From Chelydra serpentina (Eukaryota; Chordata; Testudines; Chelydridae): a stretch of 64,000 bases of DNA. Location of the stretch: contig JBAIAC010000023.1 in assembly GCA_037349315.1 (NCBI GenBank), positions 34,014,501 to 34,078,500 on the forward strand, read 5' to 3'. The position numbers and the translations under genes are program-made. Position 1 is the first letter of the stretch. Each line of letters begins with the position of its first letter. This document shows positions 1 to 64,000 of this stretch, piece after piece. Under the pieces are notes generated by a model. That model was not told the DNA's origin. It searched no databases and saw nothing but the letters and a program-made list of their open reading frames with translations.

Positions 1-1249
1 GCTACATACACTGGGTAGTAGAATAAGAGGATGAGGCGGCTATAGGTTATGCTACCAGCCCTGATTCACAGGCGTTGCTGAGGTGCCAGTGCTGTACTTA
101 TTTCCTGGCACAGAGGGTAGGGGATGTTCGCTTGTTTGTTTAGAAGGATTGTTGGGCAGTGAGCCCTTACAGCAGATTAGAGAGGCATTTTAGTCATATG
201 ATTTAACACACACTGAGGCCTTCCACCATGTAAATGTTATGTGTGTTGCGGTGTCTTGATGCATCTCTTAGTAATAGTCTGCAACTATATAGCGTTTATG
301 AAATATTCTCTGGTTTTGCAGGTGAACATCTGCATTTTAGCTTCAGTGGAATTCAAGCAGTTTTCGGTTTACGTCCACACAACATGTTTGATAGTTCCGT
401 GCCCACAGTCTCTTATTTGTTCTTGCTGTGGTCGCTGATGCTTGTACTTGACTGGTATTTGAATAGAGCAATTGAAAAAAGCTCCTAAAAAAGCTCTCCT
501 GGATAAAGATTGCTGCAGGAGTCTGCTCCTTAGCAGCTGGGCAAGATGGCAATGCTGCATAGTCAGGGAGGATGTGAAACTCAATATACAAAAACTTTGA
601 TTTTTCCTTTAATTTTCAGATGTGACTTCTTCACAGAGAAAACACTCACTGCAAGTCAGAGGGCAGCAGGCTATCAAATCAAATTAAAACTGGAAGCACA
701 GAATAAAAATCAAAGAAAATTTCTCTTCACCTCTGAGCAGCACACCAACTCCTCTGCTCATCAGGCTGTGACCTTAACTTTTTCATTTTTAGCAGTCTTT
801 AATAGAGCAAGGAAATAAGTAACTCGGGGATATCTCAGGGAGAGATGTGATCCACAAACAGTTCTTTGAATCATGGTCAACAACACCTGAGTCACTTCTG
901 GACACACTTTTGCTGCTTTAAATAGTTTTACACAGCTTAATGTGTCTTACCGACCTTTGAAAGATTTGGTTATTCATTTTCATTATGAAAGGGCAATTTA
1001 ATGTTCTGTTGAAATTCCAAGACAGTCCACATAATTTCCATAAATGTCATTATATCAGCTACAGTTCTTATCATACCACATAACTGAGGTTTCTTAATGT
1101 CCCTAACACTTATTTTAGCAATACTAGACATTTTGTCTGAAAAGTTCTCTACTTCTTTCAATGCAAAGACACGGTTACTTACACTTCTGCTAACATGAGT
1201 CTGGTGAAACACTAATTGCCTTCTTCAAGGTCCGAAACTTGGTGCTAAC
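1..1249. other. unassigned AT-rich DNA
   Basis: I see no recognisable gene or repeat here. Open frames are short and without family motifs, including an 80-codon minus-strand frame at 970-1212. That frame lies just beyond the LINE remnant at 1250-2100 and could be its decayed 3' part, but nothing in it is diagnostic. Confidence 0.5.
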
Positions 1250-2100
1250 TGAAGATGCTTGTACTTTTGGAAAACGTGTGTCTGATTCTTTTGGCTATTA
1301 TTAAATGCTACTTAATGTTGTTTTTTATCTGTCTGAAATTTCATCATTTTCTGTGCAGCACTTGTGGTTTAGGCACAACTTTTAATCTCATTCTTGATCA
1401 AATTTCATAGGTACACATAGATTCTACTTGTTCTACAACTTCACCACTGCTGCATTTCAACACTTTATTTACTGTCCCTTTTCCAAAGTACAATCACTTT
1501 GTCTTAGCATTTATTATAAGTGCAAGTCAACTACACACATTTTTCGAGGTAAAGAAGAATGTCATCATTAATTCAGACATGTCTGCCAGTTATACGACAG
1601 CATCTGCCTAAACAAAGGAGCTTAACTGTATATCATCCAATATCATGCCCTCCAACTCATCTAACAGTCTTAATGTTCAGTTTTAAGAACATAAGCTAAG
1701 GTGATTCCATGCCCCCTTGTCTTACACCAAACTTTGACTTGAACCAGTTGCTTAATTTTTCACCAATTCTTAATGGCACTTTAGGAGTCTTCATACATAG
1801 CTTTTATAATTGCAGTTATGTTAGCTGGAATGTCCTTTGATTGTTGCTGCTTTCCATAATTCTTCCCACCAAACTGAATCAAATGCCTTTGTAAAGTCTA
1901 TGAAAACAGTAAATATCTTTAATCCCCATCACCTCTATGAGAATGAATATCTGATCAATGCAACTTTGGCCTGGTCTAAAGCCACATTCTTTCTCATGTA
2001 CTACATCCTCTAAAACTGGATTTAATCTGTTGACAATTACTTTCATCATAATTTGTATTCTCTAATTATTTGGCTTGGCATTATGTGTGCCGTCAAAGTA
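1250..2100 (-). pseudogene. decayed non-LTR retrotransposon reverse transcriptase, clade uncertain
   Basis: Read on the minus strand and across many frame changes, this shows an ordered set of reverse transcriptase motifs. Near 2050-1960 there is a stretch resembling VNRLNPVLEDVV followed by CGFRPG and a conserved ID, as in finger motifs of RTE/R4-like LINEs. Near 1900 comes FTKAFDSVWWEELW, the motif that carries the first catalytic aspartate. Near 1750 there is GVRQGG, and near 1600-1560 a decayed catalytic box reading ADAVV then LADMSELM, where an intact element would have YADD. A thumb-like NAKTK and FGKGT follow. Stops and frameshifts interrupt every part, so it cannot be functional. It differs clearly from the CR1 and L2 copies elsewhere in the window. 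The match to an RTE-like group is from memory of motif style only. Confidence 0.6.
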
Positions 2101-2790
2101 AAAATGTAGCAAACAAGTGTACAAATAGTATTACTCTATGCTCTGGAAGCTGCATGAATTAAGACATCAGAAGGCTGGAGCTTGTAGAGCTCAGAGTTCT
2201 TTGAAAGAGGGCAGATGTAAAGTGGAATGATTTTAAGATAAATGAAGTTAGAAGGGGAGTAGGATATGAAATCAGGATACAGTACTGGCTGCAATTAAAA
2301 AAAATTATGATGGTGTGGATGCTGCAGATACACAGTTGATAGGATGTCAAAGAAAATAATGCAGTCCAATCTAGAGGCCGACTAGTGGCTAGATGGCAGG
2401 ACATCGTATGTGGGGGTAGGACCAGGCTGGGCTTAATGGAGTATGAGTGGCAATGCTGTACTGCTGCCCATGTCTTCTAAGATGCTTTTGGGATGAAAGA
2501 GATAGTTAAATAAATAGTTGAGGCCATTGAATTTGTCTGGAAGTAAAAGACTCATTTGAAAATGGTCACCCTTCAAAAACTTGCTAATTGACTTACTTTG
2601 GGCTTCTCAGACATTTTCATAGTGTGGACTGTGCTCCACACCTTTACAACAGATATGATCTCCATGTCCTCTGACATGCTATATGTGATCATACAAGCCA
2701 TCTCCCCTTCTATTTGCAGCCACATAGCATCTTTGTAGCACGTACAGCAATTGCTGACCTGGAAAGAGTTATATTAGGCCAGTACTTGGG
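2101..2790. other. unassigned DNA
   Basis: No gene or repeat recognised. Short open frames lack any domain signature. Confidence 0.45.
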
Positions 2791-2990
2791 AAGTGGTGTG
2801 GCCCAGTAGATATAACACTGATTCATCTTCAGAAAACCTGTGATTTAATCCCAGCTCTTCTATTTTAGACAAGTCATTTCCCCCCTGTAAATCCCCTGTT
2901 TCCCTATCTGTAAAATGGGGATAACGATACCTGTAACGCACTATAAGATCTACAGATGAAAAGCACTATATAGGAGCTAGTTGTTATTGT
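2791..2990 (+). repeat. MIR-type SINE
   Basis: The stretch carries the MIR hallmarks in order: a tRNA-related start near GTGGTGTGGCCCAGTAGA, then GACAAGTCATTTC, then CTATCTGTAAAATGGGGATA at about 2909-2928, and an end resembling AAAAGCACTATATAGGAGCTAG with TTGTTATTG. MIRs are ancient and non-autonomous, mobilised by L2-type LINEs. Confidence 0.8.
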
Positions 2991-3959
2991 CTATATACTT
3001 TAAGGATGTATTAATGTAATACGTGTTTCGGCCTTTTTGAAAACAGTTAACCACACTTCAGCTTTTGCTCTTCATCTCATCTCTCTCTCTCTCTCCCATC
3101 TGTTCTGGTCCTCTCCCTCCCCCAGGTTGTTCTGCAAATGTTTTGTCTGGCTTATGGCCCATTTCTTGTCCTCTTCCACTGCACGTGTGTACATGCTTCA
3201 CTGCTGTCTGATTGCCGTCTGCATGATTCCCTTCTCTTTTGTTTCCCTGGATGTAATGCCCAGCTGCCATTTTATTTGGACATGCTGCCCAGATGCCTTT
3301 CGTTCTTTCCTGCTCCACTACATATTTCTATCTCACTTGTAGCTCTAGCCCTGAAGGGCAGGTTCTCTTTCTTCTCCTCTTACAATAGCAGCAGCAGCGC
3401 TGTGCGGAGACATCTGGGCTGGCACCTTCTTCTTTCCACCTGATTCTACGGAGCCTGGATGCCTAAAGCAGCAGCTGGAAACAGCACAGTTTGATGATCC
3501 AGCTCTCTGCTGACAACCCGCAAGAGTTGTGCGAAATACCAGTAATTCATAGAGCAATTGGAAACCAATACCTTTGACTACTCCTTAAATAACTTTACCT
3601 CAATATCTGCAGTATTCCAGGCGTATAGTAAGTAAAAGGAAGTTAATTAAATAAATAACAAGGGAACTGTTTGAATCTATCCAAGGCAAAATTGGCATGT
3701 TTTGCAAGATGGCCAGGTTACTTTTACTCCTTTGCAGTTTACAGAACAGTTTGCTTCATAGTTCACAGTGCAATTTAACTATGGTAGGTGATGATGGCAG
3801 GCATCTGATTTGTGAAACGCGTATAAGGTACAGTTGTCAATGTAAGCGTGTGATTCACCAGGTGCCTGCCCCATAGAGGCTGGGTGTGGCATAGCAGGCT
3901 CTTCTCCATTAGCGGCCCTCACTGACAGCCATTCTGGCCCTGCAGCGGTCTGCTGCTTC
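2991..3959. other. unassigned DNA with short CT-rich run
   Basis: A CT dinucleotide run sits at about 3077-3096 in otherwise unremarkable sequence. Overlapping frames of about 100 codons on both strands at 3037-3443 have no recognisable domains and look like chance. Confidence 0.45.
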
Positions 3960-4800
3960 TCGCAACTCTGTCTTCTGATCAGTTCACACGTAATCCCATC
4001 CCTTCTGGGGTACCAATCATCCAACAAATAATAGCCCATCAATTTCACATTGGACCTTAGGTCTGAGTCCAGACTCACTAGTCCTTATCCCTGGTATTGG
4101 GGAAGTCAATAGTCCTTTCCCTTCTTGGGATGAGGGAATGGTTCCACTCCATCTTTCGATGGGCTGGTGAGGGAACCCAGGCCCTCCCTTTCCAGTGGAG
4201 TCTGGTCCAGGAACCCATGAATACATAATCCATATCTGACTTCAGACCCCTTGCTGCATCCCTGAACCACTTCATACCTTTCCCTGTCATGGGCCTTTGC
4301 TCAGCCTCTTCCTAGGCTCCCAGTTTATCAGCCCTGCTTTCTTCCCCAGGCTCGCTGCAGGCTCGCTCTCAGCACTTTCAGACACCCAGCTGGTTCTGCT
4401 GCAGGAGAGTTTTCTCTGTTCCCCCTGCAGGGCAGTCCCTGACCCTGTTGGAACCTTCCTGCCACCTGCAGGCCCTTCCAGTGCTCAGAATCCTGGATGG
4501 ACTCCCCGCTGCTACTCCTTTCCAACTGCCTAGGGATCCCTGTTATAGAGACAGCCTCCCAAAGGAAGGTACATCTGCCAGCAGTCCACCTCAGCTCCCT
4601 GACTCCAGCCAGGCTTCTGTAACTGAGTGAGAGCCAGAGATCTGCTCTCCTGCCTGGGCAGAGCCTAACTCCTCCCTCCAGGTTTTAATTGCTCCCTCCA
4701 GGTTTGACACTGTCTGCAGGTGTAGTGCTGTGAGGCTGATTTCACCCCCAGGCTCTCATTAACCCATTCAAGCCCCAGTGTGGAGCTGGTAGGTCCCATC
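3960..4800. mobile_element. LTR-like retroelement segment, boundaries uncertain
   Basis: This moderately GC-rich block stands out from its AT-rich surroundings. It resembles turtle LTR sequence I recall, with phrases such as GGTCTGAGTCCAGACTCAC at about 4059-4077 and GGTGAGGGAACCCAGGCCC near 4166-4184. I could not find paired TG/CA ends or a target duplication, so it may be a truncated or rearranged LTR. No retroviral coding is visible. It could also be an unrelated GC-rich repeat. Confidence 0.35.
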
Positions 4801-5104
4801 ATAGTCAAGTATGTGAGATGAAAATAAATTAGTAATTAATATAAACACAGCAGGTGATTTTCAGGTTTGAAAACCTTTTCAGATCTGAAAAGCCTGTCCT
4901 GCCAAGATGGAATGCTAGTGTCTATTAATAAAAAATAAATACATTCAAAATAAATCTTTAAAAAGTATTTCAAAATTCATTCAGTGAACTGATGTGATCT
5001 CTTAATAGCTGTGCCCTTTAAAAGCAATTTGTCTATTTCCAAAGCTTCATCGGGGCATAGTGTGTTCATCAATGGGGTCATTAAGAATGATGACCTTTCT
5101 TTCA

Positions 5105-5132
5105 ATATATATATATATATATATATATATAT
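5105..5132. repeat. (AT)14 microsatellite
   Basis: An uninterrupted AT dinucleotide run of 28 bases. The flanks 4801-5104 and 5133-5469 hold nothing I recognise. Confidence 0.95.
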
Positions 5133-5469
5133 TCTAGCCTGGAGCATTCTATTGGGTTAAGAAGGGAATCCCTTAATTGTGTCTGTGCTTGCTTTGGCTG
5201 GGAAGGTGATGGTAGGACAGTGATGTAGGAGCTGTGCATTTTTAAATGTTTTCTAAATCAGACTTACTAGTCAGGATTATTGGAGACTTGGGTTGAGAAA
5301 GCATCGCAGTGAGATCATTCATGGAAGAAGGATCTGCTCAGTATATACAAGGGTATCCAATTCTAACGCTGTCCTCCCAACTCTTCTTTCACCAATATTT
5401 CTGACCACTAGTTCTGATTCAGAAAACATTTGAGTCTCCACCTTTTCACACTACAAGTTTTTAACCCCC

Positions 5470-5774
5470 CAGGAAGTGGTCCCCAAACTGTGGGGCGGAG
5501 GAACATGCGGCAGGGCCCAGGGCCTCAGACACAGCTCCAGTCCTACCCCCAGCTCCACTCCACCCCTTGCTCCACCCCCAGTCCAGCTCTGCCCTCATTC
5601 CCTCTCTGCCCCCAGGCCAGCTCCACCTCTAGCCCAAGCTCCTCCCCCATCCCCAGTTCACCTTGAGCCAAGATCCTCTGCTGAGCTGTGCAGTCATGGG
5701 GTGGTGGTGGAGAAACATGGACAGATTCTATTACTGGTAAGGGGGGCGCGACAGGAAAAGTTTGGGCACTACTG
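5470..5774. mobile_element. hAT/Charlie-like non-autonomous DNA element
   Basis: The left end reads CAGGAAGTGGTCCCCAAACT and the right end AAGTTTGGGCACTACTG, an imperfect inverted pair with the GGTYCCCAAACT core common in hAT-Charlie relatives. The interior is C-rich and repetitive (CCCCAGCTCCA-like units). No matching 8-bp duplication was found, so the ends may be off by a few bases. The long frames through the middle follow from low complexity and are not genes. Confidence 0.55.
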
Positions 5775-5802
5775 CCTTAAGACTTTATCTACGAGCAAAA
5801 GT

Positions 5803-5985
5803 TGCACTGGTTTAATTTCAATCATTTTTTAAACCCAGTTTAAGTTAATGGAATGCAAGTCCCTGTGCAGACACTTAATTTGATTAAGGAGTAACTTATT
5901 TTGCTTTAACTTAAGTCGATTCCAAATTAATTGAAATTAACTCAAATAAACCTGGCTTAAACCAAAAAAGGTGTCCACACTGCCT
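5803..5985. repeat. AT-rich MITE-like repeat
   Basis: The segment repeats motifs related to GGTTTAA, TTTAAACC and TTAAGT in both directions and ends near GTGTCCACACTGCC, a terminal motif style shared with short reptile DNA elements. The family is not identified. Confidence 0.4.
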
Positions 5986-6109
5986 CTTGCACCTGTTCAG
6001 CTAAACGGGAAGAAGATCACACCTAACATTTAGACTAGTGCAGCTTTGTCTTGCAGTCAACTCTTAAAATGAGCAGACACATAAAGATCTCATGGAGTAC
6101 TCTAGGTAA

Positions 6110-6900
6110 ATTTAGGGACCATTTCTATCATTATTAAGGAATTAAAGGAGAGCAACATAATTAATGCCAATCAACATGGTTTCATAGAAAATAGATCCTA
6201 TCAAAATAACTTGATTTTCTTTTAAATGAGATTACAAGTTTGGTTGATAGAGGTAATAGAGTTGATGTAATATATTTAGAGTTCCGTAAAGTGTTTTTGA
6301 CTTGGTACCTCACAACATTTTGATTAAAAAAACCTAGAATAATATAAAATGAACACGGCACAGATTAAATGGATTAAAAGCTGGCTAACTGATGCATCTC
6401 AACATGAAATTGTAAATGAGGAACCATCACTGAGTGGGTGTGTTTCTAGTGGGATACTGCAGGGACTAGTTCTTGGCTTTATGCTATTTAACTGTTTTAT
6501 CAATGACTTGGAAGAAAATATAAAAATCACTGACAAACTTTGCAAATGAGCGCCCAGTGTGATGGCGTGGCCCAAATGGCTAATGCAATATTTGGACGCA
6601 TAAACAGGGGAATCTTGAGTAGGAGTAGATAAAACAACCTATCTCTCTGTCACTAGTGTGACTACTCGTGGAATACTGTGTCGAGTTTTGGTGTCCACAA
6701 TTCAAAAAGGATATTGCTAAATTGGAGAGGGTTCAATGAAGAGCCATGAAAATCATTAAAGGATGAGAGAACATTCCTTATAGTGATAGACTCAAGGAGC
6801 TCGATCTATTTAGCTTAACAAAGAGAAGGTTAAGAGGTGACTTGATGACAGTCTTTAAGTATCTACATGGGGAACAAATATTTGACTGATTTGATGATGG
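6110..6900 (+). pseudogene. diverged CR1 LINE reverse transcriptase fragment
   Basis: On the plus strand this follows the CR1 reverse transcriptase: NQHGFIENRS-like wording near 6170, a decayed DVIYLEF box near 6265, then WIKSWLTDASQHEIVNEEPS and SGILQGLVLGFMLFNCFINDLEE at 6349-6520 (compare the canonical [10 protein letters not shown] box). At about 6548 the sequence jumps straight to the region downstream of the catalytic box (QCDGVAQMANAIFGRINRG-like), so the FADD segment is missing through an internal deletion. The 3' part runs to a region like [27 protein letters not shown] near 6880. Stops and frame changes show it is dead and old. Confidence 0.8.
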
Positions 6901-7080
6901 TAAGGGGGTTGTATTGTAGATACCAGTTCCCTGGGAAGTAGATGGAAGATGCCAATTGGTTTCACCATGTTTAAGACGTTGTTTACTGCAAAAGAAGACA
7001 AAATGAAGTAAAACTGTATGTTTGATAAGCGGAAGCCTTTGCTAAACTTAATCAATTTCAGTAATTATATTTATAAATGT

Positions 7081-7192
7081 TGGGCCAAATTCTGTTCTTC
7101 GTTACTTCAATATGCACTAGAGCTACTCCGCTGAAATCAGATACAATTACTGTGTATTCACATGAATGTAAAGGAGAGCAGATTTGACCCAC
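7081..7192. repeat. short inverted-terminal repeat element
   Basis: The left end TGGGCCAAATTCTG and the right end CAGATTTGACCCA are imperfect inverted copies enclosing about 85 bases. I recall similar palindromic repeats in turtles, crocodilians and birds, but the family name is not certain. Confidence 0.55.
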
Positions 7193-7396
7193 TATTTTTT
7201 AAATTATATTGATATTTGGTATTGTACAAAAAACAAGTGAAGGCAATCTCTGCATGCAGGCTAAATAGATAAATGCCACCAAAACAAGATGTACCAGGAG
7301 CTCCCGAGGAAGGTGTTAACTTCGACGGCGATCCTGCAAATACTTTCACATGCGTTTAACTTTACTACTGTGAGAAGTCCCATTACTTACAGTAGT

Positions 7397-7803
7397 CAGG
7401 GCCGGCTCTAGCTTTTTTGCCGCCCCAAGCAAAAACAAAAACAAAAAACCAAGCGCCGCCCCACCCAAACAAAAAAACAACACCCCCCGCAGCACCCACG
7501 CAAACACGCCCCCCCCCCCAGTTTTGCCCTGCAACAACCCCCCAACCCCCAGCACCTGTCCCGGCCGGAGTGCCGGGGGAAGGGCGGCATGCCCGGCCGT
7601 GGCCCCGCTCTCCCGGCCAGAGCCCCAGGGGGAGGGCGGCATGCCCGGCCGCGGCTCCGCTCCCCCGGCTGGGGCACTGGTGGGGAGGGCAGAATGCTGG
7701 AGCAGAAGAGTGTTTAAAAAAAAAAAAAAACCTGAGCGCCGCCCCACTGGAAGGTGCCGCCCCAAGCACGTGCTTGGTGGGCTGGTACCTGGAGCCGGCC
7801 CTG
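7397..7803. mobile_element. GC-rich hAT MITE with 8-bp target duplication
   Basis: The element begins CAGGGCCGGCTC and ends GAGCCGGCCCTG, perfect 12-base inverted ends. It is flanked by an exact 8-bp duplication ACAGTAGT (7389-7396 and 7804-7811), the length made by hAT transposases. The interior of 407 bases is very GC-rich with C8-C10 and A15 runs. It encodes no transposase; long frames on both strands (up to 169 codons) come from composition. Related elements with the same ends lie at 24118 and 50686. Confidence 0.92.
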
Positions 7804-7811
7804 ACAGTAGT

Positions 7812-8380
7812 AAAGTTGAGTATATTCATAATTATTTTCAGGATCCAGGCTGTAACGTGTCTGTTTTATTCTCCACCCTTTCTCTCCCTCTTCCTTCTAC
7901 ACCAGAACAAAGTCCTGCTATGCTAATACCTGTTGCAATGTAAATAATGCTTTTTACAAAATTATACAAGGCCACATGGCATTATATCAGTGTGAAATGA
8001 AGTAAAAAGAAATGACATGAGCCTTTGTAAAATATCACAATGCAGCAGTCCATTTTAGTGCTGTCAGTATACGCTCTGTTAGCCGGTAGAAACAAATTGA
8101 ATACCACATTTGAGTGGGGAGTTTCTTTTAAAAACTACCTACAGACCACAGTTAGTATCTGAATGTAAGAACATCACTTGTTAAAGTACCAACCTAGCAT
8201 TCAGAACCTAGCATTAATTATAATCAGAATTCTTGGTATTTTAGTGTTATCATTAGTAGCATCTCATACTCTTTTGGTATGTAGGTAGCAGTATAATTTC
8301 TTCTTAAGTCTTTTTTTTTTAACTAACTATGATAAGAATGATTTTCATCTCCACTCCTCTCAAAGCTGGAATTTGGAATA
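7812..8380. other. unassigned DNA
   Basis: AT-rich sequence without recognisable genes or repeats. Confidence 0.5.
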
Positions 8381-8383
8381 CTA

Positions 8384-8679
8384 TGGGTACGTCTATACTT
8401 ACGCGTCCGGTCGGAGGCGTGCGATCGATGTTCTGGGTTCGATTTATCGCGTCTTGTCTAGACGCGATAAATCGAACCAGGAAGTGCTCCGTCGTCGACG
8501 CTGGTAATCCAGCTCGACGAACGGAGTAGGCGGAGTCGACGGGGGAGCCTGCGCGCTGCGTGTGGACCCCGGGTAAGTGCTTTTTCATTCGAACTAAGGT
8601 ACTTCGACTTCAGCTACGTTATTCACGTAGCTGAAGTTGCGTACCTTAGTTCGACAGGGGGGGTTAGTGTAGACCTGGG
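8384..8679. mobile_element. Harbinger-like MITE, copy 1
   Basis: The ends read TGGGTACGTCTATACTTACG and AGTGTAGACCTGGG, flanked by CTA on both sides (8381-8383 and 8680-8682), which fits a 3-bp target duplication of the PIF/Harbinger type. Inside are two strong hairpins. The first has 18-base perfect arms at 8436-8453 and 8461-8478 around a 7-base loop. The second has arms of about 30 bases around 8589-8654 with a TTATT loop. No transposase is encoded. A closely similar copy sits at 18357-18653. Confidence 0.8.
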
Positions 8680-8689
8680 CTAAGATGGT

Positions 8690-9049
8690 TTGATTACACT
8701 TCCTTGGTTTTCCCTCATCCCTTCAGCTTGCAATAATTTTGTTCCATTTGCTCCTAGTCTTGCACATTCCTACTGGTAGAAGAAGGCAAAGGCTATTTGC
8801 TAACAATCTTTCCTTGCAGAAAGCCTCTGCGACACCCCTGGAGACTAAGAGCATCCAGCTTCTATGGTGATGACATTTCAAGAATCCCAAGGTCATTCCC
8901 AAACCTAAATCTCACACTTGATCCCACATTGAATGCAATTAGTTTATACAACACTAGCAGGTCAGACCTGAATAATCTAAATGAAGCCTAAACAACTGTC
9001 ATTCAAAATAGTTTGGGCCGAGAACTAAAAAATAGTTCAGCGATGTAGC
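8690..9049. other. unassigned DNA
   Basis: No recognisable gene or repeat. Confidence 0.45.
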
Positions 9050-9140
9050 AAATTTAGGGACCAGCATTGGCCTGTGTTATGCAGGAGATCAAATTAGATG
9101 ATCATAATACTCCCTTCTGGCCTTAAAACCTGTGAAACAC
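9050..9140 (+). repeat. LINE/SINE 3' tail fragment
   Basis: This contains GGCCTGTGTTATGCAGGAG followed by AGATGATCATAATACTCCC. The same tail appears at about 55638-55690, at the end of a longer repeat. It resembles the conserved 3' tails shared by CR1-type LINEs and their SINE partners. Confidence 0.6.
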
Positions 9141-10254
9141 AACAGAAATAATTAGGCTGATCTTATCTCTGCAATTCTAAAAGGGGCCAAAATTATTTTT
9201 TTCTCCATCTCACCTTTCTCCTTAATTTTTTCTCCCTTTCTTATGTTTTCTCATCCCTAACAAGTTGTGGTGTTCTGGACGAAGATATGACTGCCAGGAA
9301 TGCTTTAGTGAATAGGTGGATTTTGCATTTTGACTTGAGTGCTGTAGGGTTGGGCTCGGTCCTTTCTTCCCTGGAAGGGATTTTTCACAGCCAAAATCCT
9401 CCTACTGAGTGTGCCTGCAGCGCCTGGTGCTATCATCTTTGGGGCGTGCAGCTGTTGTGGGTAGTGAGATGGTCTCTAAAATAGCTGAGTTATTAGGGCC
9501 TTGTATATTAGTACCAGGAGTGTCATTTTGAATTATGTTTGGTGGCTTTGCGATCAGAACTGCTTTGCTGTAGGGACTGACTCCAGCAAGTTAAATCCTT
9601 TTTGTTAAGGGCTTTTGATTGAACTGTGGTCTTAGAAGTCTTAGACTACTGCACTGTTAAGAATACTTCTAAATAGTCCTCTCCTTCCCTGAAGATATCT
9701 TGAATGGTGCTTTTGTCGTGTAATCTAAATCTAAAAATGGGTCTTTAAAATACGTGACTTTTCCTTGCTATCAGTCCAGTTATTTTTTTTGTCAAAACTA
9801 TGAAAGAATTAAGGACAAACCATTTTGCTTCAAGCCACCAGATTTCCTCTTTAACCTTGTCTGGTATCCTCTCATCTGTTTGTTGGGTCTGTGATTACTT
9901 AAAAACCCTAACCTTTTTTGTAAGGAATAAATATGGAATAAAAGCTCTTAGGGATTGCTCTGCATTCTAAGCCCAATGGACCATCTTTATTCAATAGAGG
10001 TAAATATTTGATCATTATCTAGTTTTTCAATAAACAGAAGCTGAAATGTAATTTATCAGCTCTTCATGAATTGTTTATGCCTCTCCACCCTAGGGATTTT
10101 CCAGTACTATTGAATTACTCAATATAATATTGACAAGAGATTCACTTTTTCCCCTCTTAATTTCTCAAATGTGGTGTTATCCAGCATTCAGAACCTAGAA
10201 TTAATTACCTATGATGTTGAAATTTGTGCAAAAATATCCAGACAAGATAAGTTA
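9141..10254. other. unassigned DNA
   Basis: No recognisable gene, RNA or repeat on either strand. Confidence 0.5.
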
Positions 10255-10400
10255 ACCGTAAGAACGGCCATACTGGGGCAGACCAATGGTCCATCTAGCC
10301 CAGGATCCTGTCTTCTGACAATGGCTGATGTCAGATACTTGGAAGGAAATGAACAGAACTGGGCAAGCATCTAGTGCTCCATCCCTTGTTGTCCAGTCCT
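10255..10400 (-). mobile_element. CR1 LINE 3' end fragment
   Basis: On the plus strand it reads AACGGCCATACTGGGGCAGA and CCATCTAGCCCAGGATCCTG, the reverse of the 3' untranslated end of a CR1 subfamily. The same end is attached to recognisable reverse transcriptase at 43717-44830. This copy is a short 5'-truncated insertion. Confidence 0.85.
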
Positions 10401-12891
10401 GGCATCTGGAAGTGAGAGGCTTAAGCTTAATAGACCAAACTCTGGTCTCAGTTACGCTCATGCTGACGTACTGATATTGAAGTGAGAGAAGGGAGAACAT
10501 AGACAACATTACTGAAGGGTTTTGTTTGTTTATTTTTATGTTATGGGTTATGCATCACTTGTTTGTTTTTTCTAGTGCTCCTAACAAAATGCTTTACTTT
10601 TTCCATTGAAGTAATGCTACAATGAATTTTGCTATTAAGGAAGTTATGGGTGGGGTGTGGGAAATCACTTGACATATCAGATTATTTTTCAGGCCATTAA
10701 TAGGTGGCATCGTTACATTCTTCAAGAAATTCACAAGTGAAAATAAACTAGTTTTCCTAACCTGAGGTACAAGACAAGAGAGAAGTATCGGTACATTTTT
10801 TCGTATGCTTTCGTTGTGATTTATAACTCATTGAAAACCATAAACTTCAATCCTGCAAACTTCTCTATGCCGGCAGTTCTGCACACCTATTGAGAGCCCT
10901 GCTGAGGGGGTCCCAGAAGAACATAGGTTTTAGTTTGCTGATTTGGGCTCTAAATGTTACCTATGGTGTAAAGAAATAAAACTAATGAGATTAAGCTAAT
11001 AACATTATTTAATTGGTATTCATAGCAGCTTTGGAATTTAACCTACTAAGATATAATGCCAGTTGACTTGAAAGGTAGTTTAGCTAGAGTAAGGTTGGGA
11101 CGAATTTACCTATAGTGATGCCAATGAATTTGATTAATTATGGAGATGAAGAAAGAGAGAAAAATTATACAGTTTCGATGAACAATGAGGCACACACAGG
11201 TGTGGAGCTATAGGCATGAGCTCCTAAACTTTGCCTTGACCCCATGTTAAAAAAAATTAATAGATGAAAAATCTGGTTATTCTCAAATTAATGGTTTTTT
11301 AGCTAATCTAAAACTGACACTGATGTATAACAAGGAATGATGCAACTAAAAAATCCAACTAAATATTTAGGCTCCAGGGTAGCAAAGCTCTGAACTTGAA
11401 ATGAAACACGTGTTTAAGTGCTTTTCAGGACTGGGGCCTTAAAGTATACAAATGAGAAATGATATAAAGGTAGATTATGTTATAAATATTTTCCATGTGT
11501 TCAAATCTTCATAGTTCATACAAACTCTTAAATAAATGTTCCCATGTAAGATAGCACGCTAAACATACCTTAATTGCTGATTTTTAAAAATCTGATATAT
11601 TCAGTGCTAAGCATATGTTGCAACTTCAATGGTAACTTGGGTCTTTAACGTAAAGAGAACCAGAATTTTTCTGTTTTTCATTAATCTAACACTGAGATAT
11701 GCCATAAATCACATACTAGATATTGAGGCGAGCGCTATAGCATTGGAATTCTTCCCAACCTTTCCTTTGTATCACAGTAGCAGAAGAAATTGTCATACTC
11801 CAGTCAACCACAGCTCATGAGAGATTTAGCAGTAGAATAATTGTATCCAAAAAATGTGACGTTCACTGGAGGATTTTTGAATGATACTACCTCAAATTAC
11901 TAAGAAGAACAAATACTTTATTATTTAACGGAGTGGCGATAACACAGGGTTTGGTGGAAGAAAACTACACTATTCATCAATCCAGCTAGTAGAGAAGGGA
12001 TTGTTTGCCCTTTCCAGCAGTTGTCCTCTGTTCTACAAAAATGCAAAGTGCTTTTGGAAAAGCACCATTCGTTAGTATGATATATTATTTTAGATTTTGG
12101 CAGGTTATATTAAAAAAAAAAGACAGTGTCCTTATGTAATGAAAGGATGCACAATTCACGTCTCACCTTCTGCCACTACCTTCAGAAAGGGGTGGAAGTG
12201 AGTAATTATCCATAAATGGCAGGCCTCCATTACTCACAGAGAGAGTAAGTATTTGGCAGTAATCATTTCAGCTTTCAATGTATAAAAGAAATCCAATATG
12301 ATTTTTATAGACGCTAATTTCAAACCTTTAGCAAAAGTTTCCCCTGTATACATCAGTCAGTTTAGTAGTGGTTAGCTTTGGAACCACAGAATTAGTATGG
12401 CCTCCGGTGCATTGCTTACCTCCCTCTGGCAAATATATCCACAATTATCCTAGAAAACTTTATATATCACAGATTATTACTGCAATTTACGTCCTAAATG
12501 CATATGAAATTAGGCCTTGCTGTGAGTAAGCTCAACTGAAAAATGAAACAAGTTTGTATCAAATTGCCCATTCGTAATTCAGGCAAAAGTTTAATAGTGT
12601 CGACACGCTGCAGAGCTGTGGGCAACATGTAGTGACAGACTGTGGCTGGGGTTGTCTGTATGAGTAGATCAGTAGAAGGAGAGGGCACAAGAAGCCTTTC
12701 AGCTTCCCCCATTGCACCCCTGTTGAAGGCTGGGATGGGAAGCAGTTGCTCCATGCGAGGCTACTCAGGAGGGCAGAGGTTGGAGTAAGGGCTCTCCTCC
12801 TTGGGAGCACAGGAGGAATTCTGTCTGATCAGCCAGAGTTTGTCCTACACATCTGTGATGCAGGTCCATGCCTTTATGTCACTTACAAGCT
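10401..12891. other. repeat-poor unassigned DNA
   Basis: About 2.5 kb with no repeat family or coding signature that I can recognise. Frames are short (at most 86 codons). It is one of the longest apparently repeat-free blocks in the window, so conserved non-coding sequence is possible but not shown. Confidence 0.5.
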
Positions 12892-13012
12892 AAGAACATA
12901 AGAACGGCCATACTGGGTCAGACCAATGATCCATCTAGCCCAGTATCCTGTCTTCCGACAGCGGCCAATGCCAGGTGCCCCAGAGGGCATGAACAGAACA
13001 GGCAATCACCAA
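12892..13012 (-). mobile_element. CR1 LINE 3' end fragment
   Basis: On the plus strand it reads AAGAACGGCCATACTGGGTC, then CCATCTAGCCCAGTATCCTG and GCCAATGCCAGGTGCCCCAG. This is the same CR1 3' end as at 10255 and 43717 but closer to the shared sequence, so probably a younger insertion. Only about 120 bases are present. Confidence 0.88.
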
Positions 13013-14041
13013 GTAAACCTAAACTGTTTTGTTGCTATGCTACATGCAATTGCACTGCTGGACTCCTGTTTGAGAGACCAACTTCCTTTCCATATGCCAC
13101 CTCAGCAGTTGAGATCATGTGCGGTGTTTGTCCTAACAAACCCTAGTTAGAAACTTCAAGGAGCTGATGCCCATTCATTTTTATTGGAGGCCTTAGACTC
13201 TAGGATTCACTTCCACTGGGAAAGCCTAACCTTTATGGGACAGCACAGGGTCCATCTCTTTTCTTCAAACATTTGTTAAAGCTAAAGGGGGGCTCCAAGG
13301 GAGGGTTTGTTTTGAAGAAAGTCTTTCTTCTTTGGCTCTGAAAACTACATTGTGTTCATTTTTCCAGGCACATATTTAGTCATTTTATGATCCTCAAAAT
13401 AAAAAAAAATTGGTCAGATTAACATTCAGAATGCTTTAATATGTAAAGGACACCGTACACTATATCTCTTGAGATGGTCTTTCTTTGACCACATTTTTGT
13501 GTCATTACAGCCACTATTGCTAGTGCCAGCAGATCTGTGTCTATAAAGTGCCATGCACACTGTGTTACTAATAACAATTCTTTAGATAAAGTCACCCAAA
13601 TATTACATTTTAGCTACAGGAGATATTAATGCTCTCATCTGAGCTCATGATGGTATAATTTTCCTGCCTTGTCTTCTGCATCTCCATGCATGAGAAGCAG
13701 TGACTGTTGGCACATGTGGATCATTGTTAACAATAGCATACCCATGATTACAAATTTTGGATATTTTTCTTTTTAAACCAGCAACTGGGCTCTGGATGAC
13801 TCTTTAGCTGTTGGAAGCCCAACTGCCTTAAGACTGTGCCTGAGTCAGAAAATAGATTTCCACACAGATACCATTTAAGATTATTGTACAGTGTGTCTTC
13901 TTCAAGAGGTGAAGTTTCATTGCTTGCAAGCATATGTGTGTGTTCATGGCAAACCTATTCACAGCCGTCAAAGAAATACTGACTGCTTCATACACATTTA
14001 CAAGGATCATTTGCATTATATTTGGTGGATTTTGTCCAAGT
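13013..14041. other. unassigned DNA
   Basis: No recognisable gene or repeat. Frames of up to 104 codons at the right edge overlap the 7SL-like element and are not convincing. Confidence 0.45.
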
Positions 14042-14053
14042 ATAAGGAAGAAG

Positions 14054-14264
14054 GCCCGGTGCGGTGGCGTGCGCCTTGTAATCCCTGCTGCTTGGGAGGC
14101 TGCGGTTGGCAGATCGCTCAGGAGTTCTAGCCTGCTGTGCACTATGTCAATCGGGTGTCCGGTGCTACTGACAGCCTGGCCAGTTGGAGGACTGGCTAGA
14201 ACAACGCATCTGATGTGTTGTGATCAGCGCTCTCTCTGTGAGGGCTGATGGACTGATCAGTGAC
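14054..14264 (+). pseudogene. retroposed RNA with 7SL (SRP) Alu-domain-like 5' half
   Basis: The first 110 or so bases align with the 5' Alu domain of vertebrate 7SL RNA: GCCCGGTGCGGTGGCGTGCG, then CTTGGGAGGCTG, then CAGGAGTTCT and finally ATCGGGTGTCC at 14148-14158, all in order. SRP RNA is the Pol III transcript of the signal recognition particle. After that the S-domain sequence expected in 7SL is not recognisable. Instead there is about 100 bases with a hairpin ATCAGCGCTC...GAGGGCTGAT near 14223-14248 and a CTGATCAGTG end. The unit is flanked by ATAAGGAAGAAG (14042-14053) and ATAAGGAACAAA (14265-14276), a near-perfect 12-base target duplication, so an RNA of about 211 bases was reverse-transcribed into the genome. 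No poly(A) tail is visible. It could be a diverged 7SL pseudogene, a chimeric retrocopy or one copy of a 7SL-derived SINE. Confidence 0.7.
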
Positions 14265-14276
14265 ATAAGGAACAAA

Positions 14277-15517
14277 CTCCATGTTTTTGCCTTAGGGCGG
14301 AGTGAAGAGATATGGTGAAATTAGCCACGGTCAGCTAAAATGCATTGAATATGAATATCTCAAGTACAGGGTGAGTTAACAAAATCCCTTCTGAAGGTGA
14401 TGGTAGAAGTATAGGAATTATCTAATGTGACAAGCCACAAAGATACTATCTCTAAAGCACATGTAGCAAAAGAGGGTTGTGCCTGATCCCACTAATGTTG
14501 AAGGATCCTCTTTCCTGGACTCTGTTCTCAATGTGAAGAGAAAGTAGAGGTCAGATTTAGTAATTTCAGTTTTCTCTTTAACTTCATGATCAACTGCAGC
14601 TCATACCTGGATCTGTTTTTTGTCACGTCCTAATAGTATTATAATGTGGCCTATATAATTGTGATACTTTCGAGGATATACTTTTGTCACGATTGAGAAT
14701 TTCTGATGAACATAAAGACACTGTTTTTTCCTGAAATAGTTTTAATTGTTTCTGCAATCACTTTACTTTGAACCTATCAAACTTAGTGCTTCAGAGTGAA
14801 AAGTAACAAAGCTTCAAAGTGATTTTTCTCCAAACTCAGCTGAAATGCAATTGAACTAGAGAAATAAAGTGCCACTGAGTTTCCGAGAAGTCTTGTGATG
14901 TTATCAGCCTTAATATGGTTAACTGGAAGAGGCATAAAAGCAGTTCTATTTTGCTGAAAGAGCCTTGCCCTCATCTCTTTTGTGAGGAGGAAAAAGCACC
15001 ATCATCTCTTAGTGCCCCTGAAGCTGGCTATCCCTGTTTGAGTAATGTTGGATAACTTGATGTTGTCCTATATATCCAATACTGAAGTGCCTTACATTTA
15101 TATAGGACATTTCATTCCCAAGAATCGTACATTAGTTTACAACTACCTACACATACAGCAGCACTTAAATGTAACTGCCAACTTCGGGGTGGAGGACAGG
15201 AACTAACTGGGTCCTAACTGGGCCAGAGCTCTGGTACACAAAATGCTGCAAAAATGTACAGTTTTGGCTACAAATACAGGCTAAACCCTACTGTTATGAA
15301 CATACTCTGAGAGCTTTAATGTTTGTGTAGTGTAGACTTTAGTTTTTAATGTCTCTTCTAATCTCATCATTGTGGGAGGGAATTGAAGGAATTCGCTGAC
15401 TTTATTACTGTGTAATGAAACTATATGAAAGGGCAGCAGCATGACTGTCTTTTACCCTTAATACTCAAAATAAATAATGTTTGCAAACTTTGGCAAAAAT
15501 TATTGACTATTCCTAGA
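14277..15517. other. mostly unassigned DNA
   Basis: No genes seen. At about 15090-15150 the wording CCTTACATTTATATAGGACA and TTTCATTCCCAAGAATC resembles an old MIR-type tail on the minus strand, but it is too short to call firmly. Confidence 0.4.
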
Positions 15518-15519
15518 TA

Positions 15520-15738
15520 CAGGGGAGTCGCATCATACGTGCATTTAACTTATGCGAATTCAACTATACGCGCTCGGCAAAAACAAACCAAAAAGAGAAA
15601 AACAACAATTTAAATACTGTACCTGTAGTGCCGGTGATTCCGCCCGCCATTCCACTCAATGAGAGTTTGACTATACGCGATTTTCGCCTTACGCGCTGAC
15701 TTTAGAACTTAACCCCCGCGTAAGATGCGATTCCCCTG
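15520..15738. mobile_element. pogo/Tigger-like MITE
   Basis: The inverted ends CAGGGGAGTCGCATC and GATGCGATTCCCCTG face each other and are flanked by TA on both sides (15518-15519 and 15739-15740), the target duplication of the Tc1/mariner/pogo group. The 219-base interior has CpG-bearing motifs such as ACTATACGCG on both strands and no transposase frame. Confidence 0.85.
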
Positions 15739-15740
15739 TA

Positions 15741-17121
15741 TTACTTTCTAATCTGGGCCATGGACTCTTTCTAGTGCATTTGAAACCCTGTATCATTCCC
15801 TTTGGTTTGAAACTTCAGAAGAGCATTAGTCAATAATTTTACCGTTAATGTGATCTTAATTGATCAATATGTTGGCATTTGAAAGTTTTAGTGCACCTCC
15901 TTTGAGATTTGGGAATGCTTAGAGCTGAGGTTTTAGTATGTCTCTCATAAATTCTCATTAAACCAAGTCCAGCTGTATGTCTCTTCCAGATACTAAAAGA
16001 GCAACATTGCATTTAAGTTATTTCACTTTCAAAATAATTTTAACAGTCTTAATAAAGTGGGTAGATTTATTTGGCATAACTTGGATCTAGGTTATTAGTA
16101 TTATCTTAAAATATTCTTTAAAAGAGAGTGCTGATGTGGAAATAACACAGAAATTCATAATTAAAGTTGTAGAATTTGGGGGAGTGGTAAGTGTGGGGGA
16201 GGAGTCCTTCATTCATGGTTTAGAAGGACCAAATGATGCCTAAACTGTACATATTCTAATTCTGTTAATGTTCTCTTCCCACAAGAGATTGTTGGGGATT
16301 TAGCCTCCCAAGCATACTCTGACAAGAAGAGTTACCAAAACATGAATGAAATATCTGTGATGAGGTTTGATTAGAAGAAAACAACAAAATCTGAAATGCC
16401 ACTGAACTAAAATGAACTTTGTTCTTTCTTGGGGGCAGGCAGGGCCTTGCTAAACATGGCTACTTAGCAGGGCAGATTAGGTTTAGAGCAGACGTCAGTG
16501 GAAGGTTTTCAGTGCAACACAAACAGAATGATGTACATACAAGTCTTGAGAAAGATCAACAAAAACAGTGGATATTAAAAAACAGTAGAAAAGAGATAAC
16601 TATGGGTTGTTGTTTTTTTCTTTATATACAGGATCCTAATGTTTGGAATGACTATCCCTGCCATAGCTTTTGAGAAAAGATCAAAAATCTATCATTTTAA
16701 TATCAAAAAGGATAGCTTGAATATATTTTTCAGTGGAAAAAAAACACCCCTTGCTGTGTCTTTTTCTTTTTCTTTTTTTTCCAAAGACAAAGGCATTCAT
16801 ACTCTAGGGTGGAGGCTGTTTGCCTCTTCCTTTCAAAAGATGTTTGACAGCTGATCCCAGGAGAGGATCTCAGACTGTTTAAATTTTTATTAGGCTGCAA
16901 TATTTGGAATGTTGAGGCTAGATGTTAGCCTTTGAGGTAGAGTATTTGATGGTATGAATCTTAAGCTGCAGTGCTGCTAGAGATGATTACAGCGATTTGC
17001 CACAGATCATTTGTCAAGAGGACAGCGAGACATTTGTAAGCAATACATAGTGCAAGTATGCTTGCAAACTTTTCATAAGGCAATATAAGGAAGACTCACT
17101 GTTACATCTGTGTGATTTACA
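15741..17121. other. unassigned DNA
   Basis: AT-rich, with no recognisable genes or repeats. Frames at 16419-16854 (84 and 71 codons) carry no family motifs. Confidence 0.5.
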
Positions 17122-17123
17122 TA

Positions 17124-17525
17124 CAGTAGAGCATCAGCGTTACGAACACCTCGGGAATGGAGGTTGTTCATAGCTGAAATGTTCGTAACTCTGAACAAAA
17201 CATTATGGTTGTTCTTTCAAAAGTTTACAGCTGAACTTTGACTTAATACAGCTTTGAGACTTTATTAGGCAGTAGAAAAGTGCTGTTTTTAACCGTATTA
17301 ATTTAAATGAAACAAGAACAGAAACAGTATCTTTACCTTGTCAGCTCTTTTTTAAAACTTTCCCTTTTTTTAGTAGTTTACATTTAACAAAGCATTATAC
17401 TCTATTTGCTTTTTGTGTGTGTGTGTCCCTGTAGCTGCCTGACTGCATACTTTCGTTTGCAAATGGGGTGTATGGTTGACCGGTCAGTTCATAACTCTGG
17501 TGTCTGTAATGCTGAGGTTCTACTG
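17124..17525. mobile_element. pogo/Tigger-like MITE
   Basis: The left end CAGTAGAGCATCAGCGTTAC and the right end GTAATGCTGAGGTTCTACTG are imperfect inverted copies. TA lies on both sides (17122-17123 and 17526-17527). A second inverted motif, GTTCGTAACTCTGA at the left with ATAACTCTGGTGTC at the right, continues the terminal similarity. The length of 402 bases excludes a full transposase. Confidence 0.85.
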
Positions 17526-17527
17526 TA

Positions 17528-18232
17528 GTACTTAAAATTAGCACAAATAACCATCAGGTGAGTATAAAGCCACTTTTTAAATGTAGGCCTCAAATTCAGA
17601 TCAACCTGGGCAAAAAAAACAAAAACAAAAAAAAAACTAACCCAGTTTGATTAAGAAAAGTCATTTAAAACCTTCTGTTATCCGTATTTGTAAACGTTAA
17701 GGATAACTAAAAACCATCTTTAAAATTAGGGCTGCATAAATGTTTGCATTCTAAAACACTTGCAATTGTAGCTGTGGCATTTCCTGGCTTTTAGTGTTTA
17801 ATCATGTCACCTTACAGTTTTCCTAACATAAAGTCCATATTCTGCTACCTTTCTTCTGGTTGAGAGTTATCTTACTCTGCAAGTAGCCCAACTAAGGTAA
17901 ATTTTGTGGAGTAAAGTACAGCTGAACATGAGTAAGGATGGCAGAATATGACTCAAAGTTATTGTATGCAAAGTATTTATTCTACAAACAAACCTATCTT
18001 AACCCACCACTCATGAGACTGACCTTTGTCATTTGCTTATTGGAACTGCATATAGGATCATAAAGGTAGAGTAGAACTGTGCTAATTACATTTAGAATAC
18101 TTCGGGTGCTCTCAGGTTTGCTGGTTGCCTAATAAGCATGGACTCATCTGCAGATTTAACAGCGTGTACCATGTAAATGCTTTGCAGTGATGACATAGAC
18201 AATCGCAATATCAGATTCATGCTGTAATGACG
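17528..18232. other. unassigned DNA with an A-rich run
   Basis: An A-rich run (AAAACAAAAACA-like) sits at about 17612-17637. The rest holds nothing I recognise. Confidence 0.45.
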
Positions 18233-18265
18233 TGTAATGCCGACAGACCCCGGTCATCAGTGGGT

Positions 18266-18321
18266 GGGATCAAACCTGGGACCACTGGAGCTAAATGCAT
18301 GAGTCTCTACTGCATGAGCTA
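18266..18321 (-). promoter_or_regulatory. tRNA-like Pol III A and B boxes inside the LTR
   Basis: On the minus strand TAGCTCATGCAG (18321-18310) resembles a tRNA A box and GGTTTGATCCC (18276-18266) matches a B box at all but one position. Start-to-start spacing is 45 bases, as in real tRNA genes. The right-hand LTR keeps the A box (18879-18868), but its B box has decayed to sequence around TGTTCAGTCGC. The 3' acceptor arm of a tRNA is not visible, so this is tRNA-derived rather than a tRNA gene. Promoter activity is inferred. Confidence 0.6.
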
Positions 18322-18356
18322 AAAGCCTCAGCGCAGACTCATTAATCTCTCTCTAA

Positions 18357-18653
18357 GGGTACGTCTATACTTACGCGTCCGGTCGGAGGCGCGGGATCGA
18401 TGTTCTGGGTTCGATTTATCGCGTCTTGTCTAGACGCGATAAATCGAACCAGGAAGTGCTCCGCCGTCAACGCTGGTAATCCAGCTCAACGAACGGAGTA
18501 GGTGGAGTCGACGGGGGGAGCCTGCGCGCCGCGTGTGGACCCCGGGTAAGTGCTTTTTCATTCGAACTAAGATAGTTCGACTTCAGCTACGTTATTCACG
18601 TAGCTGAAGTCGCGTATCTTAGTTCGAATTTCGGGGCTAGTGTAGACCAGCCC
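18357..18653. mobile_element. Harbinger-like MITE, copy 2, nested in the small LTR element
   Basis: The ends GGGTACGTCTATACTTACG and AGTGTAGACCAGCCC are flanked by TAA on both sides (18354-18356 and 18654-18656), the typical 3-bp PIF/Harbinger duplication. It splits the left LTR; the right LTR reads straight through the site. Both hairpins seen in copy 1 are preserved, with arms GGTTCGATTTATCGCGTC and its complement near 18409-18451. Confidence 0.88.
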
Positions 18654-18717
18654 TAAGTGGTCTCGGTGCCACTAGATGGGACAGAACACCACACCCAGAA
18701 GGTGTGTGTTTTACATA

Positions 18718-18724
18718 CTTCCCC
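18718..18724 (-). other. polypurine tract of the small LTR element
   Basis: On the minus strand GGGGAAG followed by TA abuts the second LTR, where plus-strand priming of an LTR element would start. It is short and identified by position. Confidence 0.5.
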
Positions 18725-18769
18725 TAACTGAGGAAGCATGTCCTGAGCGTCAGACATTTCCCACTTGAA

Positions 18770-18787
18770 ATCCCAGACGAGTCCCCA
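18770..18787 (-). other. primer binding site, tRNA-Pro type
   Basis: On the minus strand it reads TGGGGACTCGTCTGGGAT. The tRNA-Pro site used by murine-leukaemia-type retroviruses is TGGGGGCTCGTCCGGGAT, so 16 of 18 positions agree. It lies two bases inside the LTR at 18790-18992, the normal position. Confidence 0.82.
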
Positions 18788-18996
18788 CTTGTAACGCCGA
18801 CAGACCCTGGTCATCAGCGGGCGCGACTGAACAATAGGAACTCTGGAGCTAAATCCATGAGCCTCTACTGCATGAGCTAAAAGCCATATAGCTCTTAACT
18901 AAAGCTGTAGAGCAGACTCATTAATCTCTCTAAGTCGTCTTGGTGCCACTAGATGGGACAGAACATCACACCCAGAAGGTGTGTGGGTTACAGACG

Positions 18997-19597
18997 TTTT
19001 TGTTCACCAGTGGATTATGTAAGAGACTGGATACAATGTTTGTGGTTGTACAGATGTTGGATGCTAATCTGTGGAGATCTGAATTGTGCTAATTATGCAA
19101 GTTAAGAACAATATATTGCAAAATTCTGAAAATAGTGGCCATAACTGAACCATGTAAAAAAAAACCACTTACATTTAATTGTGTTATAGTTCTGTTAACA
19201 GTTGGGATGAAGTGATTTACAGCACGGCATTAGTATGGGCTGCAAATGCAACAAAGGGGTTAACTGAAATGGAAAATAAAACAATGTTCTGGCCTTCCTC
19301 AAGAATGATCTCTAGTGGGGAAAATATTGTCAGTGGGAGGGAAAATATATAGTTAAAGTAGCTCATAATAATAAAGTTTCCATTCATCACTGCAGTGAGC
19401 CCCCCTGCAGGTTGGCATGGTGTCACAGTAGGGATCTACTACATCTTTAACTATATTCTATCCTTGAACAGCCCCAAATAACATGAAGATGGGTTTTTTC
19501 ATGCTGTGTAGAGAGTTTCAAAACTCATCTGCTCTAGCTGCCTTCTCAAATACTTTCTATCACTACCAAGCACTCAATTTAGAGATGAGACTAAGTC
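18997..19597. other. unassigned DNA
   Basis: No gene or repeat recognised between the small LTR element and the CR1 end. Confidence 0.45.
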
Positions 19598-19790
19598 ATA
19601 GAATCATAGAATCTCAGGGTTGGAAGGGACCTCAGGAGGTCATCTAGTCCAACCCCCTGCTCAAAGCAGGACCAACCCCAACTAGATCATCCCAGCCAGG
19701 GCTTTGTCAAGCCTGACCTTAAAAACCTCTAAGGAAGGAGATTCCACCACCTCCCTAGGTAATTCCACAACCTCCCTAGGTAAGTCGCTT
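19598..19790 (-). mobile_element. CR1 LINE 3' end
   Basis: The plus strand starts with two copies of CATAGAAT, the reverse of the octamer tail ATTCTATG that ends CR1. It continues TTGGAAGGGACCTCAGGAGG and into the last codons of the reverse transcriptase protein. The minus-strand reading ends SPSLEVFKVRLDKALAGMI. The phrase LPREVVE occurs twice in a row because of a 20-base tandem duplication at about 19740-19780. The close match to the CR1 tail suggests a fairly recent insertion. Confidence 0.9.
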
Positions 19791-22181
19791 ATTATTAAGT
19801 CTGAAGTCCCAAAAAAAGTAATCATATATATCCCTATTCCATATTTATGTTCTCCTTTTCTATTAAACAATATTTTCTGGAACTTCTCCTTAATTAAACC
19901 ATTGAGAGTCCATCTGCTTGTGCTGCTCATAAGGTAAATGACAGTACCATAGTAGTGGCTTCATTGGTTTATTCCATCACCTACCTTGTGACCCTAGCCT
20001 GATATGATACCAAAATGAAAAGTCTGCCCTGCTCATTCTCTATCTGGAGTTTTTCTTCTTTTATTCCTTACCACCTTCTACAAGGATCCAATCTGTAAGG
20101 TGCATATATATTATGTACTTATGAAGAAACAGGTAAATTGGCATCTTGTAATCAGAAACCAGCACAACATTTGTGCAGAAAGGTGCTTCAGAAAAGGGAA
20201 GTTGATAGTAATTAGTTCACACTAGCTTTCATGTTCAGAATGTCATTCCTCCATCATAGGAACTGGAGGAAAGCATTCCACCAGAGAAATATGGCCACAA
20301 ATTTCAAAGATGTTCACTGTATGTGATTGCCTCATCTTTTGAGTGTCTGCCTTGAGAGACCTTGGACCTGGTTTTCAGAAATGCTAAGCAACTCCAGTTC
20401 CAGTTGAAGTCAATTGGAGATGCTGCTTATCTGCACCTTTTGAAAATCCAGCACTAGGCATCTCAAGTTGGGCACTCCAAATTTGAGGGATTCAACAGTA
20501 GGCACTTTGGAAAAATTTGGCATCACAGAATAAGTGACTTGGTGCCTCTCTGGTAGCATTGCCAACTTTCTGCTCACACAGAACTGAATGCCCCTGCCCT
20601 GCCCTTTCTCCAGATAAGGTCCAAATAAAGGTCCAAATCCAGATTCTGTAGGCAGGAGGTTGGCTGGAGTGCTCCTGCCTGGCCTTACTCCACACTGAGC
20701 CAAGTATCACAGCGGGAGTGCAAAGGACCAATATCCTAGCATGAAAGTCAGCATCTCACTGGCTAAGTGACAGGGGGCCAAGCAGCCAAAGCCACTGGAA
20801 AGCTCTCAGACCAGATGAGATCAGCTCTGAAATAACAGCTGAGTGGGATGAATAGCTCATTGGGCCCCACACACATGCACCAGAGAGGAGCCAAGATATG
20901 TGAAGGCCTGGTTGAGACAGATTGGAATTCAGGCACCCTCTCCAACTCTGAAGTTCTGGATTTAAAAGTTTTCAGTGAGTTCCTTTGATCTGCTTTGCAT
21001 TCCTGGGTGCAGGGAAGCTTAATATCCAAGTGTCAAAGGATCTTTCAGGCCAACTCAGAACTCCCATATACAGGAGTAAGGGGACCACATGCTGCTCAAA
21101 ATTTTTCAAGCATAACAAAGGTCACAAAGCTAGGAATATTTGTGTTGACAAAGAATACCATTGCTATCCAAATCTTTTCCTCTCTCTCAAATCCTTTGGT
21201 CTATACCAAACTTCCCTGTTGTCCTTTGTGAAAGGCAAATTAGAGGGAATCAGAAAACTTTCAGAGTGTTAGTATCTGCTACTTTGGATCAAATTCAGGC
21301 CTTTTCCCAAGTCTGGGGAGTTCAGATCTGTGGTTTTGGCTCAGGCCCACCTCCAAAACTATTTAGAAAATATTCCACATACCTCATGTTTTGTGCATAT
21401 CAGCTCCCTCAGGCCTAATTACTAAAGAATGATTATGTGTGGACAGGATCTTTGCTTTTTAAGAGTTTATGTGCTCCTGCTTTTTTTTCCCCTCTCACAT
21501 GAAACTGCAGTCCTCATTCTGTGTCATCACAATATGGTAATTTCCAAAATCACCAGTATTTTTTTCTGTTTGAACATTTTTGTTATGGCCAATATTTTTT
21601 ACCATTTCTGCATAGTCTATATTACTCTGTTTTTTCCGCCTTGTGAACTAGCCTGCCTTGTGGTGCCAGTCCTAAGTGTATTGCTGAGAAGCAATAGTGA
21701 TGGTCACAGAAAAATCTTGGCAATGTTTTCCTTTCATGTCTACAGTGACTCCCCTACCTATGCCTTTCCCATTCTCCCCTTCCCCACCCCCCTCAACTTT
21801 GGCTCCCACTTCCCTAGATTTTACGCCTTTTTTTCCCCTTCCCAACCTTTCTTTCCAGTTGCTTTCTGTCTGGCCAGCCACCTTGTAGATCCTACACTCC
21901 CTGGGAAGCACAGCGTCTTCTTACTTGTTTTCCCCTGTAGCCCACATTCTGCGTGATCAAGTATTTAAGTGTAATGGTCTTCTGAATGGACAATTTCTTT
22001 CAGCAGTGAAGCACTTCCTGGAGTCATGGAATCCCTTGAAATGTTGGACTTACCCAGCCTATGCCCCTTGGCAAAATATTTATTACTAAGCTTACAAAAT
22101 AGGTCTGTCTCCAGGACTCACACAGCCAGGCTGTCCTGTTATGTGTCATAGTAATCATGCGTTACAGAGCACAGTTTCATT
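19791..22181. other. unassigned DNA
   Basis: No gene recognised. Around 20360-20530 phrases such as GGTTTTCAGAAATGCTAAGC and TTGAAAATCCAGCACTAGGC recall an old, widespread reptile/bird repeat with poor boundaries. A frame of 175 codons at 21429-21956 is rich in F, P and S and has no domain signature. Confidence 0.4.
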
Positions 22182-22243
22182 CTGATGATATACTGTAATA
22201 ATACATCATCAGAGATCCTTTGCTCAGTTGATGTATTACATCA
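22182..22243. repeat. cluster of short palindromes
   Basis: CTGATGAT and ATCATCAG face each other at 22182-22212 around a 15-base loop. A perfect 15-base palindrome TGATGTATTACATCA follows at 22229-22243. They share the ATACATCATCAG wording and may be remains of one inverted repeat. Confidence 0.55.
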
Positions 22244-24109
22244 TCAGAACAATGGCTGACAAGAAACAATATGCTTCAGACATACTTGCTTCATAAATGA
22301 TATTAAAATGATAGACTTGTTCAGTGGTAGGCAGATGATGGAAAACTCTCAAGATTTCATATTCTGAGTATTCTGTATATCTCTAAAATCATTATTAATT
22401 CTACTGATGATATTTATTGCAGGGTCATATCTAATAAAAAGCGTAAAAAGAAGAATTCCAGTTCCAGCTCATTTCACTTCAAGATATTGCATTTCATCAT
22501 GCTTGGCATGTTGATTTTATTTATTTGTTGCTGTTATATTTTATTCTGTTTTATTCAGTTCCAGCCTTATAAACATAATGAGCCAAAACACTGCTGTAAT
22601 AGCACTATTTTAAAGTGCAGTGCTTTGGACCATCAGTGTTGAAAACGGCAGTCTTTTTAAGCCATTCTTTTCAAAACATTCGCACTACTTTTTCTCTCTC
22701 CCTGCTTTTCTCTTCTACCCTGCTTGTAGTCCAAAACTGACCCCCCCCCCCTCACATATTCAACAGAAAATTCACCGCAGTGAAGGATTAGAAGATGAGA
22801 AATAAATGTTTGTGGGAAGGATACATCCTAAAAAAATAGATTATGAATGGGGAAGATCCTGCAATTGAAACTTTTTCAACTCTAATTAGTGGAGATAAAT
22901 ATGAAGTGCTATTGGAGTTCCAATTAAAAAGAATAACTTACAGAAATAGATAAAATGCTGTACTTGGTAATATGATCATGTAGTCAAAGCTTAGTGAGGC
23001 CTGCATGATTAAAGTCTGTGGAAGCAATTTTCTGAAAATGGTGTCCACCGATGAATTTCTTTACACACTTTGGGCCTGAGTAGATGCACAAAGGGGTGGG
23101 GTGTCTACCTTTAACTCGTTTCTTTTTGAAATGTCCCAGAGTTGGCACTAGCATCAGTGGTAGCAACAGAGAGAGTGCTAATATAGAGTGGCCACCAGCA
23201 TATTAACCACAGTGGCTCTCAGCAGCATTCCATGACACAGGGTTTATAATGCCAGCAGCTAGTCTACTCTAGAATTGAATATGGAGTTTTTCATATTTTC
23301 ACATGGGAGGTGGTTAACTGTGTGCAAGTGTAAAAATGTAATTGAAATCTAATCAGAATAAATTGCAAGCTTCTTGCCTAATGATTCCATGAAGAGCTAT
23401 CATGCTGACCACTGTATCCAATTTATCATTTTTTACATGCCTGTCATTTCCCAGTAGTTCTGCTTGTTAGTGCATGCTTTGGAATACATTAGTTCCACTC
23501 TTTATTTATTCCTTTATAAAGATCTTTCTTCTTCGTGGAACTCAAGCACTGATCAACAAGATAGAATTGACTCTTTGGTCAAGCCTTTAGCATGAGAGAG
23601 ACCAAGCCTGCAAAACCCTTACTTATGTGACTCAATAGGACTATTCACGTCTGTGTAGATCAGTCATGTGGGAATGAGATGATCCAGCCCATGGTTAATG
23701 TTTCTGTACATTAGAGTTGAGTGAATAACTGATTTTTTTGGTTTGGTGGCCAAACTGATTTTTTTTTAAATAATTTTGGATTGAATCAAAATTGAATTTT
23801 GGAGGGCAGGGTGTTTGTCATTGAAATGAAAAAAATATTTTTTTTGTGTGTGGAATGAAATGTGTCAAACATTATTTGGAAACATTTTTCAAAATGAAAC
23901 TGTTTTGAAGAAAATTTTGTTTAGAAACAGTTAGTTTCAACATTTTCCAAAAATAAAAAAAAAGTCCTTGTTTTAATTTGACCAAAACTTTCCTCCAGTT
24001 CCAACACAAATTTGTGAATAGTTTTGGTCATCCCTAAACTGCATTTTTTGGTGAATTTTGGTGAATTTACTATTCAGTTGAAAAAATTCGTTCAGCAAAG
24101 TGAGATCAT
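22244..24109. other. unassigned DNA with low-complexity stretches
   Basis: A C-rich run is at about 22740-22752. From 23720 to 24090 the sequence is T- and A-rich with repeated TTTTGG, GAATTTTGG and AAACTGATTTTT wording, resembling a decayed repeat also seen at 29316-30155. No gene recognised. Confidence 0.45.
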
Positions 24110-24117
24110 TTTGTAGC

Positions 24118-24368
24118 CAGGGCCGGCACTACCATTAGGCAACCCTAGGCAGTCGCCTAGGGTGCCAGGATTTGGGGGGCGGCATTCCAGGTCCCTCAGC
24201 GGCTGCCGGGTCCTCGGCGGCATTCGGCGGCTACTTCTTCGGCCGCTGGGGTTCTCGATGGCACTTCTGCGGCTGTTTCTTTGGCCACCAGGGTCCTTGG
24301 CGGCACTTCAGCGGCAGCGTCTCCCACCGCCGCTGCCTAGGGCAGCAAAAAAGTTGGCGCCGCTCCTG
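24118..24368. mobile_element. GC-rich hAT MITE with 8-bp target duplication
   Basis: The element begins CAGGGCCGGCAC and ends GGCGCCGCTCCTG, flanked by exact copies of TTTGTAGC (24110-24117 and 24369-24376). The 251-base interior carries repeated GGCGGC and CTTCGGC-like units and encodes only low-complexity frames. Its ends match those of the elements at 7397 and 50686. Confidence 0.9.
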
Positions 24369-24376
24369 TTTGTAGC

Positions 24377-25212
24377 CACCTTGGAGGGAACTTTGATGTA
24401 ATTGGGTTCCCCAACATATTGTAGTTGCAATATAGATACGGTTGTCTGAAATAACTAGTGTTGGGTAAAACATCAACATTCAAAGGTATGTGTAAGGCAA
24501 GATAACCATTTTTCTTTTAACTTCCAGAAAGCTTATTTCAGAAGGTTCACAGTAGTAAAAGTGGCAACATCTATATTTATTACAACCCCTATTTATTTCC
24601 AGATAAAGGAGTTCATTACACTAATAGTGTAGTATTATGTAAATTTATTTTATACAAATATCTAGTATCCGTAAGTAGTTTATTCTCTACATCCCTAATG
24701 TAATATATCAACCAATAACTCATTTGTCAAAGAGAAACAGTTCATTAGTATTCAGTAACCATTTGGACAGAATAAAATAGCAACAATATAAAAATTGATG
24801 TTGCGAAACTTAACAAATGAGGGACTAAGGAAAATGTGATTCAGGAAATTGAAGGCCTGCCCTCAAGGGCCATTTTTAGGTCACTTGTCTGCATTTTAAT
24901 ATTACATTTGTTTTAGAAAGAGTCTCCACGCTATTAGTTTGGGAGGGAAGCCAATTTGCAACTAGGTGACTTTAATAATCCAGGGGAGTTCAGTAAATGA
25001 GAACATAACATTTGGAATAGAGTCAGGGTGAAAAAAAGGTGTGACACTGCCGATAATGGTATTTTAACTCAATTTTACAGTTAAATTATTGAAGGACATA
25101 GACCTCTAATTGTTTAAATACCAAGAAACTCGCTTATTTTTAAAAAAAACTTAGTTGTATTGTTTTTCAAAAAGGGGGAAAATAGCTCATACCATGTGAC
25201 TTAAACTTGCCA
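24377..25212. other. unassigned DNA
   Basis: AT-rich sequence with no recognised gene or repeat. Confidence 0.5.
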
Positions 25213-25860
25213 TGTGGACAAGACCCAGAGGCGTGCAAAGAAATTTAAATTTGACCGTTTTTGGAGGGGCACATTAAACACACTCAATGAAAGGTTTGCA
25301 TGGCACCCCCTCCCCCCCCACACACACACAGATTTCTTGGGACACCTCTAGCGGGGACCCCCAGCAGTGAGGAGGCAGCGGCACTCCCCGTGTCCCTGCA
25401 GCCCGGGGAGGGAAGAAGTAGCAGGGCGGCTGGCTGCTAGCTGAGCTCCTTCTCCCCCCACCCTATAGCTACTGCTTCTCTTTCCCTGCTGCGGGAGTCC
25501 CAGTGCTGCTGGCTGCTTTGCAGACCCTCTGCTGAGGTGAGTCAGGGGGTGGAGGCAGAGGCAACGCATGGGACTCCAGCAGCAGGCTGCAGCTGTAGGG
25601 GTGCTGGGAGGAGGAGCTCTGCCAGCAGACAACCACCCTGCCGCTTCCTCCCTCTCCGGGCTGCAGTAGGGTGACCAGATGTCCCGATTTTATAGGGACA
25701 GTCCCGATATTTGGGCCTTTTTCTTATATGAACTCCTATTAGCCCCCACCCCCCGTCCCGATTTTTCACACTTGTTATCCTATTAGCCCCCACCCTAGGC
25801 TGCAGGGACACCCGGAGAATTGGGGTAGGGGGGGTCGTGGCCCTTGTGCACACCCCAGAC
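25213..25860. repeat. GC-rich unassigned repeat, interrupted by a hAT MITE
   Basis: The block runs from AGGCGTGCAAAGAAATTTAA to CCCTTGTGCACACCCCAGAC. It contains C runs, an AC run (about 25319-25330) and GCAG-rich segments. It resembles a turtle repeat whose ends carry GCGTGCA and TGCACAC. The precise boundaries and class are uncertain. Long frames on the minus strand are composition effects. Confidence 0.45.
25667..25797. mobile_element. hAT MITE, TAGGGTGACC family, right end rearranged
   Basis: The left end TAGGGTGACCAGATGTCCCG is intact. The element is flanked by GGCTGCAG on both sides (25659-25666 and 25798-25805), an exact 8-bp duplication. The expected right inverted end is replaced by a second copy of the interior phrase CCTATTAGCCCCCACCC, ending in CCCTA. 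A copy with both ends intact is at 36740-36860. Confidence 0.8.
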
Positions 25861-25940
25861 AAGACCTTAGTTTCACGAATGTAATGGAAAAAGCAAATCA
25901 ATTGTTGTATAGATTTTCCCTACTTTAGTATTATACTTGG

Positions 25941-25967
25941 TGTGTTTGTGTGTGTGTGTGTGTGTGA
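25941..25967. repeat. GT-rich microsatellite
   Basis: A nearly pure TG run of about 27 bases with one T insertion. Confidence 0.9.
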
Positions 25968-25989
25968 CCAAGTTTAGTAAGAATTAGGG

Positions 25990-28820
25990 CCAGAATTGTC
26001 AAGTGGGGGGTGTCTAAAGTTAGACAGCTCAATCCATATTTAAACATCTAAGTAAGTGGCCTGATTTGAAAAGGATCTGAACACCTGCTGCTTGTATTCT
26101 TTTTTTTAATTCTGTTCTGGTTCTTATGCCACGCCCATCCCCAAGATATCTGAGCGCGTTCAAATCTGTGAAATTTGTGAATTCTCATCAGCTCCTGAAA
26201 ATCAGGCTGTTTTTATTTTGGGATCTAATTACAGATTTAGTTAACGGAGGCACCTAATTTTGAAACATTTTAGCTCTTGACTATCTGCCACATACCATAA
26301 GTGGGAGCTGCCTGATATCTCTTGTGCAGTTGCACTCAGTTTTACATCTAGCCTTTTGTCCCTGCTCACACCATTTCTTCTGCTTTTCTCATGTACATAT
26401 CCTTGTCATATACCAGTCTGCATCATCCACAACACAGCAGTATTGAATCTTGACTGACACAGTCTGCAGAGGCTTTTACATGGAACGTTCCCAAGAAGTT
26501 TGAAAGCCCCCTTTCCCCCATCACTGGAGTAGAAGTTGTTTGTACGTGGATCTCTTTTGTGTGAAGAGTTTGAAGGACAATGGGTATGGCCTTTAAATAT
26601 CCTGCTAAGTAAAGATGCACTTTCTTTCCTGACTCATATGTTACCTGAAAAATGTCATCTGCAGACTTTGTGAATCTGTGCATTTCTCTAAACATTGCTC
26701 ATCTCAGGTCAAAGAGGAACACTGATGGGGTCCCTTGCGCTTCAATTGCCCATGTTGTAACCATTCTATGAAAGGTGAGGGATTCGTTCTCTAGTGCGGT
26801 CAATACACCCCGTTTGGCAAGCAATTCTCGTACAGTATCTTTTTAATTGACTTTTTGAGTAAATGGACAATATAGGTGCCCAGTATTGAGAGGAAGTTAA
26901 GTTTTCCAAGATCCTTGATCTGGATGTCTTTGTCTTGCCAGGTTTATTCATGAAGATGTGCCTGTTCACTTGATTCAATATTCCATTCTCCTGTTATTTT
27001 CTTCCTAAAAGAAGCATAACTGCCATTCTTCAATTCTAAGATTAGCTATCTACAGCTTTTCCAAAAATACCAAGAGCTGCCACAGTTGCTCTTGAATCAG
27101 AATTAGAATAAAATCTTCTTATAATGCTTTCTCTTTTATATTCTGCTCCCTCATTTCCATCTTTCACAGCTAAATCAGGTTATTTAGATTACAGCAAGGT
27201 CTGAACCAACTCAGATGAACAAAATTATCCACATAGCCTATTTACATTTCTTTAATGAGACACTAGATTGGCTTTGGGTTTTTTGTCTGGGTTTTTTTCT
27301 TTCAAGAAAGCTAATTGGGATAAGCATAGAAGTTTTGTGAAATAAAGATAATCTGTAAACTGGAGTGAATTTTGTAAATAGATGCCAATACTATCAGAAT
27401 ATATTATATAGATGGGAACTAATGAAATGACATGTTATAGTCCTCACCTTTATAAAGTCAAGAGTTACCCCACAATGGTATTTGCAATACTGTACCTAAA
27501 TTATTCTGTGTCCAACTGTTGTGAATTACCTTCAAATGCTGCTGATAATTGTTGGCAAATACTGACTTTTTAATGGTCACCACTGTTTATGAACCAGGAA
27601 CTTGTGTGAAACTACTAACCCGAGCCAAACTTTGGTGCAAAATCAAAACCTGAGTCGTGAGTTAATCGCTCTCCTAAGGGACATTATGATGACAAGGATC
27701 ATCAGAGTGCAGTGTGCTCCAGACGTGGTTTCAGCATGTCTCCTACACTGTGGAGATGCACTGAGGTGGGCTAATATACTTCTGGCTACAGTGGCATTTC
27801 ATCAACCACAGAGTCATCCTTACATACCCTTTATGGAAGCTTTCAGGTCCCTTTGTGCCACTCTAGCAGCTCAATGGGACATCAGCATGAGCCAGGATCT
27901 GATCTGTTATCTTCCTTACCCATCCTAAATTTAAGTGTTGTGCTTAAAATGAATCCCAGATCTGAACTGCCTCTTCTTCCCTGCTTGGTTTTGCAAAAGC
28001 AAACCAAACTCAAAACATGGCAAAATCTACCTTGTTTTTTATACAGCCACCTCCCTGCCACACTCATTGTAGGCACAGAATGTGTCCTTTAAAAAGGATT
28101 TGTGTTCCTTTTAATAAGAATCAATAGGTATCAACCTAGGCCTAAAAGGCTAGACTCTACTGCTGAGATTTTCAAACTTTTCCCTGCTGTGACTTCAGTT
28201 GTCATGATGAAAAAGGTGGCCGTTTCCATCCTGTTAATCTCCAAAACACATTTAAAATGCGGTGATGTTTAATTAATGTATTTGTTTCATTTAATACAAG
28301 TAATAATTGACAGATTGGGACATTATTAAATATTGCACATACCCTAAAAATAATATGGCAGATGCTTCAAAACTATTATTATGTAGTCATTCTTTTCGAA
28401 ACATCATCTATGTGCTGTCAGAGCTGGCTGTGTTTCTTCTGATGAGTAGCGAAGGGATGTTGTAGAGTTGTGTGTTGTATGAGTGCTGCTGATTTACAGG
28501 CAGAGAAGGCAACAGTGAGACAGAAGCAGTTTTTATTTCTTGGTTAGCACAGTGATGAAAAATGAAAATCCAGCCTCCATATAAATAAGTTTGAGAAGGA
28601 GTGCAGTAATGAATGATTACATAGCTATCAGGTGTTTTATTACTGTAGGCCTTCGGATACAGCCCTCGCAATAGACAGGGGGTTTATATATAATAAAATA
28701 ATGTGTAAATCGATAGCTGTGCAGGGTGACTTGCTGTTCATATTCTCACCTCTCACCATCATATTCAGAGCCATCTTCTCTTTCCCTCAAAGAATCCCAA
28801 ACTAAAACTCTGTGCTCCTT
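25990..28820. other. unassigned DNA
   Basis: The first 300 bases (about 25990-26290) contain phrases such as GTCTAAAGTTAGACAGCTCA and TCCTGAAAATCAGGCTG that recall an old reptile/bird repeat without clear ends. The remainder holds no recognised gene or repeat. A frame of 108 codons at 27602-27928 has no domain signature. Confidence 0.4.
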
Positions 28821-29075
28821 ATGCAGCACCTTTCATGTAAGTATCTCAAAGTGCTTTACAGACAATAAAAGAAAGAAATAACATTTAGTACGTATATGGC
28901 ATTTTTCACCTGTAGGCGTCAAAACACTTTACAACAGAGGGTATCATTATCCTCATTTTACAGATGGGGAAACTAAGGCACAAAGCCATGAAATGGCTTG
29001 CCCGAGATTACCCAATAGGACAGTGACAGAGCCAGGAATAAAATTCAAGTCTCCAAACCCATTCCCTGTTCGACA
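28821..29075 (-). repeat. MIR-type SINE
   Basis: Read on the plus strand it shows the reversed MIR order: CACTTTACAACAGAGG, then ATCCTCATTTTACAGATGGG, GAAACTAAGGCACAAAG, TGGCTTGCCCGAGATTACCC and a GACAGAGCCAGGA end. The left part (AGCACCTTTCATGTAAGTAT) repeats a tail-like phrase, so two overlapping copies are possible. Confidence 0.8.
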
Positions 29076-29315
29076 CTGCCTAATTAATGAATTGCAACAA
29101 TGGATACTAACTGAAGCCATTCATCTCTCTTTTCCTTAGATACCTCCCTTCTACCACCCTTACTGACCTCCTTTGTTGCTTCTTCTAGCCATTCATCCTT
29201 AACCCAGAATCATGTCCTCCACTAATTCCCTATTACTGTGGCTGTCTCTGTCAATCTACAAAAAAGCCCCACCCTGCTCCATCAGGCACTCCCTCCTGAC
29301 ATACGCCCATAGCTA

Positions 29316-30155
29316 GAGATGGTTAAAAAAAATTATTCCAGAAAAAAATATTTGAGAAATTTTCATTTGAAATTTTTTGTTTGAAATGTTTTGACTTTTT
29401 TTCTGGAAACATTCAGAAAAAGCAAAGTGAAATTTTCATTTTGTTTTGATTCCAAGTTTTCTTTTTTATTTGATTCTAATTGAAATTTTCAATTCAATTT
29501 TGGAAAACAGATTTTGTTTTTGATCCTTTTACATTTGGATTCTCCCACCCCCTTTCTCTCTCCCTTTTATCTTTTTTGTCGCAAAGTGCATAGGCACCAG
29601 CCATCCGTCGATCAGCTGTTTAATGGTGGGTGGGAGGTGCTGGGAGGAGGGGGCAGAAAGGTCAAGTGAGGGCGGGGCACTGGAGGAGGGGGCAGAGCAG
29701 GGGCAGGAAGAGGTAGAGTGAGGGTGGAGTCTTGGGGGAAGGGGTGGAGTAGGGGCAGGGCCTCAGGGCAGAGAGGGGGTGAAGCATCCACCCAGAAAAA
29801 TGGAAATCTGCTCCTGTGGCAAAGTGTGAGAGAATAAATAATATGTAGGCTTTTTTCCATCCACTTTTTCCCCCTTGTTAGTGTCTCATTTTCCTTTTGC
29901 CATGCTGTAACTTTTAGCAAAGTTGTAGCTATTTTGAAAAGTTAGAGTGAGAAAAAAAGTGGGGGGGGGGAACTTGGCAATTATTCATTCTTTTGCACTC
30001 CCTAAGTGAAATAAAAATGTCTGTTTAGTTTCAAAATTTCCAGTCAAATTGGGGGGAAAAATTGTCAAATTACATTTTCCTGCAAAACATTTCATTTGTG
30101 ATGAAATTGCATTTTTTGCTGGGAAAATTTTCCAGTGAAATATGTTGAGCAGCTC
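29316..30155. repeat. AT-rich inverted repeat element, interrupted
   Basis: The left side reads AGAGATGGTTAAAAAAAATT and the right side GAAAATTTTCCAGTGAAATA followed by GAGCAGCTCT. Between them are many TTTTCATTT and AAATTTTC motifs in both directions. The arms are interrupted by a GC-rich insertion at about 29590-29818. The class is unknown; similar wording occurs near 60070-60180. Confidence 0.45.
29590..29818 (-). repeat. GC-rich repeat, TAGGCRCC family
   Basis: Starts GCATAGGCACCAGCCATCC and continues through GGGAGGAGGGGGCAG-like units to about GCATCCACCCAGAAAAATGG. Opposite-orientation relatives end at 31545 and 49943 with CAGTGCCTATGG and GTCGGCGCCTATG. Orientation is assigned relative to those copies only. 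Confidence 0.5.
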
Positions 30156-30344
30156 TATCCTTACATTTTTTCCAGAGTTTCTCCATCTCGTCTCTCCCAC
30201 TGTCTAGCCTCCCTGGTTCCAGCCTCAGTGAGATCCTCCATCCTACTGGCTAATCTCTTTTAACCTCTTTAATGAGTTTAGAGACCAGTTCACCTCCTCC
30301 CTCCTGAAGGAGGATAGATTAATCAATAACTAGTAACCAAGAAG

Positions 30345-30545
30345 GTCAGGGATGCAACCCCATGATCTGGATGTCCTTAAGTCTCTGACTGAAAAATGCT
30401 GGGACTGCACGACAGGGGATGGATCCCATGATAAGTACCGTGTTTTGTTCATTTCCCCTAAAGCATCTGGCTTTGGCCACAGTTGGAAGACAGAATACTG
30501 GGCTAGGGGAACCATTGGACTAACCCAGTGTGGCCAAGTGACTAA
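30345..30545 (+). mobile_element. CR1 LINE 3' end fragment
   Basis: Plus-strand phrases GACAGGGGATGGATCCCATG, GGAAGACAGAATACTGGGCT and TAACCCAGTGTGGCC match the 3' untranslated end of the CR1 subfamily seen in cleaner form at 45430-45737. The copy is diverged. Confidence 0.82.
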
Positions 30546-31270
30546 ATTTAAAGCTTTATTAACCAAATAACAGTGGTGAGTGCTGGGCGTGCCCCACATC
30601 ACTCAGGGAGGAAGAAAGTGTTAGTGCCCGAGCCCTAACCCACTTTCATACTTACACACGCACAACCCAAAGCTGGCCAAGCCTGGGTGTAACGTAAGAA
30701 GAAGAGGGGAAGGGGTAGACGAGAGTTCTGCCCTGTGCACAGGTCGTCTAGGGTCCGCTGTAAATCTCCTACTTGCTTTAGCTCTTGGGAGGGTTTTAAG
30801 CCCTGGGTTCTTTTGGGGGCGTTTTATTCAGGGGCCCGTCCCCCGTGCTCTCTGTACCAGTCCGAACCGGCCTTCTGCAGATCCCTTAACTTACCCAAAA
30901 CACACCAGTTCCAGGATTGCGAGACTGTTGATTTTCAAATTGCTGACCTTTGCACTTTTACTAGTTTTGCAACCCCTTCAGTTTTTGTTTGACTTAGTTT
31001 TTATTTTTTAAGGCCGGCCGGGGTTGAGACACAGGCTTCTGGTTGTTTGGCAGGCAGAAAGCATGTTTGTGTGAGTTGCAGTTAGTTCCTTATCTTCGGG
31101 CCTGGCTGGATCATCGAGTTAACCCGTTCCTTTCTTCCTTCCTCCACCTTCGGCCTCACGCAACCTGCAAAGAAATCTTCCATTCCACACTCCTACCTTC
31201 AACCCTTCCCAAAATACTTTCCAATACATATAAAAGCGTTGGCAATATACAACGCTGGTGCTTACCCAGG
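30546..31270. mobile_element. unassigned insertion, possibly an LTR
   Basis: This 0.7-kb block between a CR1 end and a GC-rich repeat has its own character: mixed composition, CCGGCCGGGG near 31013, and a hairpin GCGTTGGCAATATACAACGC at about 31235-31254. On the minus strand an AATAAA lies at 30560-30555; on the plus strand ATATAAAAGC lies near 31227. These would suit an LTR in one or other direction, but I could not find paired ends or a target duplication. Confidence 0.3.
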
Positions 31271-31546
31271 GGACCCCATGGGAGGGCAGTTTTTATTGTG
31301 ACACTGCCCCCTCCCCTGAGCATGCCCCGTCACCGCTCCTGCCCCTTCCTCTGAGAGCCTCCTGCATGCCGCGAAACAGCTGATTGCGGTGGGCAGGACG
31401 CGCTGGGAGGGAAGGGAGGAGTTGATCAGCAGGGTTGCCAGCGGGCGGGAGGCACTGGGGGTTGGGGAAGCTGGCTGCCAGGTGCTAAGCACCCACTAAT
31501 TTTTTTCCAGCCCTGGAGCACCCACAGAATCAGTGCCTATGGTAGT
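31271..31546 (+). repeat. GC-rich repeat, TAGGCRCC family
   Basis: Ends GCTAAGCACCCACTAATTTT, then TGGAGCACCCACAGAATCAG and TGCCTATGG. The same ordered phrases (GAGCACCCACCAATTTTT, GGAGCACCCACGGAGTCGGC, GCCTATG) end the repeat at 49672-49943. Confidence 0.55.
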
Positions 31547-31659
31547 AACTCAGAGCCCTCCCCATCTAGTGTCTTATCTCTTGTCATTGAGGATATTGGC
31601 TACTAGCAGTCGCAGATGGGCCACATGTTAGGTAGGCAATCTCATCATACCATCCTCTT

Positions 31660-31900
31660 CATAAACTCACCAAGCCAGTTAGGTTTTCTGCCCCCACGGC
31701 TCCCCTGGGAAGGCTGTTCCAGAACTTCGCTCTTCTGATGGTTAGAAACGTTTGTCTAATTTGAAACATAAACTTGTTGGTGGCCAGTTTATATCCACTT
31801 GTTCTTGTGTCCACATTGGCACTTAATGTAAATAACTCATCTCTCCCTGGATTGAGAGCCAAACAGGAGCAGCTGGGTTGTGACACAGAGAGAAATGTCT
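31660..31900 (-). pseudogene. CR1-like LINE, end of reverse transcriptase
   Basis: The minus-strand frame at 31886-31659 reads GYKLATNKFMFQIRQTFLTI and then FWNSLPRGAVGAENL. These correspond to the closing section of the CR1 protein, where the usual wording is a run of basic and aromatic residues followed by WNSLP. Only this C-terminal piece is present and it is diverged. Confidence 0.8.
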
Positions 31901-33472
31901 AATTAGAACACAAATGCAGTACAACCTTGAATTATGTCAGGAGACATCTTTGACCTTCTGATAATTGGGTGCATCCACTCTGAAGTCTGTACTTAGGATC
32001 CCACACCAGAGATTTCTAAGTGTTCTCACTAAAGTCTTATTGAGCCAAGAAAATTAAGGGATAAGAGGAACTTCCCTTAACAAAAATGGAAACTTCAATT
32101 TACATCAATTTGGATCCTTGGATTGTTCAGATTCTATTATTATTACTTATTAGTCTGATGCCACAGGTGTGCTTGGAGCTTTACAGCCATGCAAGATAAT
32201 TTGTAAGACAGAATGGATAAACTTTGATTTTTAGATGCTTCAGACATGGAGGGAAAAAGGACAAAGAGCAGTCCAGGGCATACACAAAGCAATTTTTAAA
32301 AGGCTAGCAATTAATCTACCCAGAGACTGGATTAACTGTCTCTAACCCCACTGGGAGACACCTTTATGGAACTCTCAGGCTGCTTGGCAGCTGGCTTGCT
32401 GCCAACCAGCCACAAAAAACTCTCCTTCAGCCTGGATGTTAGATGACTCCCTTATGTAGTCAGTGGAGTTCAACTGAGTTGTTGATTAATATATAAGGCC
32501 AACAAAGGGAAGCTGATTGTCATGCAAATTGAGGCAGAAGGCCCCAAAACAGTACACTGTGCCTGTGGTAAAAGGATAATTTAATCTCTCAAATCAAGAT
32601 TCAGCTCTGCGGATGCTGAGCTGTGGAAGCTGTACGGCATTTCCACACCTGAAACCCATGGAAAGCCTATTTCTGGTTAATAAGAGGCCTTAGATTTTAA
32701 TGTTTACCGCGTTTCATCTGTAATAGAGCTTAGTGTTTTGTCTGTCTCCAGCTTCCCACGTCTTGAATTTGCTGGCTGGTAAACTATTAAAACAGATTAA
32801 CTAAACTTCAAACAGATTTATTTCAGATGGTTCCCGCAAATCCATTTGGATTATCTGCCTTTGGACATCATTTCCTAGCCTGCAGAGGTTCATTAGGGAA
32901 GAATTGATGTGCTAGCTAGGAAAGGGCTAGCAGGAATAGTATTTTGAACATTATTCATATTACCATGCCTGATTCTGCTATAATGTCTTACTGTTCAGAA
33001 ACCACACTCCAGCATGATTTATGTATCATGGTTTTGTTTAAGTGCCAGAGCCATTGGTAGCCTTTTGAATTATTTTTGGTAAGGAAATGGCCTATGATCA
33101 GAGTGCAAAAAAACAACAAAATTAAAATAGCCCCAAGAGATACTTTCTTAAAATCTCAGCAGTAGAAACTCTGAATTTTCTTTTGAGAAGAGCCTTGAGA
33201 TTCAAAACATAGCACTTGAGCATTTTGCTTTGTTTCTATCATCGAATCCATTACAGAAGACACTTAGCCTGAGGTTGGATCTCAGGCTTATTTGATTATA
33301 ATTTTCAAAATGAAAATGGAGATGTTTAGAATGACTTGAATTGTGCTACCCCGTTTCATAAATTAGCTCTGCCACTCCTAAAAATCACATTTGGAGATCT
33401 ATTTAATCAAACTTCATGTGAGAAAAACAATATGAATTTTGCCTCAGACTGAAAATTATTTAATCACATTCA
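31901..33472. other. repeat-poor unassigned DNA
   Basis: About 1.6 kb with no gene or repeat I can recognise. Frames are short on all strands. Confidence 0.5.
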
Positions 33473-33592
33473 GCATAAAGACCCTCATTCAGGAAAGCAC
33501 TTAAACACATGCCTAACTTTGAGCACCTCAGCAGTCCCAATGAGTTCAGTGCTCAAGTGCCTTGTTGAATTGGGGCCTGTGGAGCAAATGCT
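33473..33592. repeat. short repeat of the CTCATTCAGGAAAGCACTTAA type
   Basis: The left side reads CATTCAGGAAAGCACTTAAA and the right side TCAAGTGCCTTGTTGAATTG, an imperfect inverted pair around the phrase AGTCCCAATGAGTTCAGTGC. I recall similar palindromic repeats across turtles and birds. The family is not identified. Confidence 0.55.
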
Positions 33593-35659
33593 GAGGTTCT
33601 GACTGAGGGCTAGGTTGTGCCTGACTGTTACATAAGTCAGAATTGCAGACCCTGCTTTCTCGGGTGCACATGGCTTGCTCTTTCCCTATTACCCTGGTGG
33701 TGCCTGCTGTTCAAAAGGGGACAGAGAAGGTTCTGGGCCACAGGGCTGTCCCCCCGTACCAGTTAGCAGAGCTGGCAATAAAGTGCAGCCCTTGAAAGGG
33801 TGCAATAGCAGCCGTGCTGTTTCTGCGTGTCTGGGAGCCGCAGGAGGCATTCTGAATGCCAGCCCATGCTTCTCCTGGGGTCATGCAGCTCCATGCCACT
33901 CTCAACGCAGGACTGCACCTAAATGGCACAACCTGGCTGTCAGATTTACTCTGTCCTCACACAGGCTACACTCCTGTTAATTTAAAATAAAGGACTTAAA
34001 GATTTGGGCTTAAATTCTTGTAAAATGCTCTTATTTTTTGCTTTAAATCTATGATAATTTTATATGCATGCAAATGAGAGTGACAGCATTTAGCTAGAGG
34101 CGTATATAAAGCTTTGCCACCCTCACCCTATGAGGGCCCACTCCGGTTCCCAGTGACTTCACTGAGAACTGGAGGCAACTCCAAAATGCACCTAACTTCT
34201 GATCTGAAACGCCATGTTCTAATTGAGCTGGGATTTGCCAGGGGGAAAAAGCTGCCATCTGTTCTGAATTGTGCAGGTGTGTAGGTGTGGAGTCAAAGGG
34301 CTTTTCAAAGTAGGTGCAGCCTGCCAAACTCATTTCATAGATGTGAATCCAGGAGTCCATAGGTGAACAGCTAGTGCATTAAACCATTTCACTACCCTGC
34401 TTGCCCTAGGTAATAAAAAGTCAACCTACATTTGTTATGGCTGTGGCATTTTTAGCTTTTGTACATTGAGGACCAAACTTTCAGCCATGCTTCTTTCCCA
34501 TCTTCCACTTGTTCGTGTGCAAAATTACAAGGAGACTTGCACTTTTTTAGAAGTACTAACAACTATGTGTATACCGTTGCTAGAATTTGAACTTGCAAGC
34601 CTGCCCAGAATGGGGCTCACATACACATACTTGCATGCATGTAGGTGCATTAGCAATGTGCTTGTGGGTGTTTGTGGCTGCAAAAGATGGATGAATATGG
34701 AGACTGCGGGCTGAAAGCATTCTTTTTAAAGTACTTTAATTGACATGAAAACTAGTTAATTAGCATTACATGTATTTTTCCTAAGCATCAGAAACATGAA
34801 AATCAAAATAGACTGGAGTTTTCATCTTTGTCTGATTGGATCTCACCATTAAAAAAAATGTTGGAGACATTCTCTGCTGATTTCTTTTTAATTCCAAATG
34901 CCTACAAATGGGAATGTGTGCCAAATTCTAATCGGTAAACAGCACAGATGCTTCCCCTGTCTCCAAAAGATGCTGCCATGATACATAATGCATCAAAGCT
35001 TAAGGAAAAGAGAAATCAGTCAGTTCAAACAGTGACTTTTAAACTGATGCTTTTTGTCATATTTGTTTGCTTTCTAAAAGGACAGAGGCCATCTTACCCC
35101 TGTCTGGTCCCTTCTCTAATGATTTTGTAACCACAGGAAAGCTTTAGAGTTTCTCTTATACTCATTTCAAGAGTCTATAGGGAACAACTAGAGCTAGTCA
35201 TCAAAATAAAATTTGGCAAATTGATTCTGTCAATTTGGTTAAGTCTTTTTCACTGCCTCTGAATAGAAAGAGAAGTCAGTCGGAATGGGTCTTTTTCTAG
35301 GTGGCAGGTCACAAGCATAAAATGCAAAATCCTCCAACAAGGAACTGGCCCCGATTTCTAAGCCCTAATTTAGATTGTGTCAACATTCTTTTTAAAAATG
35401 CCTGGTTTTAGAGAGAAAGAGAGAGAGAGACAGGATCAGAAGCACACAGTGTACTTACATTCAGGTTCTCTAACCTTCAGTAATAATTGGCAGCTGGCCT
35501 GCTTCAAGGATAGAATTTATAAAGCAGACAGTGTCTCCCATATGCTGCCCTTCTAAGGGAAGTCTTCTCATTACTGGAAAGCAGGAACACAGTAATGGTA
35601 AAATACTGTAAGGATCATTTATCAATCATGGTATCAGCATGGCTATGGCACCATACAGC
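33593..35659. other. unassigned DNA with a GA run
   Basis: A GA-rich run sits at about 35411-35430. Around 34335-34420 the phrase CCAGGAGTCCATAGGTGAAC may be a very old MIR piece. Nothing else is recognised. Confidence 0.4.
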
Positions 35660-36590
35660 TATAAAAATTAGACATGGAAAAGATCTATTTGTTCATTCCC
35701 TTGCCAATGAAGAATTTTCTAGTGCTTTCTCCATTCTAATTTTAAAAGTACCAAGAAATGGAGCTTCCACCACATCCCTTGAGAGACTTTTGCACACTCT
35801 TAACAGATCTTGCTGCCAAGAAATGTGTTTCTTGGTATTGAATCTGACTTTTTCCTTTCCTTTCCTTTCCTTATTTTCATTGTAGTGATAACCCTGTGTA
35901 GCACCTAAATAATTCATAGGCTGTAATGATGTCTTAGGGAATGGAGGGGACATTTTTTTTGGACCATTCTGTACTTACCTTACCTTATATACTATTTTAA
36001 TCTTTTCCAAAGTCACTCACCTCCAGCCTGCCAAACCGTTTCCCCTTCTCTTTTTGTGACCTTCCTTTAGTTTGTCTACTCATTATATTTCTGGTAATGA
36101 GGTGCCCAGCATTTCAGGTGCTGTCAGTCTGGAATTGTATAATGGGGGCTTTGACTTTCCTGTTACAGAATGTTATGCCTGTGCAAATGAGCCCCAACAT
36201 TTTTTTTTGGCTGCCTACTACTTTGCAAACTCATGTTGGGTGTCCTGTCCACAATTACTCAAAAGTGTCTTTCCCCTTTACTATTGCCAGGCTTTTCTCT
36301 CACATTGAAATCTGGGATATTAATTCTTTTAATTCTTCCCTTCCCCTCCCAGTATTTAACACCTTGCATTTTTCAAAGCTAAATCTTTTTCTGCCCGTGT
36401 TTCTAATCTCTCTGCTTCCATATTTATTGCTCCTGTGTTCTCATCGGTGTTCACAGCACCTCCCTGTTCAGTATTTTCAGTTAATTTAATTAAAATGCTA
36501 TATACTCCTTCTTCCCAATCATGCGCAAAGATGTTAAATAAGATGAGAGCTAACATACATTCCTGTGGTACCCCAAAAGACACCCTCAAC
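35660..36590 (-). pseudogene. old CR1-like LINE fragment
   Basis: The minus-strand frames keep landmarks in the expected order. Near 36589 the reading RVSFGVPQECMLALILFNIF corresponds to the CR1 [16 protein letters not shown] box with the central glycine lost. Near 35890 it reads NTKKHISWQQDLLRVCKSLS followed by DVVEAPFLGTFKIRMEKALE, the usual end of the protein. A (TTTCC) run at about 35848-35872 and many indels interrupt it. It is far more diverged than the copy at 37491. Confidence 0.72.
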
Positions 36591-36739
36591 CCTCAGTTTG
36601 GTATACTGCTGTTAGATCATTCTCCTTTGTTTACTACTATTCAGACAATTAATTCCACATGATCTGGTGGAACCCTCAAAACGTGCTTAGGAATCTGCAA
36701 CCAGCATGCAGTTAGAATCTGAACGAAGGAAACCATGGA

Positions 36740-36860
36740 TAGGGTGACCAGATAGCAAGTGTGAAAAATCGGGATGCGGGGAGGGTAATAGGCGCCTGTA
36801 TAAGACAAAGCTCCGAATATCAGGACTGTCCCTATAAAATTGAGACATCTGGTCACCCTA
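36740..36860. mobile_element. hAT MITE, TAGGGTGACC family
   Basis: Ends TAGGGTGACCAGAT and ATCTGGTCACCCTA are perfect 14-base inverted copies. The flanks ACCATGGA and ACGAGTGA agree at 5 of 8 positions, consistent with a decayed 8-bp duplication. The interior has GTGTGAAAAATCGGGA and GGACTGTCCCTATAAAATTG, shared in reverse with the copy at 25667. Confidence 0.83.
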
Positions 36861-36867
36861 ACGAGTG

Positions 36868-37226
36868 AAGATGGAAGGAAATTAATAGGCAGCAGGAAGT
36901 ACAAGAGGAAGTACTTTGTCACACAACGCACAGTTAATCTGTGGAACTCATTGCCATGGTATAATTGGGTTCAAAAAAGAACTAGGAAAAAACATGGAGG
37001 ATAAGTCCATCAATGGCTATTAGCCAAGATGGTCGGGTATAACCCCATGCTTGGGGTGACCCTAAACCTCTGATTGCCTGAAGCCAGGAGAGGAAGTCAG
37101 TGGTGGATCACTCCAACTGTCTTGTTCTGTACACTCCCCTTGAAGCTCTGATACTGGCCACTGTCAGAGACAGGACACTGGGCTAGATGGACCATTGCTC
37201 TGACCCAGTATGGCCATTCTTATGAA
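36868..37226 (+). mobile_element. CR1 LINE 3' end with last codons
   Basis: The plus strand reads TTAATCTGTGGAACTCATTG (VNLWNSLP), then TCCATCAATGGCTATTAGCC, GACACTGGGCTAGATGGAC and TGACCCAGTATGGCCATTCT. This is the same subfamily as 45430-45737. Confidence 0.88.
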
Positions 37227-37490
37227 GTATGAGCAGGGTGCAACTATCTATTTGAAATTTCTACAAACAAAATATTACTCCCGTTGATCAGTATGCCCAC
37301 AATCTCCACTGGTAGACAGACAATATGCCCACTAATATAACAGGTGCAGTTGGAAACAGAGATCTTACAGAGAGTTAATAAAAGGAATTGTGAAGACCAA
37401 AAACATAAAAGAAATATTGCCTCAGGAAATTAAATAATGTAACTCTGTTGCAGCAGTGGTTAGATCAAGGAACTGGGTTCCATTCCTGGC
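37227..37490. other. unassigned DNA
   Basis: No gene or repeat recognised in this short spacer between two CR1 insertions. Confidence 0.45.
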
Positions 37491-37568
37491 TTAGATTCTA
37501 GGGCTGGAAGGGACCTCGAGAGGTGATCGAGTCCAGCCCCCTGCCCTCATGGCAGGACCAAATACTGT

Positions 37569-38294
37569 CTAGACCATCCCTGATAGACATTTATCTAACC
37601 TACTCTTAAATATCTCCAGAGATGGAGATTCCACAACCTCCCTGGACAGTTTATTCCAGCGTTTAACCACCCTGACAGTTAGGAACTTTTTCCTAATGTC
37701 CAACCTAAACCTCCCTTGCTGCAGTTTAAGCCCATTGCTTCTTGTTCTATCCTTAGAGGCTAAGATGAACAAGTTTTCTCCCTCCTCCTTATGACACCCT
37801 TTTAGATACCTGAAGACTGCTATCATGTCCCCTCTCAGTCTTCTCTTTTCCAAACTAAACAAACCCACTTCCTTCAGCCTTCCTTCATAGGTCATGTTCT
37901 CTAGACCCTTAATCATTCTTGTTGCTCTTCTCTGGACCCTCTCCAATTTCTCCACATCTTTCTTAAAACGTGGTGCCCAGAACTCTACACAATACTCCAG
38001 TTGAGGCCTAACAAGCGCAGAGTAGAGCGGAAGAATGACTTCTCGTGTCTTGCTCACAACACACCTGTTAATGCAGCCCAGAATCAAGTTTGCTTTTTTT
38101 GCAACAGCATCACACTGTTGACTCATATTTAGCTTGTGGTCCACTATAACCCCTAGATCCCTTTCTGCCGTACTCCTTCCTAGACAGTCTCCTCCCATTC
38201 TGTATGTGTGAAACTGATTGTTCCTACCTAAGTGGAGCACTTTGCATTTGTCCTTATTAAACTTCATCCTGTTTACCTCTGACCATTTCTCCAA
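37569..38294 (-). pseudogene. CR1 ORF2 piece: reverse transcriptase thumb and C-terminus
   Basis: A 241-codon frame in the same phase as the first piece. It contains KWSEVNRMKFN (residues 3-13), KCKVLHLGRNN (17-27), RDLGVIVDHKLNMS (about 45-58), the LVRPQLEYCVEFWAPRFKKD region and the closing WNKLSREVVESPSLEIFKSRLD. It ends at the natural stop. Together with the two upstream pieces it forms a protein broken only by single-base changes. Confidence 0.92.
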
Positions 38295-38314
38295 TTTGTC
38301 CAGATCATTTTGAA

Positions 38315-38818
38315 TTATACCCTATCCTCCAAAGCAGTTGCAATCCCTCCCAGTTTGGTATCATCTGCAAACTTAATAAGCGTACTTTCTATGCCAATAT
38401 CCAAGTCGTTGATGAAGATATTGAACAGAGCCGGTCCCAAAACAGACCCTTGCGGAACCCCACTCGTTATACCTTTCCAGCAGGATTGGGAACCATTAAT
38501 AACTACTCTCTGAGTACGGTTATCCAGCCAGTTGTGCACCCACCTTATAGTAGCCCCATCTAAGTTGTATTTCCCTAGTTTATTGATAAGAATATCATGC
38601 GAGACCGTATCAAATGCCTTACTAAAGTCTAGGTATACCACATCCACCGCTTCTCCCTTATCCACAAGACTCGTTATCCTATCAAAGAAAGCTATCAGAT
38701 TGGTTTGACATGATTTGTTCTTTACAAATCCATGCTGGCTATTCCCTATCACCTTACCACCTTCCAAGTGTTTGCAGATGATTTCCTTAATTACTTGCTC
38801 CATTATTTTCCCTGGCAC
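38315..38818 (-). pseudogene. CR1 ORF2 piece: reverse transcriptase palm
   Basis: A 167-codon frame holding the catalytic core. YLDFSKAFD lies at residues 62-70 with the first metal-binding aspartate, [10 protein letters not shown] at 120-129, and FADDTKLGG at 150-158 with the paired aspartates. CR1 uses FADD where many LINEs use YADD, so the active site is intact by sequence. The frame stops after EDRV because of a one-base loss near 38305. The start methionine is internal to the real protein and is not a true start. Confidence 0.92.
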
Positions 38819-38858
38819 AGAAGTTAAACTAACTGGTCTGTAGTTTCCTGGGTTGTTT

Positions 38859-39836
38859 TTATTTCCCTTTTTTATAGATGGGCACTATATTTGCCCTTTT
38901 CCAGTCTTCTGGAATCTCTCCTGTCTCCCATGATTTACCAAAGATAATAGCTAGAGGCTCAGATACCTCCTCTATTAGCTCCTTGAGTATTCTAGGATGG
39001 ATTTCATCAGGTCCTGGTGACTTGCAGGCATCTAACTTATCTAAGTGATTTTTAACTTGTTCTTTTTTTATTTTATCTTCTAAACCTTCCCCCTTCTCAT
39101 TAGCATTCACTATGTTAGGCATTCCTTCAGGCTTCTCGGTGAAGACCGAAACAAAGAAGTCATTAAGCATCTCTGCCATTTCCAAGTTTCCTGTTACTGT
39201 TTCTCCCTCCTCACTGAGTAGTGGGCCTACCCTGTCCTTGGTCTTCCTCTTGCTTCTAATGTATTGATAAAAAGTTTTCTTGTTTCCCTTTATTCCTGTA
39301 GCTAGTTTGAGCTCATTTTGTGCCTTTGCCTTTCTAATCTTGCCCCTGCATTCCCGTGTTGTTTGCCTATATTCATCCTTTGTAATTTGTCTTAGTTTCC
39401 ATTTTTTATATGACTCCTTTTTATTTTTTAGATCTTGCAAGATCTCGTGGTTAAGCCAAGGTGGTCTTTTGCCACATTTTCTATCTTTCCTACCCAGCGG
39501 AATAGTTTGCTTTTGGGCCCTTAATAGTGTCCCTTTGAAATACTGCCAGCTCTCCTCAGTTGTTTTTCCCCTCAGTCTTGATTCCCATGGGACCTTACCT
39601 ATCCGCTCTCTGAGCTTACCAAAATCCGCTTTCCTGAAATCCATTGTCTCTATTTTGCTGTACTCCCTTCTACCCTTCCTTAGAATTGTGAACTCTATGA
39701 TTTCATGATCACTTTCACCCACGATGCCTTCTACTTTCAAGTTCTCAACGAGTTCCTCCCTATTTGTTAAAATCAAATCTAGAACAGCTTTCCCCAGTAG
39801 CTTTCTCAACCTTCTGAAATAAAAAGTTGTCTGCAA
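38859..39836 (-). pseudogene. CR1 ORF2 piece: endonuclease end to start of reverse transcriptase
   Basis: A 325-codon frame. Residues 17-50 contain [15 protein letters not shown] and ESDHEIIEF, the last endonuclease motif with its SDH histidine. The middle (about 70-215) is the basic linker with WLNHEIL and FYQYIRSK. Residues 260-325 enter the reverse transcriptase with [15 protein letters not shown] and NIVPIYKKG. The frame ends in a stop because a six-A run near 38870 carries one A too many compared with the expected reading. Upstream, the GDFNY stretch at 39915 is in another frame, so a further frame change lies near 39800. Confidence 0.9.
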
Positions 39837-39929
39837 TGCAGTCCAAGAACTTATTGGATAGTCTGTGCCCCGCTGTGCTATTTTCCCAACATATATCTGG
39901 ATAGTTGAAGTCCCCCATCACCACCATCA

Positions 39930-40112
39930 GCATCATCCACTACTAGTGTTATCTTGAACAAATCACTTAAGTGCCCTGTGTCTCACTCTGTTCCTCTGTA
40001 AAATGAGAATAACATTACTGTGTCTGTTTCACTTGATATATGAAGCTTTAAGAATGAATGTTTGTAAAATATTTAGAAGTCTTCCAATAAGAGATGCTAT
40101 ATAAATATAAAG
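39930..40112 (+). repeat. MIR-type SINE
   Basis: Plus-strand phrases TCTTGAACAAATCACTTAAG, TCTCACTCTGTTCCTCTGTA and AAAATGAGAATAACATTACT follow the MIR core, and AGAGATGCTATATAAATATA follows its tail. The left end is cut by the CR1 insertion. Confidence 0.82.
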
Positions 40113-40129
40113 TATCATCACTATGACAT

Positions 40130-41560
40130 ATCTTCTGTGATTCTGTCCTCTCCTGGTTCTGTTCCTTCTTCTCTAAACATATCTTCAGGATGTCCTTCGG
40201 AGAGTCCTCCTCATTCTCCCTTGGACTTTCTGTGGAGGCTACTCAGGGCTCTATCCTGGGTCCTGTTTTCTTCTCCCTCTACAGTACTTTATCTCTGAGT
40301 AATCTCACATGCAAACAGAAAATGTTCTATCATCTCTATGCTGACAATTTACAGATCTACCTCTCTACTCCTCACCACAATTGCCAATTTCACGTGGTAA
40401 ATAAGCACCCCGACTTTCACAATAAGCCAAATATCAAGCTAATCCCATTTCAAAACAAGGCCAAAACAAGCCAATCCCAACACTCTATGTGACTAGATCC
40501 CCCCGGTGTGCATTCTGGGATTGTGGTGGGTCCACTGTGCACCCTGACTCTCTCCCCCCCCCTTTCCCCTACTTGCTCAGCCCCTCCCCCTTGTCCCTGC
40601 TTGCCGGGAGCTGATCAAAAAAAAAGAAGCAACAAGCTACAACAAGCAATAAGCTACAAGTCAGACAAGCTACAAGCCAAAAACTAGCCAACAAGCAACT
40701 CACAAGACAATTAAGCCAAAAACAAGCCCAATTTCTGGGTCGGGTTTTTTTTTTTTTTTTTTTTTTTTGCAGGTTTGGCATGTCTGCTCCTCACCTGTCT
40801 CCCCTTGTCCGAACCAAATCTCAGCCTGTCTGAGATCTTGTAGATATCTAGCCATCAGCTCAAGCTCCATGTAATTAAAACGGAGCTCTTATTCTCCCCT
40901 ATGCCCATAGCCCTCCCTGTTACCTCCTTTCTTGATCACTGTGGACAACACCACTAACTGCCTGTCATTCAGGCTTGTTTCCTGGACGTGATCTTCTACT
41001 TGGGCATCTCTCTAGGTCCTCCCATCCAGGTTATGTGAAAGTCTTACTGATTATTTCTACATAACAGCTGTAAGATACGGCCTTTCCTTTCCATTCACAC
41101 AGCTAAAACTCTTGTCCAGGCTGTCAGCATGTTGTGTCCCAGTTACTGCAACGTCCTTTTCTCTGGCCTTGACAAACACAATCTTGCCCCACAAATATCC
41201 ATTTGGAATGCTGCTGCAAAGATCATTCTCATAGCCTGTCATTTTGACCCTCTCTTTGCATCCCTCCACTGGCCCCCATTCTCTGTCAAATCTAACATTA
41301 GCTGCATGTCTTCCCTTTCAAAGACCTTCACAGCCTATCCTCTCATTCATTATTGAGATGTCAGTGCCTCCCTTTGATCAGCTTCTGGTGCCATCCTCCA
41401 TCACCCACTTGTTACATTTTCAAACAAGCACCTGCATGCTTTCTCCCATGTTGCCCCTTGCGCTTGGCAAAGGCTCCTTGTAAACATCTGCAAAACTACT
41501 TCTGTGATACCTACAAAAACTTGTTAATTGTTAGGCAGCTGGTGCACTGAGACTGCTGCC
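40130..41560 (+). pseudogene. L2-type LINE reverse transcriptase, interrupted
   Basis: The plus-strand frame at 40190-40380 reads EATQGSILGPVFFSLYSTLS and then FYHLYADNLQIYLSTP, the L2 family order of the substrate-binding and catalytic boxes; the second catalytic aspartate is replaced by N. A foreign repeat interrupts it at about 40398-40790. Reverse transcriptase similarity resumes with wording for ELLFSPMPIA near 40890 and VQAVSMLCPSYCNVLFSGL near 41116-41175, followed by NAAAKIILIACHFDPLFASLHWPPFSVKSN in one frame at 41200-41300, the L2 landmark ahead of its C-terminus. Stops and frame changes make it inactive. Confidence 0.8.
40398..40790. repeat. CAAGC-rich repeat with long T run, nested in the L2
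   Basis: It opens with ATAAGCCAAATATCAAGC-like wording, has a GC-rich middle (GTGGGTCCACTGTGCACCCT), then a long stretch of CAAGCTACAAGC and AAGCCAA units, and a T24 run at 40745-40768. It splits the L2 reading, so it inserted later. I recall similar sequence in turtles but cannot name the class. The T run would be an A tail if the element lies on the minus strand. Confidence 0.5.
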
Positions 41561-42639
41561 TGTCATGCTGACAAATACTGTTTCATTACTTCCTTGTACT
41601 TCCCCCTCTATCTTTCTGAATCCATTTGCTGTCTCTTTTCTGTGAGCAGCAACAGAGGCACTTAAGCTGTCTGCCTGCAGACTCAGGAACAAAGCGGGAT
41701 ACCTTGGTTTGGTTTTGGACAGTTTTCTTCACAACCATAAGGATTAGAAAATCAAAAGAAAGCTTAGATCCAGCAGAAGCTGATGGCATTCACATGCTAA
41801 AGTTTTCTACTAACCTGGAAAGATAGTTTTTCAAATCCTGCTTTATAGTGTTTTTGTGCACTTTTTTCTTTGTATTTTTTTTTATTTTTCTTTTTAGGTT
41901 TATAGCTATGTGAAGTCTAGGAATATTTCATATAAACTATGTTTAAGGCCACAGTTAGCCTTCTGTATTCCTATTATGTTTATGTAGATCTTATTATATG
42001 TAGACAGCAATTAGTGCTCTGCTGTGGTGTACTAATTTATTAGTTGTTTTTTTAAAGTAATATACCAGTGGTCTCTAAAGAATACTGCAACTGCACCACA
42101 GCGCTATAAGTATTTGTATGCTTTTATAGATAAATCCATTATATACAGTCACTCATGTAGAATAAATGGAAAGCAAAATTGGGATTTATCAGTCTAGGGC
42201 CCTTAAAGTTTGTACACGACACAAGAAAATCAAATTATAACTGCAGGGAATTTGTTCAAAATCTTAATCGGCATTGCAGCACTGCAGATGAATATTATTG
42301 CCCACTACTCAAACTTTATTACTCCATTTTTCTGTCTGGAGCCCTTTGCCTTGCCAATTTACCTTGAAAAGACAGCAGGCAGAACCATATAATACTTTTT
42401 ACAATCTTGGCATCTGCACTGTTTTGTCACTTGAAAGATAAGTACTATTGTGAAAATGATGGGGACTGCAGGCAACCCCTTACGTTTGTTTTACAAGCCA
42501 GAGTAAATTGCTGTTTGCCCTGCATTCCAATCACAAGAATCATCTGATCCTTCTCAGTGGCTCTTCACCAGTTCTTAATGACTACAAACAGAATTTACGA
42601 GACTGATTTTTTTCTCACAGCTGATTGTCATAAAATGGG
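41561..42639. other. unassigned DNA
   Basis: No recognised genes or repeats; T-rich runs at about 41860-41895. Confidence 0.45.
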
Positions 42640-42865
42640 AGGCAGGATGATCAAGTAGTTAGGGCAGAGGACAAGGTGTCAGGATGCTTTTGAGCTCTGG
42701 TTTGGACCAAGGCACAGATTCACTGTATGACCTTGCATGAGTCACTTGACTTTTTTGTATCTCACTCCAGCTATAAAATTGACTAACTGCAGGCCCTAAA
42801 ACCACGCCATCCTGGATAAATAATACAGACAATGAAAACAAATGGGAAATGGGGATCATGTTTTT
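42640..42865 (+). repeat. MIR-type SINE
   Basis: Ordered phrases GGAGGCAGGATGATCAAGTA, GAGCTCTGGTTTGGACCAAG, ACCTTGCATGAGTCACTTGA and TATCTCACTCCAGCTATAAA follow the tRNA-related head and core of MIR-type SINEs. It is diverged at the 3' end. Confidence 0.7.
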
Positions 42866-43485
42866 GCATCTTAAAATACCTTCCTTAAAAGAGGGTGGGT
42901 TTGCTATGCATGATTATTCCTTTAGCATAAATTGCTCTTATTTTCAATGATGCTTTACCAGGTATACATATCAAAGTGATACAGGGGTCTGCTTGATATT
43001 ATGGTACATTAACTTTGCCAGAGTGCATTTATTATATTTAAAACCTGTTACATACCTGCAGTGGGTACTAAGACTGTATAGTTTTAGTTTTTACTTTCGC
43101 TTCTGGGAAACAATGTTTTGAATACAAAATATTCTAGGGGTGAGAAGTTTGCACACACAGACCCTAATAGGTAATTTGATAATGTATGAGGTTGACCACT
43201 ATATGGTAATTACTTCTTCCTCTCCCCCTTTGTACTATTTAATGTAGTAAACAAATGCAATAGGTGGGCTAGAAACCAAATTGTTTATTATTTTATAATG
43301 AACATTTTCCTCAAGCAATCGGTCCCTTTGATTTTAAGGGTTTTGTTTCTTTTTCTGACTTAAAAGTATTATTTTTCAGCATCATGTAATAAATACAAAT
43401 TAAAGTCCCAATCCTGTATTAACAGCTAACAGGAGTCCATGTCAGGAGTCCATGCCAGCACATCTTTTTGCAGGGCTTCAAATTT

Positions 43486-43487
<2 letters not shown>
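42866..43487. other. unassigned DNA
   Basis: AT-rich, with no recognised feature. A short direct repeat (CAGGAGTCCATG) occurs twice at about 43430-43453. Confidence 0.45.

Positions 43488-43553
<66 letters not shown>
43488..43553. repeat. (GT)33 microsatellite
   Basis: An uninterrupted GT run of 66 bases, likely polymorphic in length. Confidence 0.98.
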
Positions 43554-43555
<2 letters not shown>

Positions 43556-43716
43556 ACAAGAGATTACAGTATATTATCAGATTATAAATATGAGAGATGT
43601 ATGTATATTACATACAAAAACTATGTTAGAAGAACATTCATTTTGCAAAGTGAAGCACTCAGAGGTAGAAAATGCCAACATTAAGGTTGCTTGTAAATAT
43701 GGCTCCCATCAGAGTA

Positions 43717-44830
43717 TAAGAACATAAGAATGGCCATACTGGGTCAGACCAAATGTCCATCCAGCCCAGTATCCTGCCTACCGACAGTGGCCAATGCTAG
43801 GTGCCCCAGAGGGAGTGAACCTAACAGGTAATGATCATGTGATCTTTCTCCTGCCATCCATCTCCACCCTCTGACAAACAGGCTAGGGGCACCATTCCTT
43901 ACCCATCCTGGCTAATAGCCATTAATGGACTTACTCTCCATGAATTTATCCAGTTCTCTTTTAAACCCTGTTATAGTCCTAGCCTTCGCAACCTCCTATG
44001 GCAAGGAGTTCCACAGGTTGACTGTGCGCTGTATGGAGAATAATTTCCTTTTATCTGTTTTAAACCTGCTGCCCATTAATTTCATTTGGTGGCCCCTAGT
44101 TCTTATATTATGGGAACAAATACATAACTTTTCATTATTCACTTTCTCCACACCACTCATGATTTTATATACCTCTGTCATATCCCCCCTTAGTCTCCTC
44201 TTTTCCAAGCTGAAAAGTCCTAGCCTCTTTAATCTCTCCTCTTATGGGACCCATTCCAAATCCCTAATCATTTTAGTTGCCCTTCTCTGAACCTTTTCTA
44301 ATGCCAGTATATCTTTTTTGAGATGAGACCACCACATCTGTATGCAGTATTCAAGATGTGGGCATACCATGGATTTATATAAGGGCAATAAGATATTCTC
44401 CGTCTTTTTCTCTATCCCTTTTTTTAAATGATTTCTAACATCCTGTTTGCTTTTTTGACTGCCGCTGCACATTGCGTGGATATCTTCAGAGAACTATCCA
44501 CGATGACTCCAAAATGTTTTTCCTGATTGGTTGTAACTAAATTAGCCCCCATCATATTGTATGTATAGTTGGGGTTATTTTTTCCAATCTGCATGACTTT
44601 ACATTTATTCACATTAAATTTCATTTGCCATTTTGTTGCCCAATCACTTAGTTTTGTGAGATCTTTTTGAAGTTCTTCACAGTCTGCTTTGGTCTTAACT
44701 ATCTTGAGCAGTTTAGTATCATCTGAAAACTTTGCCACCGCACTGTTTACCCCTTTCTCCAGATCATTTATGAATAAATTGAATAGGATTGGTCCTAGGA
44801 CTGACCCTTGGGGAATACCACTCGTATATA
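43717..44830 (-). pseudogene. CR1 LINE, 1.1-kb 3' portion, FSDD variant
   Basis: Three minus-strand frames follow each other. At 44738-44424 the reading starts AKFSDDTKLLKIVKTKADC, the catalytic box with S in place of A, then KWQMKFNVNKCKVMQIGKNN. At 44472-44242 comes the section with ENILLPLYKSMVCPHLEYCI and KVQRRATKMIRDLE. At 44208-43996 it reads MEKRRLRGDMTEVYKIMSGV and ends in VNLWNSLP. The 3' untranslated end follows (plus-strand ATGGCCATACTGGGTCAGAC at about 43731-43750), which ties the short fragments at 10255 and 12892 to this subfamily. Confidence 0.92.
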
Positions 44831-45429
44831 TTATGATATTCTTCAGTTACATGATCACATACTACTTTGGCCATCATACTGACCCCCCACATGGGTCATT
44901 AGCCCAAGAACCTTTAGCTCCTTAGCACAGACCTTTGCCACTTGAATTAACAGGGTAACTGGTAGCAGTTGTAGGCTGTTATCCTCTGTGTGGACCAGCC
45001 ATTAGAAGAGGAATAAGACACACACTTTACCAGTGGGTTTCACTGCTGTTTCTTTCAGTGTTGTTTTGTAGATACTGAATTTCAAGATTGAGTTAGTATG
45101 ACACATAATGTACTGCATAGTAAATCTTTTGGACATGAGGTCAATGTGAGTCTCTTCGTTAAAGGCAGTGACTCGGGATTAGGCCCTTTGAGGGCAACTG
45201 TCTGCCATTGGAAAGCATTGCAAAACCTGTATCAATAAACTAATATGAATGAGTGACTGATGAGGCTTGAACTTGAGGTCTTGGCCACCTTTTAAATGCA
45301 CTATATGTTTCATTCCTAATTGGGGAACTCTTCTACGCTATATAGCTCTTGGGAATAGTAAATTTACTATCAAACTTGATTATCCATTCTTTCAGATGTG
45401 CGTATACATACATACTGTAAACATACAGT
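44831..45429. other. unassigned DNA
   Basis: Diverged CR1 may extend to about 44880 on the left. The rest has no recognised feature. Confidence 0.4.
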
Positions 45430-45737
45430 CAGTCTGTCGAACTCTTTGCCAGAGGATGTTGTGAAGGCCAAGACTATAACAGGGTTCAAAAAAGAACGAG
45501 ATAAATTCATGGAGGAATAGGTCCATCAATGGCTATTAGCCAGGATGGGCAGGGATGGTGTCCCTAGCCTCTGTTTGCCAGAAGCTGGGAATGGGTGACA
45601 GGGGATGGATCACTTGATGATTACCTGTTCTATTCATTCCCTGTGAGGCACCTGGCATTTGCCACTGTTGGAAGACAAGATATTGGGCTAGATGGACTTT
45701 TGGTCTGACCCAGTATGGCCACTCTTATGTTCTTATT
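45430..45737 (+). mobile_element. CR1 LINE 3' end with last codons
   Basis: The plus strand reads through the LWNSLPEDVV-like closing codons near 45434-45460, then AACAGGGTTCAAAAAAGAAC, TCCATCAATGGCTATTAGCC, ATTGGGCTAGATGGAC, and ends TGACCCAGTATGGCCACTCT then TATGTTCTTA. The copy is well preserved. Confidence 0.92.
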
Positions 45738-48700
45738 TTCTAATGTGTTATAGTAAGAGTTTGATGTAATAGTCATTATAGGATCTGATTCACCATTGTG
45801 TTACTCCAGTTTTATACTGGCATATCTTCACTGAAACTTTTATATATACCAGGCAGCAGCTGCCAAGGCCAAGATTCTGAAATACAGAAAACCTGCCCAG
45901 TCTTTGTCAGCATTGAAAATACATTTGTTTAACTAAATGTAAAATTAATTAAACTGACCTCTTTATTTTCAAAGCACTAAACAGTGCTTTAGTTCTAGGA
46001 CTCCCATTAAAGTCAGTAGAAGCTGCATGGCTAAAATTCCACATAATTTGAAAATGTAAGGATAAGAGTCTCAAAGCCTGAAACTGCCAAGCAACGTAGA
46101 GCTCAAAGTGGTACTTTAAAAATGGGCAGTGAGTGATTAATACTTGAAGAGGTTTCAGTAAATTGGCCAACATACCTGGCTGCATTAAAGAAACCGAGGC
46201 ACAGATCCTGTTATGGTTTATGTAGCCATTCATTTTATCCAGTGCTGATGTCAAGCTGACCACTGTAAATAGAGGGGTTCTGCTGAAAAAATATTTTGTG
46301 ATGTGGAGAATAAAGATTGTATCATAATGATACTCACAAAGGGGCCAAACTGAGGTTACACAAGCAACCATAATTCTGGCATTTCCTAACTTCTGAGTGC
46401 TTGACTACACATCCCTAACCATAGACTTTCGGTATATAATATTGATATTATTTACCTTGTTTGCATACTCCATCTTATATATACCCTTGACAAAGAATTG
46501 GGGAGAGGAACAAGGAAAGAGAAAATCAGGTCATCATTTTTAAGACTGATTCCTGAAAGTTACCACTAAGTGACTTACAGTATCAAAATAAACATCTTTC
46601 ATAATGTGTACTGGTATCACTGGTGTGCAGCCACTTCTGTGGTGGTATGCAATAGCTGTTTAATGATGCACATCAACATTACACAACAGTTTAGGGAAGG
46701 AAGTAGACTAGAGAGAAAAAGAGACGCTACAGAGGAAATGTAGGTAGGCAGGATGTACTTCCCAACTTGAAATCTGGCCAGAATACCATGGTTGACACAC
46801 TCCTGCAAAACACTTCAAGTACTGACCAGGCCTAACCCTGTTTCATTTGTGAGATCTGAGGAAGTCACAACCCAAGGGAAGTATGGGGACAGACATTGCA
46901 TAGGTATTTATTAAATATATCACAGAAATAAGATTGGTTGTGGATGTAATGTTTATATCGTGAATAAGTCTTGCCCTAACATTACCGCTCTGGGGTGCTG
47001 TTATCTGAATTATGTGCCAAGCACTTTGGGAAACCTTTGCTGAGTTTGTCTGATGTCATGTTTTTTATGACTTACTCTCTGCCTTTAAGTACCGTGAAAC
47101 ATAAGGGCCAGGTGTTGTGTGCCAGTTGGTTGTTTAATTAAAAGGACTATTTTACCACCCACTAAATTAAAGCCAAAATAAAAATGCAAAAATTGGATTA
47201 TAGGGGGCACAGTTTAGTGAATATTCATCTTCAGATAAGAGAACTGTCATGTAAGATATACATATCCAGTCAAAAGCTACAGTTCAGGAAATATGTTTTA
47301 TATAAGTGACAACTTTTCCATTTGTTTCATGCAGAGAGGGAGTGAACATTTTGTTAGGAAACTGAATTTGTAGAATCACTTTATTCATGAATGTTGTATG
47401 CTTTAGAGTAGATGAAAGTACAGATTTGTCGGTCAATGCACACAGTGCCAGAATTAAGATAACTGAGTTCTCGCCAAGCATAGAAGACACCACCAAAGAA
47501 AATATATGTTGCTTGATTCTCCACTGCCATGCATCTTGTTTTGTCATTTACCCCTGTGAAAATGAATTTCTAAATGTTACCGTGCTGGTTTGACAGCATT
47601 TTACACCAACTTTGGGAAAGGTAAAATATGTATCTAAGTTGTAAAGCAGAGATGAATCAAGCCCATACTGTAGAAATGTCTATATACATGTTGGATAAAC
47701 TTATTTTTAATGATTGCTACCGTCACTGAGAGCAGAAATATGGTCCATTCTCATTAAAGAAAGAGAAATTCATTACAATGTTATTGTTTGAAAGACCTAA
47801 ACTTTAGAAAGTCAGGATCTTCAGTGTTAAGTTTCCACAAACATCTGTTATTAAGCCCCAGAATTTGCCACCTTTTGAACTCTAGGGTCTGTGAACTGTA
47901 ATTTTGGGGTGCATAAGTTATCTCTTCTAGAGAAAAATATATCATTCTCTATTCCGTCTTGAGAATGACTCTAAAAACCTACAGGAATATTAAAATTGTC
48001 TGTTAAATTCTATAAAACTTTTGCATAAGGATCAGCAAAATATTGTCACTGAAAATTTGAGGCAGCTTTTCATATTGAGTTTTTGAACTTGGTTGGTTGG
48101 AGTTTATCATGTGGTACAAGGCACATCATATATTTATTCTCTTTCTAGTTAAAAAATGCTACAGTATATAAACGCAGACCTCATTATGTTGTTAATCAGT
48201 AAATATCTGTTCCCCGTTTTATTGTCTGTGCTACCTCCCCATTACTGGTTTCAGAGGTTCACAAATCTAAAAGGCTAAAAGAGGTGAACTGTGCATTTCT
48301 CTTTATTCACCAGCTCTCTCATGAGTTAAAAATAAGTAACTTTTAAGTGTCAAATGATGTTCTACACTGTGGAGAGCAAATATAAAGCCAGGCACATCTT
48401 TCTTCCATTAGAGGCTGAGTTATCTTACAAAGATTAACCAAACCATTGTATCACATTGATTCTCTTATGAAAAGAGCTGGGATTTCCCTGCATGTGCTAC
48501 CTTGCCAGAAGTGGGATATGATTCCATACTGCAGTGTTAGAGAGGCCTTTGTAAACTGAAGCGATCCTTGAAGTCGGCAGAAGGGGTCAGGGACAGAAAG
48601 CTTACCCCAGTGAATATCATTGTAATTTAGCAGATTTTCTTTTGTTTGTAGAATTGATAACTTTTTCAGAATGCTGCTTGAAGCCTGATGGTAATTACTG

Positions 48701-49004
48701 ATGAGAAAAAATGTCATTTTGAGGGTGCTGCTGAGCTAGGTATATTAACACTCAATTTGTCTCATCAGTTGGCACAGGACTTGCTTTGTACAGTACGTTT
48801 AAAAAGTGTCCAAACTAGAATTTCAAAGATGAATGCATGGTATCTGAGACTCAGAGCACAATATTTCACCAGCCACTTCACTGCTTAAGAGGCCATGTCA
48901 GACTCTGGAGTTGAGAGAAGGACTAGACTCCCCAACACCAATGCTGTGTCACCAGGAGAGGACAATCTGATGCCTGTGCCAGGGGAAAAAGACTTCTGAG
49001 CCTG
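45738..49004. other. repeat-poor unassigned DNA
   Basis: More than 3 kb with no repeat family or coding signature that I recognise. The longest frame (140 codons, minus, 46371-45949) has no domain signature. This is the longest such block in the window and a fair place to look for conserved non-coding elements. Confidence 0.5.
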
Positions 49005-49530
49005 GGGATAAAAGATGGTCCATTGGTAGGGAGATCAAGGTTCAATTCTCTGCTCCACCACAAACTTTCTGTGTGACCTTGGGCAAAGCACTTGGTTTCG
49101 CTGTGGTTCAGTTCCCCATTTGTAAAATGGGGAAAATAGCACTGCCCTACTTTGCAGGGGTGTTGTGAGGATAAATACACTGAGGGCTTGTCTTCACTAC
49201 CCGCCGGATCGGCGGGTAGCAATCGATCTATCGGGGATCGATTTTTCACATCTCATTAAGACGCGCCTAATCGATCCCCGATCGCGCTCCCCGTCGGCGC
49301 CGTAAAACCACGTCATCGACCGGCGCAAGCGGAGTCAACGGGGGAGCTGCAGTGATCGACGCGCCGCCGTCTTCATGGTCAGGTAAGCCGATTACGATAC
49401 GCCGATTTCAGCTACGTTATTCACGTAGCTGAATCTGCGTATCGTAGATCGACCCCCCTCCCCTAGTGTAGCCCTGGGCTAAAGAGTGTAAGGTGCTGAT
49501 ACGATCATGATGGGGACCAGATAAGCACCA
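49005..49530 (+). repeat. MIR-type SINE split by a MITE
   Basis: Left part 49005-49183: GGTTCAATTCTCTGCTCCAC, GACCTTGGGCAAAGCACTTG, CCCATTTGTAAAATGGGGAA and GTGTTGTGAGGATAAATACA. Right part from about 49482: AGTGTAAGGTGCTGATACGA, TCATGATGGGGACCAGATAA. The two parts join into the expected order when the MITE between them is set aside. Confidence 0.82.
49184..49480. mobile_element. Harbinger-like MITE, copy 3, nested in the MIR
   Basis: Begins GGGCTTGTCTTCACTACCCG and ends CTAGTGTAGCCCTGGGC, with TGA and TAA as flanks, so the 3-bp duplication is imperfect. The interior has a first hairpin around GGGATCGATTTTTCACATC and a second around TTTCAGCTACGTTATTCACG, in the same positions as copies 1 and 2, but the sequence of the first half differs. 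Confidence 0.75.
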
Positions 49531-49671
49531 CAGGTACACAGGGCAGGGAGACTTTGCTTAATGTCGAAAAGAAACGGACTTTAACTGAAGATTTGTCAGA
49601 GACCTAATTGCTCAAACTCAGAATTGCCTGAAGAGACATTGGACAACACACTGCAAGAGGGGGAGGTGAGA

Positions 49672-49943
49672 AACTATGCACAGGGAGGCACAGGCACCGC
49701 CCCGCCCCCGACGCCGGGCGACATTGCAGGGCCCCGACGCCGACGCAATGTCGCCCAGCGTCGGGGGCGGGTCCCCGCAACATCGCCCGGTGCTGAGGTG
49801 AGCTGGGCGTGAGCCCTGGGGCTGGTGGGGAGCTGGGCGCGGGCCCCAGGGCTGGCGGGGAGCTGCCGGTGGGTGCTGAGCACCCACCAATTTTTCCCCG
49901 TGGGTGCTCCAGCCCCGGAGCACCCACGGAGTCGGCGCCTATG
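49672..49943 (+). repeat. GC-rich repeat, TAGGCRCC family
   Basis: A very GC-rich block with CGACGC and GGGCG motifs, then GGTGCTGAGCACCCACCAAT, GGAGCACCCACGGAGTCGGC and GCCTATG at its right end. Relatives are at 29590-29818 and 31271-31546. Frames through it on both strands are composition effects. Confidence 0.6.
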
Positions 49944-49980
49944 CAGGGAGGTACAGTAACCCCATAAGAATGGGTTAGCC

Positions 49981-50301
49981 CAGGGGTCTCAAACACGCGG
50001 CCCGCGGGCCACATGCAGCCCGCGGAGTTATTTCCTGCAGCCCGCCATAGGCGCCGACTCCACTGGCAGCCAAGCTCCAAACATTACTGAGTTTTTATAT
50101 TTTATTAAAACCCCTCTTTGCATTACAGTTTTTAAAAAGTTAATACATTGATTTTTAATAGAATACTATATTACTCTTCATTTTTTTCATTTTTGACTAT
50201 GCTTTTGTATCATTGTATGAAAAGGTTTCAGTGATGCGGCCCTCGGGACAGTTTACTAGTTCTCATGTGGCCCTCATGGTGATTTGAGTTTGAGATCCCT
50301 G
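49981..50301. mobile_element. hAT non-autonomous element with 8-bp target duplication
   Basis: The ends CAGGGGTCTCAAAC and GTTTGAGATCCCTG are inverted copies with one mismatch. GGTTAGCC flanks both sides exactly (49973-49980 and 50302-50309). Subterminal GCGGCCCGCGGGCC and ATGCGGCCCTCGGGAC match wording known from hAT elements. A short foreign piece starting ATAGGCGCCGACTCC (50047-50061) interrupts the left half; it matches the end of the neighbouring GC-rich repeat in reverse. Confidence 0.9.
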
Positions 50302-50309
50302 GGTTAGCC

Positions 50310-50677
50310 TCTAACTGCCTACTGCAGCATTTCTCACACCTTGCTCTGAAGCATCTGATACTGGCCGTGGTACCAGACGAGACGCAATGTTGGTCTCATT
50401 TATTAGGCAAGTAACAAGCTATGACTTCTGCTTTACTACTAAACTGCTTGTTTTATTGTCATTTCATCCTCACAACTCACCCACTTATCCATTTTGTCTG
50501 CCAATTGCACCCTATCTACATTGCAGATTGAAGCTGTCTGGGGCAGGGATTCTTTGCTTCTTGTCTGTATAACACTTAGCACAACAAGGCCCTGATCCAT
50601 GATTGGGGTTCCTAGGCACTTCCAAAGTGAAAAGAACAACAACAATAATCTGTTAACGTTTCCTGGGCTTCTGTGTG
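50310..50677. other. unassigned DNA
   Basis: No recognised gene. GGGGCAGGGATTCTTTGCTT and the text after it resemble a common reptile repeat piece, not firmly assigned. Confidence 0.35.
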
Positions 50678-50685
50678 GGCATCCC

Positions 50686-51193
50686 CAGGGCCGGTGCAAG
50701 GACGTTTCGCGCCCTAGGCTCCCCCCTCCCCCCCCAGCTAACGCCGTCCCCCCCCCCCCCACAGCAGCCAGCTCCACACACACACACACACCCGCGACAG
50801 CTAACCCGCCCCCAGTGGCTTACCACCCTCCCGCAGCAGCGGCTCAGCCCCCCCGCTTGTGGGCCGCAGGAGCCTCCCCACCCGCCCGCTGGCCGCAGCG
50901 GGCTCAGCTCCCCACCCCCACGGACCGCGGCGGGCTGGGCACGGCTCCCCGTGGGCCACGGCAGGCTAGGCTCAGCTCCCTGCCCCCCCCCCGGTGGGCC
51001 ACGGCGGGTTTGGCTTCCCACCTCTACCCCCCGCGGCGGCCATCCCCCCTGCCCGCAGCAGCTCACCTCCGCCGGTGGCAGGGGCAGCAGCCCCTCTCGG
51101 CGGCATTTCGAATCGCCACCGGGAGTCGCCGCCCCCCAAATCCTGGCGCCCTAGGCGACTGCCTAGGATCACCTAGTGGGAGCGCCGGCCCTG
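50686..51193. mobile_element. GC-rich hAT MITE with 8-bp target duplication
   Basis: Begins CAGGGCCGGTGC and ends GCGCCGGCCCTG, flanked by exact GGCATCCC (50678-50685 and 51194-51201). The 508-base interior is the most GC-rich stretch of the window, with C8-C11 runs and GGGCCGCAGG-like units. Frames of up to 223 codons, rich in P, A and R, run through it on both strands. They have no domains and arise from composition. Same terminal family as 7397 and 24118. Confidence 0.92.
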
Positions 51194-51201
51194 GGCATCC
51201 C

Positions 51202-51461
51202 CTACTCTCATCTGAGTGTTCCTTATTCCCACATATACACCCCCTGACTTCAGTTAAATTACATGCATGAATGAGGATCATTCATGTGTGTACTGGCCTT
51301 AAACTCCACCTCATGGTAACTGTACTTACTGACTTTTTAATGGCTACTATATAAACACATTTTAAAATGATAAATAACCGAAATAAGCAGATACCATTGT
51401 GTGGTCTCTGAGGGTAAATGATGACATTTATTGTAATCCATTGTGGAGAAGATTTCTACCT
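51202..51461. other. unassigned DNA
   Basis: No recognised feature. Confidence 0.4.
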
Positions 51462-51564
51462 AGAGTCCTAATTCTGCCATCTTTACTCACCGGATTTTAC
51501 TAAACACGTAGTGTCATTTAATTTCAGTTATTCATCATGAGTAAGTGTGGCAGAATTAGGTCCT
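51462..51564. repeat. short inverted-terminal repeat element
   Basis: AGTCCTAATTCTGCCA at the left and TGGCAGAATTAGGTCCT at the right are inverted copies with a one-base difference, with further matching GTTATTCATCATGAGTAAGT in the right arm and TTACTCACCGG in the left. It belongs with the palindromic repeats at 7081 and 33473 in style. Confidence 0.65.
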
Positions 51565-51807
51565 AAGTAACTAACCGAAGTAATTTCTAATGGGACCAAA
51601 TACAGAAAGAGAGTGTAACATGGTTCTGTGCTGTTTAATTAATGTACCATCTGTTTAGGGAAATTAGCACAGATTAAATTTCAGACTAACTCACCTGAGG
51701 CTGTGAAAGTTCCACTAGAGTCTGTGGTGTTTGGTTAACAGTGTTAAAAATATATTGGCACTATTTTATGTAATGTGTGATTGTTGCCAATCCAAACCCA
51801 TTTTACA
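51565..51807. other. unassigned DNA
   Basis: No recognised feature. Confidence 0.4.
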
Positions 51808-51837
51808 GTCAAACAGAATAATAGAAATGAAGGGCTG

Positions 51838-52530
51838 TATGACGGTTTACGCCCTCGGGTCCGGGCAGCATGACCTGATGGCCAGAGTCCATAGAGCAGC
51901 TCTTGTTGCAGGGCCGCACGGCCTAATGGCCGGGGTCCAGAGGTGTGTGTGCTCACCAGGGATGTGGCGGCCCCGGTAGGGGGACCCGGGCCCACCCGAC
52001 TCCACCGGGCCCCAACCCAGAGCCCTAACAGTGGCGTAGTACCCTGCCACTGACTCAGCGGCGAGGTCCTGCTGAAACACGCTGAGTTATCCTGGGCGGG
52101 AGGTATCACTCCACCACCCTCCCTGGGTCACTTTCTACCGGTTCCAGCATTGGGGTCTCCCAGGAGTCTTCGGATTCCCCATGGACAGTTGGGCCAGTCA
52201 CCTCCTCAGGCTCCTCCAGTCGCTGGGGTTCAAGCGGACCTGAAGAGGCTCTGATTCCCAGCGTAGTCAGTGGCTCTGGCTGGCCCTCCGCAAGAGCTTC
52301 CCAGGCAGGTCCTTCCCCTGCGGCCGCCAGCCCAGAATGAGCTGGGTTTCCTCCCAGGGAGGCGGGACTTCCGCTGTCACTAATACTAGCCTAACCCTGT
52401 CTGGGCTAGTGCGGGGTAAATAGACCCCATCACAGGGCCTAACGCCATCTGGGCTAGTGCGGGGTAAGCAGACTCCATCACAGGGCCTAACCCTGTCGGG
52501 GCTAGTTCGGGGTAAGCAGACCCCGTCACA
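51838..52530. mobile_element. solo LTR inserted in a CR1, 5-bp target duplication
   Basis: The left end is TATGACGG and the right end CCGTCACA, inverted ends of the TGTGACGG type with one change. GGCTG flanks both sides exactly (51833-51837 and 52531-52535). The flanks join to give AAGGGCTGGAAGGGACC, the CR1 3' end, so the LTR landed inside that LINE. The interior is GC-rich and contains 48-base tandem repeats at its right end. There are no internal retroviral genes. By comparison with the LTR at 58027 the plus strand may be the coding direction, but this is not certain. Confidence 0.82.
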
Positions 52531-52533
52531 GGC
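52389..52533. repeat. three 48-base tandem repeats
   Basis: Units start at about 52401, 52449 and 52497 with CTGGGCTAGTGCGGGGTAAR and contain CAGACYCCATCACAGGGCC. Because 48 is a multiple of three, the minus-strand frame contains a repeated 16-residue unit with CDGVCLPRTSP; no evidence says it is translated. Confidence 0.9.
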
Positions 52534-53395
52534 TGGAAGGGACCTTGAGAGATCATCTAATCCACCCTCCTGTGCTGACACAGGACCATCCTACCTAGAC
52601 CATTGCTCAGAGTTTTTGTCTAACCAGTTCTTAAAAACCTCCAATTATGGCGATTCCGTAACTTCCTTTGGAAGCTTAATCCAATGCTTAACTATCCTAA
52701 TTGATAAAAAGTTTTACTTAATATCTGACCTAAATATTCCTTGCTGCAGATTAAGACGATTACTTCTTGTCCTGCCTTCAGTGGATATGAAGAACAATTG
52801 ATCACTATCCTCTCTATAACAGCCCTTAACATTTGTGGTCCCGCCCTCAGTCTTCTTTTCTCAGGACTAAACATTCCCGATTTTTTTTAACTTTTCCTCA
52901 TAAGTGAGGTTTTCTAAACTTTTTATCATTTTTGTAGTTCTCTGAACTCTGTTCAATTTTTCCCATTATTCCTAAAGTGTGGCACTCAGAACTAGACACT
53001 TGGCTCCAGGTGAGGCCTAACTAAGGATGAGGAGAGCAGGAAAATTACCTGCTATATCCTACATATGACACTCCTGTTCATACATGACAGAATGATATTA
53101 GCATTGCATTGTTCACTCACATTCCATTTTGTAGTTGTGCATTTAATTTTTCCTTCCTAAGTGTAGTACTTTGCACTTGACTTTATTGTATTTCTTCTTA
53201 TTGATTTCAGACCAATTCTCCAATTTGTCAAGGTCCTTGTGAATTCTCATCTTGTCCGCTAAAGTGCTTGCAACCCCTCCCAATTTAGTATCATCTGCAA
53301 ATTTTATAAGTATACTCTCCATTCCATTATCCAAGTCATTAATTAAAATGTGGAATAGTACCAGACCCAGGGCTGACCCCAGTGGGGCCTACATG
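52531..53395 (-). pseudogene. CR1 LINE fragment split by an LTR
   Basis: The minus strand at 53334-53143 reads [19 protein letters not shown] followed by DLDKLENWSEINKKKYNKVK, so the catalytic box is still intact. Toward 52536 it passes through wording for LRRLRAG-like and C-terminal segments to the 3' end GGAAGGGACCTTGAGAGATC. About 20-30 bases of the same 3' end lie left of the LTR at about 51808-51837. Numerous indels show it is older than the copy at 37491. Confidence 0.85.
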
Positions 53396-54266
53396 ATATG
53401 TCCTCCCAAAGGCACAAGATACAAGAGTTTCACTGGAATACATCTAAATCAAAGGCCAGGAGATGTGGGGAGTGGGGAGGAGAGAGGTTACTCTTTGCCA
53501 TAAGATTTCTCAGTAATCTGATTAAAAAAATTGACATTCTTGTCTTTGTCTGACAGCTTTTTGTTATAGTTGGCAATTTTATGTAAATTCAGTGTTTGTT
53601 CTGTGCTGAGAACTTGCTTCCCGTGACCTCCCTTTCTTATTCTTTTTGGTGACAGTAGAATGGTTACAATTCTGATGGGTGTTTTTTAGCTTTAAGATGT
53701 CTCGTTTAGTCTGGTTCTGAACAACGAAAGAATGTAAAAAACTTAGTCCTCCTACTCAAAGATCAGGCAATTATGTTTTTTTCCGTATGTGTTATTTCAA
53801 ATATAATTGTAGAGTAGGTTTTATATGTAGTGTTGGTTTCTAAAATACCTGAAGAATCCATGAAGCATTGACTTACAAAAAAATATATATTTTTTGTGTT
53901 ATACCTTTTGAATTTCCTCCCTGTAGTGCTTTATCTGCCTCTTTGCTCTTCTGGTGGAAAGAAGAAGGGGCAGGCTAGGCATATCATCCGATGCTTTTCC
54001 GAACCAATGATGCTCTCTGATCAGTCAGCACTGAGCGAACTGAGTTTACAAAACAGAGCAACTTCGGAACTAATATACTGGCACTGAATGCAAAATCCAC
54101 CGTTCAGCTGTATAGCACAACACTGAACACTTCCCTATGTCACTTTCATTTTATGTGTCACAGGAGCATTAAACTTTTCTGTGGACAGATCTGTCCTGAA
54201 AAAAAGAACAGTTTCAGTACTTATGTGTTAGCTCAAGTATATACTTGCCTTTGTTTTTGAAAGTCT
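53396..54266. other. unassigned DNA
   Basis: No recognised gene or repeat. Confidence 0.45.
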
Positions 54267-54315
54267 GCATCTGTCATAAATATAAAGGGAAGGGGGAGAG
54301 GGTCTGATGCAGTGC

Positions 54316-54322
54316 TATAAAA
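54316..54322 (+). promoter_or_regulatory. TATA box of the solo LTR
   Basis: TATAAAA 45 bases inside the LTR, an unusually short distance from the left edge for a U3 region, so the real core promoter may lie elsewhere. Confidence 0.4.
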
Positions 54323-54747
54323 TCCTCTTACCAGTAAAGGGTTAAGAAATGCAGGTAGCCAGACTGACACCTGACCTGGCTGGCATCTGACCAATAAGGG
54401 GACAAGATACTTTCAAATCTTGGGAGGGCGGAAGGTGTGTGTGGCTCTTTGTCTGAGACAGAGTGATCTTGGGAAACAAGAAGTACCTGCAGAAAATCAA
54501 TCTCCTCAACCAGTCATCTTCTCACCAAACCTCACTTTTCTAAAGTAAGTTTAGTCAGCATTGCGAGTAGGTTTCTGTTTGTTTTGCTTGGTGAGCTTTC
54601 CCTGTGTTAGAGGGAGGGGTTATTCCTGTTTTTTCTGTAACTTTAAGGTTTTGCCCAGAGGGGGAATCCCTCTGAGTTTGAAAATTGAGTACCCTGTAAA
54701 ATAGTTACCATCCTGATTTTACAGAGATGATTTTACCTTTTTGTTTT

Positions 54748-54753
54748 AATAAA
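54748..54753 (+). other. polyadenylation signal of the solo LTR
   Basis: AATAAA in the context TTTTGTTTTAATAAAATCC. The same context recurs on the minus strand in the LTR at 58027, which supports the orientation of both. Confidence 0.65.
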
Positions 54754-55107
54754 ATCCTTCTTTTAAGAAGCTGACTGTTTTCTATGGTTTTAAAACCCAG
54801 GGGGTGGGTTTTTAGATCACTGTGTAACCAATTGGTTAGGAGATTGTTCTCAAGCTTCCCAGGAAAGGGGGTGTACGGGCTTGAGAGGGTATTTTGGGGG
54901 GAAGGGGAACTTCAAGTGGTTCCTTTCCTGGATTCCTGTTTAAAACACTTGATGGTGGCAGTGAGAGAAGCATTTCTCAGGGTGCAGGGAATTTTGTACC
55001 TTGGGGGTTTTAACCTAAGCTGGTAGAAATAAGCTTAGGAGCTCTTCATGCGACTCCCCACGTCTTTACCCTAGAGTTTAGAGTGGGGAGGGAGCCCTGA
55101 CAGCATC

Positions 55108-55329
55108 CATGATGTACTGCAGCCTCTGGTCATCACATGGACTGACAGTTGTCTTAAGCATCAATTATGCTCCACTATTCATAAAATATCATTTATTTTA
55201 TGAACTGTCACCACAACTACAGTTGCTACAATGATTATGAACATCACTTGCAACTGCAGCACACATGATGGTTTGATGGGATAACATGATCTTAGCAATT
55301 AATTGACCTTTGACTATCAGTGGTAAATA
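55108..55329. other. unassigned DNA
   Basis: No recognised feature. Confidence 0.4.
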
Positions 55330-55712
55330 GGCCCAATGGCCGGTGATGGGATGTTAGAAGTTACTACAGAGAACTTTTTCCTGGGTGCCTGGCTGATGAG
55401 TCTTGCCCACATGCTCAGGGTTCAGCTGATTGCCATATTTGGGGTCTGGAAGGAATTTTCCTCCAGGGTAGATTGGCAGAGGTCCTGGAGGTTTTTCGCC
55501 TTCCTCTCCAGCATGGGGCACGGTTCACTTGCTGGAGGATTCTCTGCATCTTGAAGTCTTTAAACCATGATTTGAGGACTTCAGTAGCTGAGACATAGGT
55601 GAGAGGATTATTCCAGAAGTGGGTGCATGAGATTCTGTGGCCTGCATTGTGCAGGAGGTCAGACTAGATGATCATAATGGTCCCTGCTGACCCAAGTCTA
55701 TGAGTCTATGAA
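55330..55712 (+). repeat. LINE-derived repeat with CR1-like tail
   Basis: Ordered phrases GGGTCTGGAAGGAATTTTCC, CTGGAGGTTTTTCGCCTTCC, GAGGATTCTCTGCATCTTGA, ATTGTGCAGGAGGTCAGACT and AGATGATCATAATGGTCCC are followed by two copies of GTCTATGA. I recall this unit as very common in turtles. The tail is shared with 9050-9140. A 72-codon frame at 55336-55554 is probably incidental. Confidence 0.65.
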
Positions 55713-58021
55713 CTTTTGCTGTTCGCAGAGGTCAGAAACATATGGAGTTCCTCGTCTGGTGTAAATTGGGGTGAGTTCATTAATCCACGAAAGGTACTTT
55801 GATTCACACCAGCTGAGACTCCGACCCATCCACCAAACAGCCAAGTGATATCAAAACATTGCATGTGCCTTTTTTTAAATTGATGATTTGCAATGCCCTT
55901 GAGTGAAATACACAAGGGAAGATGGCTACAAATCAACAAATCTACCCCAGGATTCACCTGGGCAGTGGACGTGTCAGAAACAGTATAAAAATAAATGATT
56001 TCTCCTGATGTTAAGGGAAATTATCTCATTGTTTTAGAAAACATTTATTAGGGCCTTAGTCTCCACTCAGTAGAGTATATGGTTTTATCCATTAGCATAA
56101 TTGGAAGTTAGTTACCTAGATGCACTTAGGTGACACCAGGGTCTCATCAGCAGGGTATACTTTAAACTTTTTTACAGAATTCTTTAACTGAAAAATAATA
56201 ATGGCAAAAATACACCCTTGTGTCAGCAATTGAAAGAAATTAATAAATGGTTGAAACCTTTAAGAAACTAGAAAAATGAGCTCAAGGTTCTTTGCTGTCA
56301 CTGGTTAATGAAGCTCTGTTAGTGCCATTTGAATGAAGTCAGAAAATCAACATGTGGTGTGTGTAAAATAAGCATTTCTTATGATTTAAAATGTCAGTGT
56401 GGCTATTATTACCATGTTTTTAATAGGATCAGGATGCTGTGTTCAGTCAGAGAGGGGGTCCCAAAATTGAGACTCCCACTACTTTGCTCTGCTAGTATTC
56501 CAGAGGCCTTCTTTGAGTCGATCGGTAATTTTTTCACGGACAACATCTAATCTATGAGTATAAATTACTTGCACTTTTATTATTCCTTAATTGAAGTGCA
56601 CCAATGTGAAATTACCATAGATGTTGCTGGAATGATTCTAGCCTCAATTAACTTGGGTGGAACTGAAGCCTTCTCCTCCCCCCAAACTGGGGACTAATGT
56701 TTGACATCTTGTATTTATTTAAATTGTTGCTGCACAATTAGAGAGAAGATCTGTGTGTGATCAGGTGTTTTATAATTATGTTCTTGAGCAAAATGCAGGG
56801 TTTGTACATACAACTTGTATTTTAATGTATAACCTTTGCATGCTACTGTTTAGTTTAACAGATGTGCAGACAGCGGTAGCTTAATCTCTTGGGATTCTGT
56901 TTGTGAAGAATAGTTTAATAGCACTCAATTTTTTCTAAAGTGGCAGTTACAGCCTCTGTTATTTTTATTTCAAAAAGCTGCATTCAGGACCATCCCCTTT
57001 CAAATTTTACTATATAGCTTCCAGCCTTTAATTCACAAAATATGAACACAATGTGGATTGCAGTGGGGGAGAAATCATTGTAAATAGCTATTGCATCTTA
57101 CCTTATCCAATGGTAAATACAGAAGCTGCAGACAGTAACTCTTCAGCCATGACAGACCAGGATATTTGGTAGGAAAAAGCAGGCATGTGATGTGGCACAG
57201 TAACGTCTTAATTACTTGATATTTTTGGCTACCAATGATCACAGCTAAAGTACTGAACACTGAAGACCAAAGCGTTAGAGATGATGCCTCAAGTATTGGT
57301 AAATTGTCAGTGTCCTTGTGACCATTCCTGGTGCACAGTTAGTATAGTGATGGATGCAGTATAACAATCTAGATAAGTAGGCAGGTCCATAGATTAGATA
57401 GATCCCTGACCAGGGGGATATATCCCTTTGTTTGAATAAGAATAGATGCTGTAGCTCTGTCCTCATGAACACAAATGCCAATAGTGCTAACCTGTTTTCT
57501 TTGTGGTGGATCTGTGTGATAAGGGCCGGTATCTGCTTCAGCTAGCCTCATTTTTTCTTTAAAATTCAGGGCTGAAATTGAATTGATGCTTTATCTACTC
57601 ACCTACTTTATGAAAATTGATGCCTGTTCTTCTTAAAAGAAAGCTAAAATAACTATAAATTGAGCTGTTGCCAACTGGCAATATTTTTGATAAAAGACAA
57701 ATTTGCTGTTGAGTTGTTTTAAAGTAACAGAGTACAGTAGTTTCTTGCAGTCTCTCTTTCTCTCTCATTTTGCTATGTCTTGGTACCGTGGTACCTTGGT
57801 AACTTGGTACACATTAGCTAGTGTGGGTGCCAGACCACAGGAAGGTCATAAGGTTGGTCAACCATGCAGTCCCTCTAGGGAGTGAGGTAAATTGTTGCCA
57901 TAGCAGTAAAAGAATTGCTATGCATTCTGTAGGGATGTTAAGCAAAAAAAAAAAGTGTGCTTACTCAAGTGTGTTTCAACAAGTATGTCTCAGAATGAAA
58001 GACTGATCTCAAAGAATAAGA
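55713..58021. other. unassigned DNA
   Basis: About 2.3 kb with no recognised gene or repeat. At 57780-57812 the wording TTGGTACCGTGGTACCTTGG is locally repetitive. A run of ten A's is at about 57944. Confidence 0.45.
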
Positions 58022-58422
58022 TATAGTGTGACGGGTTGGGTCACAGAAACCCCCTTGGGACTGCCACCTGATGTGCTGAGACTACCTCTGAGCCCATTCT
58101 CCCTGGCAGCTTGGGACTTCAGTACCCTGTCTTGTTGAGCCAGACATGCTAGCCTGCTACAAACAGAAACCTACATCTGAACCATGTCCCCCACTTAACT
58201 GAAAACAGCTTAAGAAGTGCTCCTGTCTCTAGCACCCAGACACCCAGTTCCCAATGGGATCCAAACCACAAATAAATCAATTTTACTCTGTATAAAGCTT
58301 ATACAGGGTAAACTCATAAATTGTTCGCCCTCTATAACACTGATAGAGAGAGATGCACAGCTGTTTGCTCCCCCCCAGGTATTAATTACTTGCTCTGAGT
58401 TAATTAATAAGAAAAATGTGAT

Positions 58423-58428
58423 TTTATT
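58423..58428 (-). other. polyadenylation signal of the minus-strand solo LTR
   Basis: AATAAA on the minus strand in an AATAAAATCAC context, 315 bases downstream of the TATA box. Confidence 0.6.
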
Positions 58429-58742
58429 AAATATAAAAAGTAGGATTTAAGTGGCTCCAAGTAATAACAGACAGAACAAAGTAAATTACCAAGCAAAATA
58501 AAACAAAAACATGCAAGTCTAAACCTAATACAGTAGGAAACTAAATGCAGGTAAATCTCACCCTCAGAGATGTTCTAATAAGCTTGTTTCACAGACTAGT
58601 CTCCTTCCTAGTCTGGGTCCAGCAATCACTCACACCCCCCGTAGTTAGTGTCCTTTGTTTCAGTTTCTTTCAGGCATCTCTTTGGGGTGGAGAGGCTATC
58701 TTCTGAGCTAGCTGCAGACAAAATGGAGGGGTTTCCAGGACC

Positions 58743-58749
58743 TTTTATA
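58743..58749 (-). promoter_or_regulatory. TATA box of the minus-strand solo LTR
   Basis: TATAAAA on the minus strand, about 485 bases inside the LTR from its 5' edge, a normal U3 position. Confidence 0.6.
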
Positions 58750-59238
58750 TTCTCTCTCTTGTGGGCAGAAATGCGTTTGTTCTCCTGTGCAAAATCACAG
58801 CAACAAGATGGAATCTGTAGCCACCTGGGGAAGTCACATGTCTATGAATGATTCTGCTTTTTGCAGGCCCACGCCATTGTTTACATGTTAGTCTGAACGT
58901 TCCCAGGAAAGCTCAGGTGTGAATTGGCGTCTCCCAAAGTCCATTGTCAGTTAAGTGTTTCTTGATTGGGCACTTACTGAGAATAGTCCTTTCTCAAGAA
59001 GCTGACCAAATGCTTCACTGAGGCTACTTAGAATCAAACAAATACATAGCCAATATTCATAACTTAAAATATAAAAATGATACATGGATACAAATAGGAT
59101 GAATTTATTCAGTAGTTCATAACCTTTGCAAAGATATGTTACATGGCATATCTAGCTTAAAACATATTCCAGTTATGTCATATTTACACTAATAAGCATA
59201 TTTCTATAAAGCATTATGGGGTGCAACATCACATATAG

Positions 59239-61102
59239 TATAGTTAAACCAGACATAATTTTTTAAAAGATATGCTTACGTCTTTATTTTTAACTTGATT
59301 ATTTAACTCATGGTAATACAGTATGAGTATGTCAACGTTTTCAAAAAGCAAACTCTAAGGTTCACATTAGCACCTGAATTTCTGAACTCAGTTGGATGAT
59401 TGCACATTCCAATGGCTATTTAGGTATCTAACTACATTTGTGCATGCTATTACAGTAATTGCACACACATTTTTGCAGGCAGATTCCTGACCTCCCTTTC
59501 TTCAAATCTGACGGATAAGGTTATATACTAACATTGGATCGTCATCACAGAGCCTCCCAATGTTGAGTTACTATTGTATCAAAGAACCTGAAAGTGTCTA
59601 GTTCATCACATTTTTAAACCATTGTTATAAGAATGACCACCAAAAGTGTCAATCTCTATTTCACCATCTCATCGATCCATATGCATTTTCAAAAGTCTCC
59701 GGAAGTGATTAATACTAACCAAAATCCATATTAACAAACAGCCAGATCAGCCACTACAAATCCAAGATTATTTCATGTCTTAACATGGGAAAAAAACGTT
59801 CTGCGGCCCTGCAGAGACCAGCAGAAGTTTTCAATTTAAAGACACTACTAAGCAAATCTAAACTGGACCAATGCACATTCTAAACAGTTGCATGTGTAAT
59901 TAACTGTCCCATTACACAATAAAATGAAGTTAACATTTTCAATTTACAGTCAGTGGGAGCTGCCTAAATATGAATTTAAATGCCTCTCTTTAGGCACCTT
60001 ACTCTGAAAAATTTGGCCTAAAATCCCATCATCTACAGCATCTTCTAACCATTAGAGCTTTGTCAACCTACCATTTTTCATTTGGGAAAATTTTCCTCTA
60101 CAAAAGCTGAAATTTAATAAAAATTAAAATTCTTGGCAAGTGCAAAATTTTGCGTTATTTTCTGGTCTCTACTCAAAACTGATTTAAATTCCCAATATTT
60201 TTAAGGGGTCTTTCCGCATGGATCAGATCATAGAATAAGAACCTCATTTTGTCACAGATTCTTAAGGAAAAGGAAACAGCTGGATGGGAAGGGAGACTTT
60301 TTCAGCAGATCTAGGCTCTTTTATTATAAAGATTCTTGACCTTATAGAGTTGAGAAGGCTTTTGACTCCATGTCTATCCAGTGTTTATTGATATTCTCCA
60401 TTACACCAAGCTATCATGCCCCATAATATCTAGTAAGGTCTGAAGGTTCCAGTCCTTCATGTATAATTCTGTCAATATACAATATGCCTTATTTCCATTT
60501 TTGCCACTGAAAATTGATTCTCGTGCTGCTCAATAGGCAAGGGGTAGGCATTTAATTCAATGTTCTGTGTACTGCCTAACACCACATCTTAGTATTTGAG
60601 ATTGATAGGATTGGAATGGTGGAGCAACCATGAAATAATTATCAGAGAAAGAGGTAAAGCCTTCTTCAAGGAAACTGTTTTCTCCCACTAAATAGAAAAG
60701 GGACAAAATATGGCATCCTGAAAATATTTCAGGTGGGATTTTCAAATGTCCTAAAAGCATTGACTTAACTCTGCTCCCATTGAAAGTAAAACTCCCCATT
60801 ACCTTTATGGGAGGAGAGTTAGGACAGCACTACAAATCTCACCCGTTTTGTTTGTGAGTTGGTGGTTTATTTTTAGGGGTTTGGTTGGGGCTGTGTTTAG
60901 TTTGGGGATGGTCTCTGTTCCAAAGGATTGGTATATGATTGAGGTTTTTTTGTATTATACACATTACCCTGCTATTAGGATTTGCTTTGGGCCATGTTAT
61001 CTCATAGGAACTATTGGTTTTATTTGTATTAAGTTTTCAGAGATGTAGGTCAGGAGAGCGTTGTTATTGTTTTATTTACTGTGGAGCACTCTTCCATGGA
61101 CA
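59239..61102. other. mostly unassigned DNA
   Basis: No gene recognised. Around 59940-60030 and 60070-60180 short phrases (GTGGGAGCTGCCTAAATATG, GGAAAATTTTCC) recall old reptile/bird repeats also hinted at near 26000 and 29316. Confidence 0.4.
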
Positions 61103-61221
61103 TAGCTACATCTACACTGGGGGTTTTGTTGGCATAGCTGTTTCAGTCAGGAGTGGCGTTTTATTCATAACCCTGACCAAGGTAGCTATGCCAATATAAC
61201 TTTTCAGTGTAGACCAAGCCT
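61103..61221. mobile_element. short MITE with GTCTACACT-type ends
   Basis: The left side ACATCTACACTGGGGGTTTT and the right side CTTTTCAGTGTAGACCAAGC are inverted copies, and GGCATAGCTG and GTAGCTATGCC pair inside them. The terminal style resembles the Harbinger-like MITEs at 8384 and 18357 but the interior is different. A frame overlapping it is incidental. Confidence 0.65.
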
Positions 61222-62771
61222 AAGGTCCAAAGGAGAGAAGTTTCTTTTTAAAGGACTCCAGTGGCTTGGGCTTTTTTGTGTCACCTGTGACACAAAAATA
61301 AAATGAGGAATAAAACCCAAAGGAGGTGGAATTTCTTTTTGTTGTTTCAAAGACCCCCCCACAGCTGTAGCATTTTTGTGACCCCTGGCCTACCCCACCA
61401 ACACTACTCAAAAGGAGTTAGTACCCAATAGTGCACCATTATAATTTGTAAAAAACACAGATGAGAATTAATTCAATGCCCTGCTTTTCTCCATGAGTAC
61501 TTTCAGAATGCTAGGCTGAGCCAAAAGGGTATGTTTTTCTTTTAAGTGCCTATATTTAGAATATGGACCTTTCGCAATTAGCTGATTACATTCTGCAAAT
61601 TGTTGTTTTGGCAGCAGGAATGGGGATTTCCTGAGGCCAACTACTGGTGCAGTAGTGCTGAATATTGGACTTGCTAAGAAATCCTACCTCCCAGCTGCAG
61701 CACGTTAGGGTCCAGTAAGTTAATGAGTTAGTGCAGTTGCTTTGCATTGCTCACAGTATGGCTTATTGTTCGTAAGCTTAACTTTTCAATACTGTTCTTC
61801 CAAAAGCAAAACTGAAATGATGTATATAAAATAGCTAAACCATTTCCTAGTATTTACCTGTTGAGTAAGGCTGTGTGTGAATACTGGGAAATCTTTTTGG
61901 AGTCCAAAACATTTTTCAAGTCAGCCATGTTCACACCCTTCTCTATTCACCTTTCCATGAACTTTTATAGGGATAGATTTGTATTACGATCATTGTTGGG
62001 TAATGGTTGTTCTTTGTGTCAAATCTTCTAATCACCTACAAACAAGGGCATAGTCTATTTGTCTGAAAGATGCTTGCCCCCAGTTTATAACATATAAGTC
62101 ATGAAATTGCAGAGCATAAACAATAGGATGTGACTTAATTGACACACAATAAATAATTAAAATACATATTCAAGGTGAATGTTTATGTACAATTCAGAGA
62201 CTGAAATATGTTCACATACATGGTTTGCTAAACTGCTACATAGAATCCATATCTGTTCATTGATATTTTGCAAACAGCAAGGAACGTAGTAGAATTGTCA
62301 TGTATCCTGCAGTTTGCCCAGATACAATGGCGACCCAGGTCTCCATACTGATTTATTAATCTCATTTTCTACTTACAAATCCAAAATGAAATTAGTATCT
62401 CTAGAGCTGCTTATGTGATTCTTCAGGATGCAGCCTGCTACGTAAGTGTAAGTACTGTCAGTGTCCGTTCCATCTTTGACAGTCAATAAAGAATGTATCT
62501 GCTTATTAATACTTAAACATATAATGATTTCATCTGTTTTTTGCACATCTCACAGAACTAAAATAAAATCCTGCAGTTCTTAAATCATTCACCTACTTGT
62601 AATCTGTATGTATTTAGCACGAATCTACAGAAATAGGTAGACTCTCCACTTGTATTACAATCACACTGTCTTTTGTGTATAAAATGCATTTGATGCAAGA
62701 CGTAAGTTGTAGCAACATTTTCAGAAGCCTTGTTTATAAGATCTGGAACCTGATATGTGTTGCAGACACCT
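61222..62771. other. unassigned DNA with a perfect inverted repeat
   Basis: At 61273-61298 TTTTTGTGTCAC and GTGACACAAAAA are perfect 12-base arms around CT. Apart from this I see no gene or repeat family. Confidence 0.5.
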
Positions 62772-63015
62772 GATTGTGGAGGAAGCTGAAGTCGACTTTT
62801 CCTAGATCGAACTAAGTTTACTTACTGCGGGTCCACGTGGTGCGGGCAGGCTCCCCCGTCGACAGCGCTTCCTTCTCTCAGCGAGCAGGAGTTCCGCAGT
62901 CGACGGGGAGCGCTTCTGGGATTGATTTATCGCGTCCAGATGAGACGCAATAAATCGATCCCAGAAGATCGATCTCTACCTGCCGGATCGGGCGGGTAGT
63001 GTGGACCTAGTCTTA
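62772..63015. mobile_element. Harbinger-like MITE, copy 4, truncated
   Basis: In reverse orientation relative to copies 1 and 2, it keeps the CCCGTCGAC and GGGTCCACG blocks and a hairpin around GGGATTGATTTATCGCGTC (arms about 62918-62937 and 62947-62966). It ends CGGGTAGTGTGGACCTAGTC. The other end is missing beyond GAAGCTGAAGTCGAC. Confidence 0.75.
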
Positions 63016-63480
63016 GACCTACTGCTCAAACACATAGTTTTACATAGGGGATGAGCAGGTTCTAGGGATCACCATACTGCTCTGCCACTGGGCTTTTCTT
63101 CCCCCCTTCCCTCTCATGGGCTGGCTGATGGTGGTGTTGGCTTGTTTTTGTTTTGGTTTGTGTTTGTTTATTTGTTAAATGCTGCAATGATTGGCTAGCT
63201 TTTTTCCCTCACCCACTGGGGGAAGGGTGCTGAAAATGTGTTTTTCCCTGTCTACTCTTGTTTTTACAAGAGATTTTTAATGTGTTTGGGGAGGAGGAGG
63301 AAAATAATAAGAGAGTCACAGAAGTTAAAAGGTGCTGTATAAGTGAAAAGAATGATTAGAGCGCATTATTCTAAACTTTGACTTGTTTTGAACATTGCCA
63401 GTAACACTATGGGGTGGGGAGTGACAAGCCTTCCAAAGGAACGGCGTTAATCCCCCCTAACTGGATGACCCACTGATAAC
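63016..63480. other. unassigned DNA
   Basis: No recognised feature; a T- and G-rich stretch at about 63135-63175. Confidence 0.4.
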
Positions 63481-63481
63481 A

Positions 63482-63665
63482 GGGGAGGGATAGCTCAGTG
63501 GTTTGAGCATTAGCCTGCTAAACCCTGGGTTGTGAGTTCAATCCTTGAGGGGGCCATTTAGGGATCTGGGGCAAAAATCTGTCAGGGGACAGTACTTGGT
63601 CCTGCTAGTGAAGGCAGGGGACTGGATTCGATGATCTTTCAAGGTCCTTCCAGTTCTATGAGATA
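63482..63665 (+). mobile_element. tRNA-derived SINE, turtle type
   Basis: The head is tRNA-like: GGGGAGGGATAGCTCAGTGG, with A box TAGCTCAGTGG at 63491-63501 and B box GAGTTCAATCC at 63534-63544. The middle contains GGGCCATTTAGGGATCTGGG and GTACTTGGTCCTGCTAGTGA. The tail is CR1-like (GATGATCTTTCAAGGTCCTT followed by CCAGTTCTATGAGATA). SINEs of this build, using CR1-type LINEs for mobilisation, are known from hidden-necked turtles, which is the main reason for the organism call. No A tail is expected. Confidence 0.9.
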
Positions 63666-64000
63666 CGCATATCTCTGTATATTAACAAGTCTATAATGTG
63701 GGCAAGAAGATGCATATGTCCCGTTTCATTTTCTACATGCACGCCTCTTGGCAGGGAATCAAGATTGGAAAGACTCTACCCTTTGAAGATTTCTGAGAGC
63801 ATGTTATAAGTCCAGTATACCCCAACAATCTATCTAACAATGATAATGAATGGTTTAAAAAAAAGTCTTACTGGGCAGCAGTAGTTATCTGGTAGAGGTA
63901 TACAAGGTAGACACATTGCTACAAAAATATAACAGAAGACACTTTAGTGTCTTTGCCAGGTTTTTGCCCTAGGCAGAACTTGAACTGTCACTAGCAGCGT
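63666..64000. other. unassigned DNA
   Basis: No recognised feature up to the window end. Confidence 0.45.

What the first reader, a model, noticed from the sequence alone, without database searches (positions are those of the whole stretch)
18229..18996. Tiny LTR retroelement whose LTRs contain a tRNA-like Pol III promoter
Two LTRs (183 bases without the nested MITE, and 203 bases) flank only 74 bases, which hold a tRNA-Pro-type primer site and a polypurine run on the minus strand; a 4-bp duplication GACG surrounds the whole. The LTRs carry A and B boxes at true tRNA spacing (45 bases start to start). Short non-coding LTR elements (TRIMs) are best known in plants, where the Cassandra group carries a 5S-related Pol III region in its LTR. 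A vertebrate counterpart with a tRNA-related region and a gammaretrovirus-type primer site would be notable. Seen: ends, primer site, boxes, duplication. Inferred: a Pol III-driven, parasitised LTR life cycle.
Basis: partly seen in the sequence, partly recalled or inferred. Interest (0 to 1): 0.9.

Follow-up and report, generated by a model that had tools for sequence, protein, structure and literature searches.

The report
Tiny tRNA-like LTR retroelement in turtle
This is one old copy of a family of very short, gene-less retrotransposons in a turtle genome whose end repeats contain a tRNA-like control region, a kind already described in fish, coelacanth and other organisms but not, in what I read, in land vertebrates.

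Summary
On the minus strand the element reads GACG, 5' LTR (203), 74-nt interior (tRNA-Pro-type primer site, purine run), 3' LTR (183 without a nested MITE), GACG. It belongs to a family of its own 2.28-Gb genome, a turtle's by its CR1. An LTR probe finds 2,742 places and a purine-run/LTR junction probe 335; controls 0. Of 20 sampled LTRs, 7 sit in LTR-74-LTR elements, 11 have no interior, 2 could not be judged. Four-base duplications, primer sites up to 18/18 and A/B boxes exceed chance. This fits Helenus, Kojima's tRNA-bearing TRIMs (PMC10886601), whose listed chordates are fishes and coelacanth with His, Leu or Lys primers: a new member of a known kind, apparently the first from an amniote. 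At two loci a protease-like coding stretch, Gypsy-type by my reading, switches into the element at an 8-base shared word, which hints at the helper. Pol III transcription is untested; a T4 at the start of the tRNA-like stretch suggests where transcripts could end.

The parts
18993..18996 (.). target-site duplication GACG, 5' side of the element (sense = minus strand)
18229..18232 (.). target-site duplication GACG, 3' side of the element
18790..18992 (-). 5' LTR, 203 bases, TGTAAC...TTACA
18863..18879 (-). A-box-like stretch in the 5' LTR (2 of 13 scored positions differ)
18823..18833 (-). decayed B-box-like stretch in the 5' LTR (3 of 9 differ)
18862..18913 (-). 52-base near-palindrome whose 3' arm holds the T4 and the A box; 19 pairs, 92% of cells paired in 20 copies, no covariation
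18879..18882 (-). T4 run at the start of the tRNA-like stretch, 5' LTR
18716..18789 (-). 74-base non-coding interior
18770..18787 (-). primer-binding site, 16 of 18 to the complement of the tRNA-Pro 3' end (recalled 18-mer), 2 bases after the 5' LTR
   Evidence: up to 18 of 18 in other copies
18718..18725 (-). polypurine run AGGGGAAG just before the 3' LTR
18233..18715 (-). 3' LTR, 183 bases plus the nested MITE
18305..18321 (-). A box of the 3' LTR (2 of 13 differ)
18266..18276 (-). B box of the 3' LTR, GGTTTGATCCC (1 of 9 differs), 45 bases after the A box
18321..18324 (-). T4 run at the start of the tRNA-like stretch, 3' LTR: proposed Pol III terminator
   Evidence: role inferred
18357..18653 (.). 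nested MITE with TAA duplications, a later insertion and not part of the element

Best explanation
It is a decayed copy of a Helenus-type TRIM (TRIMp3) of a turtle: a gene-less LTR retrotransposon of about 480 bases whose LTR carries a tRNA-like internal promoter. Proposed cycle: RNA polymerase III starts near the tRNA-like stretch of the 5' LTR (inferred), runs through U5, primer site, interior, purine run and U3, and stops at the T4 at the start of the tRNA-like stretch of the 3' LTR (inferred). The RNA would then begin and end with the same short stretch, a ready-made R for strand transfer (inferred). Host tRNA-Pro primes reverse transcription (inferred from up to 18/18 primer sites). The proteins of an autonomous LTR element, by the chimeric loci more likely Gypsy-type than a class I ERV, copy the RNA and integrate it with a 4-bp duplication (the duplication is shown, the helper is not). 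Copies without interior are most simply products of LTR-LTR recombination (inferred).
For: Family: 39 other places at 80-86% to interior plus 5' LTR among 40 scored of 3,455 candidates; 20 of the 39 fetched, interior 73-75 nt in 20 of 20, primer site 14-18 of 18, 18 of 18 in three; 2,742 LTR probes and 335 purine-run/LTR junctions, controls 0; of 20 sampled LTRs 7 in LTR-74-LTR, 11 without interior, 2 not judged. Duplications: 7 of 17 exact and 7 of 17 with 3 of 4, against 0.7% (4) and 6.7% (3 or more) by chance, none of 5 or 6 bases; LTRs without interior 6 of 10 exact. tRNA-like: 3 or fewer of 22 box positions differ in 15 of 31 LTRs against 0 of 310 shuffles; alignment to tRNAs scores 39-50, each above its own shuffle maximum (31-40), in the four copies tested. 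T4 there in 29 of 31 LTR rows, a T4 elsewhere in 1 of 31, in 0 of 19 interiors. Of 9 places with LTR end plus exact primer site, 8 are the ordinary element and 1 is a chimera. Chimeras with a protease-like coding stretch at two loci, same junction.
Against: No transcript or Pol III data. Neither ARAGORN (bacterial code) nor the Rfam tRNA model sees a tRNA in the LTRs. In the second LTR sample only 5 of 16 rows have 3 or fewer box differences; the antisense strand reaches 4 differences in 6 of 31. The tRNA-like columns are no better conserved than the rest (0.854 against 0.883). Lack of T4 elsewhere is not unusual for one copy, and 13 of 201 four-column windows are as intact as the T4. The hairpin folds clearly better than shuffles in 3 of 5 copies (z -2.7 to -4.3), not in L034 (z -0.6), and shows no covariation. 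The chimeras could be DNA-level joins copied as a unit rather than template switches, Pfam names none of the coding pieces, and no TRIM LTR or tRNA-Pro site was found in the stretch upstream.
Confidence: 0.82

Rival explanations
1. An ordinary TRIM: a deletion derivative of a full-length LTR element, transcribed by Pol II; the tRNA-like stretch is a relic of a SINE insertion or a chance likeness with no promoter role.
For: No Pol III data; no tRNA-model hit in the LTRs; the tRNA-like columns are not better conserved than the rest of the LTR (0.854 against 0.883).
Against: A/B boxes at tRNA spacing recur across copies far above shuffles. No coding element with this LTR was seen: 8 of 9 places with LTR end plus exact primer site are the 74-nt element and the ninth keeps only 13 LTR bases; the 10 sampled LTRs without interior that were tested have at best 9 of 18 primer-site matches behind them.
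Confidence: 0.13
2. Same element, but the helper is a class I (gammaretrovirus-like) ERV, not a Gypsy-type element. (Odds lowered from even.)
For: A tRNA-Pro primer site is the classic one of gammaretrovirus-like ERVs, which also make 4-bp duplications (both recalled); the paper lists only His, Leu and Lys for vertebrate Helenus; no tRNA-Pro site was found in the sequence fetched upstream of the chimeras.
Against: PMC10886601 finds only Gypsy elements alike at the primer site of animal Helenus, one of them with tRNA-Pro; two loci join a protease-like coding stretch, Gypsy-type by my reading of its recalled motifs, to this element.
Confidence: 0.35
3. Two independent tRNA-SINE insertions side by side.
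For: Both units carry a tRNA-like stretch; turtles have tRNA SINEs (one, recognised from memory as Cry, at 63486-63690).
Against: The same LTR-74-LTR order with primer site and purine run recurs in other copies; duplications flank the whole; TG...CA ends; the Cry SINE head is not among the six closest sequences for any of the four LTR copies tested.
Confidence: 0.01

Closest known systems
Helenus (Kojima 2024, PMC10886601; TRIMp3)
   Same: TRIM of the same size class, tRNA-like stretch with A and B boxes in the LTRs, primer site and purine run between them, 4-bp duplications in animals, solo LTRs
   Different: Host is a turtle (the paper's chordate rows are coelacanth, sturgeon, paddlefish and ostariophysan fishes); tRNA-Pro primer site (vertebrate families there: His, Leu, Lys); closest tRNAs here Ala, Cys, Phe against recalled sequences. 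The published sequences (supplement, Repbase) could not be compared.
Cassandra (plants)
   Same: Pol III-type region in the LTR of a TRIM; promoters and terminators stated to lie in the LTRs (passages of PMC7215508)
   Different: 5S rRNA-derived, plants, primer site given there as TGGTATCAGAGC, unlike the tRNA-Pro site here
Ajax (nemerteans; PMC10886601)
   Same: TRIM with a small-RNA-derived Pol III-type promoter
   Different: 5S-derived, 5-bp duplications, tRNA-Leu primer site
Class I (gammaretrovirus-like) ERVs
   Same: tRNA-Pro primer site and 4-bp duplication (both recalled)
   Different: no coding region and no shared LTR found; likeness rests on the primer site and duplication length only

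Membership tests
Helenus / TRIMp3 | TRIM shorter than 1000 bp with two LTRs | tested here: met
   203-base LTR and 74-nt interior here; interior 73-75 nt in 20 of 20 fetched copies
Helenus / TRIMp3 | tRNA-derived sequence with A and B boxes in the LTR | tested here: met
   weaker in the sample (5 of 16 rows with 3 or fewer differences); no tRNA-model hit
Helenus / TRIMp3 | primer-binding site and polypurine tract between the LTRs | tested here: met
Helenus / TRIMp3 | 4-bp target-site duplication (animals) | tested here: met
Helenus / TRIMp3 | functional Pol III promoter (expected by the author, not shown for Helenus either) | not testable with these tools
   needs ChIP or RNA data
Helenus / TRIMp3 | common descent with described vertebrate Helenus | not tested
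Deletion derivative of a coding LTR element | coding parent with the same LTR | tested here: inconclusive
   not seen at 8 of 9 LTR-end-plus-primer-site places (the ninth is a chimera with 13 LTR bases) nor behind 17 of 20 sampled LTRs (7 with the 74-nt interior, 10 without primer site); L055, L067, L068 only partly judged; withheld stretches could hide one
tRNA SINE | single tRNA-headed unit without LTRs, primer site or fixed 4-bp duplications | tested here: not met

The most novel reading that the evidence does not exclude
A Pol III-transcribed satellite of a coding LTR retroelement in turtles: a SINE-like RNA with a tRNA promoter, a tRNA-Pro primer site and LTR ends, whose terminal repeat (R) is made by a T4 terminator set at the start of its own tRNA-like region, and which is reverse transcribed together with its helper's RNA, leaving template-switch chimeras with the helper's protease gene.
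Probability: 0.3. Interest if true: 0.75.

Novelty: new member of a known kind. Interest (0 to 1): 0.53.

Why it matters
It would extend tRNA-promoter LTR elements to amniotes, in thousands of LTR copies, and gives a vertebrate system in which one can ask which LTR machinery copies Pol III RNAs. The T4 placement offers a simple, testable answer to how a Pol III transcript could acquire the terminal repeat that LTR replication needs, and the chimeric loci offer a handle on the helper. Many copies with tRNA-like boxes could also confuse tRNA and SINE annotation of turtle genomes.

Tried and rejected
Rfam and ARAGORN tRNA searches of the LTRs: no tRNA; a tRNA-model match at L004 55-125 lies outside the LTR and below the gathering score. 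Exact patterns in viral and prokaryote collections: 0 matches, as expected. I first read the breaks in the 3' LTR matches as a MITE hot spot; the 20 fetched copies hold no MITE, so that reading was dropped (the other 19 were not looked at); L002-L005 carry the MITE because the first query contained it. Selection on the hairpin: no covariation. Origin of the tRNA-like stretch from the local Cry-type SINE: not favoured.

Rows left out: L031 (near-identical inverted neighbour of L030) from the LTR statistics. From the duplication count: L029, L033, L038, L040-L042, L045, L046, L048-L051 (3' end not in hand or not certain) and L031; the end of L003 was set by hand. From that: L055, L056, L062, L067, L068, L074. 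In one search four of the seven LTR stretches cut out were scored. Box scores cover 16 of 20 loci. Interior ends of L034 and L047 were set by hand.

A search with the interior alone (window 18712-18795) did not complete and was given up for the primer-site pattern; a wider primer-site pattern without LTR end did not complete either, so other tRNA-Pro elements of this genome are unexamined.

Full report
Structure. One search confirms the finding: GACG, LTR, 74-nt interior, LTR, GACG between 18229 and 18996, all reading on the minus strand. The left LTR is the 3' LTR and carries a 297-base MITE with TAA duplications. The LTRs agree at 159 of 181 aligned bases (K2P 0.133), so the insertion is old. 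The primer site at 18787-18770 matches the tRNA-Pro complement at 16 of 18, two bases after the 5' LTR, and a purine run precedes the 3' LTR.

Host. The 250-residue CR1 reading frame at 37569-38321 (minus) is 96% identical to a Chelydra serpentina protein, 89-91% to Pelodiscus, 91% to Chrysemys and 92% to Gopherus entries, against 51-72% for the bird entries among the 120 listed; a longer stork protein heads the list by E-value at 66%. With 2.28 Gb in 806 contigs the host is taken to be a cryptodiran turtle, an inference from one retroelement.

Family. The first search used the whole element and was swamped by the MITE, but gave two further LTR-interior-LTR copies (L002, L003) and two LTRs without interior (L004, L005); about 1 kb of each window flank did not match them. 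A second search with interior plus 5' LTR scored 40 of 3,455 candidates: this copy and 39 others at 80-86%. Twenty of the 39 were fetched. In all 20 the interior is 73-75 nt long; the primer site matches tRNA-Pro at 14-18 of 18, with 18 of 18 in L029, L035 and L044. None of the 20 fetched stretches holds the MITE. A 27-base LTR probe with up to 3 mismatches finds 2,742 places and a 27-base purine-run/LTR junction probe 335, with 0 in the reversed controls. Twenty LTRs spread over the listed places (all exact matches to the probe, so a well-preserved selection) were fetched: 7 lie in LTR-74-LTR elements, 11 have no interior on either side, and L067 and L068 cannot be judged downstream. Within-copy LTR identity (mean 0.854, 11 copies) is barely above between-copy identity (0.837, sd 0.026), as in an old burst.

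Duplications. Of 17 copies with both ends in hand (this one not counted), 7 have identical 4-base flanks, 7 share 3 of 4 and 3 share fewer; nearby random pairs give 0.7% for 4 and 6.7% for 3 or more; none has 5 or 6. Among 10 LTRs without interior, 6 are exact, 3 share 3 of 4 and 1 shares 2; of 4 further full copies 2 are exact and 2 share only 1.

tRNA-likeness. Scored against a recalled A/B-box consensus (22 positions), the 3' LTR of the window is the best site of the 64 kb, and 0 of 300 dinucleotide shuffles reach it. Over 31 LTRs (the window's 5' LTR, 19 5' LTRs and 11 3' LTRs of fetched copies), 15 have 3 or fewer differences and 21 have a spacing of exactly 45; of 310 simple shuffles none has 3 or fewer. 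The antisense strand reaches 4 differences in 6 of 31, because the stretch before the A box is an inverted near-copy of it. In the sample, 5 of 16 LTRs have 3 or fewer. Local alignment to 19 recalled human tRNAs and the local Cry-type SINE head gives 39-50 for four copies, each above its own shuffle maximum (31-40); Ala or Cys leads. No tRNA model matches the LTRs, which agrees with Kojima's remark that most Helenus cannot encode a working tRNA.

A possible way to make R. In 29 of 31 LTRs a T4 stands at the start of the tRNA-like stretch; one of the 31 has a T4 elsewhere and none of 19 interiors has one. Of 16 further LTRs 15 have one T4 at position 98-128, and the sixteenth, L064, is interrupted by the MITE. 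If Pol III starts just before it in the 5' LTR and stops at it in the 3' LTR, the RNA is terminally redundant. This is inference: T4 scarcity is ordinary for a single copy and 13 of 201 four-column windows are as intact. The stretch lies in a 19-pair near-palindrome paired in 92% of cells over 20 copies, without covariation; of five copies folded, three are clearly below shuffles and L034 is not.

Parent or helper. Nine places have an LTR end, two bases and an exact tRNA-Pro primer site. Eight are the ordinary element (five read, two, one within a match). The ninth, L051 on C42, has the primer site, the interior and a 3' LTR interrupted after about 132 bases, its tail lying further on in L076, but only the last 13 bases of a 5' LTR; before them runs a decayed coding stretch whose open frame carries a protease-like DTGSQ motif, Gypsy-type by my recalled reading. 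Pfam names none of six pieces. That stretch has five further matches in the genome. One, L077 on C48, has the same junction (91.9% on the coding side, 86% over 100 bases on the element side), though its 3' LTR is not seen beyond about 14 bases. Three others (L078-L080) go on with coding sequence; in L078 this reads TGTCGGCG at the junction, the same 8 bases as in the LTR end, while L080 differs there at one base and L079 at two or more; the fifth was not fetched. The two chimeric loci agree for roughly 2.6 kb upstream and then part, and no TRIM LTR and no tRNA-Pro site (best 12 of 18) was found there. The simplest reading is a template switch from the element's RNA to a coding element's RNA at a shared word, followed by copying of the chimera; a DNA-level join that then spread is not excluded. 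It moves me towards a Gypsy-type helper, Kojima's proposal for animals, and I changed the helper odds and raised interest slightly for this reason. No coding element with the same LTR was seen, but withheld stretches and two unanswered searches leave the question open.

Known kinds. Kojima 2024 (PMC10886601; abstract, methods, results, discussion and tables read, introduction not) names Helenus for TRIMs with tRNA-derived sequence in their LTRs and TRIMp3 for TRIMs with Pol III promoters. The element meets the Helenus features that could be tested. The paper's chordates are coelacanth, sturgeon, paddlefish and ostariophysan fishes; vertebrate primers are His, Leu and Lys. The words terminat, hairpin and inverted repeat were sought in it as whole words and not found, which does not cover inflected forms. 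A 2026 meeting report only restates the finding (passages). Search listings for turtle, reptile, amniote or Helenus cases (those of 11, 12 and 33 show only the top 25, 25 and 15) named none; Repbase and Dfam could not be searched, so a turtle entry under another name is possible. Cassandra was checked in passages of PMC7215508 and PMC10853983.

Noticed in passing
L051 (C42) 1-262 and L077 (C48) about 22-282: A protease-like coding stretch is joined to the last 13 LTR bases, primer site and interior of this element, at two loci with the same junction at an 8-base shared word: a possible template-switch chimera with the helper.
   Followed up: partly
18357-18653; 8385-8675; L002-L005, L064: A high-copy MITE with TAA duplications; a second copy in the window is 94% identical. 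In the LTRs of the window and L002 it sits at the same TTA/TAA; in L064 at another TAA and in the other orientation.
   Followed up: partly
L030 and L031 (C24 near 63,250,861 and 63,242,401): Two almost identical copies of the element with the same near flanks lie 8 kb apart in opposite orientation: an inverted duplication or an assembly effect.
   Followed up: no
window 63486-63690: A tRNA-headed SINE, recognised from memory as the turtle Cry type; 4 of 20 sampled 10-kb stretches hold matches to it.
   Followed up: partly
LTR positions about 81-130 of the family: An inverted near-copy of the A-box half precedes the tRNA-like stretch, making a hairpin; several 3' LTRs (L030, L035-L037, L043, L044 and the window copy) are roughly 14-28 bases shorter than their 5' partners, in the window copy by a gap just before the tRNA-like stretch.
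   Followed up: partly
window 37569-39917 (-): CR1 reverse transcriptase reading frames, 96% identical to a snapping turtle protein over 37569-38321.
   Followed up: partly
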